Positions 1 to 64,000 of a stretch of 64,000 bases of DNA are shown here, piece after piece; position 1 is the first letter of the stretch; every line of letters begins with the position of its first letter. Source of the stretch: Knoellia sp. Soil729. GTDB lineage: Bacteria > Actinomycetota > Actinomycetes > Actinomycetales > Dermatophilaceae. The notes under the pieces were generated by a model. It was not told where the DNA came from. It saw nothing but the letters and a program-made list of their open reading frames with translations, and did not search any database. Location: NCBI RefSeq assembly GCF_001427985.1, contig NZ_LMSA01000002.1, forward strand, positions 153,550 through 217,549, written 5' to 3'. Made by a program: the position numbers and the translations under genes.

Positions 1-188
1 GACGGCTCGAAGCGGAGCCGCTGGTTGTGGAACTTGCCGTTCGACCACTCGGGCGACTGCGCCATGCGGGCAGCCCGGGCCCCGGTGGCCCGTCCGCCCA
101 TCGCGTCGGGCACCGGACGCCCTGCTCGCACGAGCCAGGTTGCGAGCCCGACACCACCCACGGCCACTGCCAGTCCTGGAATCCTCAC
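1..188 (-). CDS. MBL-fold metallo-hydrolase, N-terminal fragment (cut by left edge)
   Basis: Reading the minus strand, a GTG start overlaps the TGA stop of the upstream amidotransferase gene (GTGA), so the two are probably translationally coupled. About 62 codons are visible before the window ends. The peptide opens with a hydrophobic stretch (GLAVAVGGVGLATWL), then an Arg/Ala-rich linker and the segment SPEWSNGKFHN. That S-x-x-x-x-x-G-x-F-x-N pattern resembles the N-terminus of NAPE-PLD/UlaG-like MBL-fold hydrolases in actinobacteria. The HxHxDH metal motif would lie outside the window, so the family is inferred from the N-terminus only. It is the last visible gene of the amine-utilisation operon. 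Confidence 0.5.
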   Translation of the reverse strand, partial: MRIPGLAVAVGGVGLATWLVRAGRPVPDAMGGRATGARAARMAQSPEWSNGKFHNQRLRFEP

Positions 189-931
189 CGCTCCAGTGTC
201 ACCCCACCGCTCCCCTCGGGACGACAGGCCGCCACCAGTGCGTCGAAGAGTCGCGTGTCCGTCCCCGCCTCGGGGTGCCACTGGACGGCAAGACGGAACG
301 GGTATGCCGTGTCCTCCATCGCTTCGAGCGTCCCGTCCTCGTGCCACGCCGCGGCGTCGTACCCGGGGTGGGCGCGCACCGCCTGGTGGTGGTAGGTCGG
401 GACGTCGAGGACGTCCCCGCCGAGGATCGACTCCAGGAGCGTGCCCTCGACCGGAGTCACGTGGTGCGAGGCATAGACGCCCGGCGTCGGGCTGTGCGCC
501 TCGTGCCCCACTCTGTCCGGGACGTGCTGCTCGAGCTCGCCCCCGGCCTCGACCGCCATGACCTGCATGCCACGACAGATGCCGAACAGGGGAAGCCTCG
601 TCTGCGCGGTCACCCGGGCCACCGCGAGCTCGAAGGTGTCCCGGTCCGGTCGGGGCGACTGGATGCGGGAGTCGGGCACGGCGGCATACCGGCTGGGTTC
701 GACATCGGCGCCACCGGCGATGATGACGCCGTCCAGACGCGCGAGCAGCCCTGCGACGAGGGCGTCGTCGGCGTCGAGGCGGGGTGGGAGCACCACGGCG
801 ATGCCGCCAGCGCGCTCGACGTGCTCCACGTAGGCGTGCGGCAGCACCGCGCTGCGCTGGCCGGCCCAGTCGCCGCGAGAGACCGGCTCGACATAGCTCG
901 TGATGCCGATGACCGGCCTCGCGTCCGCCAC
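185..931 (-). CDS. gamma-glutamyl-GABA hydrolase-like class I amidotransferase (PuuD type)
   Basis: A 248-aa single-domain class I glutamine amidotransferase fold, peptidase C26 family. The nucleophile elbow FGICRGMQ puts the catalytic Cys near residue 119, and the late QWHPE motif gives the catalytic His near 219. There is no synthetase domain, as in PuuD, which hydrolyses gamma-glutamyl-GABA to glutamate and GABA in the cytoplasm. The GTG start (VADARPVIGITSY) begins one base after the stop of the SDR gene; a longer reading frame upstream is a shadow of that gene. Together with the glutamine-synthetase-like gene and the aldehyde dehydrogenase, it would release the glutamyl group at the end of an amine gamma-glutamylation pathway. 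The actual amine is not determined. Confidence 0.85.
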   Translation of the reverse strand: MADARPVIGITSYVEPVSRGDWAGQRSAVLPHAYVEHVERAGGIAVVLPPRLDADDALVAGLLARLDGVIIAGGADVEPSRYAAVPDSRIQSPRPDRDTFELAVARVTAQTRLPLFGICRGMQVMAVEAGGELEQHVPDRVGHEAHSPTPGVYASHHVTPVEGTLLESILGGDVLDVPTYHHQAVRAHPGYDAAAWHEDGTLEAMEDTAYPFRLAVQWHPEAGTDTRLFDALVAACRPEGSGGVTLER

Positions 932-932
932 G

Positions 933-1700
933 TCAGAGGGGCGTGACGTAGGCGCCGGAGATGCCGCCGTCGACGAGGAACGTGTTGGCAGTGATGAAGC
1001 TCGACTCGTCGGAGGCGAGGAAGAGCACGGCGTTGGCCATCTCCTCGGGCTCCCCGAACCGCCCCATCGGCACGTGCACGAGGCGCCGAGCCGCGCGCTC
1101 CTCGTCCTTGGCGAACAGCTCGCGCAACAAAGGCGTGTTGACCGGTCCAGGGCACAGCGCGTTGACGCGCACCCCCTGCCGGGCGAACTGCACCCCGAGC
1201 TCGCGCGACATGGACAGCACCCCGCCCTTGGAGGCGCTGTAGGAGATCTGCGAGGTCGCCGCGCCCATGACCGCGACGAAGGACGCCGTGTTGATGATCG
1301 AGCCCTTGCCCTGCTCGAGCATGTAGGGGATGGCCGCCTTGCAGCAGAGGTAGACCGAGGTGAGGTTGACCTCCTGGACCTTGCGCCAGGCGTCGAGGTC
1401 GGTGTCGAGGATGGAGTCGTCCTCGGGCGGGCTGATGCCGGCGTTGTTGAACGCGATGTCGACGCTGCCGAACTTCTCCTTGGCCGTCGCGAACAGCGCG
1501 TCGACCTCGTCCTTGCTGGTGACGTCGCAGTGGACGTAGGCGCAGCCGACCTCCTGCGCGATGCGCTCACCGTTGGCGTCGTCGAGGTCGCCGATGACGA
1601 CCTTGGCGCCCTCCTCCGCGAACCGTCGCACCGTCGCGAGCCCGATGCCGGAGCACCCTCCCGTGACGACGGCGACCTTGCCTGCCAGCCGATCTCCCAT
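933..1700 (-). CDS. SDR-family NAD(P)-dependent oxidoreductase
   Basis: A 255-aa classical short-chain dehydrogenase. The cofactor motif TGGCSGIG is near residues 14-21, NNAG near 90, catalytic Ser in NTAS near 142, and YSASK gives the Tyr and Lys near 156-160. The C-terminus ends in LVDGGIS, typical of the family. The ATG has a GAAAGG-like ribosome site about ten bases upstream. It lies 26 bp after the aldehyde dehydrogenase stop and one base before the amidotransferase start, so it is within the operon. Classical Puu pathways use an FAD oxidase (PuuB) for the glutamylated amine, and none is visible here. The SDR might act on an alcohol-bearing or amine-derived intermediate; that is inference. 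Confidence 0.85.
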   Translation of the reverse strand: MGDRLAGKVAVVTGGCSGIGLATVRRFAEEGAKVVIGDLDDANGERIAQEVGCAYVHCDVTSKDEVDALFATAKEKFGSVDIAFNNAGISPPEDDSILDTDLDAWRKVQEVNLTSVYLCCKAAIPYMLEQGKGSIINTASFVAVMGAATSQISYSASKGGVLSMSRELGVQFARQGVRVNALCPGPVNTPLLRELFAKDEERAARRLVHVPMGRFGEPEEMANAVLFLASDESSFITANTFLVDGGISGAYVTPL

Positions 1701-1726
1701 GTCTACCAAGCCTTTCAGTGAAGCAG

Positions 1727-3103
1727 TCAGTTGTCGGTGCTGATGAAGACGTTCTTGACCTCGGTGAACGCATCGAGCGCATCGGGGCCGAGCTCGCGCC
1801 CGATGCCGCTCGCCTTGTAGCCACCGAAGGGGGTCGAGTAGCGCACGCTGCTGTGGCTGTTGACCGACAGGTTGCCGGCCTCCACCGCCCGCGAGACGCG
1901 GATCGCGCGACCGACGTCGCGTGTCCAGATCGAGCCGGACAGCCCGTATGCCGTGTCGTTGGCCATCCGGATCGCGTCGGCTTCGTCGTCGAACGGCATG
2001 ACCCCCACCACCGGGCCGAAGATCTCGTCCTGCCACACCCGGTCCGTGGTGCTGCCCGGCAGGACCACGGTCGGCGGGTACCAGTAGCCCGCGCCCTCGG
2101 GCGAGCTGCCGCGGAAGGCGACGTCGACCCGCGTGTCGGAGTCCTCGACGAAGTCACGCACCCTCTCGCGCTGCTGAGCGCTCACGAGCGGGCCCATCTG
2201 GGTGCCCTCGTCGCGTGGGTCGCCGACCCGGACGTCGCGGATGCCCGCCTCGAACCGCTCCATGAACGCGTCGAACACGGTGCGCTTAACGAGGATTCGG
2301 GTCCTCGCACAGCAGTCCTGCCCGGCGTTGTCGAGGAAGCTCATCGGTGCGGCCGCGGCCGCGAGGTCGAGATCCGCGTCGTCGAAGACGATGTTGGCGG
2401 ACTTGCCACCGAGCTCGAGGGTCACCCGCTTGAGCTGGTCGGAGGCCTTGCGCATGATCCCCTGGCCGACGGTGGTCGACCCCGTGAAGCAGACCTTGCG
2501 GACGTCGGGGTGCGTGACGAAGCGCTCCCCCACCACCGCACCGCGACCGGGGAGCACCGTGAAGACACCCTCGGGGACGCCGGCCTCGAGGGCCAGCTCC
2601 CCCAACCGCATGGCGGTGAGCGGCGTGAGCTCGGCCGGCTTGAGGACGACCGTGTTGCCCGCGGCCAGCGCCGGCCCGAAGCCCCAGCCGGCGATGGGCA
2701 TGGGGAAGTTCCACGGGACGATGATCGACACCACGCCCAGGGGTTCCTTGAAGGTGAGGTCGATGCCCCCAGCCACCGGGATCTGCTGCCCGAAGAGCCG
2801 CTCCGGTGCCGCGGAGTAGTAGGCGAGGACGTCACGGACGTTGCCGGCCTCCCAGCGGGCGTTGCCGATGGTGTGGCCGGCGTTCTCGACCTCGAGGAGC
2901 GCGAGCTCCTCGAGGTGCTCGTCGACGACCTCGCTGAAGCGGCGCAGGAGCCGCCCCCGGTCAGCCGGTGCCATCGCGCGCCAGGCGGGCCCGACCTCGA
3001 CGGCCCGCGCGACCGCCTCGTCCGTCTCCTCGACCCCGACGAGGTCGATGGTGCGGACCGACTCCTCGGTCGCCGGGTTGATGACGTCGTGTGTGGTGCT
3101 CAT
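1727..3103 (-). CDS. NAD(P)-dependent aldehyde dehydrogenase
   Basis: A 458-aa ALDH-superfamily enzyme. PWNFP near residue 130 and FTGSTTVG near 207 form the cofactor site. LELGGKSAN gives the general base Glu near 230, and NAGQDC the catalytic Cys near 264. Length is slightly short of the usual 470-500. It is nine bases downstream of the glutamine-synthetase-like gene and precedes the SDR, so it most likely oxidises a gamma-glutamyl-aminoaldehyde (PuuC-like role) in the cytoplasm. The NAGQDC form of the Cys motif also occurs in betaine-aldehyde dehydrogenase-like proteins, so substrate cannot be read from sequence alone. Confidence 0.9.
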   Translation of the reverse strand: MSTTHDVINPATEESVRTIDLVGVEETDEAVARAVEVGPAWRAMAPADRGRLLRRFSEVVDEHLEELALLEVENAGHTIGNARWEAGNVRDVLAYYSAAPERLFGQQIPVAGGIDLTFKEPLGVVSIIVPWNFPMPIAGWGFGPALAAGNTVVLKPAELTPLTAMRLGELALEAGVPEGVFTVLPGRGAVVGERFVTHPDVRKVCFTGSTTVGQGIMRKASDQLKRVTLELGGKSANIVFDDADLDLAAAAAPMSFLDNAGQDCCARTRILVKRTVFDAFMERFEAGIRDVRVGDPRDEGTQMGPLVSAQQRERVRDFVEDSDTRVDVAFRGSSPEGAGYWYPPTVVLPGSTTDRVWQDEIFGPVVGVMPFDDEADAIRMANDTAYGLSGSIWTRDVGRAIRVSRAVEAGNLSVNSHSSVRYSTPFGGYKASGIGRELGPDALDAFTEVKNVFISTDN

Positions 3104-3111
3104 GGTGTTCC

Positions 3112-4497
3112 TTACAGTCTCTCGAAGCCTCGGATGCGTTCCCAGTCGGTGACGGCCGCGTCGAAGGCCTTGAGCTCGACGTCCGCGGCGTTGACGTAGT
3201 GGTCGACGACGTCGTCGCCGAAGACCTCGCGGGCCATGGACGAGGCCGCCAGGAGCTCGCGGGCCTCACGCAGGGTCGACGGCACGGTCTCCACGTCGGA
3301 CAGGTAGGCGTTGCCCTCGAACGCCGGCTCGAGCTCGAGCTCGTGCTCGATGCCGTAGAGGCCGCCGGCGAGCATCGCGGCCACGGCGAGGTAGGGGTTG
3401 ACGTCTCCGCCGGGCACGCGGTTCTCCATCCGCAGCCCGGCACCGTGACCGACCACCCGCAGTGCGCAGGTGCGGTTGTCACGCCCCCAGGCGATGGCCG
3501 TCGGTGCGAAGGAGCCCGCGGCAAAACGCTTGTAGGAGTTGATGTTCGGCGCATAGAAGTAGGTGAAGTCGCGCATCGTCGCGAGCACGCCGGCGAGGAA
3601 CTGGTCGTGCAGGATGCCCTGGCCGCCGTCCCGGTCCTTGTCGGCGAAGACCGCCTCGCCGTCGAGACCGCGCAGGGACAGGTGGATGTGGCAGGAGTTG
3701 CCCTCGCGCTCGTCGTACTTCGCCATGAAGGTGAGCGACATGCCGTGCTTGGCCGCGAGCTCCTTGGCCGCGGTCTTGTAGATGACGTGGTTGTCGCAGG
3801 TGCGCACGACCTCGTCGTAGAGGAAGCCGATCTCGTGCTGCCCGAGGTTGCACTCGCCCTTGGCACCCTCGACGGTGACGCCGGCGGCATACATCTCGTT
3901 GCGGATCTCACGCAGGAGCGGCTCGACGACCGTCCCCCCGGTGATCGAGTAGTCGACGTTGTAGCGGTTGGCTCCGGTGAGCCCGACGTAGCGCCGGTCC
4001 CAGGCGGACTCGTAGGTGTCCTCGAAGACGATGAACTCGAGCTCGGTGCCGGCGATCGCCATCCAGCCCTTCTCGGCGGCGCGCTCGGCCTGGGCCCTGA
4101 GGATGCTGCGAGGTGACTGGCGCACCAGCCCGGACCCGTCCAGCCAGGCGAGGTCGCACTGGATGGTGACCGAGTGCGGCTGCCCCGGGGTGCGCCGCAG
4201 GGTGTCCATGTCGAGGACGAACTCGAAGTCGCCGTAGCCCTTCTCCCAGGACGACATCTCGTAGCCGTCGACGGTGTTCATGTCGACGTCGACCGCCAGG
4301 AGGTAGTTGCACCCCTCGAGCGCACCGTCGATGACGTGGTCGAGGAAGTAGGCCGCGTGCAGCCGCTTGCCGGTCAGCCGTCCCTGCATGTCGGTGAAGG
4401 CGGCGATGACCGTGTCGATCTCACCGCTCTCGGTGCCGGCCCGCAGGTCCTCGAGGCTCAGCTGCGTGGGCCCCCCGGAGTGGATGGAACCGCTCAT
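3112..4497 (-). CDS. glutamine synthetase-like gamma-glutamyl-amine ligase (GlnA3/GlnA4/PuuA type)
   Basis: A 461-aa glutamine synthetase family protein. Visible motifs: the GTELEF metal-ligand segment, GECNLGQHE, NSCHIHLS and the arginine-rich NRTCALR loop near the glutamate site. The adenylylation-loop consensus of classical GlnA (NLYxLPP) is absent, as expected for PuuA, GlnA3 and GlnA4, which ligate glutamate to polyamines or ethanolamine. The ATG is chosen because AGAAGGAG lies seven bases upstream; the longer frame upstream overlaps the regulator gene. It sits between a FadR-type regulator and the aldehyde dehydrogenase. Role: ATP-dependent capping of an imported amine with glutamate. 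Polyamine and ethanolamine are both possible. Confidence 0.88.
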   Translation of the reverse strand: MSGSIHSGGPTQLSLEDLRAGTESGEIDTVIAAFTDMQGRLTGKRLHAAYFLDHVIDGALEGCNYLLAVDVDMNTVDGYEMSSWEKGYGDFEFVLDMDTLRRTPGQPHSVTIQCDLAWLDGSGLVRQSPRSILRAQAERAAEKGWMAIAGTELEFIVFEDTYESAWDRRYVGLTGANRYNVDYSITGGTVVEPLLREIRNEMYAAGVTVEGAKGECNLGQHEIGFLYDEVVRTCDNHVIYKTAAKELAAKHGMSLTFMAKYDEREGNSCHIHLSLRGLDGEAVFADKDRDGGQGILHDQFLAGVLATMRDFTYFYAPNINSYKRFAAGSFAPTAIAWGRDNRTCALRVVGHGAGLRMENRVPGGDVNPYLAVAAMLAGGLYGIEHELELEPAFEGNAYLSDVETVPSTLREARELLAASSMAREVFGDDVVDHYVNAADVELKAFDAAVTDWERIRGFERL

Positions 4498-4519
4498 CTG
4501 TCGTTCTCCTTCTGGTCGT

Positions 4520-5254
4520 TCATCCGAGAAGTCCTCTGAGCAGGGCGGAGGTCGCGTCGCAGTGCTCCTCCATGGCGGCACGCGCGGCGTCGGCGTCGGC
4601 GTGCAGGATCGCTTCCACCACAGCATCATGCTGCTCGCACGAGTGGGAGATGTTGCGGGGCAGGACCGGGATGGCGGCGAGCATCTCACCCAGCGCCGCC
4701 TGTGCCCGGGTCACCGACTCGATGAGCATCGGCGACCCCGACAGCGTGGCCACGGCCAGGTGGAAGCGGCTGTCCGCGATCCGGTGGGCCCCGGCCTCGG
4801 GAGCCGCCCAGACGGCGGCCGCCGACTCGACGAGCCAGGAGCGCTGGTCGCCGGCAAGGTTCTGCCCGGCCGCCAGCCAGGCGGCACCCGGCTCCACGAC
4901 CCGGCGGAAGTCGAGGGCGTCGGCCAGGGCAGCGCCGCGCCGCACGGGCGCGGGTGCCGGCGACGAGCCGGGCTCCGGCGTCACGTAGGTCACGACCGTG
5001 CCTCCCCCACGCCCGCGACGCGTGGCCACGAGGCCACTCTCGCGCAGGGCCGCAATGGCGTCGCGCAGGGTGTTGCGGGCGACGCCGAGCCGCTCGGCCA
5101 GGTCGCGCTCGGGGGGCAGGTGCTCGCCGTCGACGAACACTCCCAGCCGGATGGCGGTGGCCAGCTGCTCGACCGTCGTCTCGAAGACGTTGGCCGTCGC
5201 GGGACGCAGGACCGCCTCGGAGAGGCGCCCCACGTCAGGAAGGTGAGCCGTCAC
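4520..5254 (-). CDS. GntR/FadR-family transcriptional regulator
   Basis: A 244-aa regulator with an N-terminal winged helix (PPERDLAERLGVARNTLRDA pattern, residues about 45-65) and a helical FadR-type (FCD) ligand-binding domain with conserved DSRFHLAV and QHDAVVEAI His-containing helices. A GTG at 5308 would add 18 residues but lies inside the right arm of a long inverted repeat. The GTG used here has a G-rich ribosome site (GGCGGGGG) about six bases upstream. It is 22 bases before the glutamine-synthetase-like gene and probably controls the amine operon. The operator is not identified; candidates are the AT-rich site upstream of the permease and the hairpin region. Confidence 0.85.
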   Translation of the reverse strand: MTAHLPDVGRLSEAVLRPATANVFETTVEQLATAIRLGVFVDGEHLPPERDLAERLGVARNTLRDAIAALRESGLVATRRGRGGGTVVTYVTPEPGSSPAPAPVRRGAALADALDFRRVVEPGAAWLAAGQNLAGDQRSWLVESAAAVWAAPEAGAHRIADSRFHLAVATLSGSPMLIESVTRAQAALGEMLAAIPVLPRNISHSCEQHDAVVEAILHADADAARAAMEEHCDATSALLRGLLG

Positions 5255-5265
5255 GGCATACCCCC

Positions 5266-5315
5266 GCCTTGTGTGCCTGAGAGCGAGCTGTACGCCGCGC
5301 TCAGGCACACAAGGC
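5266..5315. terminator. 16-bp perfect inverted repeat between permease and FadR-type regulator
   Basis: Arms 5266-5281 and 5300-5315 (GCCTTGTGTGCCTGAG and its exact complement) flank an 18-base loop. The repeat starts 12 bases after the permease stop and ends about 11 bases before the regulator's GTG. No U-run is evident on the minus strand, so it may be a rho-independent-like terminator, an attenuator or an mRNA-stabilising stem that separates permease expression from the downstream genes. It could also be a protein-binding palindrome. Confidence 0.6.
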
Positions 5316-5327
5316 TGGTGGGGGCGG

Positions 5328-6866
5328 TCACTCGAAGATCTCCGCCGCTGGCCTGGTGTCGTGGCCCGTGGGCACGTCGACCATGAAGTGCTGGCGACCG
5401 CGCAGGAACCACGAGACCAGCGCGAAGATCGCGACTATCGCAACGGCGATCGGCGCGTAGTTGAAGGTGTCCACGGTGACGGGCGAGGCCGGCGGAAGCA
5501 TGAACAGGATGACGATGAACGCGACCCAGACCACCGCGATCCAGCCGATGGGCGCCGACCAGCGTCCGAGGTTCCAACGGCCCTGCCGGAAGTCGGGGTT
5601 GAGGCGTCGGAGCAGGACCGGGGTCACGTAGGCGATGTAGAGGCCGATGACCGCGATGGACGTCACGGCGAGGTAGGCCGTCGTCGAGAACAGGGACGGC
5701 GAGGCCAGGATGATCGAGGCCACGGTGACGAGCCAGATCGAGTTCGTCGGCGTGCCGGTGCGCGGGTTGACCTTGGACCACAGCCGCGACATCGGCAGGG
5801 CGTTGTCGCGCGAGAAGGCGAAGGACATGCGCGAGGAGCTCGTGACGCAGGCCATGCCACAGAAGAACTGGGCCACGGCACAGATGAGCAGCAACCCCTT
5901 GCCCAAAGTGGAGCCCGCGGCGTCGATGAAGATCTGCGCCGGCGGAAGCCCAATCTCGGTGGTGCGAGCGGCTTCCCAGTCCTGCACGGCGAAGGTCACG
6001 GCCAGCAGGAGCACCCAGCCGGCGGCCAGGGAGACGACGACGGAGTTGACGATCCCCTTGGGCGCGGCCACGGAGGCGTTGCGCGTCTCCTCGGCGACGT
6101 GGGCTGAGGCGTCGAAGCCGGTGAAGGTGTACTGCGCCATGAGCAGTCCCATGAGGAAGACATAGGGGGTGCTCCCCCAGCCGGTCTCGTTCTTGAACTC
6201 GGTGAAGACGAAGGAGGCGCTCTGGTGCTGGTCCGGGACGAACGCGAGGACGAGCACGATGACCGCAACACCGGCGAGGTGCCACCAGGCGGAGACGCTC
6301 GAGAGCATCTGGACGAGGTTGACGCCGAACGCGTTGAGCAGCCCGTGCAGCAACAGGATCACGACGAAGCAGATGAAGGTCTTGAGCGCCGTCACCTCGA
6401 TGCCGATGGTGAGGTCGAGGAAGGCCATCCACGTGATGGCGGCGCCCATGTCGACGGCGGTGGTGACGGCCACCTCGCCGAGGAGGTTGAACCACCCCAC
6501 GGTCCAGGCCCACTGCCGCTTGCCCTTGGTCGCGAGGCGGCCGGCCCAGAAGTACAGACCTCCCGCGGTCGGGTAGACCGAGCAGATCTCGGCCATGGCC
6601 AGGGCGACGCACACGACGAAGAAGCCGACCAGCGGCCAGCCGATCGAGATGGCCACCGGGCCACCGGCGTTCATGGCGATCAGGTAGCTGGTGATGCACC
6701 CGGCAAGGACCGAGATGATCGAGAACGAGACCGCGAAGTTGCTGAAGGCGCCGAAGCGGCGATGCAGCTCCTGCTTGTAGCCAAGCTCGGCGAGCAGCGC
6801 GGCGTCGGCCTCGTCGTACTGGCTGAGCCGTGCTGCTGCGACGTCGTTGTCACGCTGCGTTGCCAT
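5328..6866 (-). CDS. APC-superfamily amino acid/amine permease
   Basis: A 512-aa integral membrane protein with about 12 hydrophobic segments. The start ADAALLAELGYKQELHRRF followed by FSNFAVSFSIIS is typical of the ACT branch of the APC superfamily (GABA, choline and polyamine permeases such as UGA4-like proteins). GYKQEL and the unwound first helix region GGPVAIS are visible. The ATG has GGAGAG seven bases upstream. It leads the amine gamma-glutamylation operon, so its substrate is probably the amine being capped or a product such as GABA. It acts in the cytoplasmic membrane as a proton- or ion-coupled importer (family knowledge); the substrate is inferred from neighbours. Confidence 0.88.
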   Translation of the reverse strand: MATQRDNDVAAARLSQYDEADAALLAELGYKQELHRRFGAFSNFAVSFSIISVLAGCITSYLIAMNAGGPVAISIGWPLVGFFVVCVALAMAEICSVYPTAGGLYFWAGRLATKGKRQWAWTVGWFNLLGEVAVTTAVDMGAAITWMAFLDLTIGIEVTALKTFICFVVILLLHGLLNAFGVNLVQMLSSVSAWWHLAGVAVIVLVLAFVPDQHQSASFVFTEFKNETGWGSTPYVFLMGLLMAQYTFTGFDASAHVAEETRNASVAAPKGIVNSVVVSLAAGWVLLLAVTFAVQDWEAARTTEIGLPPAQIFIDAAGSTLGKGLLLICAVAQFFCGMACVTSSSRMSFAFSRDNALPMSRLWSKVNPRTGTPTNSIWLVTVASIILASPSLFSTTAYLAVTSIAVIGLYIAYVTPVLLRRLNPDFRQGRWNLGRWSAPIGWIAVVWVAFIVILFMLPPASPVTVDTFNYAPIAVAIVAIFALVSWFLRGRQHFMVDVPTGHDTRPAAEIFE

Positions 6867-7020
6867 GGGCGCTCTCCATCAAAGGTCTGTTTCTGGACCC
6901 CGTGGTCCGGAAACCTCAGTGGAGGACAGACAACACCCCTACGGCATACGGCGTCAATGGTTCCTTAATAAACCTTTTGGTCCCGTATGCCGTCCGCCCA
7001 CCTCCGGCGGAGAGCTCGCC
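6867..7020 (-). promoter_or_regulatory. permease upstream region with GTATGCC-arm hairpin and AT-rich site
   Basis: This 154-bp gap holds an 11-bp inverted repeat (ACGGCATACGG at 6941-6951, complement at 6985-6995) that could end ilvE transcription. Between the arms is an unusually AT-rich block (TTCCTTAATAAACC) with short GGTT/AACC half-sites, a plausible regulator site. A TTGACG hexamer lies at 6957-6952 on the minus strand, but no convincing -10 follows at the right distance. Promoter placement is therefore tentative. Confidence 0.35.
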
Positions 7021-8118
7021 TCAGGCGAGCTGCGTGAGCCAGCCTCGAGTGTCCTCGGCGCGGCCGTACTGGATGTCCAGCAGCCGCGAGCGGATCGTCC
7101 GGGTGACCTCGCCGCCCTCGGGGCCGCCGACGCCCGGAGCCGTGCCACCCTGCCAGCGAAGCTCCCCGACCGGCGTGACGACCGCTGCCGTGCCGCAGGC
7201 GAAGATCTCGACGATGTCCCCGGAGGCCACACCGTCCTTCCACTCCTGGATCGGGACAGTGCGCTCGACCGGCGTGAGGTCGAGGTCCTTGGCGAGCTCG
7301 AGGATCGAGCTGCGGGTGATTCCCTCGAGGATCGACCCCGACAGCTCGGGCGTGACGAGCTCGCCACCCTTGGTGAGGAAGAACAGGTTCATCCCCCCGA
7401 GCTCCTCGATGTTCTCGTGCGTGGCCGAGTCGAGGAAGACCGCCTGGTCGCAGCCGTTCTCGATGCCCTCGAGCTGGCCCGCGAGCGAGGAGGCGTAGTT
7501 GCCACCGCACTTGGCGTTGCCCGTGCCGCCGGCGCCGGCGCGCGCGTAGTCCTGCGAGATCCACAGGGTGACCGGCTTGAGGCCCCCGGCGAAGTAGGGA
7601 CCGGCGGGCGAGGCGATGACCGAGTAGGTCACCTCGTTGGCCGGGCGCACGCCGAGGAACGCCTCGGACGCATACATGAACGGGCGCAGGTAGAGGCTCG
7701 CCTCGCCGCCGTCGGCCGGCGGAACCCAGGCCTTGTCGACCTCCAGCAGCGCCTTGAGCGAACCGATGAAGTCCGCCTCAGAGAGCTCGGGAAGGGCCAG
7801 TCGCCGGGCGCTGCGGGCCATGCGGGCCGCGTTGGCCTCGGGCCGGAACGTCCAGACCGAGCCGTCCTCGTGGCGGTACGCCTTCATGCCCTCGAAGATC
7901 TCCTGCGCGTAGTGCAGCACGGCCGCGCTCGGCATGAGCTGGATGGGGCCGTAGGGCGTGACGCGACCGTCGTGCCAGCCACCGTCCTTGGTCCACGTCG
8001 CCGAGACCATGTGGTCGGTGAAGTGGAGGCCGAACCCGGGGTTGGCGAGGATCTCGGCGCGACGCTCGTCGCTCACGGGGTCCGGACGTCGCTCGACGCT
8101 GAACGAGAGGTCGGTCAT
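7021..8118 (-). CDS. ilvE: branched-chain-amino-acid aminotransferase
   Basis: A 365-aa class IV PLP aminotransferase. The motif GTGNAKCGGNYA places the PLP-binding Lys near residue 203. EIFEGMKAYR (about 73-82) and the FACGTAAVVTPVG signature near the C-terminus are characteristic of IlvE. Length matches actinobacterial IlvE. It transfers amino groups between glutamate and the 2-oxo acids of Leu, Ile and Val in the cytoplasm. It lies 42 bp downstream of leuB on the same strand, so the two probably form a branched-chain amino acid pair. A second TAGGCT-like element spanning the leuB stop might give a separate promoter. Confidence 0.96.
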   Translation of the reverse strand: MTDLSFSVERRPDPVSDERRAEILANPGFGLHFTDHMVSATWTKDGGWHDGRVTPYGPIQLMPSAAVLHYAQEIFEGMKAYRHEDGSVWTFRPEANAARMARSARRLALPELSEADFIGSLKALLEVDKAWVPPADGGEASLYLRPFMYASEAFLGVRPANEVTYSVIASPAGPYFAGGLKPVTLWISQDYARAGAGGTGNAKCGGNYASSLAGQLEGIENGCDQAVFLDSATHENIEELGGMNLFFLTKGGELVTPELSGSILEGITRSSILELAKDLDLTPVERTVPIQEWKDGVASGDIVEIFACGTAAVVTPVGELRWQGGTAPGVGGPEGGEVTRTIRSRLLDIQYGRAEDTRGWLTQLA

Positions 8119-8160
8119 GTTCGGGATCCTTCCAACGCGGGTGTGGGGCTCCTAGTGAGC

Positions 8161-9246
8161 CTAGGACAGGCGCGCAGTGACGGCGTCACCGATGGCGCTC
8201 GTCGTGCGCACCTGGCGACCTCGCTCGGCCAGGTCGGCCGCAACGGCGGCCTCGACGCGCGCCGCCTCGTCGCTGCGGCCGAGGTGGTCAAGGAGCATCG
8301 CGACCGACAGGATCGTCGCCGTGGGGTCAGCCTTGCCCTGGCCGGCGATGTCCGGGGCCGAGCCGTGGACGGGCTCGAACATGCTCGGAGCCTCGCCCGT
8401 GGGGTTGATGTTGCCGCTGGCGGCCAGCCCGATGCCGCCGGCGATGGCTGCGGCGATGTCGGTGATGATGTCGCCGAACAGGTTGTCCGTGACGATGACG
8501 TCGAAGCGGCCAGGGTCGGTGGCGAGGAAGATTGTCGCGGCGTCGACGTGCTGGTAGGCCGTCTCGACCCCGGGGAACTCGGCGCCGACCTCCTCGACCG
8601 TGCGCCGCCACAGGTGGCCGGCGTGGGTGAGCACATTGTGCTTGTGGACCAGGGTGAGGTGCCTGCGCGGACGGGCCTGGGCGCGGGCGAAGGCCTCACG
8701 CACGACGCGCTCGACGCCGAAGCGGGTGTTGACGCTGACCTCGGTCGCGATCTCCTGCGGGGTGCCGGCGCGCAGCGAGCCGCCGTTGCCGACGTAGGGT
8801 CCCTCGGTGCCCTCGCGCACGACGACGAAGTCGATGCCGTCCGGGGCGACGCGGTCCACGGCCAGGGGGCTCTCGACGCCCGGGTAGAGCTTGGCGGGGC
8901 GGAGGTTGACGAAGTGGTCGAGGGCGAAGCGCAGCGGCAACAGGATGCCGCGCTCGAGCACGCCGCTCGGCACGCTCGGGTCGCCGATGGCGCCGAGCAG
9001 GATGACGTCGTGGGCGCGCAGCTCGTCGAGGACGCTGTCCGGGAGCGTCTCGCCGGTCGCGTTCCAGCGCTTCGCGCCGAGGTCGTATGCCGTGCTGGCC
9101 ACCTTGGTGCCGCTCCCGGCGGTCACCGCCTCGAGGACCTTGAGGCCCTCGGCCACCACCTCGGGACCGATGCCGTCACCGGCGATCACCGCGAGGTTGA
9201 TGTCCTGCGTCGGGGTGGTCGCGGCCTCTGCGCTGCTGTGCGTCAT
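8161..9246 (-). CDS. leuB: 3-isopropylmalate dehydrogenase
   Basis: A 361-aa isocitrate/isopropylmalate dehydrogenase family protein. GDGIGPEV near residue 24, the [13 protein letters not shown] substrate-arginine region near 105-117, TDNLFGDI with metal-binding aspartates, and [12 protein letters not shown] are all visible. The 105-117 region is the LeuB form rather than the isocitrate form. It oxidises and decarboxylates 3-isopropylmalate with NAD in leucine synthesis. The ATG is preceded by TAGGGT-GGAGGC, which serves both as a possible -10 six bases upstream (leaderless) and as a Shine-Dalgarno. leuA, leuC and leuD are not in the window. Confidence 0.96.
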
Positions 9247-9258
9247 GCCTCCACCCTA
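9247..9258 (-). promoter_or_regulatory. leuB -10 element overlapping ribosome site
   Basis: TAGGGT (9258-9253) stands six bases before the leuB ATG, the distance expected when transcription begins at the start codon. The intervening GGAGGC would be an untranscribed spacer in that case, or a Shine-Dalgarno if transcription starts further upstream. The CCTAGG context matches other start-proximal -10 sites in this window. Confidence 0.45.
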
Positions 9259-9319
9259 GGAAGGGATCTCGGAATGCGGGACGACCGGCTCACCATGCGG
9301 ACGCCCCCACACAAAGACC

Positions 9320-9400
9320 TTCCCGCCTGAAGTGGCTTTCTCTCACTTCGCTCGGTCGCGGTGGTCAAGCGAGGTGAGAGGAACCCACTTCAGGCGGGAA
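9320..9400. terminator. large two-stem hairpin between 26-codon ORF and leuB
   Basis: Outer arms of 16 bp (TTCCCGCCTGAAGTGG at 9320-9335, complement at 9385-9400) are perfect. Inside, CTCTCAC-TTCGCT pairs with AGCGAGGTGAGAG with one wobble position. On the minus strand the structure starts 14 bases after the stop of the small ORF and is followed by CTTTGTGT. It therefore looks like that transcript's terminator, insulating leuB. Confidence 0.65.
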
Positions 9401-9413
9401 AGGTGGGGCTGGG

Positions 9414-9494
9414 TCAGGCGTCGGTGTGGTCCTGGTCGCGCAGGTCCATCGACTCCTGCAGGGCCCGCTGGGCCTGCTTGGCTTCTTCGCTCAT
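9414..9494 (-). CDS. 26-residue hypothetical protein
   Basis: Not recognised. An ATG with GAAGGA about eleven bases upstream opens 26 codons ending at TGA. The peptide is strongly charged and amphipathic (starts MSEEAKQAQRALQE, ends RDQDHTDA), fitting a single soluble helix; there is no Cys and no membrane segment. A large hairpin begins 14 bases past the stop, and a structured leader with its own short ORF lies upstream, so the position suggests a real transcription unit of its own. Codons follow the local GC-rich usage (GCC, CTG, GAC). Without homologues this stays a candidate small gene. Confidence 0.4.
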   Translation of the reverse strand: MSEEAKQAQRALQESMDLRDQDHTDA

Positions 9495-9566
9495 GGGGAA
9501 TTCAGTCCTTCAGACGTTCGAGTATGGGTGGGTCGGTCGGCTCCAAGCCCTCGTGCGGGCGAACCG

Positions 9567-9606
9567 GTCAGCGGCGTCGCAGGGTCTCCGCGACGAGGGA
9601 GCTGAC
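9567..9606 (-). promoter_or_regulatory. nested stem-loop abutting the stop of the 15-codon leader ORF
   Basis: Two nested perfect stems are visible: GTCAGC (9567-9572) with GCTGAC (9601-9606), and GTCGC (9576-9580) with GCGAC (9590-9594). On the minus strand the 5' arm begins at the last base of the TAG codon of the 15-codon ORF. That is the geometry of a ribosome-sensing attenuator, where translation of the leader would melt or permit the stem. Confidence 0.45.
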
Positions 9607-9653
9607 TACCGAACCTCGCCGCGGCTGGCGATGAGACGTACCTGCCGCTGCAT
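9606..9653 (-). CDS. leaderless 15-codon leader peptide candidate
   Basis: The short ORF reads MQRQVRLIASRGEVR and then TAG. A TAATCT hexamer ends exactly seven bases before the ATG, so transcription would start at the A of the ATG and the ORF would be translated leaderless. Four of fifteen residues are Arg and four are branched-chain (V, L, I, V). It uses GTA and GTT, codons uncommon in the surrounding GC-rich genes. A stem-loop abuts its stop. It could be a regulatory uORF acting on the 26-codon ORF or on leuB. I do not recognise the peptide. Confidence 0.4.
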   Translation of the reverse strand: MQRQVRLIASRGEVR

Positions 9654-9689
9654 GGGTTCGAGATTAGAAGGACGTCCAACTATCGGGAA
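9654..9689 (-). promoter_or_regulatory. promoter of the leader ORF
   Basis: The minus strand carries TTCCCG (9689-9684), a 17-base spacer, and TAATCT (9666-9661), the best -10 hexamer seen in this intergenic region. Seven bases then separate it from the ATG. Just upstream a palindrome TGAGAC-GGC-GTCTCA (about 9706-9720) could be an operator. Confidence 0.45.
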
Positions 9690-9752
9690 GAGGGTGCTCA
9701 CGTTGTGAGACGGCGTCTCAGCGCGAAACCCTCCACTCCCCGGAACGCACGT

Positions 9753-9786
9753 ATGCCGTGCGCTCACCGGAGTGAGCACACGGCAT
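9753..9786. terminator. terminator hairpin after the HU gene
   Basis: Arms ATGCCGTGCGCTCAC (9753-9767) and its complement with one mismatch (9772-9786) enclose a CGGA tetraloop. The hairpin begins 18 bases past the HU stop on the minus strand. The arm contains TATGCC, a word that recurs in other hairpins here. Confidence 0.7.
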
Positions 9787-9804
9787 CCGTGGTGGAGCGT
9801 TGAG

Positions 9805-10083
9805 TCAGCTCTTGGCGAGCTTGCGCTTGAGCTCGGCGGCCGGCTTGAAGGCGGCGGCGGTGCTGGCAGCGATCTCAAGGGCCTCACCGGTCTGCGGGTT
9901 GCGACCGGTACGAGCCGCACGCTCGCGCGTCTCGAAGATGCCGAAGCCGGGCAGCGACACCTTCTCGCCGGCGACGAGTGCGTCGGTGATGGCGTCGAGG
10001 ACAGCGCCCACGGCGCGGTCGGCGTCAGCGGCGCTGAGCTCCGTGCTCTCGGCAACCTTGTTCTTGAGCTCCGTACGGTTCAC
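9805..10083 (-). CDS. HU-family DNA-binding protein
   Basis: A 92-aa HU/IHF-fold protein. The start VNRTELKNKVA, the central GEKVSLPGFGIFE strand region and the DNA-gripping arm RTGRNPQTGE are all classical HU. The GTG is chosen over an upstream ATG because family members begin at NRTEL and AGGAGG lies four bases before it. It lacks the long Lys/Ala-rich C-terminal tail of mycobacterial and streptomycete HupS, so it is the short, HupA-like form. It binds and bends DNA in the nucleoid as a dimer. It is monocistronic, bounded by hairpins on both sides. Confidence 0.95.
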   Translation of the reverse strand: MNRTELKNKVAESTELSAADADRAVGAVLDAITDALVAGEKVSLPGFGIFETRERAARTGRNPQTGEALEIAASTAAAFKPAAELKRKLAKS

Positions 10084-10164
10084 AAACCCTCCTGGGTCAA
10101 ACGTGGTCATTGACGGGCCAACGATAAGCACACGCGGCGAGAACACGTGACATTGCCCAGACAC

Positions 10165-10210
10165 GCGTATGCCGGGTGGTCACCTCGGAGGGTGACCACC
10201 GGGCATACGC
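10165..10210. terminator. terminator hairpin after serA
   Basis: Twenty-base arms (GCGTATGCCGGGTGGTCACC and its complement with one mismatch) enclose a six-base loop. The structure lies between the serA stop and the HU start on the minus strand, as expected for a serA terminator. The arm includes GTATGCC. Confidence 0.75.
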
Positions 10211-10256
10211 GGTGTGTGTCAATCGGGCTGTGCCACAACGGATCTCAGGGGAGAAG

Positions 10257-11843
10257 TCACTCCACCAGGTCGACGACACGCACGTCGGAACCGAGCTCGG
10301 CAGCGATGGCGCCCACGACGTCAGCGGGGATCTTGTTGTCGACCGTGAGGGCCACGAGAGCCGTGCCGGAGGCGTCGTCGCGGGCCACCTGCATGCCCCC
10401 GATGTTGACGTCGGCCTCGCCGAGGAGCCGGCCGATGACGCCGACGACGCCCGGGCGGTCCTTGTAGGAGAAGAACGCCAGGTGGTCGCTGATCGGCACC
10501 TCGAGGTCGAAGCCGTTGATGCTCGTGAGCTTCTGGACCATCTTGGGTCCGGTGAGCGTGCCGGCGACCGAGACGTTGGAGCCGTCGGCGAGCGTGCCAC
10601 GCAGGGTCGTCACGTTGCGGAACTCCTCGGAGACGGCGTCCGTGAGCAGTCGCACCTCGCAGCCGCGCTCCTTGGCGAGCAGCGGGGCGTTGACGTAGGT
10701 CACGGCCTCCTCGGTGACGTCGGTGAAGACGCCCTTGAGTGCGGCGAGCTCCCACACCGACACGTCGTGCGCGGTGATCTCACCGCGCACGTCGACGTCG
10801 AGCTGGACGGGGACGGAGCCGGCGACACCGGTGAAGATCCGGCCGAGCTTCTCGACGAGGTCGATGCCCGGGCGGACTTCCTCGGCGACCGCACCACCGG
10901 CGACGTTGACGGCGTCGGGGACGAGGTCACCACCGAGGGCGAGGCGCACGGACTTGGCGACGGCGACGCCGGCCTTCTCCTGGGCCTCCTCGGTGGACGC
11001 ACCGAGGTGGGGGGTGACGACGACGGACTCGTGCTCGAACAACGGGCTCTCGGTGGTCGGCTCCTTGGCAAACACGTCGATGCCGGCACCGGCGACGCGA
11101 CCCTCACGCAGGGCCTCGGCCAGGGCCTCCTCGTCGACGATCCCGCCGCGAGCGGCGTTGATGATGCGCACCGAGGGCTTGACCTTGGCGAAGGCCTCCT
11201 TGCCGAGCAGACCCAGGGTCTCGGGCGACTTGGGCAGGTGCACCGTGATGAAGTCGGACTCGGCCAGGAGCTCGTCGAGGCTGACCAGGCGGGCGCCCAG
11301 CTGGCCGGCCTTCTGCGCCGACACGTAGGGGTCGTAGGTGAGGATCTCCATGCCGAAGCCCTTGAGGCGCTCGGCGACCAGCTGGCCGATGCGGCCGAAG
11401 CCGACCACGCCGACCTTCTTCTCGAGGAGCTCGACCCCGCCGTACTTGCTGCGCTTCCACGCACCGTTCTTGAGCGCCTGGTTGGCGGGGGCGATGTTGC
11501 GCGCCGTCGACAGGAGCAGGCCCACGGCGAGCTCGGCGGCGCTGGTGATGTTGGAGGTCGGGGCGTTCACAACCATGACGCCGGCCTGCGTGGCGGCGGG
11601 GACGTCGACGTTGTCGAGGCCGACCCCGGCGCGGGCGATGACCTTGAGCTGCTTGGCGGCGGCGATGGCCTCGGCGTCCATCTTCGTGGCCGAACGGATG
11701 AGCACTGCGTCGACGTCGGCGAGGGCCGGGAGGAGCTGGGAACGGTCGGATCCGTCGATCTGGCGGATCTCGAAGTCCGGTCCGAGGGCATCGATGGTGG
11801 CCGGGCTGAGTTCCTCGGCGATGAGCACGACGGGCTTGGTCAC
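10257..11843 (-). CDS. serA: D-3-phosphoglycerate dehydrogenase
   Basis: A 528-aa long-form SerA. The N-terminal half is a 2-hydroxyacid dehydrogenase: GFGRIGQLVAERL is the NAD-binding loop, NAARGGIVDEEAL carries the catalytic Arg, and TPHLGAST carries the catalytic His. An intervening domain follows (about 310-450), then a C-terminal ACT domain (about 455-528, DRPGVVGVIG) for serine feedback. The GTG start gives the usual VTKPVVLIAEELS opening; a longer frame runs into the repeat region upstream and is rejected. It catalyses the first step of serine synthesis. A TAGACT hexamer at 11905-11900 is a possible -10. Confidence 0.96.
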   Translation of the reverse strand: MTKPVVLIAEELSPATIDALGPDFEIRQIDGSDRSQLLPALADVDAVLIRSATKMDAEAIAAAKQLKVIARAGVGLDNVDVPAATQAGVMVVNAPTSNITSAAELAVGLLLSTARNIAPANQALKNGAWKRSKYGGVELLEKKVGVVGFGRIGQLVAERLKGFGMEILTYDPYVSAQKAGQLGARLVSLDELLAESDFITVHLPKSPETLGLLGKEAFAKVKPSVRIINAARGGIVDEEALAEALREGRVAGAGIDVFAKEPTTESPLFEHESVVVTPHLGASTEEAQEKAGVAVAKSVRLALGGDLVPDAVNVAGGAVAEEVRPGIDLVEKLGRIFTGVAGSVPVQLDVDVRGEITAHDVSVWELAALKGVFTDVTEEAVTYVNAPLLAKERGCEVRLLTDAVSEEFRNVTTLRGTLADGSNVSVAGTLTGPKMVQKLTSINGFDLEVPISDHLAFFSYKDRPGVVGVIGRLLGEADVNIGGMQVARDDASGTALVALTVDNKIPADVVGAIAAELGSDVRVVDLVE

Positions 11844-11959
11844 GAGCAGTCCTATCGGGGGTCGTGGGAAGGGGCCGCACGACGCTGTGCGCAGCCCCGA
11901 GTCTAAAGGTGCGTTCACCATGTGGATGGTCCCGCTCGGTATGTGACACACCACAACGC

Positions 11960-12067
11960 CCACTGATTGCGCGTTCGGCCAGTGCCCCAACCCGACTGAT
12001 TGCCCGTTCGGCCAGTGCCCCAACCCGACTGATTACGCGTTTGGACTGCCCGAATGGGCAATCAGTG
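11960..12067. repeat. tandem 33-bp repeats forming a composite inverted repeat
   Basis: Two 33-bp units starting ACTGATTGCGCGTTCGGCC and ACTGATTGCCCGTTCGGCC (11962-11994, 11995-12027) differ at one base. A third, diverged copy at 12028 runs into CCGAATGGGCAATCAGTGG, the near-complement of the unit starts. The block can fold as alternative hairpins. It lies downstream of the tad cluster and upstream of serA (both minus), so it may end tad transcription. The rest of this 304-bp gap shows only the possible serA -10. Confidence 0.75.
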
Positions 12068-12147
12068 GAACGGTGCGGGACGTGGCGACCACGGCATTGT
12101 GCCCGACCAAGGGCCAGTCTCCGGGCCTCCGCGCACTCATCACGGCG

Positions 12148-12630
12148 CTACTCGAGGTCCGAGCGCGCCCTCGAGACGACATTGATCTCGATCCCATTGC
12201 CGCTGAGCATCCACCCGATGAACGGGACCTCGGCCACGCAGGACATGTGCACCACGGCCAGCTGACCATCGGGCGAGCCCGTGTCTCCTCCGAGACCCCA
12301 CTGCAGCATCCCGGTTGGCATCGACCGGCTACCGATGTAGTTGCTCGCCGCCTGCTGGACGGTTGCGTTGCTCAACGGGACGGCCTCCCCAACGCCCGCG
12401 CTGTATGCCGTGTCGTCCAGTGCGTTGGCGGCTGCCAGGGCCGCGCCGTCAGCCGCGTCGAGCAGCTTCATCCGGGAGAGGTGGACGGACGTCACGGCGA
12501 TGACGCCAGTGATGAGCACCGTGCTGATCATCGTGAAGACGAGGATGAGGAGCATGACCCGGCCTTCCTCGTCGCACCGGGCAGTCATCCTGCACAACGG
12601 ATCCCGCCGGGGGCTTGCGTGAGCCGTCAC
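12148..12630 (-). CDS. TadG-like pilus assembly protein
   Basis: A 160-aa protein, last gene of the Tad cluster. After a short N-terminus comes DEEGRVMLLILVFTMIST, a class III-like hydrophobic segment (about 21-50), then the DAADGAALAAANAL helix that is the hallmark of TadG N-terminal regions. The C-terminal part would be extracytoplasmic and contains a single Cys. Its GTG overlaps the stop of the preceding TadE-like gene (GTGA), indicating coupling. It lacks the von Willebrand domain of proteobacterial TadG, as in other short actinobacterial versions. Probable role: minor pilin or assembly factor at the membrane. Confidence 0.75.
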   Translation of the reverse strand: MTAHASPRRDPLCRMTARCDEEGRVMLLILVFTMISTVLITGVIAVTSVHLSRMKLLDAADGAALAAANALDDTAYSAGVGEAVPLSNATVQQAASNYIGSRSMPTGMLQWGLGGDTGSPDGQLAVVHMSCVAEVPFIGWMLSGNGIEINVVSRARSDLE

Positions 12631-13079
12631 GGCGCGCCCCGGAAACGGTCGACGGTCGACAGGTGGCTTGCCGTGAGTGGAATCTCCAGCGGCACGACTC
12701 CCCGCGCGAAGGCGGGGATGAGCGGTAGTGGCACGGAGACTCGTGCCGTCGTCTCGATGCGGGCATTCGGCGTGAGGCAGGGGGACGTCGAGCAGGCAAC
12801 TTGCAGCCTTCCCATTCCGTCAAAGCCTTGGTCGGCGAAGGCCACGTCCGACGCCGCCCGTGCTCGCGCCGGGGCGTCGTCGCCCGACTCGGCGGTCACG
12901 AAGGCGCGACCAGCCTCACGCGCCGCGGTCGTCACCGCGAACGATCCCGCCTGCACCCTTCCGAGCGTCATGACGAGGTAGATGAGTGGGACCAGCATGA
13001 GGACGCCCAGAAAGACGAACTCGATGATGGCACTGCCATCCTCGCTCCGTGCACGGGCCGACCGCTCCTGCCAGCTCAC
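12627..13079 (-). CDS. TadE-like minor pilin
   Basis: A 150-aa protein with a short charged N-terminus, then EDGSAIIEFVFLGVLMLVPL: Gly, small residue and Glu at +5 followed by a hydrophobic stretch, matching a Tad prepilin-peptidase site and transmembrane helix (residues about 15-40). The rest is a predicted extracytoplasmic domain with two Cys (near 95-100) that could form a disulfide. Start and stop overlap neighbours by four bases. It is the second TadE-like gene in the cluster; with the previous one it probably forms a TadE/TadF-like minor pilin pair. Confidence 0.78.
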   Translation of the reverse strand: MSWQERSARARSEDGSAIIEFVFLGVLMLVPLIYLVMTLGRVQAGSFAVTTAAREAGRAFVTAESGDDAPARARAASDVAFADQGFDGMGRLQVACSTSPCLTPNARIETTARVSVPLPLIPAFARGVVPLEIPLTASHLSTVDRFRGAP

Positions 13080-13465
13080 TGTCGCTCCAGGAAGGCCCGG
13101 CCAGTGACATCGAGCCGGCCGTCCGGCCCCAACAGTCCCAGGACCGGGAACGGCGCCCGCACCCTCACCTCGACGACCTGCACTCCCCCCACGAGGCCGG
13201 TCCCCACCGTCACGTTCTCGGCGTAGCGCTCGGACAGCGAAGCCCCGATGAGCTCGCGGGCACGTGCAACACCCATGCCCGGGTCCGCATCTGCCCGGGC
13301 ACCCAGCCGCGCACCCTCGCTCGCACAGGAGGTGAGGGTGTTGCGGATGTGGAGGGTGAGCCCGAGCTGGAACACCGCCATGAACAGGAACACAACGAGC
13401 CCCGAGACCATGACGAACTCCGCCACGGCCGACCCGTGCTCACGCCGGAGAGTGAGCGCGGCCAC
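13076..13465 (-). CDS. TadE-like minor pilin
   Basis: A 129-aa protein. EHGSAVAEFVMVSGLVVFLF shows a processing site (Gly then Glu at +5) and a single N-terminal transmembrane helix (about 12-35). The remainder is a small exported domain with ASEGARLGARA, a segment common in actinobacterial TadE-like proteins. It begins with GTG one base after the stop of the 69-aa pilin-like gene, and its own stop overlaps the next start, so it is within the tad transcript. Probable role: minor pseudopilin of the Tad machine. Confidence 0.8.
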   Translation of the reverse strand: MAALTLRREHGSAVAEFVMVSGLVVFLFMAVFQLGLTLHIRNTLTSCASEGARLGARADADPGMGVARARELIGASLSERYAENVTVGTGLVGGVQVVEVRVRAPFPVLGLLGPDGRLDVTGRAFLERQ

Positions 13466-13466
13466 G

Positions 13467-13676
13467 TCAGCGGCTGACGCTGTCCATCGCCCTCCGGAAG
13501 AGGGCCTGGAGCTGGTCCTCCGCGACCGTCCACAGGACGGCGACCAGCCCTGCCGTCATGAGGGTGATGAGCACCCAGCCCGGCACGTCACCGCGCTCCC
13601 GGCGCCGGTGAGCGGTGTCGGCGAGGTCGACGGCGGCGAGCTGCGCCCGCAGGAGCGATCTGTGGATGGTCTGCAT
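13467..13676 (-). CDS. 69-aa pilin-like membrane protein of the Tad cluster
   Basis: A very small protein with a charged N-terminus ending RRRERGDVPGW, then a hydrophobic segment (VLITLMTAGLVAVLW) and a short amphipathic tail (LQALFRRAMDSVSR). Its place directly after tadC and before the TadE genes is where a Flp/Fap major pilin or a small DUF-type pilin would sit. However, the classic Flp pattern (G/xxxxEY) is not evident: after the possible GDVPGW site there is no Glu-Tyr. It may be the major pilin of this locus or a structural adaptor. The ATG has GAAAGG seven bases upstream. Function is inferred from position. Confidence 0.65.
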   Translation of the reverse strand: MQTIHRSLLRAQLAAVDLADTAHRRRERGDVPGWVLITLMTAGLVAVLWTVAEDQLQALFRRAMDSVSR

Positions 13677-13696
13677 GGGGTTGCCTTTCGGAGGTG

Positions 13697-14629
13697 TCAC
13701 ATCGAGAACTTGAGGAACGAGTAACCGGGGAAGATGGCGAAGACCACGGTGATGGGAAGCACGAGAAAGACGACGGGAACCATCATGGCGATCTCCTTCT
13801 TGCCCCCCGCTTCCATGATGAGTCGGCGGCCCTCCTCGCGCACGTCCTGCGCCTGAGCACGCAGGACATCGGCCAAGGGAGTCCCCCGCTCCACCGCGAT
13901 GACGATCCCGTCGACGAAGCGAGTCAGGCTCATGAGTCCCGTACGGTCCGCGAGCCCCTGGAGAGCGATCGGCAGACTTGCTCCAGCTCGTGCATCGGCG
14001 AGACATCGCCGCAGCTCGTCGGACAGCTCGCCACGGGACAGCCGACACACGCGCTCAAGGGCGCCGACGGCGCCTTCACCGGCGCCCACCGCGAGCGCGA
14101 GCAGCTCTGCGACAGTTGGGAACTCAGCCAGCATCCGTTGCTCGCGCCGGTTGGCGCGATGGCTGAGGTAGACGTCGGCAGCAACCACGCCGGACGCGAT
14201 ACCGATGCCAGTGAGGAGGACCACCAGAGCAGCGCTGGACCCGCGCGTGACGGTCGAGAGGGTGCCGAGCGCAAGCATGGCGAGGCCGGCCGACACTCCC
14301 CACATCACCTGTTGGGCACGGAACTTGTCGACGTCCGGCGCCATGCCCGCCCGGAGCAGTCGTCGCCGAACCGAGGGAGCGCCCCCCATGATCCGCTCGA
14401 CGTGGCCGGACATCTCGCCAAGGATGGGAGCGAACAACACGCTGAGGATGCCCCTGGCCTGCACGTTCGGGCTGAGCAGGTTCGAGGGCCGGGGCGTGTC
14501 CTTGAGGTAGGGCAGAACCCGGTCTCCCAGACCCGCCCGGCGGTGCCGTGGGAGCCCGAACCACACGAGGAGCAGGCCGGCGCCGACGAGGAAACCGAGA
14601 ATGGCGCCAGAGCGAGCAAGGCCTGTCAT
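13697..14629 (-). CDS. tadC: type II secretion F-domain protein, TadC-like platform protein
   Basis: A 310-aa membrane protein with a T2SSF domain in the C-terminal half: FPTVAELLALAVGAGEGAVGAL and FVDGIVIAVERGTPLADVL are typical of TadC. Hydrophobic segments lie near 8-25, 115-160 and 280-305. The ATG overlaps the tadB stop (ATGA). With TadB it forms the inner-membrane platform that couples the TadA ATPase to pilus assembly. It ends 20 bp before the small pilin-like gene. Confidence 0.88.
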   Translation of the reverse strand: MTGLARSGAILGFLVGAGLLLVWFGLPRHRRAGLGDRVLPYLKDTPRPSNLLSPNVQARGILSVLFAPILGEMSGHVERIMGGAPSVRRRLLRAGMAPDVDKFRAQQVMWGVSAGLAMLALGTLSTVTRGSSAALVVLLTGIGIASGVVAADVYLSHRANRREQRMLAEFPTVAELLALAVGAGEGAVGALERVCRLSRGELSDELRRCLADARAGASLPIALQGLADRTGLMSLTRFVDGIVIAVERGTPLADVLRAQAQDVREEGRRLIMEAGGKKEIAMMVPVVFLVLPITVVFAIFPGYSFLKFSM

Positions 14630-15495
14630 CGCAGGACCCGCTCGTCCTCGGGCAGGCGTCCGATGCGCATCATGATCCAGTAGGCGACACCCGTCAGCAG
14701 GGCGCCGAGGAACAGCACGATGGCCCCCGCCGCCGAGGAGTACGCCTGCACGGACTCCGGACGGCTGGACAGCATCGCCAGCACGACCCAAGGAGCCGCG
14801 ACCGCGAGGCGGGCTGCGTTGACCGTCCACGCCTGGCGGGTCTCGAGCTCCGCCCGGGTCCGCGAGTCCTCCCTGAGGAACACAGAGAGGGTGCGTAGGA
14901 GCCTGCCGAGGTCGCTCCCGCCGACCTCGCGGGCGATGCGCAACGACTCGATGAGCCGGTCGGCCACTGGGTCGCTCAGTCGCTCCTTGAGACGGTCCAG
15001 GCAGTCATGGAACCTGCCGGTGATGCGGTAGTCCTGACCGAACGCCTGGAAGGCAGGCCGCAGCTCCTCGGGACCTCGCGCACCGAGCTGCGACACCGCC
15101 TCGGGCAGCGACATGCCGGCACGGACGGCCGAGGTGATGTTGTCGACGGCATCGGGCCAGAGGTCACGCAGACGGTTGCGGCGCTTGCGGGCCCGCATCC
15201 GCACGAGGGCGTAGGGACCCCAGGCCGCCATGAGCGCGAAGCAAAGACCGATCGCCGGAACTCCGACCACGGCATACACCAGCAGGAAGACCAGCAGGAA
15301 GGCGACCGAGCACCCCACGAGTAGCGTGCGCGCCGTCACGCTCGGGTAGCCGGCCTGGACCAGCTCGTCGCGCAGGACGCGCATCAGCTTGGGCGGTTCC
15401 GACGTCCGCTCCGGATCCTCTTCGCGCACCCAGCAGCTCCACCAGATGCAGAACAGTCCGGTGCCGAAGAGCAGTCCGAGAATGATGCCCGTCAT
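14626..15495 (-). CDS. tadB: type II secretion F-domain protein, TadB-like platform protein
   Basis: A 289-aa protein with an N-terminal helix, paired helices near 60-95, the cytoplasmic T2SSF domain (VRAGMSLPEAVSQL, SLRIAREVGGSDLGRLL) and C-terminal helices near 230-280. It overlaps tadA upstream and tadC downstream by ATGA, so all three are co-translated. Role: inner-membrane core of the Tad/Flp pilus machine, partner of TadC. Confidence 0.88.
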   Translation of the reverse strand: MTGIILGLLFGTGLFCIWWSCWVREEDPERTSEPPKLMRVLRDELVQAGYPSVTARTLLVGCSVAFLLVFLLVYAVVGVPAIGLCFALMAAWGPYALVRMRARKRRNRLRDLWPDAVDNITSAVRAGMSLPEAVSQLGARGPEELRPAFQAFGQDYRITGRFHDCLDRLKERLSDPVADRLIESLRIAREVGGSDLGRLLRTLSVFLREDSRTRAELETRQAWTVNAARLAVAAPWVVLAMLSSRPESVQAYSSAAGAIVLFLGALLTGVAYWIMMRIGRLPEDERVLR

Positions 15496-16721
15496 GCGGG
15501 CTCCTGGGCCAACAGCGCGGGAAGGTCGTAGCCCGCGCGCTCGAACCGTTCGCGGTGCGGTGGGTAGCCATCGGCGCGCACGAGCTCGCCGCCACGCATG
15601 ACGAACAGGTCCGCGATCTCGATGACGTCGCCCTCCACCCGCCCAGGGACTGCAGCAATCTCCCGGATGCGGCGCGTGCCGTCTCGCTCGAGTGCGGCGT
15701 GGACCACGATGTCGATGGAGCCGGCGACGGTCGGTACAACGAAACGCGAACCCACGTTCTCACCGGCAAGGAGGGGCAAGGTGCACATCTTTGTGATGGC
15801 CTCGCGCGCACTGTTGGCGTGGATGGTGCACATCCCGGGCAGACCCGAGTTCAACGCGATGAGCAGGTCGAGGCTCTCGGCCTGACGGACCTCACCCACG
15901 ATGATGCGGGAGGGCCGCATGCGCAGCGCCTCCTTGACGAGGCGCCGCAACGGCACCTCGCCCGTGCCCTCGAGGGAGGGCTGGCGACACTGCATCGAGG
16001 CCACGTCGCGCATGGGGATCTTCAGCTCGAAGACCTCCTCGCACGTGACCACACGCTCGCGCGCCGGAATCGCCGACGCCAAGCAATTGAGCATGGTGGT
16101 TTTGCCAGCCTGCGTTCCGCCAGCGACAAGAACGTTGAGCCCCGACGCCACGGCGGCCTCGAGAAACTTGGCCGCTTGGCGGGTGACGGTCCCCAGACGC
16201 ACGAGGTCGTCGAGACTGTCGGCCTTGACGATGAACTTGCGCACATTGACATGCCAGTGCTCGCGGGTGATGTCGGGGATGACCACGTGGAGACGGGAAC
16301 CGTCAGGCAGGACGGCATCGACGAACGGGCTCGACAGGTCGACCCGCCGCCCCGACGACTTGAGCATCCGCTCCACGAGGTCGCGGACCTCGTCCCCGGT
16401 CAGCAGGGTGGTGGTCAGCTCGGCCACGCCACCTCGCGCCACGAAAACGCGGGTGGGCTCGTTGATCCATATCTCCTCGACCGTGGGGTCGTCGAAGTAC
16501 TGCTGCAGGGGTCCGAACCCCGCCACGGTGTCCCAGACGGACTTCTCGGCACGCGCGACATCGCCGAGCACGGGCATGCCACCATGCATCGAGCGCTGGT
16601 CGTAGTCAGCCACGGCGTCACGCACGAGCCGCTGCACCGCCTTTGGCTCGCGCGCCGGATCGAGCCCGGAGCGGCGGATGAGTTCGCGGACTTCGGCCTC
16701 GACGGTGCGAACTGCGTCCAC
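15492..16721 (-). CDS. tadA: Tad pilus assembly ATPase
   Basis: A CpaF/TadA-type secretion ATPase, 409 aa with the start used here. It has the N-terminal helical region, GFGPLQQYFDDPTVEEIWIN, Walker A GGTQAGKTT (about 201-208), a Walker B-like RIIVGEVR, and the His-box segment MCTIHANSA. A GTG at 16766 would add 15 residues, but the GTG chosen has GGAGGGG five to six bases upstream. It powers pilus extension from the cytoplasmic face. No TadZ/Ssd gene or prepilin peptidase lies upstream; both must be encoded elsewhere if the system works. Confidence 0.92.
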   Translation of the reverse strand: MDAVRTVEAEVRELIRRSGLDPAREPKAVQRLVRDAVADYDQRSMHGGMPVLGDVARAEKSVWDTVAGFGPLQQYFDDPTVEEIWINEPTRVFVARGGVAELTTTLLTGDEVRDLVERMLKSSGRRVDLSSPFVDAVLPDGSRLHVVIPDITREHWHVNVRKFIVKADSLDDLVRLGTVTRQAAKFLEAAVASGLNVLVAGGTQAGKTTMLNCLASAIPARERVVTCEEVFELKIPMRDVASMQCRQPSLEGTGEVPLRRLVKEALRMRPSRIIVGEVRQAESLDLLIALNSGLPGMCTIHANSAREAITKMCTLPLLAGENVGSRFVVPTVAGSIDIVVHAALERDGTRRIREIAAVPGRVEGDVIEIADLFVMRGGELVRADGYPPHRERFERAGYDLPALLAQEPA

Positions 16722-17009
16722 TGGGACCCCTCCCCTCCACGCCCACGCTGCCCCGAACTGGTTCACGCGTCGGATCGATCGGCCTGTGCTCTGCCTGCAC
16801 AGACATCAAAGCAACTTTGAGGATCGTGGCCGCGGAGTTGTCCACAGGCCGTCACCTCCGAGGTGCGAACCTCAGGTTAACCAGCACAAGACCTCGTGTC
16901 TCGGCGAGTCGACTCACCACATACATCGCGACGTCCGAAGGCGGGAGCAGGCTCTCCTTCGTCCGACATTCGTCGCTCACGGCACCGGCGACGTGCGTCC
17001 CAAGCCCGT
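16722..17009. other. upstream region of the tad cluster
   Basis: I see no gene in these 288 bases. A short perfect palindrome TCAAAG-CAA-CTTTGA lies at 16806-16820, and a GTTAAC-like AT-richer spot at about 16875. The tad promoter is presumably here, but no clear -35/-10 pair is visible. The half-sites TCAAAG and CTTTGA also occur in the larger palindrome at 19536-19587. Confidence 0.4.
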
Positions 17010-17333
17010 TCACTCGCATTCGGGTCCCCCGGCTGGAGTTGCACAGGCGCTGTCCACCGCCGCCATGAGCGCGCTCCCCACGTGGCGTGCCTCGCTCAGG
17101 GTGTACTCGCGGGCACCGATCAGCACGTAGGGGCCGTCGCTCGTCCCTGTTTCGGGATCGACCGACATGACGACGTATGCCGGTATGCCGTCCGCCACGA
17201 GGAGCGGTTCACCGGTGTGAACCCAGTTCTCCTCCCCCAGGTGCACCCCGTGGCGGGTCACGCACCAGCTGGGGCAAGGCGAGACGGGCACAGAGGCACC
17301 CTCGGGCACAAAACTGGATTCGGCCTTCGACAT
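17010..17333 (-). CDS. CPSWC-motif small protein (DUF6907-like)
   Basis: A 107-aa soluble protein. The motif CPSWCVTRH near residues 18-26, followed by a mixed strand/helix domain ending in EARHVGSALMAAVDSA, resembles the DUF6907 group that is common in actinobacteria; the two Cys and the His may bind zinc. The ATG has AGGAGG four bases upstream. A strong hairpin separates it from the coiled-coil gene upstream, so it probably has its own promoter. The molecular function of this group is unknown to me. Confidence 0.65.
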   Translation of the reverse strand: MSKAESSFVPEGASVPVSPCPSWCVTRHGVHLGEENWVHTGEPLLVADGIPAYVVMSVDPETGTSDGPYVLIGAREYTLSEARHVGSALMAAVDSACATPAGGPECE

Positions 17334-17403
17334 CGGTCCTCCTGGAGTGGTGGTTCTGCTCGTCGTGATGACGCTGGCCGATGGTCTGGCGCCGAATGGG
17401 CGA

Positions 17404-17430
17404 GGGCCCCAGGCTGACTGCCTGGGGCCC
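17404..17430. terminator. terminator hairpin after the coiled-coil gene
   Basis: Perfect 11-bp arms GGGCCCCAGGC (17404-17414) and its complement (17420-17430) with a five-base loop, 36 bases beyond the coiled-coil stop on the minus strand. The stem is all but entirely G-C. No long U-run follows. Confidence 0.75.
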
Positions 17431-17465
17431 CCGGTCACTCCTCCGACAGGTGCGAGCTCTCGCGA

Positions 17466-19445
17466 TCAGGCGAGGCAGCCGCCGAGGGCGATCGTCCCGT
17501 CGATGGCGGCGATGCGATCGAGAACCGCCGCGTACTGCGTCTGCAGGCCCGCCACGACCACCTTTTGCGCGGCCACGGCGTCACGGTTGACCTTCTTGGC
17601 GCTTTCCAGCGTGCGCAGGGTTGCCGACTCGGTCACGATCTTGGCGTCGAGGGCATTCAAGTCGGCCTTGGCGGTGGCCAGCGCCGCCTCTTGGTCACTG
17701 ATCTGCTTGTTGAGCGTGTTCAGCGACGTCTGCAGCGGGGTGAGCTGGTTCTGCAGCGACAGGATGGTGTTCTCCGCTGCAGTGATCGTCGAATTGAGGG
17801 TTCCCAGAGCGGCGACGAGCTTGGTGACCTCACCGTCGAGCTTGGTCACCTCGGCGGTCTGCTCGCTGACGGCGGTGTTGGCCGCGGTCAGGGTGGCCTG
17901 CAGCCCTGGCAGGGCGTCCTGGAGGGCCTTGAGCTCGCCCTGCTTCGTCGTGACTTCTGCCTGTGCGGCCGTGAGGTCCCCGGTCAAGCCAGGCAGCTCC
18001 GCCTCCAGCGCGGCAATCTCCGCCTTCTTCGCGGCCACTGCGGCGTTGGCGTCCGTCAGCGCGGTGTTGGCTGCGGTCTGAGCGGCCTTGGCGTCGGCCA
18101 GGGTGCTGGTGGCGCTGGTGACCTGTGCGTTGGCGCCCGCGAGGCTGGTCTGGAGTCCCGGGAGCTGCTGCTGGAGGTTGCTGCTCTCCTGCTGCTTGGC
18201 CGACAGCTGGGAATTCAGCGTGGCCAGCTGGCCCTGAAGCTTGGTGAGGTCACCGTTCAGGGCGGTGATCAGCGCGGTCTTGGTCGCGGCCTGCTGGTCT
18301 GCGGCATCGATGTCCAGCTTGAGCTGGGCAATCCGGTCCCTCAGGTCCTGCTTCTTCTTTTCGGCGTTTCCCTTGATCGCGGCCAGTTCAGCCTCTTTGG
18401 CAGCAAGCTCGGAACGCAGCGCGTCCGCGTCGGCGACCGGCTTCGCGGTGGCGGCGGCGATCTCCCGCTGCTTGGCTGTGATCTCGGCATTCTTCGTGGC
18501 GATGTCGCCCTGAAGGCCTGCGATCTCGGTCTGCAACACGGGCAGCCGGGCCTCGATGGTGCCGATCTGCTGAGTCAGGGTTGTCACGCTCTGCTCCGCG
18601 AGGCGAAGGTTCTCCTCCGCCTTCACGACAGCGGCTGTGGCCGCCGCTGCGTTGGTGTCGGCGGTCTTCGCCGCCGTCTCCAGCGCGGGCAGCGCGGCGC
18701 GGGCGTCGGCCAGCTTCTTGTCGGCCGCGTCCACGAGCTCCTGAGCGGCGTCGCCCTGAGCGACCAGTCGAGCAAGCTCCTCAGTCGCCGTGTCGATCGC
18801 TGCAACCTGGGCATCGACCTTGTCCTGGGCGGAGGTCGCCGCGGCGGTCGCGCTGTCCAGCCGGGTCTTCGCGGCAGCCAGGTCCCCCTCCTTGGCGGCC
18901 AGGCTCCTGACCACTGCGTCCTTCTGCATCTTCAGCGCGGCCAGATCGCTCTGCGCGGCGGTCAGTTGGGTCTGCAGCGGAGTGATCTGGTCCTCGAGCG
19001 CGGTGCGTTCGCCCTGCAGGGTGGTCAGCTCGGTGTTTGCGGTCGCGATGGCTGCGGTCAGCGTGGCCTTGTCTGCCTCGAGCTGGGTCAGCGACATCGT
19101 CACGGTGTCGACCTGGCCGACCAGCGTGGCCTCTACGGTGTCGAGTTCGGCGATCTCCTTCTCCGCAGCGGTGATCTCCGCGGTGAGAGTGTTCTGCCTG
19201 GTGACCAGGGCGGCACGCTCGGCCACCAGGCTGGCGATCTGCTCGGCGTTCAGGCGAGCCGCGGCCTTCAACAGGTTGGGCTGCACGTTGAGGCGGTGCG
19301 ACTGCTGGTTCATGACACCGTTGCAGATGCCGCCACCCGTGGTCGGTGCGGCGGAGGCCGGAGCCCCGAAGGCCATGGCTCCGAAGGCCGCGAAGGTGAC
19401 CAGAGCTGCGAGGCTGCGGCTTGGAGCAGGACGTGAAGACGACAT
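17466..19445 (-). CDS. secreted long coiled-coil protein with N- and C-terminal cysteines
   Basis: A 659-aa protein of unrecognised family. Residues 1-33 form a Sec-type signal peptide ending in APASAAP. Residues about 60-650 are almost uninterrupted heptad-like Ala/Leu/Glu/Lys/Gln sequence, a very long coiled coil. It is broken at intervals by Pro-containing hinges: ITPLQ (154), LPALE (252), LPVLQ (301), LPGLQ (428), LPGLT (484), LPGLQ (512), LTPLQ (568). The only two Cys are C41 (GGGICNG) and C657 (LGGCLA), at opposite ends. There is no sortase signal, lipobox or transmembrane anchor. The gene directly follows a NarL-type two-component system, from which it is separated by a large palindrome, and precedes a terminator. 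It might be a cell-surface or extracellular structural protein; any M23 or NlpC domain typical of cell-wall hydrolases with coiled coils is absent. Confidence 0.8.
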   Translation of the reverse strand: MSSSRPAPSRSLAALVTFAAFGAMAFGAPASAAPTTGGGICNGVMNQQSHRLNVQPNLLKAAARLNAEQIASLVAERAALVTRQNTLTAEITAAEKEIAELDTVEATLVGQVDTVTMSLTQLEADKATLTAAIATANTELTTLQGERTALEDQITPLQTQLTAAQSDLAALKMQKDAVVRSLAAKEGDLAAAKTRLDSATAAATSAQDKVDAQVAAIDTATEELARLVAQGDAAQELVDAADKKLADARAALPALETAAKTADTNAAAATAAVVKAEENLRLAEQSVTTLTQQIGTIEARLPVLQTEIAGLQGDIATKNAEITAKQREIAAATAKPVADADALRSELAAKEAELAAIKGNAEKKKQDLRDRIAQLKLDIDAADQQAATKTALITALNGDLTKLQGQLATLNSQLSAKQQESSNLQQQLPGLQTSLAGANAQVTSATSTLADAKAAQTAANTALTDANAAVAAKKAEIAALEAELPGLTGDLTAAQAEVTTKQGELKALQDALPGLQATLTAANTAVSEQTAEVTKLDGEVTKLVAALGTLNSTITAAENTILSLQNQLTPLQTSLNTLNKQISDQEAALATAKADLNALDAKIVTESATLRTLESAKKVNRDAVAAQKVVVAGLQTQYAAVLDRIAAIDGTIALGGCLA

Positions 19446-19535
19446 GTGGTTTCTCTCCCCAGGCGGGGGCAGATCCCGGTCGGCTGCCCCTCTCCAATCA
19501 CCGTAGGAGCGGGGCAGAGGTGCTCGTGACCACTT

Positions 19536-19587
19536 CGGAGTTCAAAGACCTGAACGCGGACCGATGTTCAGGCCTTTGAACGCTCCG
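19536..19587. promoter_or_regulatory. large palindrome between response regulator and coiled-coil gene
   Basis: Arms CGGAGTTCAAAGACCTGAAC (19536-19555) and GTTCAGGCCTTTGAACGCTCCG (19566-19587, 22 bases) pair with a two-base bulge and one mismatch over a ten-base loop. It lies 85 bases after the response-regulator stop and 90 bases before the coiled-coil start. It may terminate the regulator transcript, be an operator for the coiled-coil promoter, or both. Confidence 0.6.
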
Positions 19588-19671
19588 AACCCGAGAACCG
19601 GCACCGGACAGCGAAACTGGTGGCGGGCGGCATACGACGTCTGTCTGCGACTCATGGCCGCGAAGCCCGTC

Positions 19672-20343
19672 TCACCCCGGCTCGTCGGGGCTGTCCTGAG
19701 CTCCGCTGAGCAGGCGCAGTGCGCTCTCGCGGTCCTTGACCCGCAGCTTGCGCAGCACGGTCGAGACATGGACCCGCACGGTCGTCGGAGAGACGAACAG
19801 CCGCTTGGCGACGTCGTCGGTGGACAGCCCCTGGCTGAGCATCTCCATGACCTCCCACTCGCGAGTGCTCAGCTTGTCCGCGGCCGCGGACTTGCGGAGG
19901 AACTTGCGGCGGGAAGGGCCGCGGAACTCCTGCATGATCCGCATGACCAGGGTGGGCGACATCGCCGCCTCCCCGAGCAGCACCCCTCGCAGGGTCGCGG
20001 ACAGGGTCGCCGGGTCACCTCCCTTGACCAGGTAGCCGGCGGCACCGGCCCGGAGCGAGTCGAACAGGTCGTCGTCTTCGGTCGACTGGGTGAGCATGAC
20101 GACCGCCGTCTGCGGCAGACTCCGGCTGATCTGCTGGGCAGCGCTGATGCCGTTGCCGGGCATGTGGATGTCGAGCAGCGCGACGTCGGGCCGGTGCTCC
20201 CGGGCGAGGGCGACCGCATCGTCGGCGCTCGCGCCCTCGCCGCAGACCTCACACCCGTCGGCCTCGAGCGCTCGACGGATCTGCTCCCGCATGCGGGCGC
20301 TGTCATCGGCGAGGACCAGACGGATCGGCCTCTGCGTCACCAC
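19672..20343 (-). CDS. NarL/LuxR-family response regulator
   Basis: A 223-aa response regulator. The receiver has acidic DD near 13-14, phospho-acceptor Asp near 58 (ALLDIHMPG) and Lys near 109 (YLVKGG). A linker leads to a LuxR helix-turn-helix (LSTREWEVMEMLSQGLS, then TTVRVHVSTVLRKL). Start is GTG 20343, or GTG 20340, overlapping the kinase stop. It forms a two-component pair with the kinase upstream and probably controls genes nearby, including possibly the coiled-coil gene downstream. Confidence 0.92.
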   Translation of the reverse strand: MVTQRPIRLVLADDSARMREQIRRALEADGCEVCGEGASADDAVALAREHRPDVALLDIHMPGNGISAAQQISRSLPQTAVVMLTQSTEDDDLFDSLRAGAAGYLVKGGDPATLSATLRGVLLGEAAMSPTLVMRIMQEFRGPSRRKFLRKSAAADKLSTREWEVMEMLSQGLSTDDVAKRLFVSPTTVRVHVSTVLRKLRVKDRESALRLLSGAQDSPDEPG

Positions 20344-21773
20344 GTGACCGTCACCCTGCTCCCGCTCCCGCGCTCCGACTCGATCTCCAGGGCGCCGGGC
20401 AGAGCCAACGCGCGGTCGCGCATGCTGACCAGGCCGTAGCCGAGGCCGTCGGCCATCGCACGGTCGGCGTCGAAGCCCTGACCGTCGTCCTGGACGACTA
20501 GGCAGCGGCCGTTGTCGCCCTGCGCGAGCCTCACGTGGATCCGCGGCGCCCTGCCGTGGCGCACGGCGTTGGTCACCGCCTCACGCATGATGCGCATGAG
20601 GGCGTGCTTCTGGTCGGCGCGCACGTCGATGGAGTCGTCGACGTCCACCTCGAGGCTGACCCTGTGGCGCTCGGCCAGCTCCGTCGCCGCTCGGTGGAGC
20701 ACGTAGCCCAAGGGTTCGTCCGCCGGTCGGCCGAGAGCCTGCACCGCTGCCCTGGCCTCGTCGAGCCCCCGGTCGCAGGCGGAGATGATGCGGTCACCAG
20801 CGGGAAGGTCCGCGGGCAGCGCATGGCTCTCGGAACGGATGTAGGCCAGCTCCTGGATCACCCCGTCGTGCAGCTCGCGGGCCAGCCGCTGGCGGTCCTC
20901 GAGCACGGCCGCCCGGGCCTGGGCGCTCCAGTACTGGCTGAGCTCACGGGCTGCGCCCACGAGCAGCAGCAGGTAGCACCCGGTGCGCAGGAGGTCGCCC
21001 GTGTAGAGCCAGTCGGTGTAGAGGGAGGGGAAGAGGAGGTAGTTGACCCGCGCGAAGGCCGCGAGCGCGAACGCCGGCCCGAGCCAGCGGAGCAGCTCGT
21101 CGTCGCGCACGGCGGACTGTGCCGCGAAGGCGATGGAGGCAATGAGGAAGCACAGCGTCGCCACGGTCTGCGCGAGGAGCAGGACGGGATGCCCTGTGAG
21201 CAGGGCACCTCCGGAGGACGGCACCTCCGACGCTGGGTCGACGGCCACGGGAAGGTCAGACCGGCTCACCCACAGTGCCGCTCCCAGCACCACGATGAGG
21301 ATGAGGGGCAGCAGCCAGGCATGTCGTCGGGCGAAGGCTTGACGGATGGGCCGGTTCCCGGTCAGTGCCGCCACGACGATGCATACGGCGCCTGCCAGCC
21401 GCACGCTCAGCGGCAGCCAGATCTCCAGCGTTGCGGGTGACACTCCGGGGAGCCGGCTGGTCAGGGTGGACAACGCCAGGCCGCCTGCTGCGAGGAGCAC
21501 AAGACCCTGGGCCAAGAGGCGGTCCTGCCACCGCCGACGACGGATGAAACGCGCATGAACGAGGTAGGCGACCAGCAGGGCGACGCAGGCGTCCGTGGTG
21601 TCGAGCACGAGGTGCAGCGACGGGCTGTGGAAGCCCCAGGTCAGGTAGGGGCTCCACAGAATCAGGGCGGTGACGAGCAGCCCCAGGAGCCACCCCACCG
21701 CGGTCGCGGAAACGCCCGGGCGAACGGGCGCGTGGCTGAGGAGGGAAGCCCCAGACGTCCGCTCATGCCCCAT
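20337..21773 (-). CDS. NarL-type sensor histidine kinase
   Basis: A 478-aa membrane kinase. About eight hydrophobic segments cover residues 24-275 with little extracytoplasmic sequence, suggesting sensing within the membrane. The HisKA_3 dimerisation helix carries the phospho-accepting His near 302 (LARELHDGVIQEL). A HATPase domain follows (EAVTNAVRHG, DDGQGFD, GLVSMRDR). A TAGGAT hexamer sits exactly seven bases before the ATG, so the mRNA is probably leaderless. Its stop overlaps the response-regulator start. Confidence 0.9.
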   Translation of the reverse strand: MGHERTSGASLLSHAPVRPGVSATAVGWLLGLLVTALILWSPYLTWGFHSPSLHLVLDTTDACVALLVAYLVHARFIRRRRWQDRLLAQGLVLLAAGGLALSTLTSRLPGVSPATLEIWLPLSVRLAGAVCIVVAALTGNRPIRQAFARRHAWLLPLILIVVLGAALWVSRSDLPVAVDPASEVPSSGGALLTGHPVLLLAQTVATLCFLIASIAFAAQSAVRDDELLRWLGPAFALAAFARVNYLLFPSLYTDWLYTGDLLRTGCYLLLLVGAARELSQYWSAQARAAVLEDRQRLARELHDGVIQELAYIRSESHALPADLPAGDRIISACDRGLDEARAAVQALGRPADEPLGYVLHRAATELAERHRVSLEVDVDDSIDVRADQKHALMRIMREAVTNAVRHGRAPRIHVRLAQGDNGRCLVVQDDGQGFDADRAMADGLGYGLVSMRDRALALPGALEIESERGSGSRVTVTW

Positions 21774-21786
21774 GCGGCGAATCCTA
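21774..21786 (-). promoter_or_regulatory. leaderless promoter -10 of the histidine kinase gene
   Basis: TAGGAT (21786-21781) in a CCTAGG context, then seven bases to the ATG. That spacing places the transcription start on the start codon. No Shine-Dalgarno is visible, and no -35 close to consensus is seen at 17-18 bases. Confidence 0.5.
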
Positions 21787-21893
21787 GGAACGCACCGACG
21801 CCAGCGTGGTCAGTTGCCGAATTTGGCACCGAACACCCGGCTTCCGCGGCACGGCAAGGCCGCACACGGGGAAGCGCAGCCGAGGGTGGCGGA

Positions 21894-21946
21894 GGAAACG
21901 TTGAGGGTCCGGACGGAAATGTTCCATCCTGACCCGCAACGTTCCC
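21894..21946. terminator. inverted repeat downstream of glgP
   Basis: Arms GGAAACGTTGAGGGTC (21894-21909) and GACCCGCAACGTTCCC (21931-21946) pair with two mismatches around a 21-base loop. It is about 90 bases past the glgP stop on the minus strand, beyond a tandem repeat, and is a plausible terminator. Confidence 0.5.
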
Positions 21947-21964
21947 GCATGGGGAGCGAAAGTT

Positions 21965-22009
21965 GGGGCGCCTGGGACGCCTGGGGCGCCTGGGGCGCTT
22001 GGGGCGCCT
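21965..22009. repeat. 9-bp tandem repeat, five copies
   Basis: Five head-to-tail copies of GGGGCGCCT (one with GGGACGCCT, one with GGGGCGCTT) lie between the glgP stop and its putative terminator. A period of 9 keeps a reading frame, which explains spurious Trp-Gly-Ala and Ala-Pro-Gln ORFs across it. Copy number is likely variable between strains. Confidence 0.85.
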
Positions 22010-22038
22010 TGAGGCGGTTGGGGTGCTGGGGGCTGGGG

Positions 22039-24639
22039 TCAGGCGGTGGTGACCAGTCCCAGGCTGGCCGGTGCCACGAGGCCCTTGTGCTTGGGCAGGA
22101 TGCGCACCGTGTAGCCGAACGCGCCGCTCGTCTTGAGCACGAGGTCACCGGAGAACTGGTGGCGACCGTGCTCATAGGACTCGGCGTGCGTCAGCGACAG
22201 CGTCCTGATGTCGTGCAGGTCGTCACCGCGGTGGTTGGTCCGGCCGTGGACCACCTGCACCTCGACGTCCTCGGGCGCGAGGCCGTCGAGCGAGACGTAG
22301 GCGTTGACGTGCAGCGTCTCCCCGATCTCGGGGCTGTCGCTGATGCCCGAGGTCTCGACGTGGTCCACGCTCACCTTGGGCCACGATCCCTTGACCCGCG
22401 CGGTGTAGGCCGCGAGGTCGCGAGCGCCGGCGTAGTCGTCCTCCTTGAGCGCCCAGCCCGCACGGGCTGCCGGGACGTAGAGGCGCTCGGTGTACTCGCG
22501 CACCATCCGGCTCGCCCGCACCTTGGGGCCCAGGGTCGAGACCGTGTGCATGACCATCGAGAGCCAGTTCTGCGGGAGCTTGTTCTCGTCGACGTCATAG
22601 AAGCGCGGTGCGACCTGGTTCTCGATGAGGTCGTAGAGCGCGTTGGCCTCGATGTCGTCACGCCGCTCGGGGTCCTCGACACCATCCGCGGTCGGGATGG
22701 CCCAGCCGTTGTTGCCGTCGAACCACTCGTCCCACCACCCGTCGAGGATCGAGAGGTTGAGCGCACCGTTGAGCGCGGCCTTCATGCCCGACGTGCCCGA
22801 GGCCTCGAACGGGCGCAGGGGGTTGTTGAGCCAGACGTCGCAGCCCGGGTAGAGGTGCTGCGCCATCGCGATGTCGTAGTTCGGCAGGAACGCGATGCGG
22901 TGACGCACCTCGGGGTCGTCGGTGAACTTGATCATCTGCTGGATGAGCTGCTTGCCGGTCTCGTCGGCGGGGTGGGACTTGCCCGCGATGAGGATCTGGA
23001 TGGGGCGCTCGGGGTCGAGCAGCAGCTTCTTGAGCCGGGCGGGGTCGCGCAGCATGAGCGTGAGCCGCTTGTAGGTCGGGACGCGGCGGGCGAAGCCGAT
23101 CGTGAGGATGTCCGGGTCGAGGATCTCGTCGGTCCAGCGGAGCTCGGCCGTGGACGCGCCGCGCTTGACCCAGGAGGCGCGGACACGTGCCCGGGCCTCG
23201 GTGACGAGCTGTGCGCGCAGCTCTCGCTTCGTGGCCCAGACGTCGTCGCGAGGCAGCTCGGCCATGGACTTCCAGGACTCGGTGCTGTCGAGCACAGTGG
23301 TGTCGATCGAGACGCCGTCGGCGTGGCGGGCGGCGAGCTCGTAGACCTTGCGGTCGACCCACGTCGGGCCGTGGACACCGTTGGTGATGCTCGTGATCGG
23401 CACCTCGTCGGCGTCGAACCCGGGGAAGAGGCCGTCGAACATGTCACGGCTCACGACGCCGTGGAGCTTGGAGACGCCGTTGGCGCGCTGGGCGATCCGC
23501 AGGCCCAGCACCGCCATGTTGAAGACCGAGGCGTCCCCACCCTCGTAGGTCTCGGCCCCCAGGGCGAGGAGGCGGTCGAGCGGCACACCGGCCGGGGCCA
23601 GGTCGCCACCGAAGTAGATCTCGATGAGGCGGCGCTCGAAGCGGTCGATACCGGCCGGGACCGGGGTGTGGGTGGTGAAGACCGTCGCGCCGCGCACGGC
23701 CTCGAGCGCCTCGTCGAAGGTCAGGCCCGAGCCGGTCACGAGCTCACTGATGCGCTCGATGGCGAGGAAGCCGGCGTGGCCCTCGTTGGAGTGGTAGACG
23801 TCGGGGGTGGGTGCGCCCGAGAGCTTGGACCACAGGCGCAGGGCGCGGACGCCACCGATGCCCAGGAGCATCTCCTGCTGGAGCCGCTGCTCACCACCGC
23901 CGCCATAGAGGCGTTCGGTCACGGCGCGGGCCGCGTCGTCGTTGCCGGGCACGTCGGAGTCGAGCAGGAGCAGCGGGACACGGCCGACCTGGGCGCGCCA
24001 CACGTGGGCCCGCAGGTCGCGGCCACCGGGGAGCTTGACGGTGATGACGCTGGCCGAGCCGTCCTCCTCGCGCAGGAGCGACAGGGGCAGGCCGTCGGGG
24101 TCGAGGACCGGGTAGTCCTCCTGCTGCCAACCGTCACGGTTGAAGCTCTGCCGGAAGTAGCCGGTCTTGTAGAACAGGCCGACGCCGACGATCGGCAGGC
24201 CGAGGTCGGAGGCCGACTTGAGGTGGTCGCCGGCGAGGATGCCCAGACCACCGGAGTACTGCGGCAGCGCGGCGGCGATGCCGTACTCGGGGCTGAAGTA
24301 CGCGATGGACGAGGGCGCTCCCGCGTCCCCCTGCTCGCGTGCCCACTGCTGGTACCACCGGTCCTCACCCAGGTAGCGGTCAAGGCCCTGCTTGACGGCG
24401 TCGACCCGGGCCACGAACTCGTCGTCGGCCGCGAGGGCCTCGAGCTCCTCGATCGGCGTGGCCGAGAGCATGGCCACCGGGTCGGCGCCGACCGAGGCCC
24501 AGCGCTCGGGGTTGATGCTCTCGAAGAGGTCGCGCTTGGGCGGGTGCCAGCTCCAGCGCAGGTTCATCGCGAGATCACCGAGCGCGGCGATGCGGGTGGG
24601 CAGGACGGGGCGGACGCTGAAGCGACGGATGGCCTTCAC
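22039..24639 (-). CDS. glgP: maltodextrin/alpha-glucan phosphorylase (GlgP)
   Basis: An 866-aa glycogen phosphorylase of the compact actinobacterial type with an N-terminal DUF3417-like extension (FSVRPVLP, LAMNLRWSWHP). Visible motifs: YFSPEYGI, QYSGGLGILAGDHLKSASDLG, and the PLP-lysine region EASGTSGMKAALNGALN with its Lys. It releases glucose-1-phosphate from alpha-1,4-glucan chains. The GTG (VKAIRRF) is chosen over an ATG seven codons upstream because homologues begin there and TAGGAT lies eight bases before it. It is divergent from the glgE operon, so the two share a control region. Confidence 0.92.
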   Translation of the reverse strand: MKAIRRFSVRPVLPTRIAALGDLAMNLRWSWHPPKRDLFESINPERWASVGADPVAMLSATPIEELEALAADDEFVARVDAVKQGLDRYLGEDRWYQQWAREQGDAGAPSSIAYFSPEYGIAAALPQYSGGLGILAGDHLKSASDLGLPIVGVGLFYKTGYFRQSFNRDGWQQEDYPVLDPDGLPLSLLREEDGSASVITVKLPGGRDLRAHVWRAQVGRVPLLLLDSDVPGNDDAARAVTERLYGGGGEQRLQQEMLLGIGGVRALRLWSKLSGAPTPDVYHSNEGHAGFLAIERISELVTGSGLTFDEALEAVRGATVFTTHTPVPAGIDRFERRLIEIYFGGDLAPAGVPLDRLLALGAETYEGGDASVFNMAVLGLRIAQRANGVSKLHGVVSRDMFDGLFPGFDADEVPITSITNGVHGPTWVDRKVYELAARHADGVSIDTTVLDSTESWKSMAELPRDDVWATKRELRAQLVTEARARVRASWVKRGASTAELRWTDEILDPDILTIGFARRVPTYKRLTLMLRDPARLKKLLLDPERPIQILIAGKSHPADETGKQLIQQMIKFTDDPEVRHRIAFLPNYDIAMAQHLYPGCDVWLNNPLRPFEASGTSGMKAALNGALNLSILDGWWDEWFDGNNGWAIPTADGVEDPERRDDIEANALYDLIENQVAPRFYDVDENKLPQNWLSMVMHTVSTLGPKVRASRMVREYTERLYVPAARAGWALKEDDYAGARDLAAYTARVKGSWPKVSVDHVETSGISDSPEIGETLHVNAYVSLDGLAPEDVEVQVVHGRTNHRGDDLHDIRTLSLTHAESYEHGRHQFSGDLVLKTSGAFGYTVRILPKHKGLVAPASLGLVTTA

Positions 24640-24752
24640 GAGGCGCCATCCTAGGGTCATGGCGGCCCAACGCGGAAACGTTTACGCCCCGCGCGCCGCT
24701 GACGTGCGGTGATGACTCGTCCCTTGGGCCCGATCACCGATAGCGTCGGAGT
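24640..24752. promoter_or_regulatory. divergent glgP/glgE control region
   Basis: On the minus strand TAGGAT (24653-24648) is eight bases from the glgP GTG. On the plus strand TAGCGT (24741-24746) is six bases from the glgE GTG. Both fit leaderless transcription. Between them a palindrome GTAAACGTTTCC (core AAACGTTT at 24676-24683) resembles LacI/GalR-family operators and could coordinate storage and breakdown. The candidate regulator is not in the window. Confidence 0.5.
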
Positions 24753-26798
24753 GTGACTGCCACTCCTCAGAGCACCCCACCGCAGACCCCGATCGGGCGC
24801 ATCCCCGTCCTCGACGTCTCCCCCGTCGTCGATGGGGGCGCCCGCCCCACGAAATCCGTGGTCGACGAGACCTTCCTCGTGGAGGCGACCGTCGTGCGTG
24901 AGGGCCACGACGCCGTGAGCGCCTCGGTCGTCCTCACCGATCCCGCCGGCACCGAGCACGTCACGCAGATGACGTGCACCAACCCCGGTCTCAACACGTG
25001 GGAGGCCGTCGTGTCGGCCGACAGTCCCGGCATGTGGACGTTCCGGGTCGAGGGATGGGCCGACCCGTTCGGCACCTGGGAGCACGACGCCACGGTCAAG
25101 ATCCAGGCGGACGTCGACACGGCGCTCATGCTTGCCGAGGGCGCGCTGCTCCTGGACCGCGCCGCCCAGGCGCAGGAACGCACCGCCGAGGGCCGGGCCG
25201 CACTCGAGGCCGGCGCGGCCGCCCTGCGCGACGAGACCCGCCCCGCCCAGGTGCGGCTGTCCTCGGTGACGCACGGGCCCGTGCACGACGAGCTGATGGC
25301 CACCCCGGTGAGGGACCACGTCAGCCCTGGCACGGCATACCCCCTGCTCGTCGAGCGCCAGCTCGCCCTCTCGGGTGCCTGGTACGAGTTCTTCCCGCGC
25401 AGCGAGGGCGCGGTCTACGACGAGGAGACCCACTCCTGGCGCAGCGGCACCCTGCGGACCGCCGCCAAGCGCCTCACGGCCGTCGCCGGCATGGGCTTCG
25501 ACGTCATCTACCTCACCCCCATCCATCCCATCGGGCAGGCCGCCAAGAAGGGGCCCAACAACACGCTCGACGCCGGCCCCGAGGACCCCGGGAGCCCCTA
25601 CGCGATCGGCTCGCCGAACGGGGGCCATGACGCGATCCACCCGGACCTCGGTACCTTCGAGGACTTCGACGCCTTCGTCGCCGAGGCGCGACGGCTGGGG
25701 CTCGAGGTCGCGCTGGACATCGCGCTGCAGTGCTCCCCCGACCACCCGTGGGTCACGGAGCACCCGGAGTGGTTCACCACGCGCGCCGACGGCACGATCG
25801 CGTTCGCCGAGAACCCGCCGAAGAAGTACCAGGACATCTACCCGCTGAACTTCGACAACGACCCGGCCGGCGCCTACGCCGAGATGCGCCGGATGATCCA
25901 GGTGTGGATCGACCACGGGGTCACGCTCTTCCGCGTCGACAACCCGCACACCAAGCCGGTCGAGTTCTGGCAGTGGCTCATCCAGGACGTGGCGCGCGAC
26001 CACCCCGAGATCATCTGGCTCAGCGAGGCCTTCACGAAGCCGGCGATGATGCGCACCCTGGCCAAGGTCGGCTTCCAGCAGAGCTACACCTACTACGCGT
26101 GGCGCAACACCAAGCCCGATCTGCAGGAGTACGTCACCGAGCTCGCGACCGAGACGGCGCACTACATGCGGCCCGCGTTCTGGCCGACGACGCACGACAT
26201 CCTCACGCCCTACATGCAGTTCGGCGGCCCAGCGGCGTGGAAGCTGCGGGCGGCCCTGGCCGGGACGCTCGTGCCCACCTACGGGATCTATGCCGGTTAC
26301 GAGCTCATGGAGCACGTGGCCCGACCCGGGGCCGAGGAGCAGATCGACAACGAGAAGTACCAGTACAGGAACCGGCAGTGGGAGGACTTCGAGCCCGGCG
26401 GCGCACGCGAGGGCCAGTCCCTCGCGTGGTACCTGCGGCGGCTCAACGAGATCCGGCGCCAGCACCCGGCCCTGCACTGGCTGCGCAACATCACCTTCCA
26501 CCACGCCGACGACGAGAACATCATCGCGTTCAGCAAGCGCCGGGTCGTGCTGGCTGACGCCAAGACCGGCGCGCCCGAGCACGAGGACGTCGTCATCGTC
26601 ATCGCCAACCTGGACCCGCACAGCACCCGCTGGAGCCGCGTCGTCCTCGACATGCCCGCCCTCGGACTCCACCCGGACGAGGGCTTCCGCGCGCACGACC
26701 TCATCACCGACCAGTGGTGGGGCTTCCTGCGCGAGAACATGGTCCAACTCGGACCAGACCACGAACCGGTCCACATCATCGAGCTGAAGAGGTACTGA
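24753..26798 (+). CDS. glgE: alpha-1,4-glucan:maltose-1-phosphate maltosyltransferase
   Basis: A 681-aa GH13 subfamily 3 enzyme. The N-terminal beta domain (about 1-120) with GWADPFGTWEHDA and a helical bundle precede the barrel: GFDVIYLTPIHPIG, LFRVDNPHTK with nucleophile Asp near 396, and IIWLSEAF with Glu near 425. Those residues correspond to the known GlgE catalytic pair. It extends glucan chains by two glucose units from maltose-1-phosphate. It is first in a tight five-gene operon with treS, mak, glgB and pgm. The GTG start is probably leaderless. Confidence 0.96.
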   Translation: MTATPQSTPPQTPIGRIPVLDVSPVVDGGARPTKSVVDETFLVEATVVREGHDAVSASVVLTDPAGTEHVTQMTCTNPGLNTWEAVVSADSPGMWTFRVEGWADPFGTWEHDATVKIQADVDTALMLAEGALLLDRAAQAQERTAEGRAALEAGAAALRDETRPAQVRLSSVTHGPVHDELMATPVRDHVSPGTAYPLLVERQLALSGAWYEFFPRSEGAVYDEETHSWRSGTLRTAAKRLTAVAGMGFDVIYLTPIHPIGQAAKKGPNNTLDAGPEDPGSPYAIGSPNGGHDAIHPDLGTFEDFDAFVAEARRLGLEVALDIALQCSPDHPWVTEHPEWFTTRADGTIAFAENPPKKYQDIYPLNFDNDPAGAYAEMRRMIQVWIDHGVTLFRVDNPHTKPVEFWQWLIQDVARDHPEIIWLSEAFTKPAMMRTLAKVGFQQSYTYYAWRNTKPDLQEYVTELATETAHYMRPAFWPTTHDILTPYMQFGGPAAWKLRAALAGTLVPTYGIYAGYELMEHVARPGAEEQIDNEKYQYRNRQWEDFEPGGAREGQSLAWYLRRLNEIRRQHPALHWLRNITFHHADDENIIAFSKRRVVLADAKTGAPEHEDVVIVIANLDPHSTRWSRVVLDMPALGLHPDEGFRAHDLITDQWWGFLRENMVQLGPDHEPVHIIELKRY

Positions 26799-26802
26799 GA
26801 AC

Positions 26803-28507
<1,705 letters not shown>

Positions 28508-28515
<8 letters not shown>

Positions 28516-29992
28516 GCTGCACAAGGGAGCCGACCTCACCCCCACCAAGCTCGAGCTCATCGAGGCGTGGATGGGGACTCAACGCTGGTATGCCGCCAAG
28601 GGCACCTCACCGTCGGTGCGTCGCCTTGCGTCGTGGAGACTCGGCGACCCGGCCGGTCAGGTCGGAGTCGAGGTGCTCATCGTCGCGGACGTGTCGGGAT
28701 CGGTGCCCGTGATCTACCAGGTGCCGCTCACCTATCGCGGCGCCCCGGTCCCCGAGCTCGAGCCAGCACTCGTCGGGGTGATGGAGCACTCGGTCCTCGG
28801 CACGCGGTGGGTCTACGACGCCCCGCATGACCCCGTCTACGCCGCGCAGCTCCTGGAGCTCGTGCAGGGGCGGGTACGGGCCGAGTCCAGCGCTGCCAGT
28901 GGCGAGCTCGACGACACCGTGGTGGCCACACCGGGACCGACCTGGTCCCGCTCGGTCACCGTGCGCGACTCCAAGGTCCTCTCCGGTGAGCAGTCCAACA
29001 CCTCGGTGATCCTGCAGTGCGTCGACGCCGAGGGCGACCTCGTCCCCGTCATCGTCAAGGTGTTCCGGATGCTCTCCGCTGGTGAGAACCCCGACGTCGT
29101 CCTCCAGTCGGCGCTCGTCGAGCACGGGTCCTCCCGCGTCCCGGCCGTCGTCGGGTCCGTCGCCGGGCAGTGGCCCGAGCCGGGACCGTCCGGGGAAGCC
29201 GCGGCTGCGGACGAAGGCGGGCGCACGGCATACGGGCACTTCGTCTTTGCGCAGGAGTTCCTGCCCGGCGTCGAGGACGCCTGGCGCGTGGCGCTCGAGG
29301 CGGTGCGTGCGGGCGAGGACTTCAGCGGCCCGGCCCGCGCGCTCGGCGAGGCCACGGCCGAGGTGCACGCGATGCTCGCCGACGCCCTCGGCACCACCGA
29401 GACGACGGCGGAGATGGCTCGTGACATCGTGGCGGGCATGCGTGATCGCTACGCCGCTGCCGCCGCGGAGGTGGGTGCCCTGCACGACCACGAGGACGCA
29501 GTCTCCACGATCTTCGACGCGGCCGAGCAGGTGAGCTGGCCTGCGCTGCAACGCATCCACGGTGACTACCACCTCGGCCAGGTGCTGCACACCCCCGATG
29601 GCGGGTGGATCCTGCTCGACTTCGAGGGAGAGCCGCTGCGACCCCTCACCGAGCGCAGCCAGCCAGACCAGCGCATCCGCGACATCGCGGGCATGCTGCG
29701 CAGCTTCGACTACGCCGGTGGCGCCGTCGAGCACTCGAGCACCGCCACCGCGCGGGACTGGGTCACCACCGCCCAGCAGTCTTTCCTCGACGGTTATGCC
29801 GCCCAGAGCGGCGAGGACCCACGCGACCGGGCCGCCCTGCTCGCCGCGTTCGAGCTGGACAAGGCGATGTACGAAGTCGTCTACGAGGTCCGCAACCGAC
29901 CATCGTGGGTCGACATCCCGCTGGCCGCCATCGAACGGCTGGCCTCGGGTTTCCCCACATCCACGACCACATCCCAGGAGGACACCCCGTGA
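28508..29992 (+). CDS. mak: maltokinase
   Basis: A 494-aa kinase with an N-terminal Mak cap (WMGTQRWYAAKG near 25-36) and an aminoglycoside-phosphotransferase-like C-lobe. The catalytic loop is RIHGDYHLGQVL and the metal-binding segment LLDFEGEPLRPL, both typical of mycobacterial Mak. It phosphorylates maltose to maltose-1-phosphate, the donor for GlgE. The GTG start lies inside the last codons of treS (eight-base overlap), showing coupling; a longer frame within treS is a shadow. Confidence 0.94.
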
Positions 29993-32340
29993 CCCCGACC
30001 CCTGCCCACGAAGTCAGCGGTGCGATCAGTGCCCTCATCCAGGGGCGCCACCAGCAGCCGCACGACCTCCTCGGCCAGCACCTCGAGGACGGTGGCCTGC
30101 GCATCCGCGCCCTGCGCCCCATGGCGTCGTCGGTGCGAGTGCGCTTCCAGGACGGCGAGGAGCTGACCCTCGAGCACGAGGCCGAGGGCGTCTGGACCGC
30201 GGTGCGGGCCGGTGCGACCGAGACGATGGACTACCGCCTGCTCGTCGCGTGGGGTGACGGTGTGGAGCACCTCCAGGACGACCCCTACCGCTTCGCCCCC
30301 ACGCTCGGCGCGATCGACCTGCACCTCGTCGGCGAGGGGCGGCACGAGCAGCTGTGGACCGTGCTCGGGGCTCGGGTGCGTGAGTACCCCGGACCCCTCG
30401 GCACGGTGCGCGGCACGTCCTTCGCCGTGTGGGCGCCACGGGCCAAGTCCGTGCGTGTCGTCGGGGACTTCAACGGCTGGGACGGGCGCGTGCACCCCAT
30501 GCGGCTCATCGGGTCCAGCGGCGTCTGGGAGCTGTTCATCCCCAACATCGGCGCAGGCTCGGTCTACAAGTACGAGATCCGCGGCGCCGACGACATCGTG
30601 CGGGCCAAGGCCGACCCGATGGCCCGGCGCACCGAGACCCCGCCGCTCACTGGGTCCGTCGTCGACGAGGCGACCCACGAGTGGGGTGACGACTCGTGGC
30701 TCACGACTCGACGCGAGGGCGATGCGCACTCCGGGCCGATGAGCGTCTACGAGGTGCACCTCGGCTCCTGGCGCCAGGGACTGTCCTACCGCGAGCTTGC
30801 CGAGCACCTGGTCAACTACGTCGCCGACCTCGGCTTCACCCACGTGGAGTTCCTGCCGGTGATGGAGCACCCCTACGGCCCGTCCTGGGGCTACCAGGTG
30901 ACGGGCTACTACGCCCCGACCTCGCGCTTCGGCACGCCCGACGACTTCAAGTTCCTCGTCGACACCCTCCACCAGGCGGGCATCGGCGTGATCCTCGACT
31001 GGGTGCCGGGCCACTTCCCGCGCGACGAGTGGGCGCTGGCGCGCTTCGACGGCCTGCCGCTCTACGAGCACCCCGACCCGCGCCGCGGCGACCAGCCGGA
31101 CTGGGGCACCCACATCTTCGACTTCGGCCGGCTCGAGGTGCGCAACTTCCTCGTCGCCAACGCGCTCTACTGGCTCGAGGAGTTCCACATCGACGGACTG
31201 CGCGTCGACGCGGTCGCCTCGATGCTCTACCTCGACTACTCGCGCAACGACGGCGAGTGGCTCCCCAACGTCCACGGCGGGCGAGAGCACCTCGAGGCCA
31301 TCGGCCTGCTCCAGGAGACCAACGCCACCGCCTACAAGCGCGTCCCCGGCATCGTCACGATCGCCGAGGAGTCGACGTCCTGGCCGGGCGTGACCAAGCC
31401 GACGAGTGGTGGCGGCCTGGGCTTCGGGCTGAAGTGGAACATGGGCTGGATGAACGACTCGCTGCGCTACCTCGGCGAGAACCCCTACAACCGCCAGCAC
31501 CACCACGGCCTGCTGACCTTTGCGCTCATGTATGCCTTCAGCGAGAACTACGTCCTCCCCATCAGCCACGACGAGGTCGTCCACGGCAAGGGTTCGCTCG
31601 TCAACAAGGCGCCGGGCAACCGGACCGACCAGCTCGCCACCGTGCGCGCCTTCCTCGCCTACATGTGGGCCCACCCGGGCAAGCAGCTGCTCTTCATGGG
31701 CTGCGAGTTCGCGCAGCCCAGCGAGTGGGCCGACGGCCGCTCGCTCGACTGGTGGCTGCTCGACCAGCCGGGGCACTACCGCGTCCACAACCTCGTCAAG
31801 GAGCTCAACCGGCTCTACCGCGCGCACCCGGCACTGTGGACCCTGGACTCGCACCCCGCTGGCTTCGAGTGGCTCGACGCGGACGACAACCAGGGCAACA
31901 CCTACTCGTTCGTGCGGTTCGAGGATGCCGAACGCCGCAGCGGCGACGTCGTCGCAGCCATCGTGAACTTCGGCGGCGACTCCAAGGAGTGGCTCCGGGT
32001 CGGTGTCCCGTTCGGCGGCCGCTGGCGCGTCATCCTCGACACGAGCGGCTACGACCAGCACGGCACCCCGAGCCAGGCGGACCTCGAGCTCGACGCCGTC
32101 GAGGAGCCCTGGAACAACCAGCCGTTCCACGTCACCGTGCGACTGGCCGGCCTCACGGCGATCTACCTGACGCCGGTCGTGGACGAGCCGGAGCCCGAAA
32201 CCGAGCCCGTGCCCGAAGCCGCGCCCGAGCCCGCAACGCCTGCGGATACGGCTGCCGGAGCCACCGTCGTCGCAGACGTCGTGGACGGCAGCGCGACAGC
32301 TGCCACTGGAGAAACCACAGCCGAGGAGGTCGTCGAATGA
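29989..32340 (+). CDS. glgB: 1,4-alpha-glucan branching enzyme
   Basis: A 783-aa GH13 subfamily 9 enzyme: an N-terminal extra beta module, a CBM48 ([20 protein letters not shown] about 145-164), then the barrel with [17 protein letters not shown] (nucleophile Asp near 407), [13 protein letters not shown] (Glu near 460) and [10 protein letters not shown]. It introduces alpha-1,6 branches. The last 50-55 residues form an unusual acidic, Pro/Glu- then Ala/Thr-rich tail beyond the normal C-terminal beta domain. The GTG overlaps the mak stop and has AGGAGG eight bases upstream; the tail's ATGA overlaps pgm. Confidence 0.95.
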
Positions 32341-34001
32341 CGAGTTCGCGTGCAGGACAGCCAGCCCAGCCCTCCGACCTGGTCGACGTGCCGCACTTGG
32401 TCGCGTCCTACTACGTCCTGAAGCCCGATCCCGAGAACGTCGACCAGCAGGTCGCCTTCGGCACGTCAGGACACCGTGGATCGTCCCTCAACACCGCCTT
32501 CAACGAGGACCACATCCTCGCGACGACCCAGGCGATCGTCGAGTACCGCGCGGCCCAGGGGTTCGACGGCCCGCTGTTCATCGGGCGCGACACCCACGGG
32601 TTGTCCGAGCCGGCCTGGGCCACCGCCCTCGAGGTGCTCGTGGCCAACGACGTCACCGTGCTCGTGGACTCCGCAGACCGATACACCCCGACACCTGCGG
32701 TGTCGCACGCCATCCTCACGGCCAACCGCGGCAAGGTCACCCGTGTCGACCGTATGCCGGCCGGCGCAGGACTCGCCGACGGCATCGTCGTGACTCCGTC
32801 GCACAACCCACCCTCCGACGGCGGCTTCAAGTACAACCCCCCGCACGGCGGACCGGCGGACTCCGACGCGACCAAGGCGATTGCCGCCCGCGCCAACGAG
32901 CTCATCCGGGCCGGCCTCGACGGCGTGAAGCGGATCCCCTTCTCGCGAGCCCGTTCTCAGGTTCAGTCGTACGACTTCATGGGCACGTATGTCGACGACC
33001 TGCCCAACGTCGTCGACCTCGCAAGGATCAAGGAGGCGGGTGTGCGCATCGGCGCCGACCCGCTGGGTGGGGCGTCGGTGGACTACTGGGGAGCCATCGC
33101 AGACCGCCACGGCCTGGACCTCACGGTCGTCAACCCACTCGTCGACCCGACCTGGCGCTTCATGACGCTCGACTGGGACGAGAAGATCCGCATGGACTGC
33201 TCCTCTCCCAGCGCCATGGCGTCCCTCATCGGCCGCAAGGACGACTTCGACATCGCCACCGGCAACGACGCGGACTCGGACCGTCACGGGATCGTCACCC
33301 CCGACGGCGGCCTGATGAACCCCAACCACTACTTGGCGGTGGCGATCCAGTACCTCTATGGCGGTGCCCGGCCACAGTGGCGCGAGGACGGGTTCATCGG
33401 CAAGACGCTGGTGTCCAGCTCGATGATCGACCGTGTCGCCGAGGACCTGGGACGTCGGCTCGTCGAGGTCCCCGTGGGCTTCAAGTGGTTCGTGCCCGGG
33501 CTGCTCGACGGCTCCGGGCCGTTCGGCGGCGAGGAGTCGGCCGGTGCCTCCTTCCTGCGGATGGACGGGTCGGTGTGGACCACCGACAAGGACGGCATCA
33601 TCCTCGCGCTGCTCGCCTCGGAGATCCTCGCGGCGACGGGGAAATCCCCCAGCCAGCACTACGGTGAGCTGACCGCGAAGCACGGCACGCCGGCATACGC
33701 CCGCATCGACGCACCCGCCAACCGCGAGCAGAAGGCCAAGCTGGCCGCGCTCTCCCCGGACGCCGTCACCGCCGAAAGCCTTGCAGGAGAGCCGATCACG
33801 GACAAGCTGACCGAGGCTCCCGGCAACGGGGCTGCGATCGGTGGCCTCAAGGTCGTCACCGAGTCGGCTTGGTTCGCGGCGCGCCCGAGTGGCACCGAGG
33901 ACGTCTACAAGATCTATGCCGAGTCCTTCAAGGGGCCCGAGCACCTTGCCCAGGTCCAGGCGGAGGCCAAGGACGTGGTGAGCGCCGCCCTCGGCTCCTG
34001 A
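32337..34001 (+). CDS. pgm: alpha-D-glucose phosphate-specific phosphoglucomutase
   Basis: A 554-aa phosphohexomutase. FGTSGHRG near 41-48, the phosphoserine loop VVTPSHNPP (Ser near 155), the metal loop [10 protein letters not shown], a GEESAGASF sugar-binding loop and the [11 protein letters not shown] phosphate-binding site are all present. It interconverts glucose-1-phosphate and glucose-6-phosphate, linking GlgP output to central metabolism and to trehalose supply. Its ATG overlaps the glgB stop, making it the last gene of the operon. Confidence 0.96.
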
Positions 34002-34010
34002 CGTGAGCCA

Positions 34011-34086
34011 ACCCGGCTCCCGAGCCTGTGTCGACCTCCCGCGCCTCATTGATCCGGCTCCGCAGCGGACACCCGGCTCCCGAGCC
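34011..34086. repeat. two exact 16-bp self-complementary repeats after pgm
   Basis: ACCCGGCTCCCGAGCC occurs at 34011-34026 and again at 34071-34086, sixty bases apart. Each copy contains the hairpin GGCTC-CC-GAGCC. They probably help end pgm transcription. The rest of this 150-bp gap shows nothing else clear; a GGCTCC fragment sits between the copies. Confidence 0.6.
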
Positions 34087-34151
34087 GAATCAGTCGGCCC
34101 CCTGTGGAGAACTCAACCGCGCTGACCTCCGATTCGGGCACCCTTGCGTGC

Positions 34152-35072
34152 ATGAGCGAACTCTCCGGCCCTCTGGCGGCCATCGCCGCTGAGCACCGCG
34201 GCCTCGTGACCCGTCAGATCGCCCGCGCTCGCCACATCTCACCCTCAGTGGTCGCTGCGGCCCTGCGCACACAGGCTCTGCACCGGCTTCGTCCCGGCAT
34301 CTTCGTGGACCAGAGGGTGTGGGCGGCGACCCAGGCCCACGATCGCTTCGCACTCCTGGTCCGGGGTGTGCTGCTCGGGCACCCTCATTGGCTGGCGTCG
34401 CACCACGCGGCACTGGCCCTGCATGGCCTTCCACTGTTCGGGGTGAACACCTCGCTGGTCGACGTCGCCGCCGCGGTCACCACGAGCAAGAGGCGCGCGG
34501 GTCTGCACGTTCACGTGGCGACTCCTGCACAGCGGGCCCTCATCAAGGACCCGGAGTCCATGGCCGTATCCGTCGTCGATGCCTGTCTGCTCACTGCAGC
34601 GGACCACGGCTTCGTCAGCGGCGTGGTCGCGATGGACGCGGCGGTCAAGCGGCGTGAGACGACGGTGGATGCCCTGTCGACAGGCCTGAGCAGCTCGGCG
34701 ATCCGCTACGGCGCTGAGCAGGCGCGCGCCTCGATCGAGGCGATTGACCCGAAGTGCGAATCCCCTGGCGAGACCAGAACTCGCATCATCCTCACCGCTG
34801 CTGGGCTCGACGTACGCTCCCAGGTCTCCTTGAGCGATGCCGAGGGATTCATCGGTCGTGTCGACTTCCTGGTCGCAGATCGTGTCGTGGTGGAGTTCGA
34901 CGGGGCGATCAAGTACGACGGGCTCGACGGTAAGCGGGCCCTCATGGAGGAGAAGCGTCGGGAGGAGCGCCTGCGCGACGCCGGTTTCCGGGTCGTGCGC
35001 GTCACCTGGGCCGACCTCACGCGAGCCGAGGTGCTCGTGGCTCGCATCCGTGGGTACCTCGCCGCCGCGTGA
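34152..35072 (+). CDS. AbiEi-like winged helix plus DUF559/Vsr-like nuclease-fold protein
   Basis: A 306-aa protein. The N-terminal third (VTRQIARARHISPSVVAAAL, then LRPGIFV) resembles the AbiEi antitoxin/regulator winged helix. The C-terminal third (RVDFLVADRVVVEFDGAIKY, then RLRDAGFRVVRVTWADL) is the DUF559 PD-(D/E)XK fold, with Asp and Glu-x-Asp in active-site positions. Such fusions are frequent in actinobacterial genomes, often in many copies. There is no partner toxin gene (AbiEii-like nucleotidyltransferase) next to it. An ATG 16 codons upstream was rejected because MSELSGPLAA is the family-like start. Confidence 0.75.
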   Translation: MSELSGPLAAIAAEHRGLVTRQIARARHISPSVVAAALRTQALHRLRPGIFVDQRVWAATQAHDRFALLVRGVLLGHPHWLASHHAALALHGLPLFGVNTSLVDVAAAVTTSKRRAGLHVHVATPAQRALIKDPESMAVSVVDACLLTAADHGFVSGVVAMDAAVKRRETTVDALSTGLSSSAIRYGAEQARASIEAIDPKCESPGETRTRIILTAAGLDVRSQVSLSDAEGFIGRVDFLVADRVVVEFDGAIKYDGLDGKRALMEEKRREERLRDAGFRVVRVTWADLTRAEVLVARIRGYLAAA

Positions 35073-35081
35073 GAGATGAGG

Positions 35082-36347
35082 TCAGGCCCCGGCGACCGAT
35101 CCCAGCCGGTGCTGCTCGTCCGTGAGCCACATCCCGAGCAGCCCGCCGAAGTGGCCCTCGAACTTCTCCCACTCGTGCGGTGGATAGGTCTGGTGGATCG
35201 TCGTCTGCAACAACTTGCGGAACTCGTCTGAGCCGATCCACTCGTGCACCATCTCGTCGACGTGCGGCAGTGAGGTCGCGCAGAACTCCTGGTAGCGCTC
35301 GGTCTCGAAGTGGTCGTCGGCCAGACCCTGGTATGCCGTGAGCTTGCCTGCGTAGTCCAGCGCCGCGTCGTCCGCGATGGCGAACCACGGGTCGGTGTCG
35401 ACCTGGGTGCGCGCCTTGCGTCCGGTGACGGTGCAGTAGACCGACCACCGCAGCAGGGCCTTCATCGCCCACGGGAAGTAGTAGTGCAGCGACGTGACCG
35501 CGACGTCGGGGCAGGCGTTCGCGTAGTCGATCGGGTACAGCACCCCGTCGCGCACGAGCATCTCGCAGGAGTTGAACTCCCACCGGAAGAAGGCGTTGAC
35601 CGTCTGCGCGATGGTGACGGCCTCGCGACCGGTCTCGTCGGAGAGGAAGCCGTGGTCGACGGCGTAGCGGTTGTGCATCGGCTCGTCGGGGCGGAAGTTC
35701 ATCACCATCGTCTCGGGCCCGATGGTCAGTGCCCGCGCGAACACCTCGAAGCCATCGACGGCCTTCTGGAGGTGCATGAGCATCTCGCCCGAGTCGTCGT
35801 AGGCGTGGTGCAGCGCCTCGCGATCCTTGATCTGCGACACGCCGCGCCACGCGCCACCGTCGAACGGCTTCATGAACATGGGATAGCCCAGCTCGTCGGC
35901 GATCGCGTCAAGGTCGAAGGACTGGTTGTAGCGGCTGGAGGTGTAGGCCCAGCGCGAGTTGTCGACGGGGTTCTTGTAGGGCACGAGCACCGTGTCGGGC
36001 ACGTGCATCCCGAGCCGCATGAGCGCGCAGTAGGCCGAGTGCTTCTCCATCGACTGGAACGTGAAGGGACTGTTGAGCAGGTAGACGTCGTCCATGAGCG
36101 AGACCTTCTTGAGCCACTCGCGTGGGTGGTAGTACCAGTGCGCGAGCCGGTCGATGACGAGGTCCTGGCGGGGGCGGTCGCGCAGGTTGAAGGGCTCGAT
36201 CGACAGCCGCTCGGTGCTCACCCGGTGGTCCGCACCGTCGGCGGTCCGAACCACACCGAGCCGGCGGGCCAGGGCCTCGAAGGCGGTCGGCCAGTCGTCC
36301 TCAGCGCCGAGCAGGAGGCCGATGAGGTGGTCGGTCTTGGGTGCCAT
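35082..36347 (-). CDS. ATP-grasp family ligase, uncharacterised
   Basis: A 421-aa protein. The ATP-grasp nucleotide loop MFMKPFDGGAWRGV has Lys near 160, followed by MLMHLQKAVDGFEVFAR and a metal-site region NAFFRWEFNSCEMLVRDG...IDYANACPD. The N-terminus (LIGLLLGAEDDWPTAFEALA) is distinctive. ATP-grasp enzymes join a carboxylate, via acyl phosphate, to an amine or thiol; the substrates here are unknown. It ends a minus-strand run behind two Fes-like esterases and a thioredoxin-like gene. The ATG has GAAGGGA upstream, 39 bp after the preceding stop. Confidence 0.8.
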   Translation of the reverse strand: MAPKTDHLIGLLLGAEDDWPTAFEALARRLGVVRTADGADHRVSTERLSIEPFNLRDRPRQDLVIDRLAHWYYHPREWLKKVSLMDDVYLLNSPFTFQSMEKHSAYCALMRLGMHVPDTVLVPYKNPVDNSRWAYTSSRYNQSFDLDAIADELGYPMFMKPFDGGAWRGVSQIKDREALHHAYDDSGEMLMHLQKAVDGFEVFARALTIGPETMVMNFRPDEPMHNRYAVDHGFLSDETGREAVTIAQTVNAFFRWEFNSCEMLVRDGVLYPIDYANACPDVAVTSLHYYFPWAMKALLRWSVYCTVTGRKARTQVDTDPWFAIADDAALDYAGKLTAYQGLADDHFETERYQEFCATSLPHVDEMVHEWIGSDEFRKLLQTTIHQTYPPHEWEKFEGHFGGLLGMWLTDEQHRLGSVAGA

Positions 36348-36386
36348 GTGCGTCCCTTCGTTGGGTGGTGCCGATGCTGCCAGTTC

Positions 36387-37133
36387 TCAGACGAATCGTG
36401 GGAGATGGTGCGCAAGCTGCTTCTGCCACCACGGCCAGTCGTGGGCGGAGTCAGCGCCCCAGACGTCGAGCTCGTGACGAATTCCCCTATGGGACAGCAG
36501 ATCCGCGAAGGCGCGAGTCCCGGGCAGGGCCCCTGTCGGTGACACCTCGAACGGACCCTCACCCACGACGAGCAGCACCGACAGTCGCGAACGGAGCCAC
36601 TCGAGGTGCTCACCGTCGAGTCCCGGAAGGTATGCCGTGGGGTTGGCGAAGTAGGTCGCGTCACCGAGGTCACCCCACGCGTTCCAGGTCGAGGGGTCGT
36701 AGTTGCCGGAGAAGCCCATGGCCAGGGGGACCAGGTCCGCGCGCTGCAGGGCGAACTGCACCGCGTGGTACGCACCGAGGGAGACGCCGAACGTGATGAG
36801 CTCGGGCTGGCCGCCTGTCTGCTCGCCGATCCACGGGACCACCTGCTGCTCGACCCACGCCTGGTAGGTGCCGTGCCGGGCTGCCCGCTCGTCGGTCGGG
36901 ATGTCGTTGGCCGACCACGTCCAGCCGTCCAGGGAGTCGACCGCGAAGACCCTGACGCGTCCGGCATCGACGAGGTCGCGGACCGACTCCAGCAGCCCAC
37001 GGCCCTCGAAGTCCGCGGCACTGCCGCCCTCGCAGGGGAAGGCCAGGAGTGGCTGCCCGTAGTGGCCGTGTCGCACCACCCGGAGCTCGGTGTCGAGGCC
37101 GGGCACTGGGAGGCGAGCCTCGGCGCGGTGCAT
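36387..37133 (-). CDS. alpha/beta-hydrolase esterase (Fes/esterase-D-like), second copy
   Basis: A 248-aa alpha/beta hydrolase. The nucleophile elbow TFGVSLGAYHA gives Ser near 118; SAHDWPWW near the C-terminus gives the catalytic His near 231, a form seen in enterochelin-esterase-like and mycolyl-like hydrolases. There is no signal peptide, so it is cytoplasmic. It starts five bases after the previous esterase stop. A longer frame upstream overlaps that gene and is rejected. Substrate unknown; with the ATP-grasp ligase it may build and cleave the same amide or ester conjugate. Confidence 0.8.
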   Translation of the reverse strand: MHRAEARLPVPGLDTELRVVRHGHYGQPLLAFPCEGGSAADFEGRGLLESVRDLVDAGRVRVFAVDSLDGWTWSANDIPTDERAARHGTYQAWVEQQVVPWIGEQTGGQPELITFGVSLGAYHAVQFALQRADLVPLAMGFSGNYDPSTWNAWGDLGDATYFANPTAYLPGLDGEHLEWLRSRLSVLLVVGEGPFEVSPTGALPGTRAFADLLSHRGIRHELDVWGADSAHDWPWWQKQLAHHLPRFV

Positions 37134-37138
37134 GGTGC

Positions 37139-38191
37139 CTATCCTTGCGCGTCCCCCCACACGTCCCGCAACACATCGCCCAGATGGGGGTCGAGCGCGT
37201 CGCGCCACGCGGTGTAGTTGTGCAGGTCGCGGACCTCCGTGTGCGTCACGTCGTGACCGGCCCGTCGCAGCGCTGCCGCGATGTCACGGTTGTTGGCGGC
37301 GTTCTCCTCGAGCGCCCCGCACGTGAGGCCGATCCGGAGCGGTCGGGCCACCGAGCGCATGTCCAGGATCTCCTGGACCCGGCGTGAGATCCGGTCGAAG
37401 TACTTGTAGGAGCTCTCCTGGCCGTCGTGCTTGTGCTGGAAGAACGACCCCGACTGGGAGAACACTCCCCCGATCTCTGCGACGTCGAGCAGGCCGACGA
37501 GCAGTGCCGTGAGGCCCCCGAGGCTGGCACCCATGACGACGACGGGACCTTGGGTCGGGAAGTCCTCGTTGATGCGCGAGAACCCCTGTCCCGCAATGGT
37601 CCGCAGGTACTTCGGCGAACCCGAGTACCACGCGTCCCGCAGGACCGGGTGCGCCAACGCCAACCGGTGGGGAGGCAGCTCTCCGGAGGCGATCTTGGCG
37701 CCCGAGAACTGCGTGATCGAGGCCAGCTGGTCGTACTCCGGGCCGTCGTTGACCAGGAGCAGCGGCAGCGGCTGCCCCTCGCTCCCCTCGGGCTCCCAGA
37801 TCGTCACCGGCACGTCGGCGACCGTCTCACCCTCGAGGGCCATCGGAGTGAACCGGCCGGGGACGGAGGGTTCGGACAGCCAGGAGGGAACGGCATACCC
37901 CGGCATCTGCATCACGGAACGCGAGCCGAAGGCGGTCTCGACCACGACGGGGTTGTCCGGGTCGAGGATGGTCTCCGCCGCGACACCGTCCTCGACGGGA
38001 CGGGTGACGATGAAGCGGTACTCGATGCGTTGGAGGTCCGGCCGCGGCAGCGCGAGCTCCCAGACGTCATCGACGAGGGCGAACGCGCGCCCGCCCGGGA
38101 TCACGGAGTCGCAGTCCAGGGAGACACCGACGGCTTCTGGCGCCCCGGCGAAGCGGAAGCGCACGTGGTCGTCGAGCAGCTTGGGCGGCAC
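37139..38191 (-). CDS. enterochelin-esterase-like alpha/beta hydrolase with N-terminal beta domain
   Basis: A 350-aa protein with an N-terminal beta-sandwich (about 8-90, RFRFAGAPEAVGVSLDCD, IEYRFIV) like that of Fes/IroD enterochelin esterases. A hydrolase domain follows: VMGASLGGLTAL has Ser near 223, GALEENAANN a possible acid near 295, and DLHNYTAWRDAL the His near 324. Siderophore synthesis or uptake genes are absent nearby, so a siderophore role is not supported by context. The GTG starts one base after the thioredoxin-like stop, so translation is coupled. Confidence 0.82.
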   Translation of the reverse strand: MPPKLLDDHVRFRFAGAPEAVGVSLDCDSVIPGGRAFALVDDVWELALPRPDLQRIEYRFIVTRPVEDGVAAETILDPDNPVVVETAFGSRSVMQMPGYAVPSWLSEPSVPGRFTPMALEGETVADVPVTIWEPEGSEGQPLPLLLVNDGPEYDQLASITQFSGAKIASGELPPHRLALAHPVLRDAWYSGSPKYLRTIAGQGFSRINEDFPTQGPVVVMGASLGGLTALLVGLLDVAEIGGVFSQSGSFFQHKHDGQESSYKYFDRISRRVQEILDMRSVARPLRIGLTCGALEENAANNRDIAAALRRAGHDVTHTEVRDLHNYTAWRDALDPHLGDVLRDVWGDAQG

Positions 38192-38192
38192 C

Positions 38193-39185
38193 TCAGAAGA
38201 GGGCGTTCATCAACGCCGTGCGGCCCTTGCGCACCCGCTCGTCGTGGTTGCCCACGACGTTGAACAGCTCGAGCAGGTGGGTGCGAGCCTTGTCGCGGTC
38301 CTCGCCCTCGGTGGCCTTCACGGCGTCGATGAGACGGGTGAAGGCGTCGGCGACGTGCCCACCGAGGACGTCGAGGTCCGCCACCGCGATCTGCGCGTCG
38401 ACATCCTCCGGCGAGTGGGCGGCCGCGGCGCGAACCGCCTGCGGGTCCAGCCCCTCGGTGCGCTGCATGAGCCGCACCTGGGCGAGGCCCAGCTCGGCCT
38501 CGTGGTCCTTGGGGTTGGCGGCGAGCGCCTTCTCGTAGGCCGCGACGGCACTGTCGAGGTCGCCGCGGTCGATGGCGTCGTAGGCCTGCTGGATGAGCGG
38601 GGGCAGGGCCGGCTCCTCGTCGTCACTGGCGCTGGCACCGGCGACCGGGCCGAGGTCGACGCGGCCGGTGATGCCGTTCTGGATGGCGGCCTGGACGAGC
38701 TGGTCGAGGATGGTGCGGATCTCGTCGTCCTGGGGCAGTCCCGGGAAGAGCGGGACCGGCTGCCCCTGGAGCAGGCCGAACGTCACGGGCACGGTCAGCT
38801 GGCCGAAGGCCTGGACGATGACCTGCTGGAAGGCCTGAAGGACGCCCGGCGAGCTCTGCACGTCGGCCGAGACGACGAACACGCGTCCCTCGAGCTGGGC
38901 CGCGACCGCTGCGACGCGCTCGGCGAGGCCGACGGTCTGCTCGTGCGCGGAGGACCACAGCACGAGCACGGCGGGAACCTGCAACGTCCGGTTCATCACC
39001 TCGGAGAAGGTCGCGTCCGTGACGTCGACGAGAACTCCAGCAGGCAGGCCGGAGCTGCCGGCGCCCGGGGAGCCGGGCGCACCAGCTGCGGAGGCCGTGC
39101 CTGCGGAGGCAGCCGGGGAGGCGCCGAGGGCGGAGAGGTCGATGGCGCCGCGTGCGCCCGAGGGCGGGGTGGGGGTGGTACTCAT
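38193..39185 (-). CDS. thioredoxin-domain/TPR protein, YbbN-like, without CxxC
   Basis: A 330-aa protein. After an Ala/Gly/Pro-rich N-terminus (1-50) comes a thioredoxin fold (about 50-160) in which the active-site position reads LWSSAHEQ instead of WCGPC, so it cannot do dithiol chemistry. A TPR-like C-terminal region follows (AYDAIDRGDLDSAVAAYEKAL, NPKDHEAELGLAQVRL). This is the CnoX/YbbN architecture of co-chaperone or holdase proteins. It heads the esterase/ATP-grasp unit. A terminator-like hairpin lies just upstream, separating it from the lipoprotein gene. Confidence 0.85.
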   Translation of the reverse strand: MSTTPTPPSGARGAIDLSALGASPAASAGTASAAGAPGSPGAGSSGLPAGVLVDVTDATFSEVMNRTLQVPAVLVLWSSAHEQTVGLAERVAAVAAQLEGRVFVVSADVQSSPGVLQAFQQVIVQAFGQLTVPVTFGLLQGQPVPLFPGLPQDDEIRTILDQLVQAAIQNGITGRVDLGPVAGASASDDEEPALPPLIQQAYDAIDRGDLDSAVAAYEKALAANPKDHEAELGLAQVRLMQRTEGLDPQAVRAAAAHSPEDVDAQIAVADLDVLGGHVADAFTRLIDAVKATEGEDRDKARTHLLELFNVVGNHDERVRKGRTALMNALF

Positions 39186-39205
39186 GACAGGGATCCTCTC
39201 AAATG

Positions 39206-39246
39206 TTCGACCCGGCCCTGCGCCATGGGCGTGGGACCGGGTCGAA
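39206..39246. terminator. terminator hairpin after the lipoprotein gene
   Basis: TTCGACCCGG (39206-39215) pairs perfectly with CCGGGTCGAA (39237-39246); the inner CCC/GGG and GCGCC/GGGCG extend the stem. It lies 27 bases past the lipoprotein stop on the minus strand and before the thioredoxin-like gene, which therefore needs its own promoter. Confidence 0.7.
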
Positions 39247-39272
39247 ATCGGGGGTTCGGGTTGAGCAGCCGG

Positions 39273-40277
39273 TCACTCAGCGGTGGCCGAGACGATCTGC
39301 TCGTCAGCGCCGACCGTCGAGGTGGTTCCCGTGGCGGGCACGACCATCACGAGGTTCTCGAGGCTGTTGATGGTGATGCTCTTGTTGGCCTTCGTCTTGC
39401 CGATGAGCTTGCTGTAGGTGCCGGGGATGACCAGCTCCTTGGCAGCCTTGTTGGCCGTGATGACGTCCTTGCGCACCAGCTGGCCGAAGGTCACCGTGCC
39501 ACCGTCGGCCAGGCGGAAGGCGATCGTGTTGTCGGGGACCACGGTGTGCTTCTGCGACAGCGTGGCCAGCTTGCCCAGCGACCTGACCTGAGCGGCCGTC
39601 GACGAGCGCAGGGCAGTGGCGTAGGCGTCGGTCGTGGGGATGGACTTGTTGACCGTCGGCTTCGGGTAGTTCAACCCGGAGGCGTAGCCGGTGAGGGCCT
39701 GGATCGGGGTGAACAGCGCGCCCGCCTTGTCCGTCGGCTTGACCAGGGGAGAACCGACCGCGAGGTCGCCGATGGCCGGGATGCTCGTGCCGGGCAGCAT
39801 CGGCACCGAGGCATGGACCTTGAACGGCTCGGTCGCGGACGCGGACATCAGGACGTGCAGCGTCTGCGTCTTGCTCGCCTTGTCGAGGGTGCCGACGAGG
39901 ATCGCGCGCGGCCACGCCTTGCCGCTGGACACTGCGACGACCTCCGGGTCGCTCGACTGCTGCAGCGGGTCCGATGCCGTCACGGTGCCCAGCCTGGTCG
40001 CCGCCTTGGCCTGGGCGAGGGCGGCGCCCGCGAGGACCTCGGACTGGGCCTTGGCGGCCGCGGTACCCGTGGCGCCCCGCGCAGCGGCGGCAGCGTCGAG
40101 GACCCTCGCCGCCACCTTCTCCGCGCCGTCGACGTTGAGGGGCGCGGCGTCGGTGCGTTCGGCCGGGGCGTCGTGGAGACCGACGACGCTGGCGCCGAGA
40201 CCGCAGCCGGCCAGGCTCGCGGCCAGGGTCAGGCCGGCAACGGAGGCGGTGATGCCACGTCGGGTGAGAGCGATCAT
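39273..40277 (-). CDS. secreted lipoprotein, uncharacterised
   Basis: A 334-aa protein with a type II signal peptide: positively charged start, hydrophobic stretch, and lipobox LAGC (Cys near 25). The mature part is Ala/Thr/Val-rich with alternating strand-like segments and no recognised catalytic motif. The segment GYASGLNYP and the C-terminal NSLENLVMVVPATG recall a group of actinobacterial lipoproteins of unknown function. Its ATG overlaps the stop of the membrane-protein gene (ATGA), so the two are co-expressed and may form a membrane-associated pair. Confidence 0.7.
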   Translation of the reverse strand: MIALTRRGITASVAGLTLAASLAGCGLGASVVGLHDAPAERTDAAPLNVDGAEKVAARVLDAAAAARGATGTAAAKAQSEVLAGAALAQAKAATRLGTVTASDPLQQSSDPEVVAVSSGKAWPRAILVGTLDKASKTQTLHVLMSASATEPFKVHASVPMLPGTSIPAIGDLAVGSPLVKPTDKAGALFTPIQALTGYASGLNYPKPTVNKSIPTTDAYATALRSSTAAQVRSLGKLATLSQKHTVVPDNTIAFRLADGGTVTFGQLVRKDVITANKAAKELVIPGTYSKLIGKTKANKSITINSLENLVMVVPATGTTSTVGADEQIVSATAE

Positions 40278-40924
40278 GAGGTCTCCCCCTCGTGGGTCGG
40301 CTGGTCCGCGCGGGTGCGGCCGGCGCTGGCGTCGCGGCGTGAGCTCCACAGCAGGCTGAGCCCGCTGAGGAGCAGGAACAGGCCCACGAGGGCCGCGATG
40401 ACGGACTGGACGAACCAGGACTTGCGCTCCCAGGTGAGGTCGATGCGCGCGAGCTGGCCCGTGGTCGCCTGCGCGATGACCGTCTCCGGCGCGTTGGCCT
40501 GCTCGACGGTCATCGAGACGGCACCGTCACCGGCGTCGGTGTTGCGCCACACGTCGGACGTGTCGAGCGCGGGGGTCTCGCCCGTGCCGTCGGTGGTGGT
40601 CGTGAGCTCCCAGGGCATGGTGCTGACCCCCGTGACCGTGGTGTGCGCGCTCCGCCCGAGGACGGCCTTCGCGTCGGAGGGCGCGGCTGCAGCGAGCCAC
40701 ACCGAGCCACCCTTGCGGGGAGTGGCCGTGACCTTGACGTCGCCGTCGACGCGGTTGAGGACGGTCTGCGGGACGAGCACCGGGTTGGTCCCGGTGCTCG
40801 TGGCAGAGAAGGTCGCGGTACCGCTGCCACCGAGGTGGAGGGCGTACCACAGGCCGATGACGGTGAGCACCAGGCCGAGGAGGGCGAGGAGAGCACCGAC
40901 GACCCGCTTGGCGAGCGTGGGCAT
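40274..40924 (-). CDS. two-pass membrane protein with extracytoplasmic domain, uncharacterised
   Basis: A 216-aa protein. TM helix near residues 8-30 (VVGALLALLGLVLTVIGLWY) and another near 165-190, with about 135 exported residues between them and a charged cytoplasmic tail. The exported part is Thr/Val-rich and strand-like. ATG chosen for AAAGGA six bases upstream; an upstream ATG would only add eight residues. It is translationally coupled to the lipoprotein gene. No function can be assigned from sequence. Confidence 0.7.
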   Translation of the reverse strand: MPTLAKRVVGALLALLGLVLTVIGLWYALHLGGSGTATFSATSTGTNPVLVPQTVLNRVDGDVKVTATPRKGGSVWLAAAAPSDAKAVLGRSAHTTVTGVSTMPWELTTTTDGTGETPALDTSDVWRNTDAGDGAVSMTVEQANAPETVIAQATTGQLARIDLTWERKSWFVQSVIAALVGLFLLLSGLSLLWSSRRDASAGRTRADQPTHEGETS

Positions 40925-41094
40925 GCAAGGTCCTTTGTTCTGGAGCACGGGCGGTGGCCGAAAGATGTCTCATTTCGGTCACGGACTGCTCTCCACCATG
41001 ACAAAGGAGGGTGGCCGTAGCCAAATCGTCGAGGCCTGCCATCACCCGCGGAACAACGTCGGGCACCCCTCCGGCCCTCCCCCGAGCGCGTCCG

Positions 41095-41649
41095 TCAGGA
41101 GCGACCCACCGGCGACCAGGCAGGCTCCTCACCGGTGTCGAGAAAGTCCCCGGCAGCCACCCGCACGCCCCTGAGCAGGGAGAACAGCTCGGCCTGCTGT
41201 TCAGGTTCGAGCATCCCGAGCCCGAACTCCACCGCCTCGAGGTCGGCGGTCGTCGCCTCCATCGCGCCCCGGCCGGTGTCGGTGATCACAGCGAACGCCC
41301 CCCGCCGATCCGCCGGGTTGGTCACGCGCTCGACAAAGCCCTGGGCGGCCAGTCGCTGGACGATGTTGGTGGCGCTGGTCGGGTGCACCATGAGCCGCTC
41401 ACCGATGCGCCCCATCGACAGGCGACCCTCCCGGCTGAAGGCCAGGAGGACCAGGGCCTCGTAGCGCGCGAAGGTCAGGCCGTGCCGCCCCGCGATGGCG
41501 TCGAACTTCCCGAGCAGCAGCTGCTGGACTCGCATGATCGACGTCGCGGTGACCATGGGCGAGACCTCACTGTCCTCGCCCCATCGCGCGCGCCAGAGCT
41601 CACCGGCACGGGCGATGGGGTCGAAGGGCAGCTTGAGGTCCTTGGGCAC
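41095..41649 (-). CDS. MarR-family transcriptional regulator
   Basis: A 184-aa winged-helix regulator. The recognition region MGRIGERLMVHPTSATNIVQRL and the wing VTNPADRRGAFAVITDTG are typical MarR. It starts with GTG shortly after a CTAG-containing TAGCGT element. It stands alone between the membrane-protein gene and the sugar importer on the same strand, so its target is unclear. MarR proteins usually bind small aromatic or oxidative ligands (family knowledge). Confidence 0.88.
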   Translation of the reverse strand: MPKDLKLPFDPIARAGELWRARWGEDSEVSPMVTATSIMRVQQLLLGKFDAIAGRHGLTFARYEALVLLAFSREGRLSMGRIGERLMVHPTSATNIVQRLAAQGFVERVTNPADRRGAFAVITDTGRGAMEATTADLEAVEFGLGMLEPEQQAELFSLLRGVRVAAGDFLDTGEEPAWSPVGRS

Positions 41650-41718
41650 ACGAGCACGCTAGCGGCACCTGCCCTCGCCCACCTCGCGGGACGTGCCGAC
41701 CGACCCCACCGGCAGGAG

Positions 41719-42522
41719 TCAGTCCTTCACCGCCCCCTCGAGCATCCCGGCGATGAAGTGCCGTTGCAGGAAGAGATAGACGATGACGACAGGCAGCGCG
41801 ACGATCGTCGCGCCTGCTGCGAGCAGGGCGTAGCCCTGCGTGTACTGACCCGAGAAGAAGCCGAGCCCCAGGGGTGCCGTGCGCAGCGCCTCGTTGGTCG
41901 GGATCATGACGAGCGGGATGAGGAACTCGTTCCACGTCCACATGAACGTCAGCACCACCAGGGTGACGATCGCGGGCCGCGCCAGGGGCACGAGCACCTG
42001 CCAGAGGATGCGCCCGGTGGACGCGCCATCGAGACGGGCCGCTTCGATGAGCGAGCGGGAGCTCGACCGGAACGCCGCCCGCAGCCAGAAGGTCCCGAAC
42101 GCCACCGACTGGGCGACCTGAGGCAGCGCGATCGCCCAGAAGGTGTCGGTCAGCCCGATGGCCCGCAGGTCGAAGAAGAGCGGCACGACGATCGCCTCGG
42201 CGGGCATCATGATGCCGACGAGCATGAGGTAGAAGATCGCGTCCGCTCCCCTGAACCGCATGGTCCCGAAGGCGAACCCGGCCAGGACCGACAGCACCGT
42301 GCTCACCGCGACCACGAAGGTGGACACGAGCAGGCTGGTCCGCAGGTAGCTGCCGAAGCGACCGATCTCCCACGCCTGCTGCAGGTTGCCCAGACCGCCG
42401 TGGGCCTCGGCGTCGGGCTGGAGGCCGGCGATGACGATGCTGAGGATCGGGTAGATCGCGAAGACGGCGAACGCCACGAGGATGACGTAGTTCATCGTCC
42501 GCTCGGAGCCGGAGACGCGCAT
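41719..42522 (-). CDS. carbohydrate ABC transporter permease (MalG-like)
   Basis: A 267-aa permease with six hydrophobic segments and the ATPase-contact EAA loop LIEAARLDGAS near residues 157-170. The N-terminal helix FAVFAIYPILSIVIAGLQ and the WNEFLIPLVM segment are typical of MalG-type subunits. Its ATG shares a base with the stop of the partner permease (TGATG). It forms the channel with the MalF-like protein. No ATPase gene is in the cluster, so a shared MsiK-type ATPase is likely. Confidence 0.92.
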   Translation of the reverse strand: MRVSGSERTMNYVILVAFAVFAIYPILSIVIAGLQPDAEAHGGLGNLQQAWEIGRFGSYLRTSLLVSTFVVAVSTVLSVLAGFAFGTMRFRGADAIFYLMLVGIMMPAEAIVVPLFFDLRAIGLTDTFWAIALPQVAQSVAFGTFWLRAAFRSSSRSLIEAARLDGASTGRILWQVLVPLARPAIVTLVVLTFMWTWNEFLIPLVMIPTNEALRTAPLGLGFFSGQYTQGYALLAAGATIVALPVVIVYLFLQRHFIAGMLEGAVKD

Positions 42523-43421
42523 CAGTCGGCCCCCCTGTCGCCGACCCTGGTGATGACGAAGCTGATCGCGAAGATGATGACGGTGAGGCAGACGCCGATC
42601 GTGCAGGCGAGCCCGACCTGACCGAGCTCGAACGCCTGCCGGTAGACCTCGTAGCTCGGCACGGTCGTGGTGTGTCCCGGCCCGCCCGAGGTCGTCATGT
42701 AGATGAGGTCGAACGTCTTCAGCGCCGCGATGACGGTGAGCGTCAGCGCCACCGCGATCTCGCCGCGCACCGACGGCAGGGTCACCGCGAAGAACTCACG
42801 CACCGCCCCCGCGCCGTCGAGCCGGGCCGCCTCGTAGAGGTCGCGAGAGATGCGGCCCATCCCGGCCAGCAGCAGCACGGTGACGAGTCCGCTCTCGAAC
42901 CACGTCCCGATGAGGCCGACGGCTGGGAGGGCAAAGGCATACTCCCCCAGCCAGCCTCGCGTCCACGACTCCAGCCCGATGGAGCGCAGGACCGCGTTGA
43001 TGGAGCCATCCGGGGCATAGATCCGGCGCCAGGCCACGGCGATCACGACCATGGCCACGACCTGTGGCAGGAAGACCACGGTGCGGAAGAAGCCCAGTCC
43101 GCGCACGGTCGCCCGGTGCAGGATCGCGGCGAGCAGGAGGCCGACGAACAGCGGCACGACGGCGAAGAAGAGCATGAGCACCAGGGCGTGCGTGAAGGAC
43201 GCGCGCAGCCGCTCGTCCGTGAGCACCTCCCGGTAGTTCGACAGCCCAGCCCACGTCCCGACCGTGAGCCCGTCCCACTCGAAGAGCGAGAGGTAGACGG
43301 CCTTGAGCAGCGGGTAGAGGGCGAACACGGCATACACGAGGAAGGCCGGGAGGACGAACAGGTAACCGATGCGCCGAGGCTCTCCCGGTGGACCATGGGC
43401 CCGGGCTCGCGCCTCCATCAC
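42522..43421 (-). CDS. carbohydrate ABC transporter permease (MalF-like)
   Basis: A 299-aa permease with about six transmembrane helices, the N-terminal YLFVLPAFLVYAVFALYPLL signature, and EAA loop LYEAARLDGAGA near residue 195. The GTG at 43421 overlaps the binding-protein stop (GTGA); an ATG one codon later is equally possible. It pairs with the MalG-like permease and the lipoprotein upstream in a CUT1-type sugar importer. Confidence 0.92.
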   Translation of the reverse strand: MMEARARAHGPPGEPRRIGYLFVLPAFLVYAVFALYPLLKAVYLSLFEWDGLTVGTWAGLSNYREVLTDERLRASFTHALVLMLFFAVVPLFVGLLLAAILHRATVRGLGFFRTVVFLPQVVAMVVIAVAWRRIYAPDGSINAVLRSIGLESWTRGWLGEYAFALPAVGLIGTWFESGLVTVLLLAGMGRISRDLYEAARLDGAGAVREFFAVTLPSVRGEIAVALTLTVIAALKTFDLIYMTTSGGPGHTTTVPSYEVYRQAFELGQVGLACTIGVCLTVIIFAISFVITRVGDRGAD

Positions 43422-44782
43422 TTGCTGGTGAACTCGCTGTAGTCCTTCTGCAGCGCCTCCAGAGCCTTCTCGGGCGTGAGCTTCTTGGCGAGCAGGTCCT
43501 GCAACCTGGCGCCGAGGGTGTCGCCCATGGTGGGAGTCGCCCAGTCGAGGTAGGGCACGAGGCCGTCGTTCTTGGACACCGCACCGAACGCCGCGAAGAT
43601 GTCGGTCCCGAGCGCGTCGGGAGCCTTCTGCTCAGCAGTCTCGACGACGGGAAGGTTGCCGTTCTCGGCGAGCACCTTCATGGCGTCCGGACTCGTGAGG
43701 AAGTTGATGTATGCCGCCGCCGCATCCTTGTTCTTCGCCTTCTGCGTGATCGCGAAGGGCAGGCCGGTCCCACCCGTGGTGACCGGGGTGCCGCCCGCCT
43801 CCGGGGCCGGCGGCAGCGAGAACGTCACGTCGGACTTCATCGCGGCCGACAGGTCGGCCTGCAGCCAGGACCCGGCGATGAGGAAGACGCCCTTGCCCTT
43901 GGTGAACCCCTGCCAGGCAGGGTCGTAGTCGAGTCCGTTGAAGCCGGGGCTGAAGTAGCCCTTGTCGACCCAGTCCACGAGGGTCCGTGCGGCCTTGGTG
44001 TTCTCGGGCGTGACCCAGTTGCCGCCGCTCTGCCCGAAGCCGAGCGTGCGGATGTCCTCGGCCTTGGTGAAGCGGCCCTGAACCACGCCGAAGACATGGC
44101 CGGCCGGCCACTTCTCGAGGTTGCCGAGGACGAGCGGGACCTCTCCCTTGGACTTCGCCGTCGCGAGCGCCGCGTCGAACTCGGCCCAGGTCTTGGGTGG
44201 GTTGATGCCCAGCGTCTTGAGCTTTGCGGCGTTGGAGAAGATGCCGACGACCTCGCCGACCTGAGGCATGCCGAAGAGCGACCCCGAGCCGAAGGTCTTG
44301 CCGTCCGGAGAGTAGGAGGCGACGTTGCGCACCGACTGCGGGTAGCGCTTGTCCCACCCGTAGGCCGCGGCGTACGGGTCGAGGTTCACGAGCTGGCCCG
44401 CCTTCACGAACTCGCCCATCTGCGAGCGGGTGTTGTTGGCCTGCACCACGTCGGGGGCGTCGGCCCCGCTGAGGGCGAGCCGCAGGGTCTTGACGAGGTC
44501 GTCGAAGGATCGTGACACCCGCTTGATCTTGATGTTGGGGTAGGTCTTCTGGAAGTCGGCGTTGAGCGTCTCGATCTGCTTGGCCTGCCCGCCGCGCACC
44601 TCCTGGTCCCAGACGGTCAGCGTGACGTCACCGAGGGCCGCGGCGTCGGTCTTGACCGTCTCCGGCGAGGGCGCCTTCGACGCGTCACCGGAGCCGGAGC
44701 CCGAGCTGCCCGGCGCGCAGGCGCTGAGGGCGAGCCCGGCGCCCGCCGTGAGAGCGAGCAGCAGGGTGCGCGTGCGGTTCAT
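43418..44782 (-). CDS. sugar ABC transporter substrate-binding lipoprotein
   Basis: A 454-aa extracellular solute-binding protein family 1. Signal peptide with lipobox LSAC (Cys near 22), a Gly/Ser linker, then VTLTVWDQEVRGGQ and the mature two-lobed domain with FLTSPDAMKVLAENGNLPVV near the C-terminus. It captures a sugar outside the membrane and delivers it to the two permeases. Its ATG overlaps the PfkB stop (ATGA) with GGAG upstream. The neighbouring GH4 glycosidase suggests a disaccharide or phospho-sugar theme, but the ligand is not evident. Confidence 0.92.
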   Translation of the reverse strand: MNRTRTLLLALTAGAGLALSACAPGSSGSGSGDASKAPSPETVKTDAAALGDVTLTVWDQEVRGGQAKQIETLNADFQKTYPNIKIKRVSRSFDDLVKTLRLALSGADAPDVVQANNTRSQMGEFVKAGQLVNLDPYAAAYGWDKRYPQSVRNVASYSPDGKTFGSGSLFGMPQVGEVVGIFSNAAKLKTLGINPPKTWAEFDAALATAKSKGEVPLVLGNLEKWPAGHVFGVVQGRFTKAEDIRTLGFGQSGGNWVTPENTKAARTLVDWVDKGYFSPGFNGLDYDPAWQGFTKGKGVFLIAGSWLQADLSAAMKSDVTFSLPPAPEAGGTPVTTGGTGLPFAITQKAKNKDAAAAYINFLTSPDAMKVLAENGNLPVVETAEQKAPDALGTDIFAAFGAVSKNDGLVPYLDWATPTMGDTLGARLQDLLAKKLTPEKALEALQKDYSEFTSK

Positions 44783-45954
44783 GATGTCTCCTCGGGAAGT
44801 GGTTCGGGTGGCTGCGGGGTGGTGGGCGCTTGGGCGTCGGACAGCTTGGCGATGGTCGCCGCCGCACGGCGCACCGCGCCCGGCGGGACCTCCGCGACGA
44901 GGTCGTCGAGGAAGGCGAAGCGACGCTGCACCGAGCGGGCGGCAGCGTTGGACGTGGGCTGGCGGCGCACCCGGTGCCACCAGTCGGCGAGGTCTCCCCA
45001 CCCGGGAGCGGCGAGCGAGCCACCGAACTCCTGGACGGCCAGGCTGGAGCACAGGGTGGCGAAGTTCATCCGGTCGAGCAGCGGCCAGCCTGCCAGGGTG
45101 CCCACGAGGATCGCCGCGTCGAAGACGTCACCGGCCCCGGTCGGGTCGATGGCGTCGACCCTCAGCGCGGGAACGGACGCCTCCTCCCCGGTCGCGGAGT
45201 CGATGGCGACGGCGCCGTCGCGCCCGTTCGTGACGACGGCGAGCGGCACGAGGTCGGCCAGGGCGTAGAGCGCGTCGTGTGCGGAGTCGGTGCGGGTGTA
45301 GGCCATGGCCTCGGTGGCGTTCGGAAGGAAGGCGTGGCAGTGCTTGAGCTGGTCGAGCACCGACGGGGACCAGCGCCCGGTCGGGTCCCAGCCCACGTCC
45401 GCGAAGAGCAGGGCACCATCGGCTGCGGCCTGCTCCACCCACTGCCGCTCCGGGTGCCCTTCGCCCAGCACGCGCTCGGCGTCGAGGTCGATGAGCAGTG
45501 AGCGGGCGCGGGGTGCGGACCCGATCATCTCCGTGGCGGACTCCGGTGCGGCATGGCCGTGCGTGATCATCCGCCGGTCCCCACCGACGGACACCGAGAC
45601 GGTGACGGGGGTGTGCCAGTGCGGATAGCGCTGCGAACGCGAGAGGTCGACGTGCTCCTGCTCCTCGAGGGAGCGCCAGCAGAACTCGCCGTAGTCGTCG
45701 TCACCGAAGGCAGCGCCCAGCGAGGTCTGCAGCCCGAGCCGGGCGGCCGCCACGGCGAGGTTCGCGATGCCGCCCGGGCACGAGCCCATCCCCTCGGCCC
45801 ACACCTCCGTGCCGTTCTTGGGCATGGCGCTCAGGCCGGTGAAGATGATGTCGAGGAAGACGGTTCCCTGCACGAAGACGTCGAAGGCGGGGTCGCCGTC
45901 GCGACGCAGCGAGGCGAGCGGGTCGTAGATGGAATCTCCCGGCACGAACGACAT
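44779..45954 (-). CDS. PfkB-family sugar kinase
   Basis: A 391-aa ribokinase-like protein. GGIANLAVAAARLG near residue 58, an ADVGWDP segment, and the C-terminal signature DPTGAGDVFDAA with the catalytic Asp are present. It begins the importer operon and is divergent from the DeoR regulator. The ATG (MSFVPGDS) was chosen because AGGA lies four bases upstream; an extension of 33 residues upstream lacks a ribosome site and runs through the control region. It would phosphorylate the imported sugar or nucleoside. The C-terminal 60 residues beyond the signature are longer than in ribokinase. Confidence 0.88.
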   Translation of the reverse strand: MSFVPGDSIYDPLASLRRDGDPAFDVFVQGTVFLDIIFTGLSAMPKNGTEVWAEGMGSCPGGIANLAVAAARLGLQTSLGAAFGDDDYGEFCWRSLEEQEHVDLSRSQRYPHWHTPVTVSVSVGGDRRMITHGHAAPESATEMIGSAPRARSLLIDLDAERVLGEGHPERQWVEQAAADGALLFADVGWDPTGRWSPSVLDQLKHCHAFLPNATEAMAYTRTDSAHDALYALADLVPLAVVTNGRDGAVAIDSATGEEASVPALRVDAIDPTGAGDVFDAAILVGTLAGWPLLDRMNFATLCSSLAVQEFGGSLAAPGWGDLADWWHRVRRQPTSNAAARSVQRRFAFLDDLVAEVPPGAVRRAAATIAKLSDAQAPTTPQPPEPLPEETS

Positions 45955-46088
45955 CGTGTCCTGACATCGAGGCCACCGCAAGGCCATCGTGCGCGTTTCT
46001 GCGCGCTTTGCGATCGGTGGCACGCTCCCCTCGAACCACGTGCGCGCAACCATGGCTGAAAGTGCGCACTCTTGGTACGTTTCGGAAG
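45955..46088. promoter_or_regulatory. divergent pfkB/deoR control region
   Basis: On the plus strand TACGTT (46076-46081) ends seven bases before the DeoR GTG, a leaderless arrangement. The region repeats TGCGCG-type words, including the perfect palindrome AGTGCGCACT (46061-46070), GTGCGCGCA near 46040 and TGCGCGC near 46000 between TTTC/TTTG half-sites. These are good candidates for DeoR operators controlling both directions. Confidence 0.5.
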
Positions 46089-46847
46089 GTGAAGGTGCAA
46101 CGGCACAGCGAGATCGTGGCCCGGGTCCGCGAGGGCGGGAGCGTCTCGGTCCGGGAGCTCTCGAGCGCCCTCGACGTGAGCGCGTCGACGATCCGTCGCG
46201 ACCTGCACCAGCTCGACCGGGCCGGCGTGCTCACCCGGGTCCACGGTGGCGCGGCCGTCACCGCCTCCGACCCCGACACGTCCCGCCCCTTCGATGCCGT
46301 CGCCCGCGCCGACACCCGCGAGAAGTCTCTCGTCGCCGCGGCCGCCGCCGCGCGGGTGCGTGATGGTGAGGTGATCGCCCTCGACATCGGCACCACCACC
46401 GCCCTGTTGGCCCGTGAGCTGCGCGGCCGATCGATCACCGTGGTCACCAACAGCCTCGCCGTCCTGGACGTCCTGAGGTTCGACGAGTCCGTCGAGCTCA
46501 TCCTGCTCGGGGGGATGGTGCGGCGCCCCTACCACTCCCTCGTCGGTGTGCTCACCGAGGACGCCGTGCACCAGATCGGCGTGGACCGTGCCTTCCTTGG
46601 CACGAGCGGGCTGTCCGGCGGGGGCCAGGTCATGGACTCCACGTTCGTCGAGGTGCCCGTGAAGCGGGCGTTCATCGCGGCTGCCCGCGAGGTCGTCCTC
46701 GTCGCGGACGGCCACAAGATTCCCGGTTCCGGAACTCTGCGCGTATGCCGGGTGGACCAGGTCGACGTCCTCGTCACCACTGCGGGTGCCGATCCGGCGA
46801 TCCTTGACGAGTGCCGCGAGCGCGGCGTGGAGGTGGTTCTCGCGTGA
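46089..46847 (+). CDS. DeoR/GlpR-family transcriptional regulator
   Basis: A 252-aa sugar regulator: N-terminal helix-turn-helix (VSVRELSSALDVSASTIRRD, residues about 17-36; LTRVHGGA just after) and a C-terminal DeoRC domain (IALDIGTTTALLAREL, VVTNSLAVLDVL, LGGMVRRPYHSLVG). GTG 46089 fits a leaderless mRNA; GTG 46095 with GGAAGG upstream is the alternative. It overlaps the GH4 gene downstream (GTGA) and diverges from the kinase/importer operon, so it probably senses a phospho-sugar from that pathway. Confidence 0.9.
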   Translation: MKVQRHSEIVARVREGGSVSVRELSSALDVSASTIRRDLHQLDRAGVLTRVHGGAAVTASDPDTSRPFDAVARADTREKSLVAAAAAARVRDGEVIALDIGTTTALLARELRGRSITVVTNSLAVLDVLRFDESVELILLGGMVRRPYHSLVGVLTEDAVHQIGVDRAFLGTSGLSGGGQVMDSTFVEVPVKRAFIAAAREVVLVADGHKIPGSGTLRVCRVDQVDVLVTTAGADPAILDECRERGVEVVLA

Positions 46848-48187
46848 AGCTGACGATCCTGGGAGGCGGAGGCTTCCGCGTCCCCCTGGTCCACGGCGCC
46901 CTGCTGCGCGACAACTCGGAAGGTCGGGTCACCGAGGTCGTGCTCCACGACCTCGACGAGGCACGCCTGCGTGCCATGAGCCGGGTGCTGACCCAGGCCG
47001 GCGCAGGCGTGGCCCACGCACCCGCGGTGAACGCGACGACCGACCTCGACGAGGCGCTGCGCGGCGCCGACTTCGTCTTCTCCGCGATCCGCGTGGGCGG
47101 CCTCGCCGGCCGCACGCGCGACGAGCGGGTCGCCCTCGACCTCGGCGTCCTCGGCCAGGAGACCACCGGCCCGGGCGGCCTGGCCTATGCCCTGCGCACC
47201 GTTCCGGTGGCCCTCGACATCGCCCGGCGCACTCGCGAGGTTGCCCCCGACGCATGGTTCATCAACTTCACGAACCCTGCCGGCATCGTGACGGAGGCCA
47301 TGCAGGCAGTGCTCGGAGACCGGGTGATCGGCATCTGCGACTCACCGATTGCGCTGGCGCGCAGGGCAATTGGTGCACTGGGTCTCGACTCCTCGGCCAC
47401 GGAGATCGACTACGTGGGCCTCAACCATCTCGGGTGGCTTCGAGCCCTGCGTGTCGACGGGAGCGACCACCTGCCCGAGCTGCTCGCCGACCCGGCGGCA
47501 CTGCTCACCCTCGAGGAGGGGCGGTTGTTCGGGCCGGAGTGGGTCCGCGCCCTGGGTGCCATCCCCAACGAGTACCTCTACTACTACTACTTCGGGCGCG
47601 AGGCGAGGGCCGCGATCCTCGCGGCGCCGCAGACCCGGGGGGAGTTTCTTCTCGACCAGCAGGACGCCTTCTACGCGGCCGTTGCCGAGCACCCCGAGAC
47701 CGCGGCCGCCGAGTGGAGGCGGGTGCGCGAGGAGCGCGACGCCACCTACATGCGCGAGGCGCGCGCCGAGGACGAGGAGCGCGACGCCGCCGACGTCGCG
47801 GGTGGCGGCTACGAGGGCGTGGCCCTGGCCATCATGGCGGCCATCAGCCGCGGAGAGACCTCGTCGATGATCCTCAACATCCGTGGTGCCGGGGCAGTGC
47901 CCGGTATGCCGGACGACGCGGTTGTCGAGATCCCCTGCGATGTCGACGCAGACGGTCCGCACGCGCGAGCGCTCGCACCGGTGGAGGGCCACATGCTCGG
48001 GCTCATGCAGCAGGTCAAGGCGGTCGAGCGCCTCGTCATCGAGGCCGCCACGACCGGGTCCGAGCAGGCTGCCGTCAAGGCATTCGCCCTCCATCCCCTC
48101 GTCGACTCCGTGTCGACGGCGCGGGCGCTCTTCGAGGGCTACCGGCGAGCGCACCCCGAGCTCGCGGCCCTCTTCGCCCCGCACTGA
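46844..48187 (+). CDS. GH4-family glycosidase (6-phospho-beta-glucosidase-like)
   Basis: A 447-aa NAD- and metal-dependent GH4 enzyme. The Rossmann start LTILGGGGFRVPLVHG, FTNPAGIVTEA near 142, GICDSP with metal-ligand Cys near 165 and GLNHLGW with metal-ligand His near 195 match the 6-phospho-beta-glucosidase branch. It cleaves glycosides by an oxidation-elimination mechanism. It is co-translated with the DeoR regulator and divergent from a sugar importer and PfkB kinase. Without a PTS, the phosphorylated substrate might arise from the PfkB kinase; inference. Confidence 0.9.
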   Translation: MKLTILGGGGFRVPLVHGALLRDNSEGRVTEVVLHDLDEARLRAMSRVLTQAGAGVAHAPAVNATTDLDEALRGADFVFSAIRVGGLAGRTRDERVALDLGVLGQETTGPGGLAYALRTVPVALDIARRTREVAPDAWFINFTNPAGIVTEAMQAVLGDRVIGICDSPIALARRAIGALGLDSSATEIDYVGLNHLGWLRALRVDGSDHLPELLADPAALLTLEEGRLFGPEWVRALGAIPNEYLYYYYFGREARAAILAAPQTRGEFLLDQQDAFYAAVAEHPETAAAEWRRVREERDATYMREARAEDEERDAADVAGGGYEGVALAIMAAISRGETSSMILNIRGAGAVPGMPDDAVVEIPCDVDADGPHARALAPVEGHMLGLMQQVKAVERLVIEAATTGSEQAAVKAFALHPLVDSVSTARALFEGYRRAHPELAALFAPH

Positions 48188-48221
48188 TCGGAACCGCCCA
48201 GCACTGCAGCTCTCGCCCGTG

Positions 48222-48279
48222 CATGTCGTTCCTGTCGGGCCACGCCGTCACAGCGCCATGGCCGGACGAGAACGACATG
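48222..48279. terminator. convergent hairpin between GH4 and ABC exporter genes
   Basis: CATGTCGTTC (48222-48231) pairs perfectly with GAACGACATG (48270-48279); the inner GGCCA/TGGCC extends the stem after an internal loop. It lies between a plus-strand and a minus-strand gene and can serve both as a terminator. Confidence 0.65.
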
Positions 48280-48297
48280 GACCGCCCCGCGCCGGGG

Positions 48298-49014
48298 TCA
48301 GCCCGGGAGAACCTCGCCGTCGTCGAGCCGGACGACCCGGTCCGCCCGCTCGGCGGCCTCGGGGTCGTGAGTGGTCATGATGACGATCGCCCCGTCGTCA
48401 GCCTGGGCGCGCATGAGCTCCAGGACGCGTTCGCGGTTGTCGTGGTCGAGCTCGCTCGTGGGTTCGTCGGCCAACAGGATGCGCGCCCCCAGCGCCAGGC
48501 CCCGGGCGACGGCTGCCCGCTGCTGCTGACCGCCGCTCAGCTCCTCGACGAGGTGCGACCCCGACTCCCCCAGCCCTACCGAGCGCAGCGCCTCGGTGGC
48601 GCGCGCTGCCGCCACCTGCGCTCCATGGCCTCGTGCACGCAGCGGAGCGAGGACGTTCTCGTAGGCCGTCAGCACGCTGGCCAGCCCGTTGCCCTGCGGG
48701 ATGATCGCCACGGTCTCGAGGTCACGCGACGCGTCGCTGCCCCGGCCGAGGTCGACCTCACCGCCGGCGAGGGGCACAATGCCGGCGATGGCATTGATCA
48801 GCGTCGTCTTCCCGGCGCCGGAGTGGCCGGTGATCGCCACGAACTCACCGGGACCCGCGCTGAGGGAGACCCCGCGAAGGGCCGCCACCTCGCCATAGCT
48901 CACCGAGAGCTCACGCACGTCGATGTGCGCCGGCACCTCGGCCACCGCAGCTGCGGTTAAGTGCCGCTCGCTACCCCGCTGCGGTCGGGGCCCGCGCTCA
49001 GAGTGCTTCCCCAT
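48298..49014 (-). CDS. ABC exporter ATP-binding protein with canonical signature
   Basis: A 238-aa MacB/LolD-type ATPase. Walker A GHSGAGKTT, signature ELSGGQQQRAAVA, Walker B ILLADEPTSELD and switch TTHDPE are all intact. A 35-residue N-terminal extension precedes the ATPase core. Its ATG lies inside the end of the other ATPase gene (17-base overlap). With that ATPase and the large FtsX-type protein it forms an exporter or mechanotransmission complex at the membrane. Confidence 0.9.
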   Translation of the reverse strand: MGKHSERGPRPQRGSERHLTAAAVAEVPAHIDVRELSVSYGEVAALRGVSLSAGPGEFVAITGHSGAGKTTLINAIAGIVPLAGGEVDLGRGSDASRDLETVAIIPQGNGLASVLTAYENVLAPLRARGHGAQVAAARATEALRSVGLGESGSHLVEELSGGQQQRAAVARGLALGARILLADEPTSELDHDNRERVLELMRAQADDGAIVIMTTHDPEAAERADRVVRLDDGEVLPG

Positions 49015-49852
49015 CGGGCACCTCCTCGAGCTCGTCCCTGACCAGGGTCCAGCCCTGCTCCGACTCCACGAGCCGGACAAGGGTGCCCGGAGTCAGGGTG
49101 GCCAGCACGTGGGGAGGCAGCGGGACGGACCCGTCGGCGGACACCACGGCGAACTCCTCTCCCTCACGGCCCTCGGCGCCGACCCGGCCGTCGCGGATGG
49201 TGACCGTCCGCGGCATACGCGCAGCAACCTCCGGGTCGTGCGTGACGACGATGACCGTGGTGCCCCACCTCGTGTTGATGTCGCTGAGCGTCTGCAGGAC
49301 CTGGTCGCGAGCGTCGTGGTCGAGCTGGCTCGTCGGCTCGTCACCCAGGAGCAGGCCGGGCCGAGTGGACACGGCCACCGCCAGGGCACCGCGCTGCAGC
49401 TCCCCGGGAGTCAACGACGTCAGCGGCTCATCGGCCCGGTCGCCCAGGCGGACCAGGTCGAGGACCTCGTCGACGGGCGCGACGTCCTCACCGCGCGCAC
49501 GGGAACCCTGCGCGAAGGCGACGTTCTCGCGGATCGTCTTGTGCGGGATGAGGTTGCGTGACGCGCCCTGGAGGACGATCCCCACCTCGCGACCGCGCAG
49601 GGAGTCCAGGTCCGCCTCCGACATCCGCGACAGCTCGTGCTCACCGATGCGGATGCGGCCCGCGCTCGGGCGCAGCAGTCCGCCGAAGAGCGTGAGCAGC
49701 GTGGACTTCCCGGCGCCCGAGGGCCCGAGCAGGGCCACCATCTCACCGGCCTGCACCGAGAGGTCCACCCCTGCGAGGGCGGCGACGTCATGGTGCTCGG
49801 CTCGATAGATGTGCACGAGGCCGGCGGTCATTACGGGCAGTCCGGTCACCAT
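48998..49852 (-). CDS. ABC exporter ATP-binding protein with altered signature motif
   Basis: A 284-aa MacB-type ATPase: Walker A GPSGAGKSTLL, Walker B LLLGDEPTSQLD and switch VTHDPE are normal, but the signature reads LTPGELQRG rather than LSGGQ. It also carries about 60 extra C-terminal residues after IRDGRVG. The pair therefore may have one canonical and one degenerate ATP site. Start ATG 49852 (GAGGG upstream), with GTG 49849 as alternative; either overlaps the FtsX gene stop. Confidence 0.88.
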   Translation of the reverse strand: MVTGLPVMTAGLVHIYRAEHHDVAALAGVDLSVQAGEMVALLGPSGAGKSTLLTLFGGLLRPSAGRIRIGEHELSRMSEADLDSLRGREVGIVLQGASRNLIPHKTIRENVAFAQGSRARGEDVAPVDEVLDLVRLGDRADEPLTSLTPGELQRGALAVAVSTRPGLLLGDEPTSQLDHDARDQVLQTLSDINTRWGTTVIVVTHDPEVAARMPRTVTIRDGRVGAEGREGEEFAVVSADGSVPLPPHVLATLTPGTLVRLVESEQGWTLVRDELEEVPDGEAL

Positions 49853-52800
49853 GCCTCCCTCAGTCGGTCCGCGTCGCCTCGCCGGGCCGCGCGCAGGGCG
49901 AGGACGGCGGCAACGGCGAACAGCACGAGCAGGGCGAGCACCCAGGACCCGGCCATGACCAGCCAGGCAGGCGAGTGGTCGAGTGCGGGAACGGGTGCAG
50001 GAGTGTCGAAGAGCGGGATCAGGGGCATCGCGAGGACCGCGCCTGCCACCCCACACAGGGCGCCGACGGCGGCAGCGAGCAGCACCGGAGCGAGGTACTC
50101 ACGCACGGTGGCTCGTCGCAGGTCCCGGCCGGAGACCCCCGCGACCCGCAGTGCCGCGATGTCCTTGGACACGATCCGCCCGGTGGTCATGGCCACGACC
50201 ACCAGCATCACCGCAGCAAGGAGCAGGGACAGGATGGCGGTGAAGAGGAACAGCAGCAGGCCCCAGCCGGTGGCCGACTCGTCGAGCAGCCGCTTCTCGG
50301 CCGCGAGCGTGCGGGTGGAGAGGACCTCGACACCGTGGTCACGCAGCGCCTTCTCGGCACCCTCCAGCCCACCGGGGAACTGGTCGTCGACCCATACCTC
50401 CATGGCACCCAGGGCCGGAAGGGTGCCACCCACGCGCAGCATGAGGTCGAGGTTGACCAGCGCACCTCGGTCGCCGACGAACGGCAGTGCGGCGACCCGT
50501 TGCTCGGCGGTCGCCGACGTCGTCCGGCCAGCCAGGCTCTGGATGTCGAACCTCGTCGCCGTGCCCCCCGAGGGGATTCGTCCCGACAGGATGGCCGGGG
50601 TGAGCTCGGGCGCATCGGCTCGGTTGACGGAGGCGACGCGTCCCGTGTTGGTGAACGTCAACCGCAGGCCGCCCGAGGGAGCCGCCGCGAGAGCAATGGA
50701 GTCGGTGGGCAGCCCCTGGGTCTCGACGGGGAACCCGGTCGCGGGGTCGATGACGGCACCGAACGAGCCACCACTCGGGTCCTCCGCGTCACCGCGAGGG
50801 GGCAGCCAGCCACCCACCCCGTCGATGCCGAGATCCTTGCCGTCGAGTGCCAGTGCGGAGATGTCGACCGTGCCGCCGACCGCCTCGAGACCGGGAACCG
50901 TGTCGAGGCGCAACCACAGGGACTGGAGGCGGCACTGCTGGGGGCAGAGCACCGGTGCGTCGACGGTCAGCGACCCCCGGCCCAGGTGCGGCAGGCTGGC
51001 GAGGTCCCTGGTGAGGACGTCACCGTCGGCTGTCGTGACCGAGATGCCCAGGCGCAGGGGCTTGACCTTGACCGACGGCGCCGTCCACTGCTCGGGCGGC
51101 ACGTCGTCGGGACGCTTGCCGAAGCCGGTGCCCACCGCGGAGAGCGCGTAGTCGACCTTGGCGGTGAGTCGCTCGCCGCGCAGGGTGACCGGCTTCTGGT
51201 CCGGCGGGTCGAGCGCGCCGAGGTCGAGGGAGGGCTGCGAGGCGGGCGGGTAGGCGATCCTGCGGAACTGGTCAGGGCGAGCCGCAAGGGTCGTCGTCGA
51301 GTCCGGGTCATTCTGGCGGACGAGGCCCACCGGCATGGCGTGCTCACGCTGTCCCGGTGGCAGCTGGTCGACCACCCGGGCCACCGCAGTCGGGTCCTTG
51401 GACCCGGTCCGCAGCGCCGCAAAGGCGCCGACCGTCACCTCGGCCCGGTCCTCGCGGTTGCGGTCCGCAACCGCGACGGCATTGCTGGCGAAGACGACGA
51501 GAGCCGACACGGCCGTCACGACGAGGAGCACGTGACGCGTCGTCGGGCGACGCGCCAGGGCGAGCGCGGCCAAGCCTGACCTCAGGCTCCCGGAGGCAAG
51601 GCAGCGTTGCCCGATCACCGTCGCGACGACGACCACGACCGCGCCCAGCAGGGCGCCTGCCGCGAGCGCCAGCAGCGTCGGGGTGAGGATGGCCATGGGT
51701 CCGGTGACCTGGTTGGTCGCGATGCCGACAATGCCGACCGCTGCGAGGACGACGAGGATGATGTCACCGGCCCGCAGGCTCCTGCCGGCGGTGGCCGGAG
51801 GAACTCGGCGCAGCAGCGAGGCGATCGGTTCACGCAGGACGGGCCGCGCGGCGGCATACACGACGGCAAGTGACGCGACCCCGGCGACGGCCGCGGCGGC
51901 CGGGACCTGCCAGCCCAGCTCGAACGGCACGCCCGGAGGCAGGATGAGGCGACGCACGAGCTCGCTCAGCCCGACGGCGATCAACACGCCGAGTGGCAGG
52001 CCCAGGAGCACGGTCAGGCCCAGCTCCGCCATGACCAGCCGCCGGCTCGCGTCGCGGCTGCGCCCACGCAGCCGGGCGACCGCGATCTCCGGGCGCCGCT
52101 GCGCGACGGCCGCACCGGCGACGAGCACGAGCACCGCGAGCGCCACGGCCACGAGCTGGGCGATGAGCAACGGTACGAGCTGGCGGACCAGCGCCTGGCC
52201 GTTGTCGACCTGCTCGGCGATCTCGGGCAACGGGCTGCCCACGCTGGCCTGTGCCGGCGGCCGGATGGCGGCGACCGCCGCTCCCGCCGCGGCGAGGGAG
52301 TCCAGGGTGATCGTCGAGGACCTGAGGCGGTAGTCCACGGACAGCTGAGCACGCTGCCAGCCCTCGGCCAGACCCGCAGGAGCGACGATGAAGTCGTCAA
52401 TGCCCGGCACGAGGTCGCCGAACTCGATGAGGTTGCCCGACTTGCCCTGCACCTCGGTGCGCAGCCAGTAGTCCGGCTCGTCCTTGGCCGTGTAGGTGCC
52501 CGCGATCGTGTAGTCGATGGGCTTCTGCTCCTGGTCGGGAACCGTGAGGGTCGACCCCGGCTTCCAGCCCCAGACCTTGGCGTCGGCGGTGGAGACGAGC
52601 AGGTCGCGCGCGGACGACGGGCACGAGCCCTCGTCCAGGGTGATGTGCTCGCAGACCTCGTCGCGCGCGACGAGACGCACCGGTGACGGCTTCTTGCCGG
52701 CAGTCGGCACGACCTGGCTCTCGGCGGTCGTCATCGACAGGCCCGGCTCGTACCACTGCTGCAGGCCCACTGGCATGCCCGCCTCGACCGCCTGCGCCGT

Positions 52801-53001
52801 GAGCGTCGCGTCAGCCGCGCGGCTCGCCAGGACGCTGAGCTTGAGGTCTGCCGTCTCCAGCCTGCCCAGCGTTGCTCGCAGGAGCGCCTGGTCGATCGAG
52901 CGGGAGAACAGCGGGGCGAACGCGGCGCAGGTGGCCACGAGCGCCGAGATGAGCACGAGGACCAACGACTGACCGCCGCGGTAGCGGATGGCCTTCCACA
53001 T
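49846..53001 (-). CDS. FtsX-like ABC permease, 1051 aa
   Basis: A very large MacB/FtsX-family permease with about ten transmembrane helices: one near 10-30, a group of six between about 280 and 500, and three at the C-terminus (about 920-1035). Two large extracytoplasmic domains lie between. The first holds two Cys (DEVCEHITLDEGSCPSS, near 116 and 126) and the second two more (LCPQQCRL). These spacings suggest disulfides outside the cell. It fuses two FtsX repeats in one chain, explaining two ATPases with a single permease. Exported substrate or controlled process unknown. Confidence 0.88.
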   Translation of the reverse strand: MWKAIRYRGGQSLVLVLISALVATCAAFAPLFSRSIDQALLRATLGRLETADLKLSVLASRAADATLTAQAVEAGMPVGLQQWYEPGLSMTTAESQVVPTAGKKPSPVRLVARDEVCEHITLDEGSCPSSARDLLVSTADAKVWGWKPGSTLTVPDQEQKPIDYTIAGTYTAKDEPDYWLRTEVQGKSGNLIEFGDLVPGIDDFIVAPAGLAEGWQRAQLSVDYRLRSSTITLDSLAAAGAAVAAIRPPAQASVGSPLPEIAEQVDNGQALVRQLVPLLIAQLVAVALAVLVLVAGAAVAQRRPEIAVARLRGRSRDASRRLVMAELGLTVLLGLPLGVLIAVGLSELVRRLILPPGVPFELGWQVPAAAAVAGVASLAVVYAAARPVLREPIASLLRRVPPATAGRSLRAGDIILVVLAAVGIVGIATNQVTGPMAILTPTLLALAAGALLGAVVVVVATVIGQRCLASGSLRSGLAALALARRPTTRHVLLVVTAVSALVVFASNAVAVADRNREDRAEVTVGAFAALRTGSKDPTAVARVVDQLPPGQREHAMPVGLVRQNDPDSTTTLAARPDQFRRIAYPPASQPSLDLGALDPPDQKPVTLRGERLTAKVDYALSAVGTGFGKRPDDVPPEQWTAPSVKVKPLRLGISVTTADGDVLTRDLASLPHLGRGSLTVDAPVLCPQQCRLQSLWLRLDTVPGLEAVGGTVDISALALDGKDLGIDGVGGWLPPRGDAEDPSGGSFGAVIDPATGFPVETQGLPTDSIALAAAPSGGLRLTFTNTGRVASVNRADAPELTPAILSGRIPSGGTATRFDIQSLAGRTTSATAEQRVAALPFVGDRGALVNLDLMLRVGGTLPALGAMEVWVDDQFPGGLEGAEKALRDHGVEVLSTRTLAAEKRLLDESATGWGLLLFLFTAILSLLLAAVMLVVVAMTTGRIVSKDIAALRVAGVSGRDLRRATVREYLAPVLLAAAVGALCGVAGAVLAMPLIPLFDTPAPVPALDHSPAWLVMAGSWVLALLVLFAVAAVLALRAARRGDADRLREAW

Positions 53002-53140
53002 GCGTCGGTCTCTCCCCGCTCATCGATGGGTGCAGGGCGCACCCCCGGTCACGGTAGCCACGTGCACCGAGTATCCGATTCGTTGACGTCAACCGTGACG
53101 TTTTCGCAACCTGCTCCAGGGGGTGCGGGGGGCGGCGCGA

Positions 53141-53443
53141 TCAGCCCTGCGCGAGCGTCGCCTCGAGACGCTCGAGCTTGGCGGTCAGCTCGCCGGTGCG
53201 CCCGGGCCGCACGTCGGCCTTGAGCACGAGCGAGACGCGCGGCCCATGCGCCGCAACGGCGTCGACGCACGCCTTCACCACGGCCATGCACTCGTCCCAC
53301 TCGCCTTCGATCGTGGTGAACATCGAGTCGGTGCGATGCGGCAGACCGCTCTCGCGCACGATGCGCACGGCGTCGGCGACCGCACCGGCGACTCCTCCTT
53401 GGTCGTCGGAGACGGACGGGGACACGGAGAAGGCAACGAGCAT
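53141..53443 (-). CDS. MTH1187/YkoF-type thiamine-binding protein
   Basis: A 100-aa single-domain ferredoxin-like protein. The start MLVAFSVSP and the region SMFTTIEGEWDECMAVVKACVDAV match the MTH1187 family (formerly DUF77), whose members bind thiamine-like ligands as tetramers. It is cytoplasmic. It stands alone on the minus strand; no thiamine transport gene is adjacent. Upstream and downstream spacers (139 and 23 bp) show no further gene. Confidence 0.85.
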   Translation of the reverse strand: MLVAFSVSPSVSDDQGGVAGAVADAVRIVRESGLPHRTDSMFTTIEGEWDECMAVVKACVDAVAAHGPRVSLVLKADVRPGRTGELTAKLERLEATLAQG

Positions 53444-53466
53444 GCATCCACCGTATGCCGTCCGCC

Positions 53467-55164
53467 TCAGTTCGCGACAGATGCCAGGTGGGCGTGCACG
53501 AGAGGCACGACCCCCGCACCCTCACCGCTGGCGGAGGCGACCCGCTTCATCGACCCGCAACGGATGTCGCCCGCCACGAAGACGCCGGGGACCGTGGTCG
53601 CGTACGGCGCGGGCGGACGACCTCCCTGCCAGGACTGCCAGGGCGTGTCGGCCCCCGACAGGACGAAGCCACGCTCGTCCCGGGCGACGTCCGTGGGGAG
53701 CCACTGACACGTGGGCTGTGCGCCGAGCAACAGGTAGAGCCCTGCGGCGTCCACCCGCTCGTCGTCGCCGGAGTCCAGGTCGCGCAGGTTGAGCCACTCG
53801 AGGTGGCCCTCGCCGCCCCCGTCGGTGACCATGGTGCGCGGTCGGACGGTGACCCGCGGATTGCCCTCGATCTCGCGGATGAGATAGCTCGACATGCTCG
53901 AGGCGAGGTCCCCGCGTCTGACGAGCATCGTGACGTGCTGCGCGAACCGCGAGAGGTGCACTGCCGCCTGGCCCGCGCTGTTGCCCCCACCCACGACGAA
54001 GACGCGCTTGTGCTTGACCTCCCGTGACGTGCTCACCGCCGCTCCGTAGTTCACACCGCGCCCGACGAGGCCTTCGAGCGCCTCGACTCCGAGGCGGCGG
54101 TAGTCGACGCCCGTGGCGATGAGGACCGAGCGCCCCCGCACCGTCTCCTCCCCCAGCTCGATGACGTGGCTGCCTTCCGGTCCGCCGCCGAGCCGCAGAC
54201 CGGTGACCTCCTGCCCCGCGAGGAACCTCGCCCCGAAGCGCACCGCCTGCGACCGGGCACGCTGGGCCAGCCGCATCCCCGAGATCCCCCGCGGGAAGCC
54301 GAGGTAGTTGCGGATCATCGAGCTCGTGCCCGCCTGTCCGCCGATCGGGCCCTGGTCGATGACGAGCGTGTCGAGCCCCTCGGACGCGGCATAGACGGCG
54401 GCGGCCAGCCCAGCCGGTCCGGCTCCGACGACGACGAGGTCGCAGACGGCGTCCTCACCGATGTCGGTGGGCCGTCCGTAGAGGACGGCTCCGAGGTCGG
54501 CGTTCGACGGGTTCGAGAGGAGGGAGTCGTCGTTCGGCGCCTGCAGCAGCGGGAGGGGCGTGTCAGGACCGGCGACGGCGAGCGCGGCGACACCGGCGGG
54601 GCTGTCGGGTGCGTGCACCGTGTTGGGCAGGCCCATCCGGTCGAGGAAGTCCCGGATCCTGGCCAGGTCCGGGGAGGGCCCGTCGGCGATGATCCGGGTG
54701 CCGTCGATCTCGGAGTAGCTTCCCGACTGCGCCCAGTCCGACAGGGTCTCGGCGATCGCCGTGTGGAACTCCTCGTCGCGCGGCCCCTGCGGCAGCATGA
54801 GGTAGAGGTCGAGCCGGCCCTCGGCGAGGCTCTCGTGCAGCTGCCTCACGGCGCCCCGGAACCGCTGCGCCGGGACATAGACGAGGCGTCGGGCGCTCGG
54901 CATGAACTTCTGGAGCTTGGCGAGCAGGTGGGTGGCCTTCTCACCTCCGGCGAAGAACTCGCAGGCCGCGAGCGCCACCGGACGCTGTCCTGTCCTCAGC
55001 TCGGTGAGGACCTCGATCGTCTCCTCCATCGAGGAGGGCGCGAGGATCTCGTACTCCCTCCCGTACCTCTGGGTGAGCACGTCCACCATGGCCTGCCGGA
55101 AATCGGAGCCGAGGACGAGGATGACGGGCGTCGGGCGCGTGCCGGGTGGAGTCACCCGCATCAC
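53467..55164 (-). CDS. three-domain thioredoxin-reductase-like FAD protein lacking the CxxC
   Basis: A 565-aa protein. Residues about 12-100 resemble a receiver fold without a clear phospho-Asp set; about 150-230 form a small thioredoxin/glutaredoxin-like region (MGLPNTVHAPDS); from 240 onward it is a thioredoxin reductase. The FAD loop VVGAGPAGLAAA and NADPH loop VVGGGNSAGQAA are intact, and AGDIRCGSMKRV binds the flavin. At the usual CxxC position the chain reads GRGVNYGAAVS, so dithiol reduction is not possible. Similar receiver/TrxR fusions occur in actinobacteria. Starts one base after the meaB stop (GTG, or ATG one codon later). Confidence 0.85.
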   Translation of the reverse strand: MMRVTPPGTRPTPVILVLGSDFRQAMVDVLTQRYGREYEILAPSSMEETIEVLTELRTGQRPVALAACEFFAGGEKATHLLAKLQKFMPSARRLVYVPAQRFRGAVRQLHESLAEGRLDLYLMLPQGPRDEEFHTAIAETLSDWAQSGSYSEIDGTRIIADGPSPDLARIRDFLDRMGLPNTVHAPDSPAGVAALAVAGPDTPLPLLQAPNDDSLLSNPSNADLGAVLYGRPTDIGEDAVCDLVVVGAGPAGLAAAVYAASEGLDTLVIDQGPIGGQAGTSSMIRNYLGFPRGISGMRLAQRARSQAVRFGARFLAGQEVTGLRLGGGPEGSHVIELGEETVRGRSVLIATGVDYRRLGVEALEGLVGRGVNYGAAVSTSREVKHKRVFVVGGGNSAGQAAVHLSRFAQHVTMLVRRGDLASSMSSYLIREIEGNPRVTVRPRTMVTDGGGEGHLEWLNLRDLDSGDDERVDAAGLYLLLGAQPTCQWLPTDVARDERGFVLSGADTPWQSWQGGRPPAPYATTVPGVFVAGDIRCGSMKRVASASGEGAGVVPLVHAHLASVAN

Positions 55165-55165
55165 G

Positions 55166-56143
55166 CTAGTGGGGCTCGGTGCCCGTCGTCACTGCTCCGA
55201 CGACCTGGTGCGCAGCGGCATAGACGTCGGTCGTCCCCGCGGCGACGGCGGCAGCGAGGTCCTCGGAGACGAGACCGCCCTCCCCACCGAGCCGGCGTCG
55301 CAGGGTCGCCAGGGCGATGGCCTCGATCTCGGCCTGCGCCCGGCGCCGCCGCCGCTCCGCGAGAGCGCCCGACTCCATGAGCCACTTCCGGTGTGCCGCA
55401 AGGGAGTCGACAAGCTCCGGTATGCCGTCCGCTCGGCTGGCGACCGTCCTCACCACCGGGGTCCGCCAGTCCACGGTCCGCTCACGGTTGCCGAGCTGGA
55501 TCATGTGGCGCAGGTCGCGCACGGTGTCGTCGGCACCGTCCCGGTCGGCCTTGTTGACGACGAAGACGTCACCGATCTCGAGGATGCCGGCCTTGGCCGC
55601 CTGGATGCCGTCGCCCATGCCCGGCGCGACGATGACGACCGTCGTGTCGGCCCGCGCCGCCACCTCCACCTCCGACTGGCCGACGCCGACGGTCTCGAGG
55701 AGCACGACGTCGAAGCCCGCGGCGTCGAGCACCCGCAGCGCCTGCGGCGTGGCGAAGGACAGCCCGCCGAGGTGCCCCCTCGAGGCGACCGAGCGGATGA
55801 ACACGCCGGGGTCCGTGGCGTGCTGCTCCATCCGGATGCGGTCACCGAGGAGCGCCCCGCCGGAGAACGGCGATGAGGGGTCCACTGCCAGGACGGCGAC
55901 CCGTTTGCCCTGTCCCCTCAGTGCGGTGATGAGGGCAGCGGTCGTCGTCGACTTGCCCACACCGGGCGAACCGGTCAGCCCGACGACGTGCGCGCCACCG
56001 CTGTGCGGGGCGAGGGCAGCCATCACCTCGGGCAGCGCGGGATGGCCGTCCTCGACGAGCGAGATGAGTCGGGCCACTGCACGCGAACGCCCCTCCCTCG
56101 CTTGCGCAACGAGAGAGGGGACGTCGACGGTGCGCGGGGTCAG
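55166..56143 (-). CDS. meaB: methylmalonyl-CoA mutase-associated GTPase MeaB
   Basis: A 325-aa G3E GTPase. P-loop GSPGVGKST near 59-67, [31 protein letters not shown] and the NKAD base-specificity motif are all MeaB/ArgK. It loads and protects the B12-dependent mutase. There is no ATG, GTG or TTG at the family start: the best in-frame codon is a CTG that overlaps the thiolase stop (CTGA), followed by [11 protein letters not shown]. The next GTG (56077) would remove about 22 conserved residues. The mutase subunits are not in the window. Confidence 0.9.
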
Positions 56144-57357
56144 CTCGACGCCGGCACGGTGAGCAGGAGGGCGTCGCCCTGGCCTCCACCGCCGCAGAGC
56201 GCCGCTGCGCCGGTGCCCCCGCCACGACGCTTCAGCTCGTGCGCCAGGGTCAGGACGACGCGCGCCCCCGACATGCCGAGCGGGTGTCCGGTGGCGATGG
56301 CGCCACCGTTGGGGTTGACGATCTCGGGGTCGACGCCGAGCTCCTTGGTCGAGGCGAGCCCGACGGCGGCGAAGGCCTCGTTGATCTCGATGGCAGTGAG
56401 GTCGGTGGGCGAGATGCCGGCGCGCTCGCACGCCTTCTTGATGGCGTTGGCCGGCTGGGACTGCAGGCTCGAGTCCGGACCGGCCACGACGCCGTGGGCG
56501 CCGATCTCGGCGAGCCAGTCAAGGCCGAGCTCCTCTGCCCTGGACTTCTTCATGACGACGACGGCGCAGGCACCGTCGGAGATCTGCGAGGCGGAGCCGG
56601 CGGTGATGGTGCCGTCCTTCGCGAAGGCCGGGCGAAGCCGTGACAGCGACTCGGGCGTCGTGTCGGCGCGAATGCCCTCGTCCTGCGTGAACTCGATCGG
56701 GTCACCCTTGCGCTGCGGCACGGAGACGGGGATGACCTCGTCGTCGAACAGGCCGTCCTTCCAGGCCTTGGCCGCAAGCTGGTGGCTGCGGGCCGCGAAC
56801 GCGTCCTGCTCCTCGCGGCTGAAGTTGCCGGAGTCCGCATTGCGGGACTCGGTGAGCGATCCCATCGCCTGCGTGGTGAGGATGTCGTAGAGGCCGTCGT
56901 AGGCCATCGAGTCCTGCAGGGTGACGTCGCCGTACTTGTAGCCGTCCCGGCTCTTGGGCAGCAGGTGCGGTGCGTTGGTCATGGACTCCTGCCCACCGGC
57001 GACGACGATGTCGAACTCGCCGGCGCGGATGAGCTGGTCGGCGAGCGCGATGGCGTCGATGCCCGACAGGCAGACCTTGTTGACCGTGAGTGACGGGACG
57101 TCCAAGGGGATGCCGGCCTTGAAGGCGGCTTGGCGGGCGGGGATCTGGCCCTCGCCTGCCGTGAGGACCTGGCCCATGATGACGTAGTCGACGTCCTCGG
57201 GCTTGACGCCGGACTTCTCGAGGGCGCCCTTGATGGCGAAGCCGCCGAGGTCGGAGCCGCTGAAGCCCTTGAGGCTGCCGCTCATGCGTCCCATCGGGGT
57301 GCGTGCTCCCGCGACGATGACTGTGGGGTCGGTGTTGTGGGTCGAGGGGGTGCTCAC
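56140..57357 (-). CDS. acetyl-CoA C-acetyltransferase (thiolase)
   Basis: A 405-aa thiolase. Nucleophile Cys near 96 (NKVCLSGID), NEAFA, the His of [11 protein letters not shown] and the second Cys of ALCGGGGQG are present. It condenses two acetyl-CoA to acetoacetyl-CoA, or cleaves the product. GTG start with GGAGG eight bases upstream, and a TAGCAT -10 candidate about 50 bases upstream. It heads a minus-strand run with meaB and diverges from mce-ccr, consistent with an ethylmalonyl-CoA-type acetate route. Confidence 0.94.
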
Positions 57358-57523
57358 TGCTGTCCTCCAACGTCGATGTCGGGCTGGGTGCCCAAGGGCC
57401 TCCCCCGATGCTAGTCACTGCCACGCACCGGGTCGAAGCCCGCGTGACGGAGGTCCCGTAGGTGGCGAGCACCACACCTCCAAGACCTGTCTGGGCGACG
57501 TGCACGTCCCTAGGCTCTGGGGC
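57358..57523. promoter_or_regulatory. divergent thiolase/mce promoter region
   Basis: Minus strand: TAGCAT (57413-57408) would start a transcript with a leader of about 45 bases carrying the thiolase ribosome site. Plus strand: TAGGCT (57511-57516) lies exactly seven bases before the mce ATG, indicating a leaderless mRNA. No strong palindromic operator is seen between them. Confidence 0.5.
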
Positions 57524-57970
57524 ATGAACCAGCCCTCCGCCGACACCCCCCTGTTCACGGCGATCGACCACGTCGGCATCGCCGTCAGCGACCTCGACGA
57601 GGCGATCGCCTTCTACCGCGACACCTATGGCATGACGCTGGCGCACGAGGAGGTCAACGAGGAGCAGGGGGTGCGCGAGGCGATGATGGCCGTCGGCGAC
57701 TCGGGCTCCCACGTCCAGCTGCTCGCCCCTCTCTCCCCCGAGTCGACCATCGCGAAGTTCCTCGACTGCTCCGGGCCCGGCGTCCAGCAGGTCGCCTACC
57801 GCGTGGACGACATCGACGGTGTCAGCGCCACGCTGCGCGAGCGTGGGCTGCGCCTGCTCTACGACGAGCCCAAGCGCGGCACGTCCAGCTCGCGGGTGAA
57901 CTTCATCCACCCCAAGGACGCCGGAGGCATCCTCGTCGAGCTCGTCGAACCAGCCCCCCACTCCCACTGA
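57524..57970 (+). CDS. mce: methylmalonyl-CoA epimerase
   Basis: A 148-aa vicinal-oxygen-chelate protein. FTAIDHVGIAVSDLDEAIAFY (His near 16), HVQLLAP (Gln near 65) and GILVELVEP (Glu near 139) are metal ligands by family comparison; the position usually His in this family reads GVQQVAYRV. It converts (2S)- and (2R)-methylmalonyl-CoA. The coding end is embedded in a 25-bp inverted repeat, so the stem forms just at termination of translation. It is followed by ccr on the same strand. Confidence 0.93.
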   Translation: MNQPSADTPLFTAIDHVGIAVSDLDEAIAFYRDTYGMTLAHEEVNEEQGVREAMMAVGDSGSHVQLLAPLSPESTIAKFLDCSGPGVQQVAYRVDDIDGVSATLRERGLRLLYDEPKRGTSSSRVNFIHPKDAGGILVELVEPAPHSH

Positions 57971-58030
57971 TTGCCCGTTGGGAGAGCTGCGAGGACAGCT
58001 AGCCACTCTCCCAACGGGCAATCAGTGGGA
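57962..58030. terminator. 25-bp perfect inverted repeat overlapping the mce stop
   Basis: Arms 57962-57986 and 58006-58030 are perfectly complementary over 25 bases with a 19-base loop. The left arm covers the last codons and stop of mce; its core CACTGATTGCCCGTT is shared with the hairpins at 11960 and 59432. It may terminate or attenuate transcription before ccr. Confidence 0.8.
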
Positions 58031-58083
58031 CGCACCACCTGCATCACCTGACCTGACCACCCAGATCAAGGAGCACCCCTCTC

Positions 58084-59424
58084 ATGGACCAGATCCGCGA
58101 CGCCATCCTCAGCGGTGACCGTAGCGAGGAGACCTACGCGAACCTCGCCATCCCCGCGACCTACCGCGCGGTGACCGTCCACAAGGACGAGGTGGACATG
58201 TTCGAGGGGCTCGCCTCCCGCGACAAGGACCCCCGCAGGTCGCTCCACGTCGACGACGTCCCGGTCCCCGAGCTCGCCCCGGGTGAGGCCCTCGTCGCCG
58301 TCATGGCCAGTGCGATCAACTACAACACGGTGTGGACCTCGATCTTCGAGCCGGTCTCGACCTTCGGCTTCCTCGAGCGCTACGGACGCACGAGCGAGTA
58401 CGCGAAGCGGCACGACCTGCCCTACCACGTGGTCGGTTCCGACCTCGCCGGTGTCGTGCTGCGCACGGGCCCGGGCGTGCGCAAGTGGAAGCCCGGCACC
58501 GAGGTCGTCGCCCACTGCCTCTCCGTCGAGCTCGAGGACGCGGACGGCCACAACGACACGATGCTCGACCCGCAGCAGCGCATCTGGGGCTTCGAGACCA
58601 ACTTCGGTGGCCTCGCCGAGCTCGCGATCGTCAAGACCAACCAGCTCATGCCCAAGCCGACCCACCTCAGCTGGGAGGAGGCGGCCTCCCCCGGTCTGGT
58701 GAACAGCACGGCATACCGGCAGCTCATCTCCAAGAACGGTGCCGCCCTCAAGCTCGGTGACCGCGTGCTCATCTGGGGCGCCTCGGGCGGCCTCGGCTCC
58801 TACGCGACGCAGATGGCGCTCGCCGCCGGTGCGACCCCGATCTGCGTCGTGTCCTCACCCGAGAAGGCCGAACTCTGCCGCGCCATGGGTGCCGAGCTCA
58901 TCATCGACCGCAACGCGGAGGGCTACAGGTTCTGGAACGACGAGAACACCGAGCAGGACCCCAGGGAGTGGCAGCGCCTGGGCAAGAAGATCCGTGAGCT
59001 CACCGGTGGGCACGACGTCGACATCGTCTTCGAGCACCCCGGCCGCGAGACCTTCGGTGCGAGTGTCTACGTCGCGCGCAAGGGCGGCACGATCGTCACC
59101 TGTGCGTCGACGTCGGGCTTCATGCACGAGTACGACAACCGCTACCTGTGGATGAACCTCAAGTCCATCAAGTCCTCGCACTTCGCGAACTACCGCGAGG
59201 CCTGGGAGGCCAACGAGCTCATCGAGCGTGGCCTCATCCACCCGACGCTGTCCAAGACCTACCCGATGGACGAGGTCGGACAGGCCGCACTCGACGTGCA
59301 TCAGAACGCGCACCAGGGCAAGGTCGGTGTCCTCACCCTCGCCCCCGAGGCGGGCCTGGGCATCACCGATCCCGAGAAGCGCGCCCGCTTCGAGACCGAG
59401 ATCAACCGCTTCCGCGACGCCTGA
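58084..59424 (+). CDS. ccr: crotonyl-CoA carboxylase/reductase
   Basis: A 446-aa medium-chain reductase. The CO2-binding residues known from Kitasatospora CCR appear at matching places: Asn81 (NYNTVW), Phe170-Glu171 (WGFETN) and His366 (KSSHFANY). The NADPH loop is WGASGGLGSYA. This supports a carboxylating CCR rather than a simple crotonyl-CoA reductase. It makes ethylmalonyl-CoA for the ethylmalonyl-CoA pathway or for polyketide-type extender units. Neighbours thiolase, mce and meaB fit the pathway; ethylmalonyl-CoA mutase is not in view. Confidence 0.96.
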   Translation: MDQIRDAILSGDRSEETYANLAIPATYRAVTVHKDEVDMFEGLASRDKDPRRSLHVDDVPVPELAPGEALVAVMASAINYNTVWTSIFEPVSTFGFLERYGRTSEYAKRHDLPYHVVGSDLAGVVLRTGPGVRKWKPGTEVVAHCLSVELEDADGHNDTMLDPQQRIWGFETNFGGLAELAIVKTNQLMPKPTHLSWEEAASPGLVNSTAYRQLISKNGAALKLGDRVLIWGASGGLGSYATQMALAAGATPICVVSSPEKAELCRAMGAELIIDRNAEGYRFWNDENTEQDPREWQRLGKKIRELTGGHDVDIVFEHPGRETFGASVYVARKGGTIVTCASTSGFMHEYDNRYLWMNLKSIKSSHFANYREAWEANELIERGLIHPTLSKTYPMDEVGQAALDVHQNAHQGKVGVLTLAPEAGLGITDPEKRARFETEINRFRDA

Positions 59425-59431
59425 CCCCCCG

Positions 59432-59509
59432 ACGACTTATTGCCCGTTCGGCCACCTTCCCGGCACCGTTTCAGGATGCTGGGAGCCGGCCGAACGGGCA
59501 ATAAGTCGT
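59432..59509. terminator. 22-bp perfect inverted repeat between ccr and the AI-2E-family gene
   Basis: Arms 59432-59453 and 59488-59509 are perfectly complementary; the arm core TTATTGCCCGTTCGGCC is shared with the other members of the dispersed family. It sits between convergent genes and can stop transcription from both sides. Confidence 0.8.
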
Positions 59510-59513
59510 TCTC

Positions 59514-60827
59514 CTACTGGTGGCGCTGGCGCGGGATGAGCACCTCTTCGACGAGGAGGAGCAGCGCGGCAGCCACCGGGATGGCGAGCAGGGCGCCGAG
59601 GACTCCGAGCAGGGTGCCGCCGGCGAGGGCCGCCACGACGGTCAGTGCACCGGGCACCGAGACCGTCCGCTGCATGATCTTGGGCGCGATGACGTAGTTC
59701 TCGACCTGCTGGTAGACGATGTAGTAGATCGCCGCGAAGAGGGCGATGCGCGGTTCGTCGAAGAACGCGACCAAGCAGACCAGCACCGCCCCGAGCGTCG
59801 CACCGACCATCGGGATGAGCCCGACGAAGCCGACGACGACGGCCAGCACCGCGGCATACGGAATGCCCAGGATGAGCATCATCACGTAGCTGAGCATCGC
59901 GTTGATCGTCGCGATGGCGACCTGGCCGATGGCGTAGGAGCCGGTGCGCCGCATGATCTCCTCGCTCAGCTGCTCGACGCGGTTGCGGCGGCTGGCCGGG
60001 ACCATCGCGTAGGCCGTGCGCTTCATCTTGGGCAGCGAGGAGAGGAAGTAGAGCGTGAGGATGAGGATCGTGAAGGTCTGGAAGACGCCGCTGAGGACGG
60101 CGCGGCCGGCACCGAGCACCCCGCCGAGCACGGAGCTGAGGAACGACTGGTCGGTGATGCGCTTGTTGAACTCCTCGCGGATCTTGTCGACGACGTCGTA
60201 GTTCTTGTTGAGCTCCTTGGCCCAGCTGGCGTTGAGGACGCGGTCGAGATAGGTCGGCGCCTGCTGGACCAGCTCGCTGCCCTGGGACACGACCGGCGGG
60301 AAGACCAGCAGGCCGAGCAGGACGAAGACGACGATGAGGCCCGCGAAGACGATGCCGACGGACAGGGCACGACCCAGGCCCCGGCGACCGAGCCACTCGA
60401 CCATGGGGTTGAGCGCCAGCGTGAGGAAGAGGGCCACGAGGAGGATCGTGATGGTCGTGGCCAACCGCCCCAGCGAGTGCCACAGACCGAGGGCGAGCAG
60501 CGCGCCGATGGCGCCGACGAAGCCGAGGAGGAAGGGCGAGTGGCGGTTCATGGGTCGCCCCATCTCGCCGAACTGCGTGATCCCGGACGACTCCGACGTC
60601 GCGGCACGCCCGAGGACCCCGGGGGTGTCCGAGGCGTCAGTGTCCGCAGCCTCACCTGTGGTGGAGCTCTCCGCAGCACCCTCCTCACCCAGCACGTCGT
60701 GCAGGAGGCTGTGCTCCAGGTGCTCGTCCTCGTGGCGGATGCGGTTGCTCTCTCGCAGGGCCTCGCGTTGACGGATGCGGTACTCACGCCAGTTGCGGAC
60801 CGAGTTCTTGCCCCAGCTCAGGTTCAC
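59514..60827 (-). CDS. AI-2E family transporter-like membrane protein with long N-terminal extension
   Basis: A 437-aa protein. The core (about 93-437) is a UPF0118/AI-2E exporter domain with seven to eight helices and the conserved YFVGLIPMVG-like segment VVVGFVGLIPMVGATLG. The first 92 residues are charged, hydrophilic and Glu-rich (RIRQREALRESNRIRHEDEH). The GTG start is supported by GAGGAGG five bases upstream, so the extension is real. Substrate unknown; family members include Na+/H+ antiporters as well as putative AI-2 exporters. Confidence 0.88.
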   Translation of the reverse strand: MNLSWGKNSVRNWREYRIRQREALRESNRIRHEDEHLEHSLLHDVLGEEGAAESSTTGEAADTDASDTPGVLGRAATSESSGITQFGEMGRPMNRHSPFLLGFVGAIGALLALGLWHSLGRLATTITILLVALFLTLALNPMVEWLGRRGLGRALSVGIVFAGLIVVFVLLGLLVFPPVVSQGSELVQQAPTYLDRVLNASWAKELNKNYDVVDKIREEFNKRITDQSFLSSVLGGVLGAGRAVLSGVFQTFTILILTLYFLSSLPKMKRTAYAMVPASRRNRVEQLSEEIMRRTGSYAIGQVAIATINAMLSYVMMLILGIPYAAVLAVVVGFVGLIPMVGATLGAVLVCLVAFFDEPRIALFAAIYYIVYQQVENYVIAPKIMQRTVSVPGALTVVAALAGGTLLGVLGALLAIPVAAALLLLVEEVLIPRQRHQ

Positions 60828-60869
60828 GTGACCTCCTCGAACGTCAGCCTATGTCGACGTCGCCGCAGG

Positions 60870-61169
60870 TCAGCGGATCGCGCCTCGGGGATGCCTGCGC
60901 TCTCGCGCCGCCCAGCACGGAGTGTGCCAGTGGCGGCGGTCACCGACGCCACCGACCCCTTCGTCCGGCCAGGCCACGACGTGCGGCGTGCCGGGCACGA
61001 TGTCCTGCTCGCAGCCGGGGCACAGGTATGTCCGGTCCGAGGACTGCCCGGTGAGGTGTCGTACGGACCAGCGCTGCCCGGCATACATCTCGCTCGTCGT
61101 CCCACCCCGTCCCAGCCGCCCCAGGGCCAGGGGCACGTCGTCTCGACGACGTCGGTTGGCGCGGGGCAT
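60870..61169 (-). CDS. small zinc-ribbon-like protein
   Basis: A 99-aa protein with an Arg-rich N-terminus (MPRANRRRRDD) and a putative zinc site made of YLCPGCEQDI and RRHWHTPCW (two Cys pairs/His). Such proteins in actinobacteria are often automatically labelled ATP/GTP-binding protein, without a P-loop being present; none is visible here either. It may be a nucleic-acid-associated zinc protein. Start: the ATG immediately before the basic segment; no strong ribosome site. Confidence 0.7.
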   Translation of the reverse strand: MPRANRRRRDDVPLALGRLGRGGTTSEMYAGQRWSVRHLTGQSSDRTYLCPGCEQDIVPGTPHVVAWPDEGVGGVGDRRHWHTPCWAARERRHPRGAIR

Positions 61170-61219
61170 GGGTCGATCGTCCCAGACCGCCGAGCCGCGC
61201 AACCTGACAGGCTGGACGG

Positions 61220-61834
61220 GTGAGCGATGTCTGGGAGCTCGTGCACCACGAGCGGGTGGCCCTGCTGAGGGATCTCGCCGTCCTCGACAAGGACCAATGG
61301 GAGGTCCAGTCGCTGTCCCACGAGTGGACCGTGCGTCAGGTCGCGGCGCACCTCGTCGACAACGCCCGGACGACACCGATGCGCATCGTCGTCGCGATGG
61401 CGCTGGCGCGCTTCAACTTCGACCGCCAGAACGCCATGGGGGTCGAGCGCGAGCTCGGAGAGACCGCGGCCGACACCCTCGAGGGGCTGCGCGAGGTCGC
61501 CCACCGCCGCTCCGGACCACCGGCTCCCCTCGACAGCCGCCTCGTCGAAGAGGTCGTCCACGGCGAGGACATCCGGCGCCCCCTCGGCATCACCAGGTCC
61601 TATCCCGTCGAAACGGTCGAGCGCTCCCTGCGTTACCAGGCCCGCACGTCGGTGGGTCTCGGCGGCGGCAAGCAGCGCATCGCGGGTGTGCGGCTGCGGG
61701 CCACCGACGCCGACATCGTCATCGGCGACGGGCCCCAGGTCCACGGGCCTGCCCTGTCGCTCCTGCTCTTGACCTCTGGACGAAACGCGGCGCTGCCCGA
61801 CCTCGATGGACCGGGCCTGACCGCGTTGAAGTGA
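61220..61834 (+). CDS. maleylpyruvate isomerase-like, DinB-fold mycothiol-dependent family protein
   Basis: A 204-aa four-helix-bundle protein. The metal-site motif WTVRQVAAHLVD carries His near residue 44, and VVHGEDIRRPLG carries further candidate ligands. This is the MDMPI N-terminal pattern of actinobacterial mycothiol-dependent enzymes (TIGR03083 group). The specific reaction is unknown; it may be an S-transferase using mycothiol. GTG start; a CAGGCT hexamer lies six bases upstream, a weak leaderless-promoter candidate. Confidence 0.8.
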   Translation: MSDVWELVHHERVALLRDLAVLDKDQWEVQSLSHEWTVRQVAAHLVDNARTTPMRIVVAMALARFNFDRQNAMGVERELGETAADTLEGLREVAHRRSGPPAPLDSRLVEEVVHGEDIRRPLGITRSYPVETVERSLRYQARTSVGLGGGKQRIAGVRLRATDADIVIGDGPQVHGPALSLLLLTSGRNAALPDLDGPGLTALK

Positions 61835-61842
61835 CCAGCGGG

Positions 61843-64000
61843 TCAGGCGCGCACGCGTGCGCTCGTCGGGTCATAGAGCGGCCGCAGTGAGACCGTGGCC
61901 GGAACGTTGGTCCCCGCGACGTCGACCTCCCAGGTGCCAGCGTCGAGCCAGTCCTTGGTGACCGGCTCGTCCGCCGTGACGGAGGCGATACCCACCGCCC
62001 CACCCAGCGTCCAGCCGTAGGACGCCGAGCGCACGTCACCCACCGGCTGCCCGTCGCGCAGCAGGACCTCCGCCCCGAACATCAGCGGTTCAGGGTCGGT
62101 GAGCAGCACCTGGACGAGCTTGTCGTGGCGCGGGCTCTCACGCTCGGCGACCACGGCGTCACGCCCAATGAAGTCGTGGCCGAGGTCGACGGCGAACCCG
62201 AGCCCGGCCATGCCGACGGTGTCGGTGTTGTCGATGTCGTGCCCGTAGTCGCGGTAGGCCTTCTCGAGGCGCAGGGACCCGAGCGCCCGAAGGCCGGCAG
62301 GCACCAGCCCGTATGCCGTGCCACGCTCGCGCAGAGCGCTCCAGACCGTGGCCGTGTCGTCGCGCGCGATGTAGAGCTCGTAGCCGAGCTCCCCGACATA
62401 GGTGATGCGCACGCAGAGCACCTCGACCCCGGCGACGGTGATCGTGCGGGCGTCACGGAAGGCGAAGGCGTCGTTCGAGAGGTCGGCGTCGGTCAGGGTG
62501 GCGAGCAGCTCACGCGAGCGCGGACCCTGCACGTTGAGCTGGCCGGTCGCCTCAGTGACGTCCTCGATGGCGACGTCCGCGTCGCCGATCTGTCGGCGCA
62601 GCCAGGCGAGCGTGTGGCCGTGGGCGGTGTCCGATGCGACGACGAGGAAGTCGTTGGGCCCGCGCTTGGTCACCGTCAGGTCGGCCTCGATGCCGCCGTC
62701 GGGGCCGAGCCACTGCGTGTAGGTGATCCGGCCGGCATCGCCGTCGACGTGGCCGGTGCTGACCCTCTCCAGCACGGCACCGGCATCCACGCCGGTGACC
62801 TCGAACGTCGCCATGAAGGACATGTCGATGAGGCCCACGGCCTGCCGGACGGCCCGGTGCTCGTCGGCCCAGCGGTCGAACCACGGCTGGCGACCCCAGG
62901 ACGGGGTGAGCTGCGGCGTCTGTCCGTCACCGGCATACCAGTCGGCACTCTCCCAGCCGGAGACGTCCTTGAGCCGGGCGCCGGCGGCGACCATCTCGTC
63001 GTGGACCGGTGACACGAAGGTCCCGCGCCCGGTCACGAGCTCGATGCCGGGAGTGTGGGCGGCATAGGTCCTGCCCAGGACCTCCATGACCCGGCTCTCG
63101 CGATAGTCACGGTGCAGCTGGTGCGGCATGAAGCGGGCGACGTCGATGGCGGTGACGTCCACGTCGGGGCGGCCCGTCGAGATCCACTGTGCGACAACGC
63201 GTCCCAGCCCTCCGCTGCTGAGGATGCCGACGGAGTTCAGGCCCGCCGCAACGAAGTAGCCCTGCAGGTTGGGCGCCTCACCCACGGCGGGAAGCCGGTC
63301 AGGGGTGAACGACTCCGGACCACAGAAGAACGTGCGGACGCCGGCGTCGAGCGTGACAGGCACCCGCGACATCGCGACCTCGAGAGCCGGGGCCATCCGC
63401 TCCCAGTCCGGCGGAAGCGTGCCGAACGAGAAGTCGTCCGGTATCCCGTCGAGCTGCCAGGGCGCCGCGACCGGCTCGAACAGGCCGACCATCATGCCGC
63501 CGCCCTCCTCGCGGTAGTAGCCGTAGCGCGCCGGGTCCTCGAAGACCGGGCCGTTGGGGTCGAGCCCGGGGATCGTGTCGGTGATGAGGTAGTAGTGCTC
63601 GGCGGCCTGGTTGGGGATGACGACGCCGTGCCGCTCCCCCAGCTGGCGGGCCCACATGCCGGTGCAGTTGACGACGGTCTCGCACTCGATGTCTCCCGCG
63701 CTGGTGCGCAGGCCGGTGACGCGCGGGAGCGCCCCGTCGGGGCGGGTGAGGACGTCACCGGCCGTCACGCCCTCGACGATGCGCACGCCGAGGTTCCTGG
63801 CTCCTCGGGCGAGCGACATGGTGAGGTCGACGGGGTTGACGCGACCGTCACCCGGGACGTGGAAGCCGCGGATGAGGCCGTCCATGTCGGCGTGCGGGAA
63901 GAGGTCGGCCATCTCGCGCGGGCCGATCTCGTCGACCTCGAGCCCGAGGCGGCGCTGGAAGGCCGCAACGCGGCGGTACTCCTCGAGCCGGTCGCTCTCG
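61843..64000 (-). CDS. FAD-dependent oxidoreductase with GcvT-like domain (dimethylglycine/sarcosine dehydrogenase-like), N-terminus cut
   Basis: At least 718 residues are visible and the frame is open to the right edge, where it begins ESDRLEEYRRVAAFQ, so about 90-100 residues including the FAD GxGxxG are missing. The N-terminal half is a DAO-type oxidoreductase (GFHVPGDGRVNPVDL, YFVAAGLNSVGILSSGGLG). From about residue 310 of the visible part it becomes a GcvT fold with C-terminal barrel (LERVSTGHVDG, ELGYELYI). Family members demethylate glycine betaine derivatives with folate. Substrate cannot be stated. Confidence 0.88.
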   Translation of the reverse strand, partial: ESDRLEEYRRVAAFQRRLGLEVDEIGPREMADLFPHADMDGLIRGFHVPGDGRVNPVDLTMSLARGARNLGVRIVEGVTAGDVLTRPDGALPRVTGLRTSAGDIECETVVNCTGMWARQLGERHGVVIPNQAAEHYYLITDTIPGLDPNGPVFEDPARYGYYREEGGGMMVGLFEPVAAPWQLDGIPDDFSFGTLPPDWERMAPALEVAMSRVPVTLDAGVRTFFCGPESFTPDRLPAVGEAPNLQGYFVAAGLNSVGILSSGGLGRVVAQWISTGRPDVDVTAIDVARFMPHQLHRDYRESRVMEVLGRTYAAHTPGIELVTGRGTFVSPVHDEMVAAGARLKDVSGWESADWYAGDGQTPQLTPSWGRQPWFDRWADEHRAVRQAVGLIDMSFMATFEVTGVDAGAVLERVSTGHVDGDAGRITYTQWLGPDGGIEADLTVTKRGPNDFLVVASDTAHGHTLAWLRRQIGDADVAIEDVTEATGQLNVQGPRSRELLATLTDADLSNDAFAFRDARTITVAGVEVLCVRITYVGELGYELYIARDDTATVWSALRERGTAYGLVPAGLRALGSLRLEKAYRDYGHDIDNTDTVGMAGLGFAVDLGHDFIGRDAVVAERESPRHDKLVQVLLTDPEPLMFGAEVLLRDGQPVGDVRSASYGWTLGGAVGIASVTADEPVTKDWLDAGTWEVDVAGTNVPATVSLRPLYDPTSARVRA

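What the first reader, a model, noticed from the sequence alone, without database searches (positions are those of the whole stretch)
17466..21773. Two-component system paired with a stapled, hinged, secreted coiled-coil protein
The 659-aa product has a signal peptide, about 590 residues of near-continuous heptad sequence, seven Pro hinges at similar LPxLQ/TPLQ contexts, and only two Cys, 616 residues apart at opposite ends. A disulfide would close the rod into a hairpin or link molecules end to end. It has no enzymatic, anchoring or wall-binding domain, and it follows a NarL-type sensor/regulator pair with a large palindrome between. I know of no described system with this make-up; the functional link is inference.
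Basis: partly seen in the sequence, partly recalled or inferred. Interest (0 to 1): 0.7.

Follow-up and report, generated by a model that had tools for sequence, protein, structure and literature searches.

The report
Secreted stapled helical hairpin rod
This actinobacterial gene encodes an exported protein that probably folds into a thin rod about 43 nm long, two helices side by side and closed at one end by a disulfide bond; it belongs to a rare family for which we found no description, and in several species its own sensor-regulator pair probably controls it.

Summary
The 659-aa exported protein (17466-19445, -) is heptad coil almost end to end, with Cys only at 41 and 657, beside a NarL-type sensor/regulator pair. 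It belongs to a rare family: 15 members were compared, this one included, in three length classes. All 15 have exactly two Cys in the mature protein, at the same two ends. The N-arm exceeds the C-arm by 18-28 residues in all 15, although C-arms range from 185 to 356. Loop-centred antiparallel pairing gives the best e/g charge match of 37 registers in both main classes (not in the single compact member). This favours a hairpin whose two Cys meet over end-to-end linkage. Against it: AlphaFold on two sequences ran a continuous helix through the loop.
The two-component link is partial: the sensor domain is in 8 of 16 rod genomes and 0 of 14 rod-free ones. The palindrome is two copies of GTTCA-N6-TGAAC, a candidate operator. 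Function (length-locked spacer or scaffold outside the cell) is inference.

The parts
17466..19445 (-). rod gene, 659 aa, exported coiled-coil protein (short class)
   Evidence: ORF and translation; 15-member family
19350..19445 (-). signal peptide, residues 1-32
   Evidence: by inspection; no predictor available
19323..19325 (-). Cys41 codon, in the conserved GICNGV motif
17475..17477 (-). Cys657 codon, in the conserved IALGGC end
18351..18374 (-). central loop KGNAEKKK, residues 358-365, where the register changes; inferred chain reversal
   Evidence: against:
17736..17738 (-). Pro570, 87 residues before the last Cys; 14 of 15 at 87, G120 at 88
18978..18980 (-). Pro156, 115 residues after the first Cys; 10 of 15
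19540..19555 (.). candidate operator copy GTTCAAAGACCTGAAC
19566..19581 (.). candidate operator copy GTTCAGGCCTTTGAAC, inverted with respect to the first, forming the large palindrome
19672..20343 (-). NarL/LuxR-type response regulator
20337..21773 (-). HisKA_3 sensor kinase; its N-terminal membrane domain is the part tested for co-occurrence
17010..17438 (-). DUF6907-like gene downstream; also downstream in G001 and beside the kinase/regulator pair in G057. Possible associate, role unknown
   Evidence: 24.7 bits, below the Pfam cut-off of 26; the G057 copy is above it

Best explanation
The rod is exported, and its two coiled-coil arms, joined by a short loop at the far tip, lie antiparallel on each other; the N-terminal piece before the conserved Gly turn folds back so that the first Cys meets the last Cys, and a disulfide staples the open end. 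The result is a stiff rod of fixed length (about 27, 43 or 52 nm in the three classes). In the species that carry it, the neighbouring sensor kinase and regulator control the rod gene through GTTCA-N6-TGAAC sites. The rod then acts outside the membrane as a length-defined spacer or scaffold, in the wall zone or the matrix. Shown here: family, Cys conservation, loop, length matching, registers, co-occurrence, motif sites. Inferred: hairpin topology, disulfide, regulation. Weakly inferred: the role as spacer or scaffold.
For: 15 of 15 members have exactly two Cys in the mature protein, at the two ends. N-arm minus C-arm is 18-28 in 15 of 15 over three classes, with loops anchored by hand. In the column averages the loop is the top helix-breaking site of the long class at all three window sizes and of the short class at two of three (third at window 15). 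602 of 636 28-residue windows keep their arm's register; across the loop it changes by different amounts in 12 of 15 and not in 3. Loop-centred antiparallel e/g charge pairing ranks 1 of 37 registers in the short and in the long class and beats shuffles (short 1 of 400, long 0 of 400 as low), while parallel g-e pairing gives no signal overall (z -0.15). A constant offset near 24 fits a fold-back at Gly17 of the alignment, 11 residues after the first Cys (inference). Own genome has a DsbA-like protein. Sensor domain in 8 of 16 rod genomes, 0 of 14 rod-free ones; in the order sample 5 of 396, 4 of them with a rod. Exact motif sites before rods in three species and before a secreted Ig-like protein in a fourth; regulators with VRVHVS share the motif, those with VRTHIS lack it.
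Against: AlphaFold with two sequences: full length pTM 0.34 with breaks elsewhere; tip fragment one continuous helix through the loop, pLDDT 90.5. In the own sequence alone the loop is not the strongest break at any window size. The compact member shows no charge complementarity (z +1.29). If arms grow in 28-residue modules, equal growth twice has a chance of about 0.1 (by hand). The favoured register was picked on the same data, after a first binning that did not single it out. VKOR not found in the own genome. The kinase is undetected in 8 of 16 rod genomes. No direct evidence on function.
Confidence: 0.55

Rival explanations
1. Antiparallel homodimer: two chains lie side by side over their whole length, the N-arm of one on the C-arm of the other, with two intermolecular Cys-Cys bonds, giving a rod about twice as long.
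For: It uses exactly the same residue pairing, so fit it equally; the continuous helix over the tip in the own protein would suit it.
Against: Pro and Gly runs and free indels in the loop of relatives speak for a chain reversal; an intramolecular pairing is favoured by local concentration (inference).
Confidence: 0.17
2. Parallel coiled-coil dimer or single-helix rods joined end to end by terminal disulfides into fibres.
For: Cys at opposite ends of the sequence; single continuous helices in AlphaFold; parallel g-e charges mildly favourable in the long class (z -1.23).
Against: No parallel charge signal overall (z -0.15; short class z +1.63); the register changes by arbitrary amounts at the loop in 12 of 15; arm lengths stay matched.
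Confidence: 0.12
3. The kinase/regulator pair and the rod are neighbours by chance or by shared transfer, without regulation; the palindrome is only a transcription terminator.
For: In own and G001 the palindrome lies after the regulator gene and folds very stably (z -5.95, -8.31); 8 of 16 rod genomes lack the kinase; G100 has the kinase but no rod.
Against: In G875 and G889 the pair is divergent from the rod, so the dyad there follows no 3' end; kinase co-occurs though unlinked in G057 and G120; no U-run follows and the terminator scan found 0.
Confidence: 0.25

Closest known systems
Stalk of Streptomyces umbrella toxin UmbC (PMC11062931, passages seen)
   Same: Exported actinobacterial protein; two coiled-coil segments of one chain converge into a slender stalk of about 300 A; AlphaFold had trouble with the long coil there too.
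   Different: UmbC has a TAT signal, ALF repeats that form a ring, and a C-terminal toxin domain; the rod has none of these in the Pfam scan, is coil only, and has the terminal Cys pair.
SMC/Rad50 coiled-coil arms
   Same: Long antiparallel arms of matched length around a central point of the chain (recalled); NCBIfam SMC models match the coil weakly.
   Different: No ATPase head, no hinge domain, a signal peptide, a terminal Cys pair; scores far below cut-off (115 against 567 bits).
NarL/FixJ two-component systems with HisKA_3 kinases
   Same: Domain content of regulator and kinase.
   Different: The kinase's N-terminal membrane domain has no Pfam match over its cut-off (MASE3 25.1 against 31) and is rare (5 of 396 genomes).
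Surface coiled-coil proteins of Gram-positive bacteria (PspA, M-protein type; recalled)
   Same: Exported, largely coiled coil.
   Different: No LPXTG or choline-binding part; ends in GGCLA right after the coil.

Membership tests
UmbC umbrella toxin | ALF repeats and C-terminal toxin domain | tested here: not met
   None among the 25 shown of 42 Pfam families; the coil runs to the C-terminus
SMC / Rad50 | score over the curated family cut-off; ATPase heads | tested here: not met
   SMC_prok_B 115.3 bits against 567; no ATPase part by inspection
SMC / Rad50 | antiparallel arms of matched length | tested here: inconclusive
   length, register and charge evidence for, AlphaFold against
LPXTG-anchored surface protein | sorting signal at the C-terminus | tested here: not met
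   sequence ends IALGGCLA
Lipoprotein | lipobox Cys at the signal peptide cleavage site | tested here: not met
   Cys41 lies in GGGIC, past the ASA|A site; by inspection
Alanine-rich helical antifreeze protein | 11-residue periodicity | tested here: not met
   power 37.5 at 3.5 against 2.2 at 3.667 residues
NarL/FixJ response regulator with HisKA_3 kinase | receiver + GerE; HisKA_3 + HATPase_c | tested here: met
ATG16, Phage_scaffold, Fez1, MscS_porin, SlyX (Pfam matches over cut-off) | whole-family architecture rather than coil alone | tested here: not met
   five unrelated coil models pass their cut-offs on partial stretches; mutually inconsistent, read as coil composition

The most novel reading that the evidence does not exclude
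A headless, exported counterpart of an SMC arm: a monomolecular stapled hairpin whose length is set in matched 28-residue steps on both arms, used as a ruler or spacer outside the membrane and deployed by a dedicated two-component system together with Ig-like surface proteins.
Probability: 0.3. Interest if true: 0.8.

Novelty: new variant of a known kind. Interest (0 to 1): 0.6.

Why it matters
If true, some actinobacteria make covalently closed helical rods of locked length outside the cell, changing length only by equal steps in both arms. That would be a rare case where a protein of known nanometre length could be tested as a spacer in the Gram-positive envelope. The candidate operator gives an immediate handle on a sensor kinase family without known signal.

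Tried and rejected
Single-sequence search for the loop: 7 of 15 members put their strongest helix-breaking site there at windows 7 and 9, 5 of 15 at windows 11 and 13; the own protein at none. Charge scan: a first binning split the long class over two bins and did not single out the loop-centred register; I rebinned, and that register was then used for the shuffle test, so its p-like counts are flattered; rows are also related to each other. Relatives dropped: G052 (E 2.0e-6), whose contig reads like a myosin heavy chain; G009 (E 3.4e-5), fetched but not studied; G772 (E 2.8e-4), an FtsX-like permease. G632 (contig edge, with a masked stretch) and G874 (loses the coil after the N-terminal motif) are counted as rod genomes but not among the 15 compared. 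Antifreeze-type 11-mers rejected. Plasmids and phages: no match at 1e-10. Structure library search was not run, since both models were poor or a lone helix. PDB by sequence gave 13 coil matches (lamin, gp26 needle, myosin, sigma-1, Smc and the like). The motif's expected count (0.05 exact in 367 kb) comes from single-base frequencies and is too low: one-mismatch sites were 21 against 2.2 expected, so the true expectation may be ten times higher; four of the seven exact sites are those from which the motif was read.

Literature: searches (listings only) gave no description of this family; DUF6907 occurs in 0 papers. Passages of PMC11062931 were seen; no paper was read whole.

Full report
What is there. 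The window belongs to a 3.6-Mb high-GC genome whose closest named relative of this gene is in Promicromonospora soli. On the minus strand lie a HisKA_3 kinase (20337-21773), a NarL/LuxR-type regulator (19672-20343), a 226-bp gap with a large palindrome, the rod gene (17466-19445) and a DUF6907-like gene (17010-17438). The rod has Cys only at 41 and 657 and a hydrophobic period of 3.5 residues (power 37.5, against 2.2 at 3.667). Pfam and NCBIfam have no model of its own: five unrelated coil models pass their Pfam cut-offs and no NCBIfam model does.

A rare family. The full-length search matched 7 of 98 relatives, two of which I dropped (G052 myosin-like, G009 not studied), and 9 of 396 genomes of the order at 1e-10. 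A model of the N-terminal 56 residues matched the same number, 9 of 396, in the order, 8 of 186 in the family, one of them degenerate, and 4 of 396 in the phylum, one of them false. All counts include the own genome. No match in plasmids or phages at 1e-10. Fifteen members with both ends were compared: five short (Cys-Cys spacing 616-619), nine long (728-734) and one compact (398). Identities to the own protein range from 37 to 78%.

The two Cys. In 15 of 15 the mature protein has exactly two Cys, one in the GICNGV-like motif after the signal peptide and one within a few residues of the C-terminus. The own genome has a DsbA-like protein over the Pfam cut-off; VKOR was not found.

The loop and the arms. 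Class alignments (MAFFT with a raised gap penalty, which suppresses gaps) have internal indels only in the loop for the long class, and in the loop plus one 4-residue indel some 15 residues before it for the short class. Averaged over columns, this place is the top helix-breaking site in the long class (z 4.9, 4.7, 4.1 at three windows) and in the short class at two windows (3.6, 3.1), third at the widest. With loops anchored by hand, N-arm minus C-arm is 25, 25, 24, 18, 25 (short), 24, 24, 23, 23, 23, 24, 21, 24, 23 (long) and 28 (compact), while C-arms are about 296, 354 and 185 residues. Both arms carry 28-residue repeats: lag 28 is first in the C-arm and level with lag 84 in the N-arm, and long and short differ by four 28-residue insertions, two on each side of the loop. 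If growth is in such modules, equal growth in two comparisons has a chance near 0.1 (by hand), so this alone is suggestive, not proof.

Registers and charges. 602 of 636 windows keep the register of their arm; the N-arm register is the same in all 15, and across the loop it changes by 1 to 6 in 12 and not in 3. An antiparallel scan of charges put its best of 241 offsets at +8 from the loop centre. On proper e/g positions a first binning was unclear; with bins that keep the long class together the loop-centred register ranks 1 of 37 in the short class and 1 of 37 in the long class. Against shuffles within heptad positions: short z -3.4 (1 of 400 as low), long z -4.4 (0 of 400), compact z +1.3 (370 of 400); parallel g-e pairing: all z -0.15, short +1.6, long -1.2. 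Relatedness and selection of the register flatter these z values.

The offset. The N-arm is longer by about 24. A turn at the invariant-like Gly 11 residues after the first Cys (G17 nearly invariant) would fold the first Cys back by about 23 residues and bring it level with the last Cys. This is inference.

Structure prediction. With two sequences (window and P. soli) AlphaFold gave all helix, mean pLDDT 72, pTM 0.34, with breaks at mature residues 199-202 and 394-401; the 146-residue tip fragment came out as one helix, pLDDT 90.5. Both speak against a turn at the loop in this protein. The umbrella-toxin authors report coiled coils that AlphaFold folded back wrongly (PMC11062931, passages), so such models are weak evidence either way, but they are the only structural result and they do not support me.

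The two-component system. It is adjacent and co-directional in own, G001, G076 and G107, and divergent in G875 and G889. The kinase's sensor domain was found in 8 of 16 rod genomes and 0 of 14 rod-free ones that I picked from earlier listings, six of them of the same genus; in G057 and G120 it is on another contig than the rod. With a profile, 5 of 396 genomes of the order have it, 4 of them with a rod (Fisher 6e-7 by genome, 4e-4 by genus, without correction for kinship); the fifth, G100, has no rod by full-length search. Not all rods have it: G004, G298, G355, G400, G431, G632, G797 and G874 gave no match.

The palindrome. It is two copies of a 16-bp dyad, GTTCA-N6-TGAAC, in inverted order; G001 has the same. 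Seven exact sites in 367 kb: own two, G001 two, G875 one before the rod, G057 one about 40 bp before a 1615-aa Ig-like exported protein near the kinase, and one within the own DUF6907-like gene, which may be chance. All lie in loci of kinase-bearing genomes; G889 has a one-mismatch copy at the same place as G875. The chance expectation is uncertain (see Tried and rejected). Regulators of own, G001, G057, G875 and G889 share VRVHVS in the DNA-binding helix, and those of G076 and G107, whose loci lack the dyad, read VRTHIS (that this is the recognition helix is recalled).

Transfer. The G107 rod is 76% identical to the own one but 48% to that of its congener G076, whereas the regulators are 54% and 82%: the rod was exchanged beneath a resident two-component system.

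Verdict. The feature is real and, as far as six listing searches show, undescribed. I favour a stapled antiparallel hairpin with regulation by its neighbour; what the rod does is open. The kind, an exported coiled-coil rod, is known from the umbrella stalk and surface proteins; the length-locked, Cys-closed, domain-free form is the new part.

Noticed in passing
L037 574-2760 and L016 8618-10603: Two congeners share a regulator (82%) but their rods are 48% identical, while one rod is 76% identical to the window's: the rod gene appears to have been exchanged horizontally.
   Followed up: partly
L082 7570-12677 (G100): The same kinase family without a rod, beside an exported PKD/TSP_3 protein that is weakly similar (27% over 143 residues, pairwise E 1e-5) to the protein next to the rod in G057.
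   Followed up: partly
L075 5409-6324 (G057): A DUF6907 gene lies beside the kinase/regulator pair here too, though the rod is on another contig.
   Followed up: partly
L065 7416-8684 (G874): A degenerate rod copy: N-terminal motif intact, then the coil is lost.
   Followed up: no
window 13467-16766: Genes that look like a Tad/Flp pilus cluster (CpaF-like ATPase and TadB/TadC-like membrane proteins, named from recall) lie just downstream of the rod region; not seen near the rod in G001.
   Followed up: no
window 17207-17222: An exact GTTCA-N6-TGAAC inside the DUF6907-like gene; perhaps chance.
   Followed up: no
L019 1-3738 (G052): A bacterial assembly contig that reads like an animal myosin heavy chain, so probably contamination (named from recall).
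   Followed up: no
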